Below, in pieces: positions 1 to 32,976 of a DNA stretch of 32,976 nucleotides. The stretch lies in NCBI GenBank assembly GCA_945917985.1, contig CAMEIH010000032.1, forward strand, positions 1 to 32,976, given 5' to 3'. This DNA comes from an uncultured Clostridium sp. (lineage in GTDB: Bacteria > Bacillota > Clostridia > Lachnospirales > Lachnospiraceae). The stretch's first letter is position 1. Each line of letters starts with the position of its first letter. Made by a program: the position numbers and the translations under genes. A model generated the notes under the pieces. The model was not told where the DNA came from. It worked only from the letters and a program-made list of their open reading frames with translations, and searched no databases.

Positions 1-2
1 TG

Positions 3-1199
3 AATGCACTTTCAAGTATTTCACAGCCTATGATGGAAACATCAATGCTTGACGGACTTAACAGCACACTGGAATCAATAAGATATTCTGATGATGACGA
101 TAATCTCCTTGCAACGATCGCCGGAAATACAGCAACATCATATTTGAAACAGGGAGTTCCTACAGTTCTTGGACAGGCAGCAAGGACATTAGACAACACA
201 AGACGTTCCACATACACTGAAAAAGAAGGTGTTGCAGGTTCCATTGACAGACAGATTAAGCAGATCAAGAATAAAATCCCTGTCTTATCAGAGAGCAATC
301 AGCCGTATGTTGATGCATGGGGCAGAGAGCAGAGCAATCTTAACACTGATAATATTGGTCAGAGATTACTTTACCAGACAATGTCTCCCGGATATTTACA
401 GGATGTCAATACAACTCCTGTTGATAGTGAGATTCAGAGGTTGTATGATTCAACGAATGAAAAATCTGTTATTCCTAAATCAACGGAAAACAAGGTTGAT
501 GGTGTTAGACTTACCGAACAGGAATATACTGATTTCGCAAAGAAGAAAGGACAGACGCAGTATGATCTCGTTGGTGCTTGCCTTGAAAATGATTTCTACA
601 ATTCACTTAATGACGAAGGAAAGGCAGAGGTCATCAATGATATGTATAGCATTTCAAAGAAAGTAGCATCAGCATATGTAAAGGATGACTATACAAGCGA
701 TAATAAGTTATTCAAGGTTTATCAGGAAGGTGGAGCACAGGCGGTTCTTGACTATATGAAATATAGTAGTTCAGTTAAATATGCAGGTTTGGAGCAAAAC
801 ACTGAGAAGAACAAGTTTATATATGATAAGTTTGGTGATGAAGGGTTGAAACTTTATTCAGAAGCTCTAGACCAACTCAAAGATGATGAACCATTAACAG
901 CAAAAAAATTAGTTCCATTGCTTGATAGTAAATCTTTATCATCTTCACAAAAAGGTGAATATGTTGCTAATTTCATAAAGTTGCCTAAAGGCGCACAAAA
1001 ATTAGCAGACAGTGGAGATTATGAAAGTGTATATCAGTATTATAATATTAAGTACAGTGCTGATAAACCAGGAAAAGGATATGGTAATTTAAGCCAAGCG
1101 GAACTTAAAGCATATTTTGCACAGTCAAATTTGAGCCAAGAAGAAAAACACACATGGTTTAGTATTTATTTCCCTAATTCAAAAAATAATCCGTATTAA
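3..1199 (+). CDS. Phage-type large structural protein, C-terminal part (5' truncated)
   Basis: The frame is open from the left window edge, so the gene begins outside the window; the ATG at 30 is probably internal. The 398 visible residues have no signal peptide or clear transmembrane segment. They are rich in polar, helical, Gln/Asn/Lys-containing sequence, with a Gly/Ala/Thr stretch near the start (AGNTATSYLKQGVPTVLGQA) typical of very long phage virion or 'polyvalent' proteins in gut Clostridia. The latter half (from about residue 240) is more AT-rich in codon use. A strong hairpin terminator follows directly, so this is the last gene of its unit. The call as prophage rests on general appearance only; a conjugative-element protein is the main alternative. 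Confidence 0.5.
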   Translation, partial: NALSSISQPMMETSMLDGLNSTLESIRYSDDDDNLLATIAGNTATSYLKQGVPTVLGQAARTLDNTRRSTYTEKEGVAGSIDRQIKQIKNKIPVLSESNQPYVDAWGREQSNLNTDNIGQRLLYQTMSPGYLQDVNTTPVDSEIQRLYDSTNEKSVIPKSTENKVDGVRLTEQEYTDFAKKKGQTQYDLVGACLENDFYNSLNDEGKAEVINDMYSISKKVASAYVKDDYTSDNKLFKVYQEGGAQAVLDYMKYSSSVKYAGLEQNTEKNKFIYDKFGDEGLKLYSEALDQLKDDEPLTAKKLVPLLDSKSLSSSQKGEYVANFIKLPKGAQKLADSGDYESVYQYYNIKYSADKPGKGYGNLSQAELKAYFAQSNLSQEEKHTWFSIYFPNSKNNPY

Positions 1200-1206
1200 T
1201 GAAAAA

Positions 1207-1233
1207 TTCCCCGGTGAAAATCCGGGGATTTTT
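1207..1233 (+). terminator. Rho-independent terminator after phage-type gene
   Basis: The arms TCCCCGG and CCGGGGA pair around an A-rich loop and are followed by a T-run. The hairpin begins 8 bases after the stop codon, closing the phage-type gene. Confidence 0.85.
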
Positions 1234-1254
1234 CGTGTTGCATTTCGTGTTGCA
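1231..1254. repeat. Two tandem copies of TTTCGTGTTGCA
   Basis: The 12-mer TTTCGTGTTGCA occurs at 1231-1242 and again directly at 1243-1254. It lies between the prophage terminator and the attachment-like site. It may be an integrase arm site or a terminator-associated duplication; the sequence alone does not decide. Confidence 0.6.
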
Positions 1255-1418
1255 TAGTATTGTAAAATGGTTCATATGTGTGTAACTATACTCTTTTCAA
1301 ATGAAATAAATTACAATTAAAAATCCAGTGTTTATCAGCTAATATTGGCAATTACAGTAAAATAAAGCGTTTTCATGTTTTTTATAATATAGAGTTCAAG
1401 TCTCTTTTCCTGCACGAA
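1255..1418. other. AT-rich non-coding stretch with tRNA 3'-end-like remnant
   Basis: No ORF with a ribosome binding site is visible. Near 1392-1415 the sequence AGAGTTCAAGTCTCT has the T-arm pattern of a tRNA (loop TTCAAGT closed by AGAG/CTCT). It is followed by TTCCTGCA in the place of an acceptor strand plus discriminator base. The anticodon and D-arm halves are not present upstream, so this would be only a 3' fragment, as integrating elements leave behind. CCA is not encoded. This is an inference, weakly supported. Confidence 0.35.
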
Positions 1419-1451
1419 AAAACCCTTGATTTTTCAAGGGTTTTTTGTTTT
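1419..1451. repeat. Left copy of 33-bp direct repeat (candidate att site, includes terminator)
   Basis: All 33 bases are identical to 6299-6331. The repeat contains a complete terminator hairpin (AAACCCTTGA / TCAAGGGTTT, then a T-run). Similarity continues weakly upstream: CTCTTTTCCTGCAC at 1402-1415 compares with CACTTTTCTTACAT before the second copy. The pair brackets 4.8 kb of AT-rich accessory genes, as expected of attachment sites of an integrated element, but no integrase is present between them. Confidence 0.6.
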
Positions 1452-1472
1452 CTATAGCGGAAAAGGTTTCAA

Positions 1473-1511
1473 AAAAGGGTATTCCACTTTATCTGTGGAA
1501 TACCCTTTTAT
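1473..1511. terminator. Bidirectional terminator hairpin
   Basis: A 14-bp perfect stem (1473-1486 with 1496-1509) closes a 9-base loop. It has an A-run on the left and a T-run on the right, so it can act in both directions. On the minus strand it ends the mini HTH gene, whose stop codon lies inside the right arm. Confidence 0.8.
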
Positions 1512-1699
1512 TTAAATTCAACGATATCATTTGGTGTACAGCCGATGATGGAACACAGCTTTTCAATAGTCAAAAGAGTAGTGTTTTTATTCTTTTTCAG
1601 ACTGTCTAGTGTTTTGTTGTCTATGCCGGATTTCAATAAATAGTACTGTGTTATATTTTTTTTCTTCATGGTTTCCCATAGAGGATGATAGCTTATGAT
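1508..1699 (-). CDS. Mini Cro/C1-type HTH regulator (HTH_26/YozG-like), probable ATC start
   Basis: Translation from the in-frame ATC at 1699 gives 63 residues beginning ISYHPLWETMKKKNITQYYL and ending CTPNDIVEF-K. This matches the compact 'MISYKPLW...IEDIVE' layout of single-domain Cro/C1 regulators. An AAGGAG (1714-1709) stands 9 bases before the ATC. An in-frame TGA (1708-1706) lies upstream, and the only in-frame ATG (1669) would delete the first helix. The start is therefore either a rare ATC codon or a mutated ATG. The gene faces away from the LysM gene across a dyad-rich promoter region, so autoregulation and control of the islet genes is the likely role. It may be a decaying gene. Confidence 0.7.
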   Translation of the reverse strand: MISYHPLWETMKKKNITQYYLLKSGIDNKTLDSLKKNKNTTLLTIEKLCSIIGCTPNDIVEFK

Positions 1700-1740
1700 A
1701 GTAATTCACTCCTTAATAGTTATTAACTTATTATAATGGG

Positions 1741-1779
1741 ATATTGTGAAATTATACATTGTGGAGATAATCACAATAT
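1741..1779. promoter_or_regulatory. Operator-like dyad between divergent genes
   Basis: ATATTGTGA (1741-1749) and TCACAATAT (1771-1779) form a perfect 9-bp inverted repeat. A third, degenerate half-site ATTGTGGA (1758-1765) lies between them. The sites overlap the -35 element and spacer of the rightward promoter and lie just upstream of a leftward TATAAT (1735-1730), so one repressor could control both directions. The mini HTH protein encoded next door is the natural candidate binder. Confidence 0.65.
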
Positions 1780-1787
1780 GCTATAAT
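1759..1787 (+). promoter_or_regulatory. Sigma-A promoter for leader peptide/LysM operon
   Basis: The -35 TTGTGG (1759-1764) and -10 TATAAT (1782-1787) are separated by exactly 17 bases. Transcription should begin near 1794, about 80 bases before the LysM gene. Confidence 0.75.
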
Positions 1788-1811
1788 TAGATAAATTTAT
1801 GAAGGGGGAGA

Positions 1812-1892
1812 ATGTTCAAATTGAAAAAGAGACGGACAACATTTCGAACCTATATCCAAAGGAGGAAGAAAAATGAGAAAAAAAGCACTTAA
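1812..1892 (+). CDS. Possible 26-aa basic leader peptide
   Basis: An ATG at 1812 follows the purine-rich site AAGGGGGAG. The frame encodes 26 residues (MFKLKKRRTTFRTYIQRRKK...), about half of them Lys or Arg, and stops at TAA 1890-1892, 20 bases inside the LysM gene. It could couple translation to the next gene or be fortuitous. No family is recognised. Confidence 0.35.
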   Translation: MFKLKKRRTTFRTYIQRRKKNEKKST

Positions 1893-2553
1893 AACACTTG
1901 CGGCAGTAGCTGCTACAGTGGGTATGTTGGCAACGAGTATGGTGGCATTTGCAGCTGAGAACTACACAGTCGAAAAGGACGATTATTTGAAAAAGATTGC
2001 AAAGCAGACATACGGAGATGAAGAAAAGTGGGAGATAATTTATGAGGCGAACAAAGAGCAGATTAAAAATCCCAATTTGATTTATGTTGGTCAGGTTTTG
2101 ACGATTCCGGATTTGGATAATGCAACAGCAGAGTCTGCTGTAATAACGGAGCCTGTTGCAACAGCAACACCCAAAGTTGAGACACCGGTACCAACACAAG
2201 TGCCAGCAACAGAGACACCAACACCAACGCCTGCAGTAGAGGCACCAACAGCTGCTCCGGCATCAACGAGTAACATGAGTGCGGAAGATGCTAATCTTTA
2301 TGTAGCAATGTTATATTCCAGTTTAACAACACAGTTACCGGATAGTGTACTTTCATTTTTTGATGCAGATGAGAATATGACCATTGACAGCAATGAAAAT
2401 AATGATTGCTTTTTCTGGTTGATTGATAATTATAATCCTCAAAAGAAAACGAGCTTATCTTTGCTTTCAAATGAAGAAAAAATAGCAATCGCAACAGCAA
2501 TGAATAATGGTGGAGTAAAAGCACCTGCTGAATTATTCCACACTACAAGATAG
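1873..2553 (+). CDS. Secreted LysM protein with C-terminal EF-hand module
   Basis: The 226-residue protein starts behind AAAGGAGGAAGAAAA. A signal peptide spans residues 1-28 (cleavage near AFA-AEN). A LysM peptidoglycan-binding domain follows at about 30-78 (YTVEKDDYLKKIAKQTYGDE...NLIYVGQVLTIPD), then a Pro/Thr linker (95-132). The C-terminal helical module has a canonical 12-residue EF-hand loop at 164-175, with Asp164, Asp166, Asn168, Thr170, Asp172 and Glu175 in the calcium positions. The protein should be exported and held on the cell wall. The same C-terminal module occurs on the next gene's lipoprotein, suggesting a shared partner or ligand. It lies inside the AT-rich islet; its function beyond wall binding is unknown. 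Confidence 0.85.
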   Translation: MRKKALKTLAAVAATVGMLATSMVAFAAENYTVEKDDYLKKIAKQTYGDEEKWEIIYEANKEQIKNPNLIYVGQVLTIPDLDNATAESAVITEPVATATPKVETPVPTQVPATETPTPTPAVEAPTAAPASTSNMSAEDANLYVAMLYSSLTTQLPDSVLSFFDADENMTIDSNENNDCFFWLIDNYNPQKKTSLSLLSNEEKIAIATAMNNGGVKAPAELFHTTR

Positions 2554-2560
2554 GAAGAGG

Positions 2561-2590
2561 AAGGGCTTCTGCTTAGGGAAGCTCTTTTCT
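2561..2590 (+). terminator. Hairpin between LysM and lipoprotein genes
   Basis: AAGGGCTTC (2561-2569) pairs with GAAGCTCTT (2578-2586) with one G-U pair, followed by a short T-rich tail. It is probably a partial terminator that lowers read-through into the downstream genes. Confidence 0.5.
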
Positions 2591-2625
2591 ATGTGAGAAA
2601 TTATTGAATGAGGAGAGAACAGATA

Positions 2626-3819
2626 ATGAATAAGAGAATGCAAGCAGGGCTGATGGCGTTGACAGTAACATTTCTGTTGTCAGGATGTTGTATGAGCCAT
2701 GACTGGACGGAGGCAACCTGTACGGAACCTAAAAGTTGTAGTAAATGTGGAGCGACAGAAGGGGAAGCATTAGGACATACATGGGTAGAAGCAACCTGTA
2801 GTTCGCCTAAAACATGTAGTGTATGTGGAGAGACAGAGGGAGGAAAATTAGAACATACACTCACGGAGGCAAGCTATGAGCAGCCCGCAACATGTAGTGT
2901 ATGTGGTGCCCAAGTAGGTGAGCCATTACAGGCAGATTTTGAAAAATATGGATTATCCTGTGTGGAATTGAATAAGATTTATGACTATACAACAGCATGT
3001 TATGATGACCCTTCTAAGGAGACAACGGCAAAAGCAGTCTTTACCAATTATCAGATATTTACTTCAGATGAGGAGCATGCTGCAAAGGAGGGGTATGAGT
3101 GGCGTACCGTTGATTTTGTAAGAGCGTATTGGGATGATAATGCAAATGAATATGGATGGTCAGAAGGCAATGCATGGGAAAGTTATTATGATATTGTTTA
3201 CAATGATGAACATGGAGACTGGGATGAGGAAGATAACTATTGCTTCTGGGTAGTATATAATGGGGAAACTTTTGAGGAATGCATGGAATATGCAACATCC
3301 ATAGACAAGCTTTGCACAGATACAAGTGATGTCCGTATCAGAGCTACACGTTATCACTATTTGGTGCCGGTAGGATATGAAGGATGTGTTTTTGGAAAGA
3401 GAAATTCCGCTGTAGAGTGGGGAGAGAATGATCACATTTTTGATCTGGATAATTCGGATACCTTGTTTTTCCGATTCGCTGATCAGGAGAATGTGGTAAA
3501 GGCTTCCAAGGAGGGGGCTGCCGCGGATAATTTGACAAATGAATGTGCAGCAAAAATAGTAACCAATCTTTATATGAATATGGAAAACTACTTTGGTGAA
3601 GAGGCAAGTGCGTTTTTTGATAGTGATGATAGTGGGTATATTGATCAAGCAGAATCCATTGACTTCCTGAAATGGGCTTTGAGTGAATACGTCGATGATG
3701 TGGCGGAAATACCGGCGGAGGATGCTGTAGAAATAGCTTATGATTATATGACAGAGCAGTTCAAAGTTCCGCAAACCTTTCCGGTAGACAGTAGAGCAGC
3801 CGAAACTGGTGTTAACTAA
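2626..3819 (+). CDS. Lipoprotein with three H-x-W-x-E-A-T-C cysteine repeats and EF-hand module
   Basis: The ATG at 2626 is preferred over 2608 because AGGAG lies between the two. The product of 397 residues has a lipoprotein signal with lipobox LLSG-Cys21. Three tandem repeats follow at residues 25-100, each of the form H-x-W-x-E-A-T-C-x-x-P-K-x-C-S-x-C-G-x-x-E-G. The third repeat is degenerate and has lost its first Cys. CxxC pairs suggest metal binding or disulfides. A middle acidic domain of unknown fold (about 105-300) precedes a C-terminal helical module whose EF-hand loop (332-343, DSDDSGYIDQAE) fits the calcium consensus at positions 1, 3, 5, 7, 9 and 12. The module resembles the end of the upstream LysM protein. 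Such repeats are common in surface lipoproteins of gut Clostridia; no function is known to me. Confidence 0.8.
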   Translation: MNKRMQAGLMALTVTFLLSGCCMSHDWTEATCTEPKSCSKCGATEGEALGHTWVEATCSSPKTCSVCGETEGGKLEHTLTEASYEQPATCSVCGAQVGEPLQADFEKYGLSCVELNKIYDYTTACYDDPSKETTAKAVFTNYQIFTSDEEHAAKEGYEWRTVDFVRAYWDDNANEYGWSEGNAWESYYDIVYNDEHGDWDEEDNYCFWVVYNGETFEECMEYATSIDKLCTDTSDVRIRATRYHYLVPVGYEGCVFGKRNSAVEWGENDHIFDLDNSDTLFFRFADQENVVKASKEGAAADNLTNECAAKIVTNLYMNMENYFGEEASAFFDSDDSGYIDQAESIDFLKWALSEYVDDVAEIPAEDAVEIAYDYMTEQFKVPQTFPVDSRAAETGVN

Positions 3820-3839
3820 CGATAGGAGTGAAGGATAGA

Positions 3840-6275
3840 ATGCCAAAGAAAAAAATTGCGGTTGTGCTGGGCGTTATCATAGCATTGCTTTTTCTGGGTG
3901 GGATAATAACCATAACTGCCGCGAATAAGGAGACCGGAATTACAAAATATGAGTGGATTAAGAGACTTTCACAAAAATTTAATGTCGTAGAGTATCAGAA
4001 TAAAACTCCATATTTTCAGGATGTTACAGCAGAAAATGAGTATTTTGAGTATGTTCAGGCTGCCTGCGAATACGGAATTGTTGATGAGGGAAAACTCTTC
4101 CGGGGAGATGAGGTTGCTACAGGAGAATACGTTGTATTAACGGCAATGAAGGCAATCGGAAAATATAAAGTCCAGATTTATATGGGACTCGATCAATTGC
4201 CGGATGAGCAAGAGTATCTTCAACTGGCAGTTGAGAAAGAACTGATACCAAAGAGTAAACTAAAAGAAGGTATCACAGAAGAACAGGCTGATGACATTAT
4301 ACAGAAAGCTTATGAGTTGTTTTATTCGGAATTGTGGCTGGATGATTATGTCGACATTCAGTATCGGGATGATGTCGTGGAACTATCACCTGAAGACATT
4401 ATTGAACAAAAAGATGATATCACAGAAATAAGGGTACAGGCATCAATAGCTGAGAAACTGTCAAGTGGTACTAATATAGTTTTTCAAGACAAAGGCACGG
4501 AAAAGGATTATGCAAAAAAAGTTGTTTCGGTAGACAGTGAAGGTAATGTTATTCTGACTGAGGCAGAACTGAGTGAAGTGCTTCAGTCAATGGTGGTATC
4601 CGATATTGGCAGAATTAATACAGAGGATATCTTTAAGGAATATCAGACATTAAAAGCTGATAATGTATACATTGTAGAGACGGCCTTTGGGGAAAAAGAG
4701 TATAAAAACGCAAGTGATGGATTTCAGGTCAAATTGTCAGTGGAAGGTGGAGAACTGGCTGTTACGATAACAGATAATGCAACTGAATTAAGTCAGGAAA
4801 TCCCAACCCAGATTGAGCTTAACACGGATGAGAAAATCGATGTAACAGTTGATGTAAGTAATATCGATGTTGGTGTGCAGCTTTCCCATGATGGGATTAA
4901 TGTGAACTATATCGATGTGCAGGTGGAATCAGATATTACTTGTACTGGAAATGTTGCTTTTAATGAATCGGTCTCAGTCCCTTTGTTTGTGGCACCAATC
5001 TATTTGGGAAATGGATTGATAGGTATAAAAATTCCGTTTTATCTGGTGCTGTCTTTGGATGGAAGCATTTCACTTGAAGCAGGAATTCCTGTGAAAATGA
5101 CTTGTGAATATATCAAAGACAGTGGGCTTCGAGTCAATCAGGATATATCCTGTACAGTGAATGCAGAAGCAAATTGCGAAGCAAGTGTGGTATTAAGAGT
5201 AGAGCCTATCTTACAGTTATCGGTGCTTGGAGTATTGGAACAGAATCTGATTGATTTGGAAGCAGATATTGGAATTTCGGCAACAGCTACAGTGACATTA
5301 CGAAATGATCCAAAACTGAAGATGTGTGCGGAAATTCATATATCGGCACCGATTGTTACCATTTCATTTCTTGGAGATGAAGGTGCGGAGTCATTGTTAG
5401 GAGAGTTTATAGAGCCGTACAGCTTCGGTATCTACACGAATGATAATGCGCCATATCAGAAAGGATTTCATTGTGAATGGTATGCGAATGGAACATCTGC
5501 AATAGTAGATAAGTGCACTTACAAAAAGGAAGCAGTGGATATAAAACTGGATTACCTTGTGCGCATTTATGAAGCAAATTTTGAGACAGAGTTTTTAGAT
5601 GTAGGAGACTATTACTCAACCACCGGAAAAGTGTACCACCAAGCGTATATTTCTGCAGATACTGCAAAGAACCTGAAGGAAGGAGATACTTATAAATTTG
5701 CCGATAAGAAATATATTTTTGAGGGTATCGTAACAGCTGACGAATTATTTGGAGGTAAATCAGCGGTTTATGATGGTTCAGTGGGTATTGAAGACATGCG
5801 TTATTACAAATTTTCTGTTGCTGGTGACAAAGCGATTTATTATACTTACGCACCACCGTCAGAACCGATGCCTATCGGAGAAAATTATGCTAAAGGAAAA
5901 GCATTTATCTATGATTATATCTATACTTTTGCGAAATATGAATGCGAAGACGAGTATAATTCCAGAAATGTACCGATAATGGCGGTAGTGGCTGACAACT
6001 ATGAATTTAAAATATTAAAAAATGCTACTGTCGATATTATGACTGCCAATTCTCAGGGAAGTGATGAATATGCATTCAGCTATGAACAGTATACAGTAGA
6101 AGATTGCTTTAAGAGCAAAATAGAAGATTATCAGAAAAGAGTTATGACACAAGGTGAGTCTATGGATGTTGACGTATATTTCACTGAGGATGGGTATGTG
6201 GATCACATCTATGTATATCCGGTGTGGGATGGACAGCGCACCTTTGTTGAACAAGTTGCAGAAGCCGAAAAATGA
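3840..6275 (+). CDS. Membrane-anchored surface protein with SLH-like N-terminal region
   Basis: The start is either GTG 3828 or ATG 3840. The ATG is chosen because GGAG and AAGGA stand before it and the product then begins with a typical MPKKK anchor. The 811 residues contain an N-terminal hydrophobic segment (6-28), uncleaved or cleaved after TAA. A region at about 45-170 recalls S-layer homology domains (TPYFQDVTAENEYFEYVQAA..YGIVDEG.LFRGDE). A long beta-rich central part (150-560) includes repeated strands of charged and hydrophobic residues, and a C-terminal domain (about 570-811) is rich in Tyr and Asp. The gene follows the lipoprotein by 20 bases and so is probably cotranscribed. The second direct-repeat terminator ends it. 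It is likely an extracellular surface protein of unknown role. Confidence 0.75.
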   Translation: MPKKKIAVVLGVIIALLFLGGIITITAANKETGITKYEWIKRLSQKFNVVEYQNKTPYFQDVTAENEYFEYVQAACEYGIVDEGKLFRGDEVATGEYVVLTAMKAIGKYKVQIYMGLDQLPDEQEYLQLAVEKELIPKSKLKEGITEEQADDIIQKAYELFYSELWLDDYVDIQYRDDVVELSPEDIIEQKDDITEIRVQASIAEKLSSGTNIVFQDKGTEKDYAKKVVSVDSEGNVILTEAELSEVLQSMVVSDIGRINTEDIFKEYQTLKADNVYIVETAFGEKEYKNASDGFQVKLSVEGGELAVTITDNATELSQEIPTQIELNTDEKIDVTVDVSNIDVGVQLSHDGINVNYIDVQVESDITCTGNVAFNESVSVPLFVAPIYLGNGLIGIKIPFYLVLSLDGSISLEAGIPVKMTCEYIKDSGLRVNQDISCTVNAEANCEASVVLRVEPILQLSVLGVLEQNLIDLEADIGISATATVTLRNDPKLKMCAEIHISAPIVTISFLGDEGAESLLGEFIEPYSFGIYTNDNAPYQKGFHCEWYANGTSAIVDKCTYKKEAVDIKLDYLVRIYEANFETEFLDVGDYYSTTGKVYHQAYISADTAKNLKEGDTYKFADKKYIFEGIVTADELFGGKSAVYDGSVGIEDMRYYKFSVAGDKAIYYTYAPPSEPMPIGENYAKGKAFIYDYIYTFAKYECEDEYNSRNVPIMAVVADNYEFKILKNATVDIMTANSQGSDEYAFSYEQYTVEDCFKSKIEDYQKRVMTQGESMDVDVYFTEDGYVDHIYVYPVWDGQRTFVEQVAEAEK

Positions 6276-6298
6276 TCGGTCACTTTTCTTACATGCTT

Positions 6299-6331
6299 AA
6301 AACCCTTGATTTTTCAAGGGTTTTTTGTTTT
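6299..6331. repeat. Right copy of 33-bp direct repeat / terminator (candidate att site)
   Basis: This is identical to 1419-1451 and contains the same AAACCCTTGA/TCAAGGGTTT terminator. It stands 23 bases after the stop of the SLH-like gene and serves as its terminator whatever its origin. Confidence 0.7.
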
Positions 6332-6374
6332 ATATTTTTTGATTTTTTGTCCATACTAATTGTGAGGTGAAATT

Positions 6375-6521
6375 ATGGACAAGGATAAACAGGAGAAATT
6401 GAATCAGAAAAAGAGTAATGAGAAATTCAACAGTATCACACAGAAGGTGAAACCGGAAAATCAGAACCAGACACACAATGTCAGATCTGAGGCGGTGGAA
6501 CCGAAGATCAGACAGGTATAA
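6375..6521 (+). CDS. 48-aa hydrophilic protein of unknown function
   Basis: ATG 6375 follows GTGAGGTGAAATT. The 48 residues are almost all charged or Gln/Asn (MDKDKQEKLNQKKSNEKFNS...), without a membrane segment or cysteines, and are probably disordered. A terminator hairpin begins at the stop codon, which supports a real transcription unit. The gene is the first beyond the candidate attachment repeat. No family is recognised. Confidence 0.6.
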   Translation: MDKDKQEKLNQKKSNEKFNSITQKVKPENQNQTHNVRSEAVEPKIRQV

Positions 6522-6546
6522 GCAGTCCGAAAGGGCTGCTTATTTT
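6520..6546 (+). terminator. Terminator after 48-aa gene
   Basis: AAGCAGTCC pairs with GGGCTGCTT across a GAAA tetraloop, followed by ATTTT. Confidence 0.8.
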
Positions 6547-6566
6547 CATAAATTAAGCCTGATATC

Positions 6567-6595
6567 TTGTAATTCCGGAAACTTGATGCTATACT
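6567..6595 (+). promoter_or_regulatory. Sigma-A promoter of FliD-like gene
   Basis: TTGTAA (6567-6572) and TATACT (6590-6595) are spaced by 17 bases. A TGC just before the -10 makes it an extended -10 promoter. The 5' leader of about 80 bases contains a small hairpin (ACGGA/TCCGT, 6647-6659). Confidence 0.75.
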
Positions 6596-6680
6596 GAAAT
6601 TAACTATAAGGAAGTTTTTATAAGTATTGTATTGATAGGAAGGAACACGGAGGTTCCGTTTTAGTCAAAGGAGTGATAGT

Positions 6681-7475
6681 ATGGGGATCAGTATTAATGT
6701 AAACGCAAAGCAGGATTATTCCTATTTGTTCCAGAGTCTTTCCACAAGCAGTGGAAGCGGCCTCGGGAATTTGAATTTTCTTTCCGATTATGCCAGCATT
6801 AAGAATGGCAGCTACGGAAAGCTGATGAAGGCTTATTATGCGAAAGACAGTGGAAGCAGTGTCAAGGCAGCTTCATCTGACGATAAGACAGATACAAAGA
6901 AGTCTATTTCCACAGCATCCGATTCTGCAAAGACATTATCGGAGATTGAGAAATCTGCAGATTCTATGAAGGAGTCAGCAGACAAGCTGCTCACCAAGGG
7001 AACGAAATCTGTATTTGCCAAGAAAAATGTAACCACCAAGGATGAATACGGATTTGACACTACCACCAAGGAGTATGACACGGACGCTATTTATAAAGCG
7101 GTGGCTGATTTTACGCAAAGTTACAATGCTCTGCTTGACAAGGTGTCCGATTCTGAGAGTACTACAATCCTAAATAAAGGAACTTCTCTTGTGAATATGA
7201 CGAAATCCAATGAGAAGCTTTTGTCCGATATCGGCATTACCATAGGTAAGGACAATACCTTATCCATCGATGAGGAGGTCTTTAAGAAAGCTGACATGAA
7301 CACGGTAAAGAGTCTTTTTAACAGCACAGGCTCTTACGGATACAATGTTTCCGCTCAGGCATCCATGATTGATTATGCAGCGGAAAGGGAGAGCAGTAAG
7401 GCCAATACTTATACCGTATCGGGTACATACAGCAATGCTTACTCCACGGGAAGTATTTTGGACTCTATGTTTTAG
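6681..7475 (+). CDS. Orphan FliD-like (flagellar cap C-terminal domain) protein
   Basis: The 264-residue product starts behind AAAGGAGTGATAGT. There is no signal peptide. The N-terminal half is Ser/Lys-rich and low in complexity. Residues about 125-245 follow the pattern of the FliD C-terminal coiled region: a DFTQSYNALLDKVS helix, then LLSDIGITIGKDNTLSIDEEVF, then VKSLF, and a final helix. Full FliD proteins are usually 450-700 residues and contain a D2/D3 cap domain missing here. The gene has its own promoter and terminator and no flagellar neighbours. It may be a shortened hook-associated relative, or a secreted protein borrowing this fold. Confidence 0.65.
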   Translation: MGISINVNAKQDYSYLFQSLSTSSGSGLGNLNFLSDYASIKNGSYGKLMKAYYAKDSGSSVKAASSDDKTDTKKSISTASDSAKTLSEIEKSADSMKESADKLLTKGTKSVFAKKNVTTKDEYGFDTTTKEYDTDAIYKAVADFTQSYNALLDKVSDSESTTILNKGTSLVNMTKSNEKLLSDIGITIGKDNTLSIDEEVFKKADMNTVKSLFNSTGSYGYNVSAQASMIDYAAERESSKANTYTVSGTYSNAYSTGSILDSMF

Positions 7476-7486
7476 GGAAAATCATA

Positions 7487-7523
7487 AAAGGTATCATGGA
7501 CCCGGGTTCGTGATACCTTTTTT
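7487..7523 (+). terminator. Terminator after FliD-like gene
   Basis: A 10-bp perfect stem, AAAGGTATCA (7487-7496) with TGATACCTTT (7511-7520), is followed by more T. Confidence 0.9.
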
Positions 7524-7633
7524 TCTGCCGAATAGAATAATGTATATGGGAACAGGCACAAACCGCGTATAGCGGTTATATTATGAATATAAGGAAGGTG
7601 TTTGGAAAGACAGACACCGGAAAGAGGAAAAAT

Positions 7634-8428
7634 ATGAATCAGGCAATTTTGTGGGCGGCAGCTGGAACGGGTTTTACCTTTTTGATGACAGCTCTCGGCG
7701 CCAGTGTTGTGTTCATTTTCAGAAAGGAAATGGGGAAAAATATTCAAAGGGCGTTTTTAGGCTTTGCGGCAGGTGTTATGATCGCAGCATCTGTCTGGTC
7801 ACTTTTGATCCCGGCCATCGATCAGACGATGGAGAATGGAGGGATCGCCTGGGTGCCTGCAGCGGGAGGATTTCTGCTCGCCCCATTGTTTTTGATGGGA
7901 CTTGACTTTGTGATGCCCCATCTCCACCTCGGAGAAAAACAGGCGGAAGGTATGCCATCTTCCTTCAGAAGAACTACACTTCTGATCCTGGCGGTAACCC
8001 TTCACAATATTCCGGAGGGAATGGCGGTGGGTCTTGCTTTTGCCATGGCGGCCCAGCATCCTGAGGATTCTTCCCTGTATGCGGCGGCTTTTGCATTGGC
8101 GATCGGTATTGGTATTCAGAACTTCCCGGAGGGAGCAGCCATTTCCCTCCCCTTAAGACAGGAGGGGATGAGCAGGTTTAAGGCATTTGCTCTCGGAAGT
8201 CTGTCGGGAATCGTGGAGCTGATATTCGGTGTGGGAATTACACTGATCGCTTCCTTCATCACACCTTTTATGCCCTGGTTCCTGGCCTTTGCGGCAGGTG
8301 CTATGCTCTATGTGGTTGTGGAGGAACTGATACCGGAGGCAAATCAGGGGGAACATTCAAACCTTGGTACGGTGGGAGTAATGCTTGGTTTTCTCATTAT
8401 GATGATTTTGGATGTGGCGCTTGGTTAG
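7634..8428 (+). CDS. ZIP family metal ion transporter
   Basis: The start ATG 7634 (preceded by AGAGGAAAAAT) is preferred over 7583, whose extra residues are charged and lack an upstream RBS. The product of 264 residues has about eight hydrophobic segments. It carries both ZIP signatures: HNIPEG in TM4 and NFPEG in TM5, whose His, Asn and Glu residues form the binuclear metal site. A His-rich cytosolic loop (MPHLHLGEK) precedes TM4. The family imports Zn2+, Fe2+ or Mn2+ into the cytoplasm; the substrate cannot be fixed from sequence. It is monocistronic, and its terminator overlaps its stop codon. Confidence 0.93.
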   Translation: MNQAILWAAAGTGFTFLMTALGASVVFIFRKEMGKNIQRAFLGFAAGVMIAASVWSLLIPAIDQTMENGGIAWVPAAGGFLLAPLFLMGLDFVMPHLHLGEKQAEGMPSSFRRTTLLILAVTLHNIPEGMAVGLAFAMAAQHPEDSSLYAAAFALAIGIGIQNFPEGAAISLPLRQEGMSRFKAFALGSLSGIVELIFGVGITLIASFITPFMPWFLAFAAGAMLYVVVEELIPEANQGEHSNLGTVGVMLGFLIMMILDVALG

Positions 8429-8441
8429 CCACATCCTTTTT
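8410..8441 (+). terminator. Terminator overlapping the ZIP stop codon
   Basis: GGATGTGGC (8410-8418) pairs with GCCACATCC (8428-8436) and is followed by TTTTTCTT. The last codons form the left arm. Confidence 0.88.
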
Positions 8442-8494
8442 CTTATAAACTTTTTATAAAATTCGAAAAAAAGTATAAACAATTCAAAATATCG

Positions 8495-8523
8495 TTGACA
8501 CGAATTAACACATCTGCTACCAT
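8495..8523 (+). promoter_or_regulatory. Promoter of the type VII secretion operon
   Basis: A perfect -35 TTGACA (8495-8500), 17 bases and TACCAT (8518-8523) with TGC directly before it form an extended -10 promoter. The leader to the EssC start is about 120 bases; no clear regulatory fold is seen in it. Confidence 0.75.
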
Positions 8524-8651
8524 GTGTACAAATCAAAGATGATTCTTTTTTTATCATTTATTTTTCAAATTCTGATAACATTCGATGAGTTCAGAAATTA
8601 CCCAATGACAGAATCAGATCGATTGACTAAGGAAAGGAGGCGTTTGATTTT

Positions 8652-11600
8652 TTGAATGCCCATGAAAGAAATCAAAATGGGCTGACCTTATTTTTACATT
8701 TTTATACGGAAAAGGCATGTGTCAGAGAGAACTTACTGTTTTATCCGGGGGAAAAGCGCAAGATCTATCTCTCAGGAGAAAAGCTGCAGACTGCATTTCC
8801 GCTGGAGGGTATCCTTCTTAAGGAGGGAGAAATCTGGAAACTGAACGACAGGCCGCTTTACAGAGAGAATTTCTGCATTTTATATACGAAGGCCGGGGAA
8901 GAGGTCATGGTAGTGCTTTCGATGCGGGAGGAAAAGCTTTTTCCCTGCGGAAAGGTTTTTTTGCAGGGAAAGAGAGAAATTCAGATAGGCAGAGCTTACC
9001 GAAATGAAGTGTTCTATGATTGTTTTTCCTTTGTGAAGGACAGGCATTTCATCCTTCGAAAGGAGCAGGATAAGGTTTACCTGGAAAATCAGAGGGATAC
9101 CGGGACGGACAAGGATGACAGGGCATACGTCTATCTGAACGGAAGAAGGGCGCCTGCAGAGTGTGTACTTGTCGCCGGAGACAGGATAGAGTATCTCGGG
9201 CTGACGCTGATCTATCTTCCGGGTGTACTTGTCTGCACTTCATTTTACGGGGCACTGCGGACTGCTGAGGAAAGAAAAAGGATGTTTGCGGAAGGACAGG
9301 CAGGCAATCTGTCGTACGAAGATAACGCAGAGAAAACGGAACTGGCCGTGATAGAGGAAGAACAGCTTGTTTCGGAGGAAATGGATCTGGAACTGCCGGA
9401 GAGCGCAAGGACGGATTCTTCACAGCCTCTGCTTCTGACGGTGGGACCTGCGATCACAATGGTCATACCCATGATGCTTATGGCAATGCTTGGAAGTCTC
9501 ATGTCCGGTGGAAGTGGCAGCGGGTATTACAGAATCTCTGCAGTTACCACGGGAGCCTGTGCGTTTCTCTCCGCTTTCTGGGCGGTGACAGGTCATCTGT
9601 ATCGAAAAAAGGTCAGCAGGAAAGAAAATACAGTGCGTGTCAGGTCCTATGAAGAATACTTAAGGGAGACAGAACGGTTCCTTGAGGATAGTTTTTTACA
9701 TAACAGAAGAACGCTGCAGAAAAGATATCCGTCCGCAGGACAGATCCTCACAGGAAAAGACGGAAACGGTCAGATCTTATGGAACAACTTTATGGGGAAA
9801 AAGGAAAAGCTGTTTGTGCGTCTGGGACTCGGCGATATCCCCTTTCAAATCCGTGTAAGGTTTTCGGGAACGGGAAGGCTCAGAAGTCCTGATGAACAGA
9901 CAAAAAAGGCTGTTGCTCTTACAAAAAAATATGAAAAGCTTACACAGGTGCCTGTGGGCGTGGATCTTAAGAAACACAGACTTGTGGGCTTTTCCGGTGA
10001 AATGATCTATCCTGTGTTTTTGCAGGCAATTTTACAGCTGGCAGCCTGTTATGGCGCAGACAGGGTAAAGCTGGTCTTTTTTTTCCATGAGGAGTCAGAA
10101 AGGGAAAATCAGATTGCAGAGTGCATAAAATGGCTTCCCCATGTCTGGAATCAGAGCAGAAAGATACGCTATCTGGCAGGAAATGAGAGAGAAGCCGGAG
10201 AATTGATACCGGAGCTTACAAGGGAATTGCAAAGCAGGGAGGAGGACGGGGATACCCCGTGTGATTATGTCTTTTTGCTGGCGGCTCCCGAGATGATCAG
10301 AGGAGAAGGAATCTACAGATTTTTGATGAGTGAAAAAGAAAGCAGCGGAACCTATCTGTTTTTCCTTTGCAGGGAAAGAGATAAGATACCCGGCGTATGT
10401 GAATGCATGGTTGTGAAGGACAGAGGAAGATCAGAGCTTGCCTGTTATGAGCAGGAGGTTCCCCAAAGGGAAATTGTGGCTTTTGAGGGAGCAGATGCAA
10501 AGGAAACAGAAAAGTATATGCGAAGGCTTTCATCCCGGAACAGTGCGGCGGAAAGCCGGAGGGAAGAATTGACAGATCAGGTCACCTTTCTGGAATTGTA
10601 TGATAGCACAGGGGTGGAGGATTTAAACTGCCTTGGACGATGGAGAGAAAATCAAATCACGGATCGGATCAAGGTTCCCATCGGGAAAGCCCGGGGAGGA
10701 CGGATGATCTTTCTGGATGTTCATGAGAAGTTTCATGGCCCTCATGGTCTCGTTGCGGGAACCACGGGCTCCGGGAAGAGTGAACTTTTACAGACCTATC
10801 TGTTGTCTCTTGCGGTCTCCTTCGGACCGGAGGACATCAATTTCTTTATCATTGATTATAAAGGCGGCGGCATGGGAAACATGCTGCAGAGCCTTCCGCA
10901 CTGTGCCGGGGTCATATCGAATCTGTCAGGCAGCCAGATCAGAAGATCTCTGGCCTCCATTAAAAGTGAGAATTTAAGGAGACAGCGGCTTTTTGGAGAG
11001 GCAGGGGTCAATCATGTGGGAGATTACGCCGGTTTATACAGGGAGGGAAAGGTATCGGAACCGGTGCCCCATCTTCTTCTTGTCATAGATGAGTTTGCGG
11101 AACTGAAGAAAGAAGAACCGGAGTTCATGCAGGAGATCATCAGCGTGGCGCAGGTGGGAAGAAGTCTGGGAGTGCATCTGATCCTGGCCACCCAGAAGCC
11201 TGCAGGTACCGTGGATGATAAGATCTTCAGCAACACGAGATTCAGGCTGTGCCTTCGGGTGGCGGACCGGCAGGACAGTATGGATATGCTCCACCGCCCG
11301 GAGGCAGCATCCTTAACAGGTGCAGGGCAATGCTATCTTCAGGTGGGAAATAATGAACTGTATGAATTGTTTCAGACGGCCTACAGCGGTGCGGATTATG
11401 AGGAGTCGAAAAATGCAGACAAAGGTGTCTGCCTGCTTTCCCGAACAGGAAAAAGATATTACTGCCAAAAGGAGAAGGGAAAAAAAGGCCCCACACAGAT
11501 AGAAGCTGTGATCGATTATATCGGTAAGGTGGCTAAAGAGGCTTCCTTAAAAGCGGCAAAGCCACTGTGGATGCCGGAACTGAAAGAGAAGATTTTTTTG

Positions 11601-13238
11601 TCAGATATTCTGAAGGAAGAAGAAAGCAGGGAGAGAGAAATCAGAATATGTCTTGGTATGTGTGATGATCCGGAAAGACAGGAGCAGTATCCTCTGTACT
11701 ATCATCCCTTGACGGAAGGAAATCTTCTTCTGTGCGGTGCACCGGCGGTAGGAAAAAGTACTTTCCTGCAGACGGTTCTGTATCAGCTTTGCCGGTATCC
11801 GGTAAGGGAGGTTTGCTTTCTTCTTCTTTCCTCTGATTATGCGGGGGTAAGTTGCTTTGAATCCATGCCGGGGTGTCTCGGTAACCTGAAAAAGAAGGAG
11901 GAGGCAGAGTGCTTTTTCTATCATTTAGGACAGCTTTTTCAGAAAAGAAAAGAAGAACTGAAGGGAATGAATTTTCAGCAGTACAGAAGGCATGAAAAAA
12001 AGACAGGTCCTTTTTACTTTCTTATCATTGACAATTACGGAAGCTTCAGGCAGATGACGGAGGACAGATACGGGGAGCTGATAGAGAAAATTGCGGGAGA
12101 AGGACAAAATTATGGCTTTTATATGATAATCACTGCATTAAATGCAGGCGCGGGAGAAATTCCGGGAAAACTTTTTGAAAAAATGAAAGTAACCATGTCG
12201 CTGGAAATGAGCGACAGATTTCAGTATGGAGATATTCTGCGACGGTATCATATGCCTCTCCTTCCCAGGGAAAATGTAAAGGGAAGAGGTCTGTGCAAAG
12301 CGGAGGGAAGAATTCTGGAATTTCAGGTGTCTCTCTGTCTTGACGGAGAGGATGATTACGGACGGGTGAATGGGATCTTAACTCTGGCAAAGGAACGGCT
12401 TTTAGAAGAGAAGGACCGGCTTCCGGATCGTTTTCCCGTGATACCGGAAAAACCTGTCTTTGCAGAGATGTCGGAGAACTATCGAAAGGTAAAGGAAACT
12501 GGAAAGAAGCTTCCTTTGGGATACAGTAAAAGAAGCGGTAATATTGCGGCGGTTCCCTTAGGAAAACCATTTTCTTTCCTGATCTCGGGAGCGGAGCAAA
12601 GCGGAAAAAGAAATCTGCTATGTTGCATGATACGTGCCTTGTGGGAAAGAGAGATAGAGGTGGCGGTATTTGACAGGAAAAATGAGATAAGGGACCGCGT
12701 AAAAAGGATGGCAAAAGACTGTGAGAAGGATAGTTTCATCCGGTTTCTTGACAGCTCCGGGGAATTTGTCAACTGGTATGACAGTATCAAAAGGAGAAAA
12801 CAGGAGAGAGAGGACGGAGAATATTTTCTCTGTATCAGTGATTTGAATGATTTTTCCTCCATGCTCTGCGGGCGGGAAAACGATATGCTTGAGATCAGAC
12901 AGGATCTGGAGCAGAAAAAGGACGAGCAGAGTATGCTTCCTGTGATCGCCATATTGAAGCAGGGTAGAGAAGTGGAGGCGGTGGGAACACCGGTCTATGA
13001 TTTTATGCAGAAGCAGCAGTGCGGAATCCATCTTGGAGGCAATGCGGCAGGGTGTCGCACACTGTCCTTTGATGATCTGTCCTACACCCGTCTGAATCAG
13101 TGGGAAAAACCGGGAACAGGATATTTGAAAAAGAAAAACGGAAGTAAGACGGAAGTGGTATATATTCCGCTCTGTGAAAAGGAGAATGAAGATGATAGTT
13201 GTGGATATTCAGGTTCCGAATTTGAACAGAACCTATGA
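8652..13238 (+). CDS. essC: EssC-type FtsK/SpoIIIE ATPase of type VII secretion (T7SSb)
   Basis: The start is TTG 8652, 11 bases after AAAGGAGG; nearby ATGs are in other frames and stop at once. The product has 1528 residues. The N-terminus (1-200) is FHA-like and cytoplasmic. Two membrane helices lie at about 260-283 and 290-312. ATPase 1 has Walker A GTTGSGKS (703-710) and Walker B with Asp813-Glu814. ATPase 2 has Walker A GAPAVGKS (1029-1036), but the Walker B acid pair is Asp1127-Asn1128. ATPase 3 has a decayed P-loop GAEQSGKR (1313-1320). EssC is the inner-membrane motor that recognises and drives out WXG100/LXG-type substrates, and only the first site usually needs full catalysis. It heads an operon of substrates and chaperones; its last 47 bases overlap the YukD-like gene. 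Confidence 0.95.
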   Translation: MNAHERNQNGLTLFLHFYTEKACVRENLLFYPGEKRKIYLSGEKLQTAFPLEGILLKEGEIWKLNDRPLYRENFCILYTKAGEEVMVVLSMREEKLFPCGKVFLQGKREIQIGRAYRNEVFYDCFSFVKDRHFILRKEQDKVYLENQRDTGTDKDDRAYVYLNGRRAPAECVLVAGDRIEYLGLTLIYLPGVLVCTSFYGALRTAEERKRMFAEGQAGNLSYEDNAEKTELAVIEEEQLVSEEMDLELPESARTDSSQPLLLTVGPAITMVIPMMLMAMLGSLMSGGSGSGYYRISAVTTGACAFLSAFWAVTGHLYRKKVSRKENTVRVRSYEEYLRETERFLEDSFLHNRRTLQKRYPSAGQILTGKDGNGQILWNNFMGKKEKLFVRLGLGDIPFQIRVRFSGTGRLRSPDEQTKKAVALTKKYEKLTQVPVGVDLKKHRLVGFSGEMIYPVFLQAILQLAACYGADRVKLVFFFHEESERENQIAECIKWLPHVWNQSRKIRYLAGNEREAGELIPELTRELQSREEDGDTPCDYVFLLAAPEMIRGEGIYRFLMSEKESSGTYLFFLCRERDKIPGVCECMVVKDRGRSELACYEQEVPQREIVAFEGADAKETEKYMRRLSSRNSAAESRREELTDQVTFLELYDSTGVEDLNCLGRWRENQITDRIKVPIGKARGGRMIFLDVHEKFHGPHGLVAGTTGSGKSELLQTYLLSLAVSFGPEDINFFIIDYKGGGMGNMLQSLPHCAGVISNLSGSQIRRSLASIKSENLRRQRLFGEAGVNHVGDYAGLYREGKVSEPVPHLLLVIDEFAELKKEEPEFMQEIISVAQVGRSLGVHLILATQKPAGTVDDKIFSNTRFRLCLRVADRQDSMDMLHRPEAASLTGAGQCYLQVGNNELYELFQTAYSGADYEESKNADKGVCLLSRTGKRYYCQKEKGKKGPTQIEAVIDYIGKVAKEASLKAAKPLWMPELKEKIFLSDILKEEESREREIRICLGMCDDPERQEQYPLYYHPLTEGNLLLCGAPAVGKSTFLQTVLYQLCRYPVREVCFLLLSSDYAGVSCFESMPGCLGNLKKKEEAECFFYHLGQLFQKRKEELKGMNFQQYRRHEKKTGPFYFLIIDNYGSFRQMTEDRYGELIEKIAGEGQNYGFYMIITALNAGAGEIPGKLFEKMKVTMSLEMSDRFQYGDILRRYHMPLLPRENVKGRGLCKAEGRILEFQVSLCLDGEDDYGRVNGILTLAKERLLEEKDRLPDRFPVIPEKPVFAEMSENYRKVKETGKKLPLGYSKRSGNIAAVPLGKPFSFLISGAEQSGKRNLLCCMIRALWEREIEVAVFDRKNEIRDRVKRMAKDCEKDSFIRFLDSSGEFVNWYDSIKRRKQEREDGEYFLCISDLNDFSSMLCGRENDMLEIRQDLEQKKDEQSMLPVIAILKQGREVEAVGTPVYDFMQKQQCGIHLGGNAAGCRTLSFDDLSYTRLNQWEKPGTGYLKKKNGSKTEVVYIPLCEKENEDDSCGYSGSEFEQNL

Positions 13239-13437
13239 TTTTGAACTGGACGAAGAGATGAAAACAGGAGAACTTCTCAAAAAGATCATACAGACCATCT
13301 CGGAAAAGGAAAGCCTTAAAGAATGCAGGGAGGATGAAATGCTGCTTTACGATCTGAACCGTGAAACAGTACTCTCCGAAAACCGTTCTTTAAGACAGCA
13401 GGGAGTGAAAAGCGGGGAACAGCTATATTTGATCTGA
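13192..13437 (+). CDS. esaB: YukD/EsaB ubiquitin-like protein
   Basis: The start ATG 13192 is 8 bases after AGGAG inside the end of essC, a better distance than ATG 13186 or GTG 13174. The 81 residues begin with a beta strand (MIVVDIQVPN), followed by DFELDEEMKTGELL, a helix, and a C-terminal GVKSGEQLYLI strand, the ubiquitin-like order of YukD. In T7SSb systems this small cytosolic protein binds or regulates the EssC machine. Overlap with essC and tight spacing to the next gene indicate translational coupling. There is no C-terminal di-glycine, as usual for this family. Confidence 0.88.
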   Translation: MIVVDIQVPNLNRTYDFELDEEMKTGELLKKIIQTISEKESLKECREDEMLLYDLNRETVLSENRSLRQQGVKSGEQLYLI

Positions 13438-13457
13438 CAGGCAGGAGGAAAGAACAA

Positions 13458-13745
13458 GTGACAGATTGGGATTGTATGATTGTGGCGGAAAGGCTTAAGG
13501 AAAAGCAGACAGCTATGCAGGAATCGCACACAAGGATTGTCGATGCATTAAATGGCGCAAGAGATGAGTTGACAGCGCTGAGAGGAAAATGGAAGGGAAG
13601 TGCAAGTGACGAATTTTTTGCCTCTTTTTTTCAGGAATGGGAACAGGCATGCGAGGAACTGGAAAAGACAGCAGGACTGATTGCTGCTTTTACCATGGCA
13701 GAGCAGGTGTTTGAAAGCTGTGAAGCGCAGATAGGAGAAATGTGA
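13458..13745 (+). CDS. WXG100-like helical hairpin protein (Trp-Lys-Gly motif)
   Basis: The start is GTG 13458, after GGAGGAAAGAACAA. The 95-residue product is all-helical by pattern, with a central turn containing W-K-G (LRGKWKGSASDEFF), the WXG of the family. The C-terminal helix lacks the YxxxD/E secretion tail. WXG100-like proteins of this sort serve as substrate partners (Lap/Tla type) for larger toxins in Firmicutes. Two bases separate it from the next gene. Confidence 0.75.
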   Translation: MTDWDCMIVAERLKEKQTAMQESHTRIVDALNGARDELTALRGKWKGSASDEFFASFFQEWEQACEELEKTAGLIAAFTMAEQVFESCEAQIGEM

Positions 13746-13746
13746 T

Positions 13747-14037
13747 ATGGGAAGTGAAAATGAGATTCTGGTGACACCGGAAATCTTAAGGCAGACGGCG
13801 CAGAATCTGAAGGACCTGTTTCAAAAAGGTTTAAAGGGATATGAAGAGATAGAGAAGAACGCCTTGGAGACGGAGAACTGTCTCAAGGGAAAATGTGCCG
13901 GGCGGCTTCGAAGGAGATTTATCACCCGGAAAGAGAAGGGAAGTATGCGGCTCCAAAACCTCTGCGCTTTTCCTGAGAAGCTTTTACAGATTGCAGAGGA
14001 ATATGAGACTGCGGAAAGGGAGAACAAAAATGGCTGA
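13747..14037 (+). CDS. WXG100-like protein with WXG replaced, YxxxE tail present
   Basis: ATG 13747 lies 1 base after the previous stop and follows AGGAGAAATGTGAT. The product of 96 residues forms a helix, a turn and a helix. The turn reads LKGKCAGRLRRRF, so Cys-Ala-Gly stands where Trp-X-Gly is expected. The C-terminal helix ends EEYETAEREN, a YxxxE type VII export signal. It is probably a partner of the WXG-motif proteins in the same operon, since heterodimers need only one signal tail. It overlaps the next start by 8 bases. Confidence 0.65.
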   Translation: MGSENEILVTPEILRQTAQNLKDLFQKGLKGYEEIEKNALETENCLKGKCAGRLRRRFITRKEKGSMRLQNLCAFPEKLLQIAEEYETAERENKNG

Positions 14038-14347
14038 TGGACGTTTGGAAATTAATTTTCAGGAGATGAAGAAGCTGTCGGAGGAACTTTCCGAGACGGC
14101 AGGGAAGGTAAGGCAGGAGTCGGATGTTGTGGGTCTTAAGACCCTTTCCGGCATCAAGGCGTCATGGATAAGCCCCGGTGCCGATATTTTTGCAGGAAAG
14201 GAGGTTAAGGTTCTTGAGAGGATAGGAGAAATTTCTATGGATTTGGACAAGCTTTCCCGGGATATCTATGACAAGGCGAAGCTGATCTATGAAATGGAGC
14301 AGAGAAACATTCTCCTGACAGAGCAGGTGGGGCACGTTTTTATATAA
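14030..14347 (+). CDS. Small helical T7SS partner protein (WXG100-like)
   Basis: ATG 14030 follows AAAGGGAGAACAAAA and overlaps the previous gene. The 105 residues are helical with a central ASWISPGADIF turn: Trp is followed by Ser-Pro-Gly rather than X-Gly. The second helix ends KLIYEMEQRN, a near-miss of the YxxxD/E tail (Gln in place of acid). Size and context fit the WXG100 superfamily; function as chaperone or partner is inferred. Confidence 0.65.
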   Translation: MADGRLEINFQEMKKLSEELSETAGKVRQESDVVGLKTLSGIKASWISPGADIFAGKEVKVLERIGEISMDLDKLSRDIYDKAKLIYEMEQRNILLTEQVGHVFI

Positions 14348-14385
14348 ATAACTGAATTAAAAATATGATAAAGGAGGAAAAGAAT

Positions 14386-14685
14386 ATGGCAATGATAAGA
14401 GTTACATCATCAAGACTGAAAGCGGCAGCGGAAAGTCTCCAGGATTTAAACAGCCGGTTTAAAAACAGAGCGGAGGAACTTTGCGGCAAGGAGCAGTCTC
14501 TTGCACAGATGTGGGAAGGACAGGCACAGAGTGCTTTTCACGGGGCATTTGTGAGGGACAGCCAGCAGATGGAGGCCTTTTACAGCCTTATCAATCAGTA
14601 TATCAGAGCACTTTTGGAAATTGCAGCAAGATATGAACAGGCAGAGGCAAGAAATGCTGAGATTGCCGGGACGAGAAATTATTAA
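14386..14685 (+). CDS. WXG100 family protein (EsxA-like)
   Basis: ATG 14386 is preceded by AAAGGAGGAAAAGAAT, the strongest RBS in this run, so high expression is likely. The 99 residues include the WXG turn (AQMWEGQAQSAFHGAF) between two long helices and the YxxxE tail (ARYEQAEARN). This is a canonical, small, secreted WXG100 dimer subunit and probable EssC activator or co-substrate. Confidence 0.9.
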   Translation: MAMIRVTSSRLKAAAESLQDLNSRFKNRAEELCGKEQSLAQMWEGQAQSAFHGAFVRDSQQMEAFYSLINQYIRALLEIAARYEQAEARNAEIAGTRNY

Positions 14686-14699
14686 GGAGGAACAAAAAG

Positions 14700-15017
14700 A
14701 TGATGGAAGGTATTTTAAAAGTAACACCGGAAAGACTTTTGCAGACATCGGGAGAATTTGCATCTCTTGGCACCCAGATGAAAAATCTCACAGGGGAAAT
14801 GATGACACTGGTAAAGAACTTAAACAGTATCTGGCAGGGAGAGGCGGCATCCGCCTACGGCAGCAGGTTTGATTCTCTTACACCGGATATGGAGAAGCTG
14901 TACCGGATGGTACAGGAGCATGTGCAGGATCTGCAGGAAATGGCAAAGCACTATCAGACCGCAGAAACCGGAAATATGGAACAGGGTAACGGTCTTTCGG
15001 GAGGAATCATCTCGTAA
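14700..15017 (+). CDS. WXG100 family protein
   Basis: ATG 14700 (or 14703) follows AAGGAGGAACAAAAAG. The 105 residues contain WQG at the hairpin turn (NSIWQGEAASAYGSRF) and a YxxxE tail (KHYQTAETGN), then a short Gly-rich end. It is the second canonical WXG100 gene, and may pair with the preceding one or act as a homodimer. Confidence 0.9.
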   Translation: MMEGILKVTPERLLQTSGEFASLGTQMKNLTGEMMTLVKNLNSIWQGEAASAYGSRFDSLTPDMEKLYRMVQEHVQDLQEMAKHYQTAETGNMEQGNGLSGGIIS

Positions 15018-15021
15018 GTGT

Positions 15022-15744
15022 ATGGGGAGAAGAGTATGGTACGGCAGATCAGGGGTGCTTATGGCAGTACTTCTGGTCTGCCAGATAGCGGGGTGTGTAA
15101 TGAGTAAAGATTATGAGAGAAATAAGATGATGTCTTACATGGGATGCAAATACGGAGAGAAATTTGATTTTTTGGAAAGCTATGCCGGACAGGCAGGAAA
15201 AAATTACAGCATGATTCTGGTAAGAAGCAGGGAGCACAAGGAAAGAACAGCCCTTGTCAGACTGTCGGAAAAAAACGGGAAGCGTTATTATGAGGATAAT
15301 TATCTTGCCTGGATCTTGAGGGACGAGCTGGAACAGACAGAAGGTGATTTTGCACGTCAGTGCTTTGGAGAATGTAAAATTTACTATAAAATTCCGGAGT
15401 TTGTTTTTCCTTTTTACTTTAAGGCGGATATGACACCGGAGGAATTTCTGAGAAATCCCTGCTCTATGCCGCAGTTTTATATCTATCTTCAGGTTGGGGA
15501 GCCTGAGAGGGAGAAGTGGGAAAAAAAGCTGCAGATTTTCCGAAATCTGAATGCGGAAAAAGGATATAAGATAAGAGGAACCCTCAGCTTTGCCGTATCT
15601 GCCCGGGATTATGAAATGATTAACCCGGAAAATTTTGCCGGCAGTGATTATGAGACGTATGAGGCTTATGATGAACTTCTGTTTTCCATGGATGAGAAAG
15701 GAAATTTCCGGTATATGCGATGGCTTTCGGACAAGTCTGCATAG
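15022..15744 (+). CDS. Lipoprotein, candidate immunity partner of the adjacent lipase
   Basis: ATG 15022 lies 4 bases after the WXG100 stop without a good RBS, so it probably depends on coupled translation. The 240 residues begin with a signal (GVLMAVLLVCQIAG-Cys25) that fits a lipobox. The rest is an alpha/beta-looking domain with many aromatic and acidic residues and three further Cys; no catalytic motif is visible. It sits directly before a type VII hydrolase. In S. aureus, the lipoprotein TilA guards against the lipase TslA from outside the membrane; an analogous role is inferred from order and topology only. Confidence 0.7.
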   Translation: MGRRVWYGRSGVLMAVLLVCQIAGCVMSKDYERNKMMSYMGCKYGEKFDFLESYAGQAGKNYSMILVRSREHKERTALVRLSEKNGKRYYEDNYLAWILRDELEQTEGDFARQCFGECKIYYKIPEFVFPFYFKADMTPEEFLRNPCSMPQFYIYLQVGEPEREKWEKKLQIFRNLNAEKGYKIRGTLSFAVSARDYEMINPENFAGSDYETYEAYDELLFSMDEKGNFRYMRWLSDKSA

Positions 15745-15764
15745 AGATGGAAAGAGGGTGACCC

Positions 15765-17156
15765 ATGCTTACGGACGAAGAGATCAGTATGATACTGAAT
15801 ACTTACATGTATATGGATTATAAGGAAGCGGATGACGGAATGACCATCAATGAGATACTCTCAGATCTTTCCACTCTTGACGATTACAAGGAGGGTGGTA
15901 TTCACTATGGAGAATATTCTGTGCTTTCACAGGCTGCCGAAAACCCGGAGGTGGGAGAGCTGATTATCGGAAATCAAAGCCATCTCATGAACTTTGATGC
16001 AGGCACAAACGCCTGTACCTTCAGCACGAAAGACGGCAGCAGTATTTACGTGGTCTTTCGGGGGACCGGTGACGGAGAATGGCCGGATAACGGAATGGGT
16101 ATGACACAGGCCTCCACCATTCAGCAGGAAAGGGCGCTTGCTTATTTTGAGACGGTGGTGGAGCGGGAACAGATCACAGAGGCGCAAAAACTGGTGATGA
16201 CCGGACATTCCAAGGGAGCTAACAAGGCACAGTATGTGGTTATGTCCACAAAGTATGACAATCTGGTGGACGTCTGTTACAATGTTGACGGACAGGGATT
16301 CTCGGAGATGGCTGTAGACGGATGGAAGGCAGAACATGGAGAGGAGGGCTACGAGGAGAGAAGAAATAAGATCGTGGGAATCTTCGGAGAAAATGATTAT
16401 GTCAATGTGCTGGGGAATTCTATTGTAGCTGAGGATAAGATGCATTTTGTGAAGACCCCGGTAAAGGTAGACAATTTTGCGGGATATCATGATATCAAAT
16501 ATATGTTTGCCGCTCTGGAAAAAGATCCCGTTACGGGAGAAATGGTGACTGTTTTTCATGGCAGGAAGAACAGCTACGTGGATGAGAGGGGAAAGCTTGG
16601 CAGCTATGCTGCACTGCTTTCTGCGGCCATGATGGAGCTTCCGCCGGAGAAGAGAGACGGCTGCGCTGCTTCCCTGATGCAGATGCTGGAACTTGCGGGT
16701 GAGAGAAAGACAGGGATCAACGGGGAGAAACTGACACTTTCCGATATCGGGGATTTCCTGGGAACGGGTGTGCCGCTGATTACCAATACGCTTTTGTTTA
16801 CGGCAGAGGGAAGAGACATGCTGTATCAGGCACTTGGTAAAAAGTCCTTTTCCCGGGATGTCAACGGTAACATCACGGTGATGGTAAATTATTCCGGTAT
16901 TCTTCTGCAAGCGCAGGAGCTTTTGAAAATGTCGGAACGGATCAAAAAATACAGGGACGAAATAGAAAGTGTGCGCAGCAGACTTCCTGAATTTATGAAA
17001 AACAGCTGGCTCCTCTGCCATAAGCTCTGTAAGGAGGCGGAAGCCCTTGACAGAGAAATCCGGGAGCTTTGCAAGTTGTCTGAAATGCTTGAAAATGTTG
17101 CAAAAATCTATATGATAAAGGATAATCAGGCTGCGGATGAAATTCTGATGTTATAG
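15765..17156 (+). CDS. T7SS-linked serine hydrolase (Mbeg1/DUF2974-like lipase) with C-terminal helical targeting tail
   Basis: The start ATG 15765 follows GAAAGAGGGTGACCC. The 463 residues begin with an alpha/beta-hydrolase domain (about 1-290): strand YVVFRGT (95-101) gives the oxyanion region, nucleophile elbow GHSKG (147-151) gives Ser149, and Asp211 (GENDYVNVLG) and His242 (GYHDIKYMF) are candidate triad members. A linker (290-365) precedes a helical hairpin (about 375-463) with a Trp415 turn (KNSWLLCHK), recalling a WXG100/LXG domain. This toxin-first, targeting-last order matches TslA of S. aureus, a type VII phospholipase. There is no signal peptide. It is the last gene of the operon; a bacterial competitor's lipids are the likely target. 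Confidence 0.8.
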   Translation: MLTDEEISMILNTYMYMDYKEADDGMTINEILSDLSTLDDYKEGGIHYGEYSVLSQAAENPEVGELIIGNQSHLMNFDAGTNACTFSTKDGSSIYVVFRGTGDGEWPDNGMGMTQASTIQQERALAYFETVVEREQITEAQKLVMTGHSKGANKAQYVVMSTKYDNLVDVCYNVDGQGFSEMAVDGWKAEHGEEGYEERRNKIVGIFGENDYVNVLGNSIVAEDKMHFVKTPVKVDNFAGYHDIKYMFAALEKDPVTGEMVTVFHGRKNSYVDERGKLGSYAALLSAAMMELPPEKRDGCAASLMQMLELAGERKTGINGEKLTLSDIGDFLGTGVPLITNTLLFTAEGRDMLYQALGKKSFSRDVNGNITVMVNYSGILLQAQELLKMSERIKKYRDEIESVRSRLPEFMKNSWLLCHKLCKEAEALDREIRELCKLSEMLENVAKIYMIKDNQAADEILML

Positions 17157-17190
17157 GGTGTGAAAGAGAGTGAAACTGTCGCAGAAATCA

Positions 17191-17199
17191 TGGTATAAT
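17191..17199 (+). promoter_or_regulatory. Extended -10 promoter for oxidase-like gene
   Basis: TGG TATAAT (17191-17199) gives a perfect -10 with a TG extension. The -35 region at 17 bases (TGAAAC) is poor, as is common for extended -10 promoters. Confidence 0.6.
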
Positions 17200-17263
17200 A
17201 TATCCGGACACAATGAGATACGGAACATATGTGTAATCAGTTTACGGAAAGGGAGAAAGAGCG

Positions 17264-18148
17264 ATGGAACAGAATCTTGCAGGAAATTCAGACAGGATCA
17301 CCAGGGAATATTTTGATTCCCTGCTTGTGGAAATGAGGCACATTGATTCGAAAAAACCGGATACATCATTCAAATTGTATGGGGAATGCTTTGATACGCC
17401 GATTATGACAGCGGCCTTATCCCATCTTAATAATCTTCACGATAAAGGTATGGTGGAAATGGCAAAGGGCGCCAAAATGGCAGGGGCTGTTACCTTTGCA
17501 GGAATGGGGGATAAAGAGGAACTGGAGGAAATGATTCAAACAGGAGCAAGGACAATCAAGATCATTAAACCTTATGCGGATAATGAGATCATTTTTGACA
17601 GAATTGCCCATGCGGAAAAAAACGGTGCTTTTGCAGTGGGAATGGATGTTGATCATGCTTTTAACGGACAGGGGGATTACGATACGGTGCTGGGCTGCGA
17701 AATGCGCCCGAAGTCATCAGAGGAGATCAGGGAATTTGTAAATGCGACTTCCCTGCCCTTCATCGTGAAAGGTGTGTTAAGTGAGAAAGATGCCTACAAA
17801 TGTCTTCAGGCAGGGGTGAAAGGAATCGTGGTTTCCCACCATCACGGCATCATGGACTACGCCGTTCCTCCTCTCAAGGTGCTGCCGTCGATCGTAAAGG
17901 TCATAGGAGGCGAGATACCTGTCTTTGTGGACTGCGGAATCGTCAGCGGCATGGATGCTTTTAAGGCATTGGCGCTGGGAGCCGATGGCGTCTGTGCGGG
18001 CAGAGTGATCATGGAGCCCCTCAAAGAAAATGGGGCGGAGGGAGTGAAGGATACCCTCCTGAAAATGACGGATGAGTTAAAAGGCGTGATGGCAAGAACC
18101 GGCTGTTATGATCTTGCACATATGGATTCTTCTGTGATCTGGGGATAA
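17264..18148 (+). CDS. FMN-dependent alpha-hydroxy-acid oxidase/dehydrogenase family protein
   Basis: ATG 17264 follows AAAGGGAGAAAGAGCG. The product has 294 residues, shorter than the usual 350-380. TIM-barrel features are visible: ECFDTPIMTAALSHL at the start, a strand with IVKGVLSEKDA (Lys169), IVVSHHHG (191-195), VFVDCGIVSGMDAFKALALGADGVCAGR, the FMN phosphate site. In lactate oxidase relatives the active-site stretch is SNHGGRQ; here it is SHHHGIMD, so the His is kept but the substrate-binding Arg is replaced by Ile196. The family oxidises 2-hydroxy acids using FMN, but this substitution makes the substrate uncertain. It stands alone, convergent with the AraC regulator. Confidence 0.8.
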   Translation: MEQNLAGNSDRITREYFDSLLVEMRHIDSKKPDTSFKLYGECFDTPIMTAALSHLNNLHDKGMVEMAKGAKMAGAVTFAGMGDKEELEEMIQTGARTIKIIKPYADNEIIFDRIAHAEKNGAFAVGMDVDHAFNGQGDYDTVLGCEMRPKSSEEIREFVNATSLPFIVKGVLSEKDAYKCLQAGVKGIVVSHHHGIMDYAVPPLKVLPSIVKVIGGEIPVFVDCGIVSGMDAFKALALGADGVCAGRVIMEPLKENGAEGVKDTLLKMTDELKGVMARTGCYDLAHMDSSVIWG

Positions 18149-18162
18149 AGATAACGGAAGCA

Positions 18163-19164
18163 TCAAAGCTTCAGACCATAAAAGGGTTCGTATTCACCGG
18201 TCGGATTGTTTTTGATTTTTCGCTTATACTCGCTGGGCGTGCAGTGCAGGTACTGTTTGAATACCTTGTTAAAATAGCTGGCATTGTTAAAGCCTACACT
18301 GAAGGCCAGAGCGGACATGGAGCGTGGGGCAGGAACATTCATCTGAAGAATGCTGGCAGCACGGAAGATACGGTATTTCATCAGATATTCAAAAGGAGTG
18401 AGCTGCAGCGTGCGCTTAAAACAGCGGCAGCATTCACTTTTGCTCAGATGAATGGATGCTGCAAGATCATCCAGTGTGATATTTTCACTGTAATGTTCCT
18501 CGATATAAAGGATGGCTTCTTTCACTCTGGATTCATCCAGGGAAACGGTTGTTTCTTTTGATTTGCTGATATTCTGAGGAATTACCTTCTCTAAAAGAAG
18601 CCCCCACAACTGACAGAGATAGGATTTTGTTTCAAGCTCGTATCCGTATTTCTTTGTCAGATTGACGGCGATAATATTATTGACGGTATCCATAAGCTTT
18701 TCGTGCCAGTTATCCTGATCAAAGAGCTCGATAATTTTCATGGCAGGAGAGCTTAGAATGGGTACCAGATATTTGCCTGACATCATGGTATTGCCATATC
18801 CAAACAGAAAGGATGGGTGGAACTTCATGGAGTACAGACTACAGGCTGCGGTATCATCTGCCGCCTGAATGGAATGCATTAAGTTCTGATTGATCAGAAC
18901 CCCCTGTCCTGCAGTGAGATGAATCTGCTTGTCATCGGAAAAGAAAATGGCTTCCCCGTGATTGACGATGATGACTTCTATTTCTGCATGCCAGTGCCAG
19001 CGGACTCTGTGCATGTACATGTCTGTAAGCTCAATAAAATATACCTGTACCGGGTACCCCACTTCTCCGGATTCCGTTGTGAGCTGGAGATTGTCCGAGG
19101 CAAGAAGCTTTTTTTCACTTTTTTCACTTTTTTCTTCTTTTTTCCTTTTTTTTGATTCCTGCAT
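18163..19164 (-). CDS. AraC family transcriptional regulator with cupin sensor domain
   Basis: ATG 19164 is favoured over ATG 19179 because GAAGGA sits 8 bases before it; both starts are in frame. The 333-residue product opens with a Lys/Glu run (about 2-20) from homopurine DNA. A cupin-type N-terminal domain follows (HRVRWHWHAEIEVIIVNHGE, with Gly-rich turns LTAGQGVLI). The C-terminal double HTH (about 228-325) contains ENITLDDLAASIHLSKSECCRCFKR and SVGFNNASYFNKVFKQYLHCTPSEYKR. Such regulators typically sense a sugar or small ligand. It diverges from the S8 protease gene and converges on the oxidase gene; its target cannot be read from here. Confidence 0.92.
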   Translation of the reverse strand: MQESKKRKKEEKSEKSEKKLLASDNLQLTTESGEVGYPVQVYFIELTDMYMHRVRWHWHAEIEVIIVNHGEAIFFSDDKQIHLTAGQGVLINQNLMHSIQAADDTAACSLYSMKFHPSFLFGYGNTMMSGKYLVPILSSPAMKIIELFDQDNWHEKLMDTVNNIIAVNLTKKYGYELETKSYLCQLWGLLLEKVIPQNISKSKETTVSLDESRVKEAILYIEEHYSENITLDDLAASIHLSKSECCRCFKRTLQLTPFEYLMKYRIFRAASILQMNVPAPRSMSALAFSVGFNNASYFNKVFKQYLHCTPSEYKRKIKNNPTGEYEPFYGLKL

Positions 19165-19275
19165 ATCGGGTTCCTTCATGAAAAAATTTGATAGCTTTAT
19201 TGTAATGGAAATCAGTCAAAAAGGAAAGAGTCAACTTAACTGCATATAATAGTAAAAAAGTGACAAAGAGAGAGC

Positions 19276-21042
19276 ATGGAAAATCAGAAATTGGAAAATT
19301 TGCTTAATTTATCACTTTCTGTTTCGGAGGCTGAGAGAGAAAAATCTTCTCAGCTTTCTACAGGTTTTTTGACTGACAGCAGAAAATGGGAATTGATTGT
19401 GAAATATAATGGGGATCTTTCGAGACTGCAGAGTGAATTGATACAGGTGGAGGAACTCATTGCGGGGTATGCCATAGTGACTCTTCCCGAAAATCTGATC
19501 GATGCCTTTGCGGCATTGGATGAGGTGGAGTATGTGGAAAAGCCCAAACGACTTTATTTTGCAACGCTTCAGGGAAGAAGAGCTTCCTGCATACCGGAAG
19601 TAACGGTGAGAGACCCTTTTTTGACAGGCAAGGGAGTGTTGGTCGCGGTCATTGACTCCGGTATCGACTATGAAAATCCGGAATTCCGAAACAGGGACGG
19701 AGAAACCAGAATTCAGTATCTGTGGGATCAGACCCTGATTCCATCGGAAACGATAGGTTTTCCGCCTGCCGGTTTTTCGGAGGGAGTGGAATTTGACAAA
19801 GCAAAAATTGATGAGGCACTGAGAAGCAATAGGCCGGAAACCATGGTTCCAAGCTTTGACACCTCAAAGCACGGTACTTCGGTAGCAGCCATTGCTGCAG
19901 CAGGAGGCAATCTTCTGGATGGCATATTTGAGGGGGTGGCACCGGAGAGTGAACTGATCGTTGTAAAACTGGGCAGTCCTCTTCCTGATTCTTTTCCAAG
20001 AACAACTCAGCTGATGAGAGCATTGACTTATGTTGTAAAAAAAGCAGTGGAAATCGGAAAACCGGTGGCGATTAATTTAAGCTTTGGAAATACTTACGGC
20101 TCCCATGACGGAACTTCTCTTCTGGAGCGTTTCCTTGATAATGTTTCAGAGATCGGAAGAACGGTAATCTGTGTGGGAAGCGGAAATGAAGGAGCGGCAG
20201 GCGGTCATATTTCCGGTTCCTTTGCATCCGGTCAGCAACGGAAGAGGATAGAACTGAATGTGGGAAATTATCAGTCCTCTTTCAGTGTGCAGCTTTGGAA
20301 AGAATATGTGGATCGTCTTTTGGTTGCCCTGATTTCCCCATCAGGGATCAGAGAGGAGATCGATACCCTGAGAACAGGCATGCAGACAATCATCATGGAA
20401 CAGACAAATATACTTCTCTATATAGGGGAACCCTCTCCCTATTCCGTCAATCAGGAGATTTATTTTGATTTTCTGCCACAGCAGACATATATAAATCCGG
20501 GAATCTGGACATTTGAACTGACACCTGTTCGTGTGGTTTCCGGCAATTATGATTTTTATCTTCCGAGTAATGTATCGCTGAATGCTGATACCAGGTTTTT
20601 TACGCCGACATCGGATAAGACGCTCACTATTCCTTCCACTGCGTCAAAAGTGATCACGGTGGGAGCTTATGATGCATCTTACGAAGCGTATGCAGATTTT
20701 TCGGGACGCGGTTATCCGCTTCAGAGCATTGCGGGGGAGAGAGTGAATCAGGGGAGCATCAAACCGGATATCGCAGCTCCCGGTGTAGCCATTAACACCA
20801 TAGCTCCGGGAGGGATTCCCGTTCAGGTCTCGGGAACTTCTTTTGCCACACCCTTTGTGACGGGAAGCGCCGCCCTTTTGATGGAGTGGGGAATTGTCAG
20901 AGGAAATGATCCTTTTCTTTACGGGGAAAAGGTAAAGGCGTATCTGAGAAGAGGAGCAAGACCCTTAAGAGGGGAAGCAAATTATCCCAACGCCAGATCA
21001 GGGTACGGCGCGCTGTGTGTAGCGGATAGTCTGCCATTTTGA
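19276..21042 (+). CDS. Subtilisin-like S8 serine protease (Csp-like, cytoplasmic)
   Basis: ATG 19276 follows AAGAGAGAG. The 588-residue product has no signal peptide; the first 100 residues look like a prodomain (LIAGYAIVTLPENLIDAFAALDEVEYVEKPK). Catalytic residues are complete: Asp127 (VAVIDSGID), His199 (KHGTSVAAIAA), oxyanion Asn304 (GSGNEG) and Ser522 (GTSFATP). An inserted jelly-roll-like domain (about 320-450) between Asn and Ser is typical of CspA/B/C proteases of Clostridia, which process the cortex hydrolase SleC in spores. Many Lachnospiraceae carry several copies of unknown role. It diverges from the AraC gene. Confidence 0.92.
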   Translation: MENQKLENLLNLSLSVSEAEREKSSQLSTGFLTDSRKWELIVKYNGDLSRLQSELIQVEELIAGYAIVTLPENLIDAFAALDEVEYVEKPKRLYFATLQGRRASCIPEVTVRDPFLTGKGVLVAVIDSGIDYENPEFRNRDGETRIQYLWDQTLIPSETIGFPPAGFSEGVEFDKAKIDEALRSNRPETMVPSFDTSKHGTSVAAIAAAGGNLLDGIFEGVAPESELIVVKLGSPLPDSFPRTTQLMRALTYVVKKAVEIGKPVAINLSFGNTYGSHDGTSLLERFLDNVSEIGRTVICVGSGNEGAAGGHISGSFASGQQRKRIELNVGNYQSSFSVQLWKEYVDRLLVALISPSGIREEIDTLRTGMQTIIMEQTNILLYIGEPSPYSVNQEIYFDFLPQQTYINPGIWTFELTPVRVVSGNYDFYLPSNVSLNADTRFFTPTSDKTLTIPSTASKVITVGAYDASYEAYADFSGRGYPLQSIAGERVNQGSIKPDIAAPGVAINTIAPGGIPVQVSGTSFATPFVTGSAALLMEWGIVRGNDPFLYGEKVKAYLRRGARPLRGEANYPNARSGYGALCVADSLPF

Positions 21043-21054
21043 AAAGTATCGTTA

Positions 21055-21117
21055 TACCTATAGGTAAAAAAATAGGAACTATAGCGGGAAGAAAAAAATA
21101 TGGTTTCGGTTTATAAT
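21055..21117 (+). promoter_or_regulatory. Palindrome and -10 element upstream of 82-aa gene
   Basis: A perfect 12-bp palindrome TACCTATAGGTA (21055-21066) follows the protease gene. A TATAAT occurs at 21112-21117, without a convincing -35 at 17 bases. The palindrome could be an activator or repressor site for this promoter, which would need help in the absence of a -35 box. Confidence 0.4.
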
Positions 21118-21228
21118 AGAGAAAGAGAATAAAACGGCGTCTGTGCAAAGGAAACGGTATCAGTCAGATACACAAAAAAGATATCAGAAACAGAAAAGAA
21201 AAAATCGAAATCGAAAGGGGAATGACAA

Positions 21229-21477
21229 ATGGACGCAATCATGCTGGAGAATGGAAGAGTAAGATTCATGATTGACAATGAATGGCTTGCACAATATGGA
21301 ATTGACGTGGATCATTTAGAGGCAAGAAAACCTTATAGCTGGGATATTTATGAGGCATTGCTTACTTATGGGGAGAAAAAATTTCAGGTATCCTTTGACC
21401 ATGAATTCGGAACTTATCGGCTGTTTCGAACAGGCGCTGATACAATAGAAATGGATATCAAACCAAAAGCGGGATGA
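21229..21477 (+). CDS. 82-aa protein of unknown function
   Basis: ATG 21229 follows GAAAGGGGAATGACAA. The product is 82 residues, soluble, acidic and aromatic, with alternating strand pattern (VRFMIDNEWLAQYGIDVDHL, KKFQVSFDHEFGTYRLFR). There are no cysteines or membrane segments. The leader from the TATAAT at 21112 is about 105 bases. I recognise no family; it may be a small regulatory partner. Confidence 0.7.
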   Translation: MDAIMLENGRVRFMIDNEWLAQYGIDVDHLEARKPYSWDIYEALLTYGEKKFQVSFDHEFGTYRLFRTGADTIEMDIKPKAG

Positions 21478-21490
21478 AATTGTTGCCAAG

Positions 21491-21519
21491 TTGATATATT
21501 CTCATCGTTATGCTAAAAT
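21491..21519 (+). promoter_or_regulatory. Strong promoter of MCP-like receptor gene
   Basis: TTGATA (21491-21496) and TAAAAT (21514-21519) are spaced by 17 bases, with TGC before the -10. The transcript should start near 21526, leaving a leader of about 180 bases. Confidence 0.75.
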
Positions 21520-21597
21520 AAAAATTAATACTGAGACAAAACGGAAATAGAATATAGAGACTTAATCTTGTAGATGCATAGATACCGTGCCAGACGC

Positions 21598-21652
21598 AAA
21601 GACGCAGAGCCAATCATCCCGGATGAAATATGTGCTTCTGCGTCTTTTTATT
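21598..21652 (+). promoter_or_regulatory. Attenuator-like hairpin in the leader of the MCP-like gene
   Basis: An 11-bp perfect stem, AAAGACGCAGA (21598-21608) with TCTGCGTCTTT (21637-21647), is followed by TTATT. The loop contains a nested hairpin TCATC/GATGA. The left arm is preceded by a second copy of AGACGCA (21592-21598), which could pair with the same right arm in another register. It lies between a strong promoter and the gene, so premature termination controlled by an unidentified factor is likely. No known aptamer is recognised. Confidence 0.6.
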
Positions 21653-21708
21653 CTCATCACCGTTATACCGGAGTATTACAGCAAAAGAAAAAGGGAGAGG
21701 GCACAGGT

Positions 21709-23202
21709 ATGGAAGAAAAATTTTTTTATGAAAATGATGTAAGAGTGACAAAAACTGCGGTAAAAGTGGTCAGATGGTTGATTCTGGCATTCCCGTTATT
21801 GATCATATTGTCGCTGGTGGGAATATTTCAGTCGGATATCAGAAAGCTGATACCGCTTACCGTTATCGGGCTTATCGTTACCATGGGCCCTTCTGTTGCC
21901 TATAAGCTGAACGCTCCCATAGGAGTTATGAAGTACGTGACAACACTAGCGCTTGGCCTTCTGGTAGCGCTTATGGCCACAGATCCCACTGTCGGCATCT
22001 ATATGACATATGCGCTTCCTATGGTATTCAGTATTCTGTATTATGACAAAAAATTTACACAGCGGATTGCGGTCATCAGTTATATCACGCTGGTGGGTTC
22101 CCTCTACTTCCGTTCCTTAAATGTTCAGCAGGTAGAATATGCTACAAACTTTGAATGGTTTTTCAGCCGGTCTCTTGGCTTTTTGATCGAGGCCATTGTT
22201 ATGAGTATCATCTGTATTAAGATTGCGGAGATATCTCACAACATGCTTGTGAAATTTGCGGATACCCAGCAGACAGCCGATCTTGTCGGAGAATGTAAGA
22301 AAGCATCCGAAGAATTGAATTGTGTTGTTGAAAAACTGGAAGGCTGCATTCATGAATTTGCAGCTACCAATGACGTGATCACGGAATCGGCACAGGCAAC
22401 GCTTGCGGATTGTGATCACAGCTCCCGTTTTGCCGATTCTGTCTGCACTTCCATGGATGAGTTGAACAGGACCGTCAATGTAATCGTGGATAACACAGCG
22501 CAGATGGTTGATATTTCCAGAGAAACAACGGAAAAAATGCAGGGATATATTGCACTTATGGAGAAAACCACAGATGATATGCAGGTGATAGAACAGTCTG
22601 CCCATCAGACGGAAATGTCCATTACCAGTCTTGAGGATGGTATGAAAGAGGTTTCTGATTTTGCCAACACCATCGCGGGAATCACCAGTCAAACGAATCT
22701 GCTCGCCCTCAATGCATCCATAGAAGCTGCAAGAGCAGGAGAAATGGGAAAAGGCTTCAGCGTGGTAGCAGAGGAAGTGAGGGTGCTTGCAGATAATTCC
22801 AAGAAGGCCAGTGATGCGATTACCGGAATCATCAATAAAATTTTTGCCCTGCTCCATGAGGTGCGTACCTCTAATCAGGAGAATCTGAGTAATATTACCA
22901 GTGGAATTGAGAAGCTTCATGAAGTGGAAAGAGAAGCGGAAAATCTGGGAAGGTTACAGACGGAATCAGGTGAGAAGGCTAGAATGGCAGCGTCTTCCAG
23001 CGAAGATACCATGGAGCATGGGAAACAGGTTCTTTCTATGGTACAACAGATGCAGCAGCTTGTGGAAAATACACTGGATCAGGCAAACAAGATCGTTCAG
23101 GAGTCACAGACCCAGAAAGAGGTTACCGGAGAAGTGGAAGAGTCCTTCCATCAGGTTAACCATGTATCCGGAAACCTGCTGAAAATAAGTCAGACAGAAT
23201 AA
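21709..23202 (+). CDS. Membrane methyl-accepting chemotaxis-type receptor (six TM plus MCP signalling domain)
   Basis: The start ATG 21709 follows AAAGGGAGAGGGCACAGGT; an upstream in-frame start would read through the attenuator hairpin. The product has 497 residues. Six hydrophobic segments lie between about 18 and 175 with short loops and no large extracellular sensor domain. A long coiled coil with the MCP hairpin tip follows at 325-370 ([32 protein letters not shown]), the CheA/CheW-binding region. No Cache, PAS or HAMP domain is evident. It belongs to receptors that sense through a membrane bundle; no chemotaxis genes are nearby. The glyoxalase-like gene follows closely. Confidence 0.9.
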
Positions 23203-23243
23203 ATTCAAATAACTGATCAGACGGAAAACGGAGGCAGAAGAAA

Positions 23244-23615
23244 ATGAAATTTAAAATGGTGCATGAAAACTACAATGTGTACGATTTGCAAAAATCTCTG
23301 GATTTTTATGAGAAAGCGCTTGGACTTACGGAAAAGAGGAGAATGGAATCGGAGGATGGTTCCTTTGTCATTGTGTATGTGGCAAACAACGAGAGCGAGT
23401 TTGAACTGGAGCTGACCTGGCTTAAGGATATGGACAGACCTTACGATCTGGGAGATTGTGAATTCCATCTGGCTTTTCATGTGGACGACTATGCGGCTGC
23501 CCACAAGCTCCATGAGGAAATGGGATGTATCTGCTACGAGAATCCGCAGATGGGAATTTATTTTATCACAGATCCGGACGGGTACTGGATCGAGATTATT
23601 CCGGAGAAAAAATAA
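23244..23615 (+). CDS. VOC/glyoxalase I-fold protein
   Basis: ATG 23244 follows ACGGAGGCAGAAGAAA. The 123-residue product shows the paired beta-alpha-beta-beta-beta modules: MVHENYNVYDLQKSLDFYEKALGL, then FELELTWL, HLAFHVDDYAAAHKLHEEMG, then FITDPDGYWIEIIP. Metal ligands would be His7, a Glu in FELELTW, His in HLAFHV and Glu in WIEI, matching lactoylglutathione lyase. It is probably a methylglyoxal-handling lyase or a related VOC enzyme. It is 41 bases downstream of the receptor gene, so may be cotranscribed. Confidence 0.88.
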   Translation: MKFKMVHENYNVYDLQKSLDFYEKALGLTEKRRMESEDGSFVIVYVANNESEFELELTWLKDMDRPYDLGDCEFHLAFHVDDYAAAHKLHEEMGCICYENPQMGIYFITDPDGYWIEIIPEKK

Positions 23616-23648
23616 GAGAAATTGCTATTGTAAATAATCAATAAAGAG

Positions 23649-23682
23649 AAAGAGGAGCCGATCAAATCGCTCCTCTTTTTTT
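23649..23682 (+). terminator. Terminator after glyoxalase-fold gene
   Basis: AAAGAGGAG and CTCCTCTTT pair, with CGAT/ATCG extending the stem past one bulged C, and a run of T follows. Confidence 0.9.
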
Positions 23683-23774
23683 AAATGTAAATTTGCTCAC
23701 ACTTCATTATCCATCATATCACATTTAAAAATTAAAGTCTAGTAATTTCTTCCTTTTCCAGTGATAATATATTT

Positions 23775-23992
23775 ACAGTTCAGCCATGCATATGCAAACA
23801 ACACAAAATGTGCTTGCACATTTTTGTGTTTGCTCATATGCATGAGCTGAGCGCCGGTTTATGAGCAAAGTTAGCTGCGAAGCAGCGGTAAAGCACCGAA
23901 GGTGCGACTTTGCGAATGGCGCGGCTGAACTGTTATCTGCAAGCAGCAAAAGCACCGAAGGTGCGACTTTGCGAATGGCGCGGCTGAACTGT
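23775..23992. mobile_element. Structured repeat element with terminal inverted repeats (MITE-like)
   Basis: The element is bounded by ACAGTTCAGCC (23775-23785) and its exact inverse GGCTGAACTGT (23982-23992). Inside it has a long near-perfect hairpin (about 23785-23844, arms ATGCATATG.. and ..CATATGCAT with loop near TGTGCTTGCACA). It also has two 46-bp identical direct copies (23890-23935 and 23949-23994), each with a small GCACC-GAA-GGTGC hairpin. No ORF is present. The form suggests a non-autonomous mobile or RNA-structured intergenic repeat. Confidence 0.6.
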
Positions 23993-23994
23993 TA
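23890..23994 (+). repeat. Tandem 59-bp-period repeat (two 46-bp identical cores)
   Basis: The 46-bp core that starts AAAGCACCGAAGGTGCGAC and ends GGCTGAACTGTTA occurs at 23890-23935 and 23949-23994. The spacers CTGCGAAGCAGC and CTGCAAGCAGC are also related. It ends 24 bases before the helicase start codon, so it could form part of its leader. Confidence 0.85.
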
Positions 23995-24018
23995 CAATAT
24001 AAAGGAAAGGAAACGCAA

Positions 24019-27000
24019 ATGAGTAAGGAAAAAGAGATTTCGGGAACATCCAGGCAGGCAGAAGAAAACTATCTGAAAGAGACACTTAGGGTAGTTCATG
24101 AGAACGTGAAAAGCTATAGCAGCGAGGTCGCAAGAATGCAGGAGGACATCGATGAAATGCTGGAGCATTATCACGACAATGACGCAGAGGTTTTCACAAT
24201 CTTAAACAATACCATCACTTTGCATGACCATATGGAACGTGCTCTGAAACGAAATGAGAAAGCAAAGAACAAACCCTATTTCGGAAGGATCGTGTTCCAT
24301 GATGAAGCCCTTGATAAGGAGGAGTCCGTTTATATCGGCAAAGGTGGCATCGCAAAGGATACCACTCACTATATGGTAACCGACTGGCGTGCACCGGTAG
24401 CCAATGCCTATTATGAGAACGGACTTGGAAAATGCAGCTATCCCGCACCGGACGGCGCAGAGATGAAAATCGATCTGAAACTGAAGCGGACCTATGAAAT
24501 CGAAGAAGGAAAGCTGCTTGATTTTTATGATACAGAGGTTGTGGCAAATGACGATCTTCTGACAAAATATCTGGCAAAAAACAAGCAGGCTGTGCTGGGA
24601 GAAATCATTGCTACCATTCAGAAGGAGCAGAATGAGATCATCAGAAAATCGCCCTATCACAATGTGATTGTACAGGGAGTGGCAGGCTCCGGCAAGACAA
24701 CGGTCGCCATGCATCGCATTTCCTATATTCTGTACAATTATCAGGAACGCTTCAGACCGGATGATTTTTATATTGTGGGGAGCAACAGTATTTTGCTTAA
24801 TTATATCACCGGTGTGCTGCCGGATCTTGATGTGTACGGCATCAGGCAGATGACCATGGAGCAGCTCTTTGTGCGCCTTCTATATGAGGACTGGGATGAA
24901 AAGAAGTACCGGATCTTAAGTGCGGATAAGATGACTGCAAAGGACAGCGTGAAGGGGACACGGAAATGGTTTCATGATCTTGCATCCTATTGTAAAAAGC
25001 TTGAGAGGAATATCATCCCCAGAAAATCAATTTATCTGAATAAGAGACAGTTTGTGGAGGGATTTAAGAACGGAAAATCAGGAGTTTATGATGAAACGGA
25101 GGGAAAGACAGACCCGAATGACCTGATCGAAATTCTGCCGGGAGAGGCGATAGAGCGCTATATCAGACAGAACCCCACAGTTTCTGTTCAGAGTAAGATC
25201 AATATGTTAAATGAAAGGCTTCTGATCAAGCTGAAGGATGAATTCCTGGGAAAAGGCGTCAAATACACGGAAAATGAGAGAAAAGCGATTCTGAAAGCAT
25301 ATAGGGGCTTTTTTGGAAGCAGGACCTTCAAAAAGTCGATTTTCACGATGTACAGGGAATTTCTGACTTCGCAGAATGAAAAAGGATATGAGATGGAGAT
25401 CCGTCAATCGGAATTTGATGTCTATGATCTGGCGGCACTTGCTTATCTCTACAAAAGAATGAAGGAGACGGAGGTGATCAGCGAGGCCCATCACGTTGTG
25501 ATCGATGAGGCTCAGGATTATGGCATGATGGCCTACAGCGTCCTGAAATTCTGTATCAAGGATTGCACCTATACCATTATGGGTGATGTTTCCCAGAACA
25601 TTCATTTCGGCTATGGGTTAAATGACTGGGAGGAATTGAAAGCCCTGTTTTTGAGTGATGGGATGGACGGCTTTGGGGTGCTGAAAAAAAGCTATCGTAA
25701 TACGGTGGAAATCTCACAGTTTGCCACCAATATACTCCATCACGGAACTTTTTCCCTGTATCCGGTGGAGCCTATCATAAGACACGGCAGTCCGGTGGCG
25801 CTCCTTCAGGTTAAGGACAGGAAAGAACTGATCGGAAAGGCTGCCGGGATCTGCAGGAAGTGGCAGGAAAAAGGACTGGATACCATAGCGGTCGTTTTAA
25901 GAGACAGGCAAAGCGCAGAAGCGGTGGCGGAGGAGCTGGGACAGTATATTGAGGTGATAGACAGGGATCTGGAAAAAGCGGTTTTCGGAAGCGGGATCAT
26001 GGTGCTTCCCGTGGAATATACCAAGGGACTCGAATTTGATGCGGTTCTGATTCTTGATCCGGACAGACAGGCTTATCCCATGGATGACGGACATGCCAAG
26101 CTTTTGTATGTGGCAGCTACCAGAGCCCTCCACGAACTGTGTGTGCTGCACACGGGAAATCTGACCGGTCTGATCGCCGATCCGATTCCGGAGAGAGCGG
26201 AGGAAAGCAGATGCCAAGACTTACGACATGAGACAGAAGTAAAAAGGGAGAGAGATAAACAGGAAAAAGAAAAACAGAAAAACCCCATTTCCGGCTTTGA
26301 ACCCACCACAAGGAAAAAAGTAGCCATCGTGAAAAATCAGCTTCCTCAAAAGATGCCGGTGATTCGGGAGGAGAAAAAGACAGCACCGGATAGAGACAAG
26401 GTGATACCCATGGTTCTCGGAAAACAGGAGGTGATCACGGAAGGCAGGAAAGAGGAAAAGACTTTCGCCTTTGGCGATATGCCTGCCACGGAGATACTCA
26501 GACCGGCAGGACATGCCAAAATCGATCTTGCTATCCGCTGGGTGACCAAACAGTCGGACGACCTGTATATCCAGAGCCGCTATGGGGTACTTCGCTTAAG
26601 CCCGGTGGGCAGCGCCATCATTCGTGTCACCTTTGTAAAAGGTCAGGAGATGACGGACGAGACGAATCAGAGGATTGCGGTCCGCCGGACAGACAGAGCG
26701 TGGATGTACCGGGAAACGGCAGGAAAGGTGGAACTTCTGACAGATGAGCTCTGCATGCAGGTAGATAAGCAGACAGGCCAGGTCCGCTATCTGACAAGAG
26801 ACAAAAAGCTGCTGCTTTCAGAGAGACAGAAGGAGAGTCGGCAGATTGAAAGCGGGATAAGCCAAAAAAGTAAAGCATGGCTTTTTATGGAATGGCAAAA
26901 AGGAGAGAATGTGTACGCCATGGGAGAAAAAGACAAAGCTGGAATCAATCTGCGAGGCAGCGCAAGGTATATTTCCCATGACAGCAAAATGCAGGAACTT

Positions 27001-27192
27001 CCTTTCCTTCTCTCGGATAAAGGATACGGAATCCTGTTAGCTTCGGATCATCCGGCATTTTGCTGTGATATTCCTGCTTACGGCACTTACCTGTGTATGG
27101 AGGAAAGCAGGATCGATTATTATTTTATTGCGGGAAAACGCCAGAACACGATTTTAAACGGATACGCTTATCTTTGCGGAAAACTGCAATAA
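24019..27192 (+). CDS. helD: HelD-type UvrD-like helicase fused to a GH31 N-terminal-like beta-sandwich
   Basis: ATG 24019 follows AAAGGAAAGGAAACGCAA. The product has 1057 residues, against roughly 700-770 for usual HelD. The N-terminal coiled coil (about 10-80) is HelD-like. Walker A is GVAGSGKT (220-227), Walker B IDEAQD (495-500), then GDVSQN (about 522), YTKGLEFDAV (667-676) and VAATRA (698-703). HelD recycles stalled RNA polymerase. A charged linker (735-830) leads to about 225 residues with GH31 hallmarks of the domain before the barrel: VYAMGEKDKAGINLRG (965 on), LPFLLSDKGYGILLAS, and IDYYFIAGK (1032-1040) followed by ILNGYAYLCGK. The protein ends there, where a glycosidase barrel would begin. 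The fused domain's role is unknown. Confidence 0.88.
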   Translation: MSKEKEISGTSRQAEENYLKETLRVVHENVKSYSSEVARMQEDIDEMLEHYHDNDAEVFTILNNTITLHDHMERALKRNEKAKNKPYFGRIVFHDEALDKEESVYIGKGGIAKDTTHYMVTDWRAPVANAYYENGLGKCSYPAPDGAEMKIDLKLKRTYEIEEGKLLDFYDTEVVANDDLLTKYLAKNKQAVLGEIIATIQKEQNEIIRKSPYHNVIVQGVAGSGKTTVAMHRISYILYNYQERFRPDDFYIVGSNSILLNYITGVLPDLDVYGIRQMTMEQLFVRLLYEDWDEKKYRILSADKMTAKDSVKGTRKWFHDLASYCKKLERNIIPRKSIYLNKRQFVEGFKNGKSGVYDETEGKTDPNDLIEILPGEAIERYIRQNPTVSVQSKINMLNERLLIKLKDEFLGKGVKYTENERKAILKAYRGFFGSRTFKKSIFTMYREFLTSQNEKGYEMEIRQSEFDVYDLAALAYLYKRMKETEVISEAHHVVIDEAQDYGMMAYSVLKFCIKDCTYTIMGDVSQNIHFGYGLNDWEELKALFLSDGMDGFGVLKKSYRNTVEISQFATNILHHGTFSLYPVEPIIRHGSPVALLQVKDRKELIGKAAGICRKWQEKGLDTIAVVLRDRQSAEAVAEELGQYIEVIDRDLEKAVFGSGIMVLPVEYTKGLEFDAVLILDPDRQAYPMDDGHAKLLYVAATRALHELCVLHTGNLTGLIADPIPERAEESRCQDLRHETEVKRERDKQEKEKQKNPISGFEPTTRKKVAIVKNQLPQKMPVIREEKKTAPDRDKVIPMVLGKQEVITEGRKEEKTFAFGDMPATEILRPAGHAKIDLAIRWVTKQSDDLYIQSRYGVLRLSPVGSAIIRVTFVKGQEMTDETNQRIAVRRTDRAWMYRETAGKVELLTDELCMQVDKQTGQVRYLTRDKKLLLSERQKESRQIESGISQKSKAWLFMEWQKGENVYAMGEKDKAGINLRGSARYISHDSKMQELPFLLSDKGYGILLASDHPAFCCDIPAYGTYLCMEESRIDYYFIAGKRQNTILNGYAYLCGKLQ

Positions 27193-27226
27193 ATGATATA
27201 CTCTTTCTGAAAATAAGGAGCGGAAT

Positions 27227-28069
27227 ATGAGTGCGGAAAAAGTGATGCTTGAAATTAAGACAGTGGAAGATACCGAGGTGAAGGCCAAAGCCTTCTTGAG
27301 CTGCAAGACAGTGGGCAAGCTTGTGCTGGAAAATTCTGTCACAGCAATCGGTGACTGGGCCTTTGCCCATATGCAGAATCTCCATACGCTGGTATTGCCG
27401 GGACATGAGATCGCTTTTGGGAAGAAAGTTTTTCTCGACTGTGAAAAGCTGAAAGAGATCCAGATAAGAGATGATGAGAGCGGTAATCCGGGAACCCCCT
27501 TTTTTATGGCATCGGCAGTGCGTGTCCTGAAAAAGGAGGAACTGTGCAGACCGGAAATGGCAGGAAGAAGCGCTTCCCACAGGGAATGGATGAAAGAATA
27601 TGACAATGCACTTCTCCGTTTTATACAGGAAGAGGATGCGGAAGGCTTTGAACCCGTGTTTATCGGCTGGTTTCATGTGGAGGATACGGATGAACAGATT
27701 CCTAGATACTTGAAGAAAAGAAGAGAAGACAAGGTGGAACTGATCTTTCAGAGACTCCTTTATCCGGAGTACTTAAGTGGGGAAGACAGAACTTTATTGG
27801 AAAAGTACCTTAGAGAACATATGCCCTATGGTAGCAGGGCAGAAGAGCATACCGTTGTTTTTGATATGCTCTGCGATTCTTCCACAGAGTATGGAACAGA
27901 TATTGCCTATATGAAGATTCTGGAAAAGGCGGGCTGTCTGACAAAAGAGACGATTTCTCTGCTCATGGAACAAATGGAGGAGGCTGCTGCGGAAATAACA
28001 GCCTTCCTCCTGAAAAAACAGGCAGAACTGACAAAAGAAAATGATTACTTTTCTGAATTTGAATTGTAA
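27227..28069 (+). CDS. BspA-type leucine-rich repeat protein, cytoplasmic
   Basis: ATG 27227 follows AAGGAGCGGAAT, 34 bases after the helicase gene, so it is likely cotranscribed. The 280 residues have no signal peptide. Two to three LRR_5 repeats occupy about 20-90 (AKAFLSCKTVGKLVLENSVT, AIGDWAFAHMQNLHTLVLP, VFLDCEKLKEIQI). The rest (100-280) is an acidic, helical domain without recognised motifs, rich in Glu/Lys and ending KENDYFSEFEL. LRR domains usually bind proteins; the partner might be the helicase. Short LRR proteins of this type are often surface-exposed, but nothing here indicates export. Confidence 0.75.
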   Translation: MSAEKVMLEIKTVEDTEVKAKAFLSCKTVGKLVLENSVTAIGDWAFAHMQNLHTLVLPGHEIAFGKKVFLDCEKLKEIQIRDDESGNPGTPFFMASAVRVLKKEELCRPEMAGRSASHREWMKEYDNALLRFIQEEDAEGFEPVFIGWFHVEDTDEQIPRYLKKRREDKVELIFQRLLYPEYLSGEDRTLLEKYLREHMPYGSRAEEHTVVFDMLCDSSTEYGTDIAYMKILEKAGCLTKETISLLMEQMEEAAAEITAFLLKKQAELTKENDYFSEFEL

Positions 28070-28082
28070 TGCTTTTATTTTT

Positions 28083-29000
28083 TTATTTCAAAAATCCTTC
28101 AATGATCTTCTGCTCGGCTTCCTCCTCGGTCAGACCCAGAGTGCAGAGCTTGATGATCTGTTCTCCGGCAATCTTGCCGATGGCAGCCTCATGGATCAGG
28201 GAAGCATCCAGATTTTCTGCGTGAAGCTCAGGGGCAGCGTTAACGACACCGTTTCCCACTAAGATGGCATCACATTCGGAATGTCCCGTGCAGCGACAGC
28301 TTCCTATGATCACGGAGTGATAGTCCTGATGGGAATTGCCTTTGGCTACAGACCGGGAAACGAGATCTACACCGCTGTCCTTACCATAGAGAGATACCTT
28401 GAAATCGGACTTCGCGTATTCTTCGCCATCTGTCAGCAAACGCTCTCTGATGACCAGCTTTGCTCCGGCAGCAAGAGCAGCAGTGGTGGTACGATTGGTA
28501 GAGGTAACACCGCTGATCTGCATGGTGTCCATTTCCATATAGGAATTTTCACCCATGGCAATTTCCGTGACAGGATCGATATTCCGGGCACCGGTTCCTT
28601 TTCCCGTGCCGATATGTTTCTCTTTATAGATGACTTTGGCATTTTTGCCGATCATAAAGCGGTGGATGCCGTTGTGACGGGCTTCCTCCTCTCCGTCAGA
28701 GTGGACACCGCAGCCTGCCACGATGATCACGTCAGCCCCGTCTTCCACAATAAAATCATTATAGACAAGATCACTGACACCGCTGTGTGTGACACAGGCG
28801 GGAATATAGACCGTTTCCTGCTGTGCTTTTGCACTGATGCGGATCACGATTCCGGGTTTGTCATGTTTGGGCTCTATCTTGATATACTCGGAAGATTGTC
28901 TCCCTGCGCAACCGCTGTCCTCCCGGATATTATAGGCTCCCTTGAAGCCTTCTTTGAAATCAGAGATAGAAGATAGTAATTCTTTGGTAACGGAATTCAT
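28083..29000 (-). CDS. sufB: SufB/SufD-family Fe-S scaffold protein (minimal SmsB-like)
   Basis: ATG 29000 directly follows the sufC stop codon (TAA-ATG). The product has 305 residues, shorter than enteric SufB (about 495), as in the two-gene SmsC-SmsB systems of anaerobes. The beta-helix core is visible: VIIVAGCGVHSDGEE, VIYKEKHIGTG, TTTAALAAGAKLVIRERLL, IIGSCRCTGHSECDAI, then the C-terminal LHAENLDASLIHEAAIGKI and LTEEEAEQKIIEGFL. SufB binds the nascent Fe-S cluster with SufC; Cys in GSCRC and Asp/His residues near DASLIHEA are likely ligands. Confidence 0.92.
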   Translation of the reverse strand: MNSVTKELLSSISDFKEGFKGAYNIREDSGCAGRQSSEYIKIEPKHDKPGIVIRISAKAQQETVYIPACVTHSGVSDLVYNDFIVEDGADVIIVAGCGVHSDGEEEARHNGIHRFMIGKNAKVIYKEKHIGTGKGTGARNIDPVTEIAMGENSYMEMDTMQISGVTSTNRTTTAALAAGAKLVIRERLLTDGEEYAKSDFKVSLYGKDSGVDLVSRSVAKGNSHQDYHSVIIGSCRCTGHSECDAILVGNGVVNAAPELHAENLDASLIHEAAIGKIAGEQIIKLCTLGLTEEEAEQKIIEGFLK

Positions 29001-29735
29001 TTAGCAGCCCTCCTTTTTGATGTTGTTCATGGGACAGGCACATTTTTTGTCCTTACACAGAAGGGAGGGGAGTACTTCACTTCCCGGGCCGAAGGTCTTA
29101 ACCTTGCCCTCTGCGATGACAGCGATATGATCTGCGATTTCCATAATTCTCTCCTGATGGGAAATGATGACAATGGTGCGTCCGCCCTGTTTTTTCAAAT
29201 CTTCAAAGGCATTAATCAGATTGGAAAAACTCCACAGATCGATTCCGGCTTCCGGCTCGTCAAAGACAAGAAGCTTTGCGTTTTTGCGGTTTAAGACAGT
29301 GGCGATCTCAATTCGTTTGCTCTCACCGCCGGAAAGACTTCCGTCCACATTTCTGTCAATATACTCCTGGGCGCACAACCCAACAGTGCTCAGCATGGCG
29401 CAAAGCTTGTCCTCCGAAAGGGTATCTTCCGCAGAAAGCTCCAAAAGATCACGGACAGTGAGCCCCTTAAAGCGGACAGGCTGCTGAAAAGCGTAGGCAA
29501 TTCCCTTCCTCGCACGTTCGGTGATGGAAAGGGCGGTGATGTCTTCCTTATTATATAGAATCTGACCGGCGCTTGGGGTATAAAGGCCGGCAATCAGTTT
29601 GGCAAGAGAAGTCTTTCCGCCGCCGTTGGGACCGGTGATGACGGTAAGCTTTCCTTCGGGAATGGAAAGATCGATTCCCTTTACGATCTCCTCGTTCTCA
29701 GGAGTTTTCCAATGAATATTTTTCAGTTCAAGCAT
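29001..29735 (-). CDS. sufC: SufC-family ABC ATPase of Fe-S assembly
   Basis: The start ATG 29735 has AAAGGAG eight bases before it, better than ATG 29756. The 244-residue product has Walker A GPNGGGKT (35-42), Q-loop AFQQPVRFKG (82-91), signature LSGGE (134-138), Walker B LLVFDEPEAGID (155-166) and ISHQERI. SufC hydrolyses ATP in the SufBC complex that builds Fe-S clusters. The C-terminal tail carries four cysteines (LLCKDKKCACP...EGC), unusual for SufC, perhaps a metal or cluster site. It is cotranscribed with sufB and diverges from the corrinoid genes. Confidence 0.93.
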   Translation of the reverse strand: MLELKNIHWKTPENEEIVKGIDLSIPEGKLTVITGPNGGGKTSLAKLIAGLYTPSAGQILYNKEDITALSITERARKGIAYAFQQPVRFKGLTVRDLLELSAEDTLSEDKLCAMLSTVGLCAQEYIDRNVDGSLSGGESKRIEIATVLNRKNAKLLVFDEPEAGIDLWSFSNLINAFEDLKKQGGRTIVIISHQERIMEIADHIAVIAEGKVKTFGPGSEVLPSLLCKDKKCACPMNNIKKEGC

Positions 29736-29828
29736 ATGAACTCCTTTCTTATGCATAAAATCATATTTACTATTTTACTTATATTTCTCAATTTTACAAG
29801 TGCTTTGAAGGATTGGCAGGGATATTGT

Positions 29829-29857
29829 TTGCCGGTAAAGGTCATATCTGATATAAT
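29829..29857 (+). promoter_or_regulatory. Promoter for the corrinoid gene pair
   Basis: TTGCCG (29829-29834) and TATAAT (29852-29857) are separated by 17 bases. The leader to ATG 29894 is about 30 bases, too short for a cobalamin riboswitch. Confidence 0.7.
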
Positions 29858-29893
29858 GCAAGGCAACAGAACGAGAAAGGCAGGAAAGATACT

Positions 29894-30541
29894 ATGTTTT
29901 TCAGGGAACAGGAAGAATTCAGGAACGTGATTGACAGGTGCGTGGAAGAAGAATTCTTAAGAGGTGTATGCGATAAATATCATTATCTGCCGGAGGATAG
30001 GGAGCAGATGAGACAGACAGCGCTTGTCATGCAGGGCATCATAGAGAAGGAGGCTTTCCTTCAGCATGGTCTGCAAGAAGGAGAAAAGCTTTTTGACAGC
30101 GTGGTCATTTCTCTGGGGGAAGGCATTGACCGATTGCAGGATGCCTATTCGGAAAAGGGAGAACTGACTTCTGCTTATATGGTGGAGATCCTTGCGGGAG
30201 AGCTCTTGTTAATTGCTTATACCGCGTACAATCAGTACATGGAGAGGACAACGGATTGTCATGTGGCGAGATATTATTTTCCGGGAAGTGAAAAGGAGTA
30301 TCCTCTGACCGTGATCCCTTCCATGCTTTCAAAATTAAATACCCCTGTCATATGTAATGAGAGCTATTGCATGATTCCGAAGCAGAGCGTAATTTTTCTG
30401 GCATTTCTCACGAAAGATAAGAGCGTAAAATGTCCGGGAATCTGTGTGGGGTGTGGGCGGAAGGATTGTCCCAACAGCTCTCACAGAGAAAGACCTCTTC
30501 CCTATGGCTATGCCAGAATCCTTGGAAAGGAGTTTATATGA
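29894..30541 (+). CDS. Corrinoid-protein reactivation-like protein (MetH activation-domain-like)
   Basis: ATG 29894 follows AGAAAGGCAGGAAAGATACT. The 215-residue product has an alpha-helical N-terminal half and a C-terminal region of the form seen in the B12-dependent methionine synthase activation fold: MIPKQSVIF.. then KCPGICVGCGRKDCP, with Cys180, 184, 187 and 192. The Cys cluster could bind Zn or Fe-S. Its stop overlaps the cobO start (ATGA), supporting a corrinoid role. The assignment to this family is by pattern and is not certain. Confidence 0.6.
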   Translation: MFFREQEEFRNVIDRCVEEEFLRGVCDKYHYLPEDREQMRQTALVMQGIIEKEAFLQHGLQEGEKLFDSVVISLGEGIDRLQDAYSEKGELTSAYMVEILAGELLLIAYTAYNQYMERTTDCHVARYYFPGSEKEYPLTVIPSMLSKLNTPVICNESYCMIPKQSVIFLAFLTKDKSVKCPGICVGCGRKDCPNSSHRERPLPYGYARILGKEFI

Positions 30542-31083
30542 TCCAGTTATATTGCGGAGACGGGAAAGGAAAGACGACCGCTGCAGCAGGGCTTGCCTTA
30601 AGGGCGGCAGGCAGCGGTATGCGGGTGATCTTTTCCCAGTTTATGAAGGGAAACGATACGGGAGAGCTGCATGCCCTTTGTCAGATCAAAAATATAGAAA
30701 TTGTGCGAAGCTCCAAAGCATTCGGTTTTTACAGTACTCTGAGCGAAGAGGAAAAGCGGGAGCTTACGAAGATCCATAATGAGATCCTTGACCGGCTCCT
30801 TCTGGCAGCAAAAGACAGAGACTGTGATATGATTATCCTGGATGAGATCACCTATCCTGTCAGTTTTGACCTGATTGATGAGAATAAGCTGCGGGAACTG
30901 CTTTCCTTTGGGCATGGGAGAGAAAACACAGGGGAGAATGCGGGGAAAGAGACGGAAATTATCCTGACAGGCCGAGGCCCTGCGGACTTTATGACGGACC
31001 GGGCAGACTATATCACGGAAATGCATGCGGTGAGGCATCCCTTTGAAAAGGGGATTGCGGCAAGAAAAGGGATCGAATACTGA
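30538..31083 (+). CDS. cobO: Corrinoid adenosyltransferase CobO/BtuR type
   Basis: ATG 30538 overlaps the previous stop (ATGA) and follows GGAAAGGAGTTTAT. The product has 181 residues, typical for the family. The P-loop GDGKGKTTAA (7-16) is near the N-terminus, followed by RAAGSGMRVIFSQFMKG, IVRSSKAFGFYS, MIILDEITYPVSFDLI, and ILTGRGPADFMTDRADYITEMHAVRHPFEKGIAARKGIEY. CobO transfers the 5'-deoxyadenosyl group of ATP to reduced corrinoid, in cobalamin salvage or synthesis. Coupling to the reactivation-like gene suggests joint handling of corrinoid cofactors. Confidence 0.95.
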   Translation: MIQLYCGDGKGKTTAAAGLALRAAGSGMRVIFSQFMKGNDTGELHALCQIKNIEIVRSSKAFGFYSTLSEEEKRELTKIHNEILDRLLLAAKDRDCDMIILDEITYPVSFDLIDENKLRELLSFGHGRENTGENAGKETEIILTGRGPADFMTDRADYITEMHAVRHPFEKGIAARKGIEY

Positions 31084-31098
31084 TTCTAATCGTGCTCA

Positions 31099-31175
31099 AC
31101 GTGAAATTCCAAACGTGGTAAATATGAAATATCATTGACTTCAACACGTTAAAGCTGTATACTGAGGAACGTGGT
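31099..31175. promoter_or_regulatory. Four AACGTG/CACGTT boxes around the ABC transporter promoter
   Basis: AACGTG occurs in CAACGTGAA (from 31098), AAACGTGGT (from 31111) and GAACGTGGT (from 31168), and its inverse in AACACGTTA (31143-31151). The boxes flank and overlap the promoter, suggesting binding sites for a regulator not encoded here. Confidence 0.45.
31135..31163 (+). promoter_or_regulatory. Promoter of TrpX-like ABC transporter operon
   Basis: TTGACT (31135-31140) and TATACT (31158-31163) are spaced by exactly 17 bases. No T-box or other aptamer fits in the roughly 45-base leader. Confidence 0.82.
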
Positions 31176-31215
31176 GATTTATTTTGCCACAATATTATAT
31201 GGGAGGAAACCATTT

Positions 31216-32277
31216 ATGAAAAAGTTTTTAGCATTACTTTTAACAGTTGCTATGGTTGGTTCCCTGACAGCATGCGGAGGCTCTTCCACCGAAGAGACAG
31301 CCTCTGAAAGTACAGAAGCTGCTGCAGAGACAACAGAAGCAACCGAAGCGACAGAGGAAGCAGAAGCACCTGCCGATGCACAGGAAGGAGATCTTCCGGT
31401 TTATGTGGTAGGTATCTGCCAGTTAGTACAGCATGATGCACTGGATGCTGCAACTCAGGGCTTTATGGATGCCCTGACAGAGGAAATGGATGGCAAGGCA
31501 ATCATTTCATTTGATGAGCAGAACGCACAGGGTGATTCCAATACCTGTTCCACCATCATCAACGGCTTTGTATCCAACAGCGTAGATCTGATCCTTGCAA
31601 ATGCAACACCTGCTCTTCAGGCAGCTGCTGCAGGAACCAATGAGATCCCGATCCTCGGAACATCCGTAACAGAATACGGTGTAGCTCTTGAAATTGATAA
31701 TTTCAACGGTACTGTAGGCGGCAATATCTCCGGTACATCCGATCTTGCTCCGCTTGACGGACAGGCTGACATGCTTCAGGAGCTGTTCCCCGATGCCAAG
31801 ACAGTAGGTCTTATTTACTGTTCCGCAGAAGCAAACTCACAGTATCAGGTAGATACCATTGCAAAATATCTGGAGGAAAAGGGTTACACCTGCAACTTCT
31901 ATGCATTCTCTGACTCCAACGACCTTTCTTCTGTGGCAACCACAGCAGTGAGCGAAGTGGATGTGATTTATGTTCCTACAGACAATACAGTAGCCTCCAA
32001 TGCAGAGCTTCTCAACAATATCTGTATTCCCGCAGGTATTCCTGTTGTCGCAGGTGAGGAAGGTATCTGTGCAGGATGTGGTGTTGCAACCCTGTCCATC
32101 AGCTACTATGATTTAGGCGTTGCTACCGGTAAGATGGCAGCAAGAGTATTACAGGGTGAGGATATTTCCGCAATGCCTGTTGAATATGCGCCTAACTTTA
32201 CAAAGAAATATAATGCAGCAAACTGTGAAGCATTGGGAATCACAATTCCCGATGGCTATGAAGCAATCGCAGAATAA
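31216..32277 (+). CDS. ABC transporter substrate-binding lipoprotein (TrpX/PF04392-like)
   Basis: The start ATG 31216 follows GGGAGGAAACCATTT. The product has 353 residues. A lipoprotein signal (LLTVAMVGSLTAC-GG) precedes a low-complexity Glu/Thr/Ala linker (about residues 22-58). A periplasmic-binding-type domain follows: VYVVGICQLVQHDALDAATQGFMDAL, FDEQNAQGDSNTCSTIINGFV, LILANATPALQAAAAGTNEIPILGTS, VGLIYCSAEANSQYQV, and VIYVPTDNTVASNAELLNNIC. This form is the ABC-substrate-binding family that includes the tryptophan/tyrosine importer TrpX, but the ligand here is not determined. It is linked to the permease gene behind it. Confidence 0.93.
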   Translation: MKKFLALLLTVAMVGSLTACGGSSTEETASESTEAAAETTEATEATEEAEAPADAQEGDLPVYVVGICQLVQHDALDAATQGFMDALTEEMDGKAIISFDEQNAQGDSNTCSTIINGFVSNSVDLILANATPALQAAAAGTNEIPILGTSVTEYGVALEIDNFNGTVGGNISGTSDLAPLDGQADMLQELFPDAKTVGLIYCSAEANSQYQVDTIAKYLEEKGYTCNFYAFSDSNDLSSVATTAVSEVDVIYVPTDNTVASNAELLNNICIPAGIPVVAGEEGICAGCGVATLSISYYDLGVATGKMAARVLQGEDISAMPVEYAPNFTKKYNAANCEALGITIPDGYEAIAE

Positions 32278-32284
32278 ATGGGAA

Positions 32285-32359
32285 AAGGCAGTGGGAGATT
32301 TTTCCTGCTGCCTTATCATGTAATTTTATGACAATAAAATCCCCGCAAAGCGAGGATTC
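32285..32359 (+). other. Two hairpins between substrate-binding protein and permease genes
   Basis: AAGGCAG (32285-32291) pairs with CTGCCTT (32308-32314). A second hairpin, AATCCCCGC-AAA-GCGAGGATT, lies near 32339-32359 with one mismatch. Neither has a strong T-run, so they probably stabilise the upstream mRNA and lower permease expression rather than terminate fully. Confidence 0.5.
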
Positions 32360-32378
32360 TGTTGTAGGGAGGAAAGCA

Positions 32379-32976
32379 ATGAACGTATTAAATCTGTTAA
32401 ATGCCATGCCGGGAGCTGTTGCCCAGGGGCTGATCTGGGGAATTACCGCCATAGGCATTTATATTACTTTTCGAATCCTTGATATCGCCGATCTGACAGT
32501 TGACGGTTCCTTGTGTACAGGCGGTGCCGTCTGCCTTATGATGATGCTTTCGGGACACAATGTCCTTATTTCCATGCTGGTTGCGACTCTGGCAGGAATG
32601 CTGACGGGTCTGGTAACCGGATTATTTCATACCTTTATGGGAATACCCGCAATCCTTTCCGGTATTCTGACACAGCTGGGCCTGTATTCCATAAACTTAA
32701 AAATTATGGGTAAATCCAATCAGGCAATTAACGTTGACAAATACGATCTTTTAGTTTCGCTCAGATATATAAAAAATGTTCCTTTTTACAAAAACACCAT
32801 TCTGGTGGTGGCAGTGGTGATCATTCTTTTGGTTGCCATTCTTTACTGGTTCTTCGGAACAGAATTGGGATGCGCCCTTCGTGCTACCGGATGTAACGGC
32901 AATATGGCAAGAGCCCAGGGAATCAACACCAATTTCTCCAAGGTGTTGGGACTTATGATCTCCAACGGACTTGTGG
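32379..32976 (+). CDS. ABC transporter permease (BPD_transp_2/TrpY-like), 3' end outside window
   Basis: ATG 32379 follows GTAGGGAGGAAAGCA. The frame runs open to the right edge, giving 199 residues. Hydrophobic helices at about 12-30, 45-90, 125-150 and beyond, with VDGSLCTGGAVC, GMLTGLVTGLFHTFMGIPAILSGI and LGCALRATGCNGNMARAQGI, match permeases of branched-chain amino acid and TrpXYZ-like importers. The conserved GxxxRATGxN segment faces the cytoplasm and contacts the ATPase, which presumably is encoded next. Confidence 0.92.
   Translation, partial: MNVLNLLNAMPGAVAQGLIWGITAIGIYITFRILDIADLTVDGSLCTGGAVCLMMMLSGHNVLISMLVATLAGMLTGLVTGLFHTFMGIPAILSGILTQLGLYSINLKIMGKSNQAINVDKYDLLVSLRYIKNVPFYKNTILVVAVVIILLVAILYWFFGTELGCALRATGCNGNMARAQGINTNFSKVLGLMISNGLV

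Follow-up and report, generated by a model that had tools for sequence, protein, structure and literature searches.

HelD inserts one arm into the secondary channel of RNA polymerase and another into the main channel, and in Bacillus subtilis it is aided by the polymerase delta subunit (PMC7749165). An absolutely conserved DWR motif is present in the HelD N-terminal region, and in class III proteins the DWRAP signature is interrupted by one inserted extra residue (PMC8655204). The longest HelD mentioned in the parts of that survey cited here comprises 872 amino acids, and its main text never uses the terms C-terminal, extension, fusion or glycos-. The SF1 motor PcrA, a relative of HelD, has a small domain at its C-terminus, tethered by a disordered linker, and docks on the polymerase through this domain according to the sections of the report drawn on here (PMC8318588).

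Here, we describe a gene at positions 24019..27192 (forward strand) of a window of 32,976 nucleotides, the whole of contig CAMEIH010000032.1 from an uncultured Clostridium sp. of the Lachnospiraceae. An earlier note on this DNA had read the product as a HelD-type helicase fused to the pre-barrel domain of GH31 glycosidases, and knew of no described case. Among the matches listed from titles and abstract openings of open-licence papers, no published description of such a fusion was found either, and a further literature search returned only enzyme papers and reviews, none of them on the fusion.

Domain architecture of the fused protein

The gene forms a single unbroken frame of 1057 codons, with its ATG at 24019 and its stop codon at 27190-27192. 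By homology, the protein is a HelD motor fused, via a linker, to a homologue of the complete N-terminal domain of GH31 enzymes.

The motor occupies residues ~1-724 (24019..26190), its end being placed near the C-terminal ends of unfused relatives. It matches the NCBIfam model NF041464 with an E-value of 2e-102 and 343.5 bits, under the curated equivalog cut-off of 419; the best stretch aligns model positions 46-303 with residues 32-290. Judged by its motifs, the motor is a HelD-family protein that falls below the threshold for the B. subtilis-type equivalog. Four UvrD-type Pfam families also exceed their cut-offs in the motor. An identity as a defence helicase was rejected, as it is represented by generic UvrD-type matches only, at no more than 47.6 bits against 343.5 for HelD.

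The SF1 motor motifs are present both in the window protein and in the fused rows aligned with it, and the claim that the helicase motifs are complete is borne out at each position. Walker A (GVAGSGKT, residues 220-227, 24676..24699) and Walker B (IDEAQD, residues 495-500, 25501..25518) occur in all 58 fused rows, and the TKGLEFD ... ATRA motifs lie within residues 667-703 (26017..26127), covered by a match to UvrD_C_2 (PF13538) at residues 662-709. The HelD signature DWRAP (residues 122-126, 24382..24396), matched by the pattern DWR[AS]P throughout the 58 fused rows, is uninterrupted in the window protein and thus without the class III insertion. Walker A and Walker B are separated by 245-299 residues in fused rows and by 240-298 in unfused ones, enough to accommodate an insert that could form a secondary-channel or clamp arm.

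The motor is followed by a variable linker (residues ~725-829, 26191..26505). Measured from about residue 720 in 56 relatives, one of which (L046) contains unread bases (X) in its linker, linkers are 87-214 amino acids long with a median of 131. Their net charge has a median of +7 and ranges from -4 to +18, in agreement with the charged linker described earlier. Mimicry of the delta tail by the linker was considered and rejected, since a median of +7 is not strongly acidic. Read by eye, and with no statistics attached, a FGDxPxxxxLRPxGH-like motif precedes the domain in most of the 56 fused proteins; in the window protein it reads FGDMPATEILRPAGH (residues 818-832, 26470..26514). The unfused rows that were printed end no more than about 15 residues from the LTGLIAD helix, and because these relatives stop there the junction is, by comparison, at the natural C-terminal end of the motor.

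The C-terminal domain spans residues 830-1057 (26506..27189). The earlier note had proposed a profile search of this segment, which gave a match of residues 858-1008 to Gal_mutarotas_2 (PF13802) with an E-value of 1.3e-6 and 29.3 bits, above the Pfam cut-off of 27. Residues 842-1055 match the NCBIfam alpha-xylosidase model PRK10658 (9.6e-10, 37.5 bits, against a cut-off of 606 for the whole enzyme), and among solved structures GH31 alpha-xylosidases come closest in sequence; the match to one of them, BoGH31A, improves from 6.7e-9 to 1.2e-15 when a profile built from 60 fused domains is used. Aligned by hhalign with 14 Lachnospiraceae GH31 enzymes, the domain gives a probability of 100 and an E-value of 2e-41 over 220 columns, with ~30 enzyme residues absent after residue ~948. 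At the level of sequence, the comparisons with PF13802, PRK10658 and hhalign confirm the identity proposed for the domain. Searched singly, 47 of the 60 fused domains match PF13802 at E-values up to 1 and 13 do not. Structure prediction from two-row alignments returned mean pLDDT values of 33.7 for the domain and 29.0 for the full protein, so the assignment of its fold rests on homology, by which the domain probably folds as a GH31 beta-sandwich.

The boundary of the domain is equally clean at its C-terminal end. Four GH31 Pfam parts were found in each of the three enzymes scanned out of the 14; in one of these, L194, the match of the domain ends at residue 273 and the catalytic barrel begins at 274. 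The window protein therefore stops where a barrel would start, as had been claimed. It has no match to the TIM barrel family PF01055 at E-values up to 1, and frames of at least 30 amino acids contain no barrel remnant across the 61 fetched loci. A relic of a full-length HelD-GH31 enzyme was rejected for this reason.

Residues of the domain were compared between 60 fused domains and 15 GH31 rows, 7 of 22 GH31 rows having been omitted at 60 bits or below. Positions of the general fold are common to both sets, with R869, E935, Y984, S999, G1002, Y1003, G1022 and D1033 at 95-100% in the fused domains. Among positions invariant in GH31, E963 (90%), G969 (83%), Y984 (95%), P995 and S999 (98%) are largely kept, at 82-98% together; G967, Q970, G974, R979, N989 and I992 have fallen to 0-32%, including Q970 at 3%, G974 at 10%, N989 at 7% and I992 at 0%. 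The segment containing the lost residues presumably faces the barrel in GH31 enzymes. Other residues are newly fixed: R941 (98%), K961 (92%), A982 (97%), S986 (92%) and C1016 (97%) stand at 0-20% in GH31, I1018 and P1019 at 80-82% in fused domains are absent from GH31, and Y1021 is at 97% against 33%. Beyond residue ~1039, and over the second half of the GH31 motif, conservation in the fused set is uneven.

Distribution and origin of the fusion

Within the genus, 29 of 37 genomes, the window's own included, contain a domain match above 200 bits, and all 29 hold the domain and HelD in one frame (the window and 28 further loci). The earlier note had suggested looking for the same architecture across Lachnospiraceae genomes. 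Among 397 sampled genomes of this family, 52 contain a match to the domain at 1e-8; all places above 80 bits were fetched and their frames inspected. One-frame fusions are present in 30 of the 52, namely the window's genome, G001 and 28 genomes outside the genus, copies in G084 and G042 are cut off by contig ends, and in G185 the two parts lie in different frames. The other 19 hold ordinary GH31 genes or fragments, as judged from frame lengths. With both parts in frame in 28 other genomes of the genus and 28 further ones in the family, a single-genome assembly error, which the earlier note had named as a possible undoing of its reading, is ruled out.

Of the 61 gene copies encountered overall, 57 are one-frame fusions, the exceptions being those of G185, G042 and G084, the last in two contig pieces. 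The G185 copy (L138, 5779-8887) encodes motor and domain in two overlapping frames, broken within the linker by either an error or a mutation. Many of the sampled genomes are drafts.

HelD proteins lacking the C-terminal domain are common in the Lachnospiraceae, and HelD matches also occur outside this family. At 1e-30, HelD is matched in 134 of 344 genomes of the order, of which 100 lie outside the family; in the class 26 of 291 genomes have a match at 1e-60, with a single long frame, of 983 amino acids, which ends at the motor. Among the matches listed, no C-terminal fusion is found outside the family in either order or class, and no frame outside the family in the order exceeds 897 amino acids. 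Long HelD frames outside the fused group end at the motor, their surplus length lying upstream of it (G748, 983 amino acids; G068, 1032; G634, 897; G665, 858). HelD-matching frames of 1067 and 1080 amino acids in the family genomes G692 and G697 are known by length alone. The frame of G068 (L216, 1257-4352, reverse strand) joins a ketopantoate reductase to a HelD-like motor, and is possibly another HelD fusion, on the N-terminal side. Viral contigs scanned for further rows yielded no relative, and the scan of genome contigs returned one locus (L033), on the same contig as G016:C46 (L034).

In a tree of HelD motors with 85 rows, built by a quick method with no bootstrap, 58 fused rows and one split row form one group (SH-aLRT 99) with no unfused row inside it. 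One fused row (L184) is cut by a contig end, L181, L183 and L185 contributed no motor row, and the 26 unfused rows were chosen, mostly as the closest, from a set scoring at most two candidates per genome. A second tree, of the domains, separates 22 fused from 22 GH31 N-terminal domains by one branch (100/99), with 38 of the 60 fused domains left out. Many inner branches are weak in both trees. No loss of the domain is seen in the rows studied. Because fused motors and fused domains each group together and the junction lies at the natural motor end, the simplest reading is one ancestral fusion within the Lachnospiraceae, kept since; a sugar-enzyme domain would apparently have been recruited once, and retained, by a transcription motor.

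Selection on the domain points the same way as its retention. Domain dN/dS is 0.08-0.32 in 15 of 16 close pairs. Saturation of dS affects several of the pairs, and two sequences each enter twice; the outlier (L149/L151) has 1.17 at a dS of 0.01. Where defined, values are 0.03-0.15 for the motor and 0.10-0.80 for the linker. By this measure the domain is under purifying selection in 15 of the 16 pairs.

No conserved neighbour family accompanies the gene across 69 loci, 58 of which were counted as fused, and none thus hints at a partner of the domain. The largest neighbour cluster is unannotated and covers 31 loci at scattered positions from -6.2 to +7.1 kb, and the next covers 8; these clusters do not define an operon. 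Immediately downstream in the window lies a BspA-type leucine-rich-repeat protein (27227-28069), followed on the reverse strand by a SufBD-like protein paired with a SufC-like ATPase (28083-29756), both under the NCBIfam Suf cut-offs. Further upstream, at 8652-13235 and 15765-17153, are a 1528-amino-acid FtsK/SpoIIIE protein, several ORFs of ~95-106 amino acids and an Mbeg1-like protein, a putative type VII secretion locus. A direct repeat, compared over 47 bases and with its copies 59 bases apart, precedes the gene at 23889-23994. Its 45-base core has six copies in the genome at up to 3 mismatches against none for the control, and it is therefore a dispersed repeat. A promoter-like pair overlaps the second copy of the repeat; promoter-like sites were dismissed as a signal, with 6 observed against 5.0 in shuffles.

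Possible roles of the C-terminal domain

At the level of sequence, the architecture, the grouping in one clade, the retention and the selective constraint are established. The fused gene is the sole HelD at an E-value of 1e-10 in 28 of the 29 fused genomes of the genus, and the added domain must therefore be compatible with the basic role of HelD.

We propose, giving it an even chance, that the domain is a non-catalytic docking module which holds HelD on the polymerase or on a partner in the transcription complex. The starting protein would have been a class I-like HelD, a motor of the kind that clears stalled RNA polymerase of nucleic acids. A single gain in a Lachnospiraceae ancestor would then have placed a GH31 N-terminal domain on a long flexible tether. 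Without a catalytic barrel, this domain has shed several enzyme-specific residues and fixed others, and it now most likely anchors the motor to RNA polymerase or to a transcription-complex partner, much as the Tudor domain recruits PcrA. We favour docking because the layout matches that of PcrA and because a GH31 N-terminal domain, that of LlGH31_u1, makes inter-subunit contacts (PMC9061262). A conserved domain under purifying selection, with newly fixed residues and placed behind a variable linker, is in keeping with this view. That the domain docks, and that polymerase is its target, are what we infer; its binding partner might just as well be the motor of the same protein, a nucleic acid or a small molecule. 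The earlier note had offered protein binding and sugar sensing as guesses; the former fits better, and the latter is disfavoured by the loss of enzyme-invariant residues.

Binding within the protein is the next candidate, though a distinctly less probable one. The domain would fold onto the motor, or mediate self-association of HelD, and so tune its ATPase activity or polymerase release. An N-terminal domain contributes to hexamer contacts in the GH31 enzyme LlGH31_u1, as described in the cited sections (PMC9061262), and the presence of motor and domain in a single frame in nearly all gene copies is also compatible with such a regulator. Against it stand the length and variability of the linker, more readily expected of a loose tether than of a fixed interface.

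A metabolite gate, coupling carbon status to polymerase recycling through binding of a sugar or sugar phosphate to the domain, is unlikely. The domain descends from a sugar enzyme and keeps a small, tightly conserved residue set, and in LlGH31_u1 Tyr99 of the neighbouring protomer's N-terminal domain is reported to hydrogen-bond the substrate (PMC9061262). GH31 N-terminal domains can thus touch sugar. The substrate of GH31 enzymes is, however, held by the catalytic barrel, which is absent from the fused protein, and Q970, G974, N989 and I992 are nearly gone. A related reading, a switch in which binding of a sugar metabolite or a sugar-enzyme partner decides when HelD engages or leaves RNA polymerase, giving carbon status direct control over polymerase recycling in these gut bacteria, is a long shot. 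If ligand binding of either kind held, metabolism would be tied to polymerase recycling.

Binding of nucleic acid, with the basic linker and the domain holding nascent RNA or displaced DNA, has little probability. The positive median charge of the linkers would suit such a role, but this charge is inconstant, turning negative in part of its range, and to our knowledge GH31 N-terminal domains are not nucleic-acid binders.

Finally, a non-functional relic or an assembly error is extremely improbable: the broken frame in G185 and the many domain-less HelDs of the family could be read that way, but 57 one-frame fusions from separate genomes, a single tree group with no unfused row within it, and a dN/dS far under 1 for all but one of the 16 pairs speak strongly against it.

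Comparison with known systems

The window protein shares its SF1 motor motifs and DWRAP signature with class I HelD proteins, represented by B. subtilis HelD and NF041464. In the account used here, B. subtilis HelD ends with domain D2 at residue 774 (PMC7749165), whereas the window protein continues into a linker and a domain of beta type.

The delta subunit was found in none of the 37 genomes of the genus by a search that was positive in B. subtilis and Lactococcus lactis; since 8 of the 37 lack both fusion and delta, the absence of delta is not particular to fusion-bearing genomes. The delta tail is reported to carry a net charge of -47 (PMC7749165), in contrast to the linker of the fused proteins, which is net positive in the median.

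GH31 alpha-glycosidases (~790-800 amino acids in Lachnospiraceae; BoGH31A, 5jou) have the N-terminal domain in common with the fused protein over the 220 aligned columns. The latter lacks the catalytic barrel and the C-terminal domains, and its own domain is without ~30 residues and several enzyme-invariant residues.

The closest likeness in plan is to PcrA/UvrD, in which a flexible linker connects an SF1 motor to a small domain at the C-terminus (PMC8318588). Their C-terminal domain is a Tudor domain, unrelated to the GH31-type domain, and the fused C-terminal domains have no Pfam match to the Tudor family, matching the GH31 domain instead; the likeness is thus one of layout and not of domain family. 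The PcrA/UvrD domain binds RNA polymerase, and binding by the GH31-type domain is putative. If docking is correct, the arrangement of motor, tether and small C-terminal domain would have been reinvented independently of PcrA/UvrD, and it would provide a handle on HelD recruitment in bacteria of the genus tested, where delta was not found.
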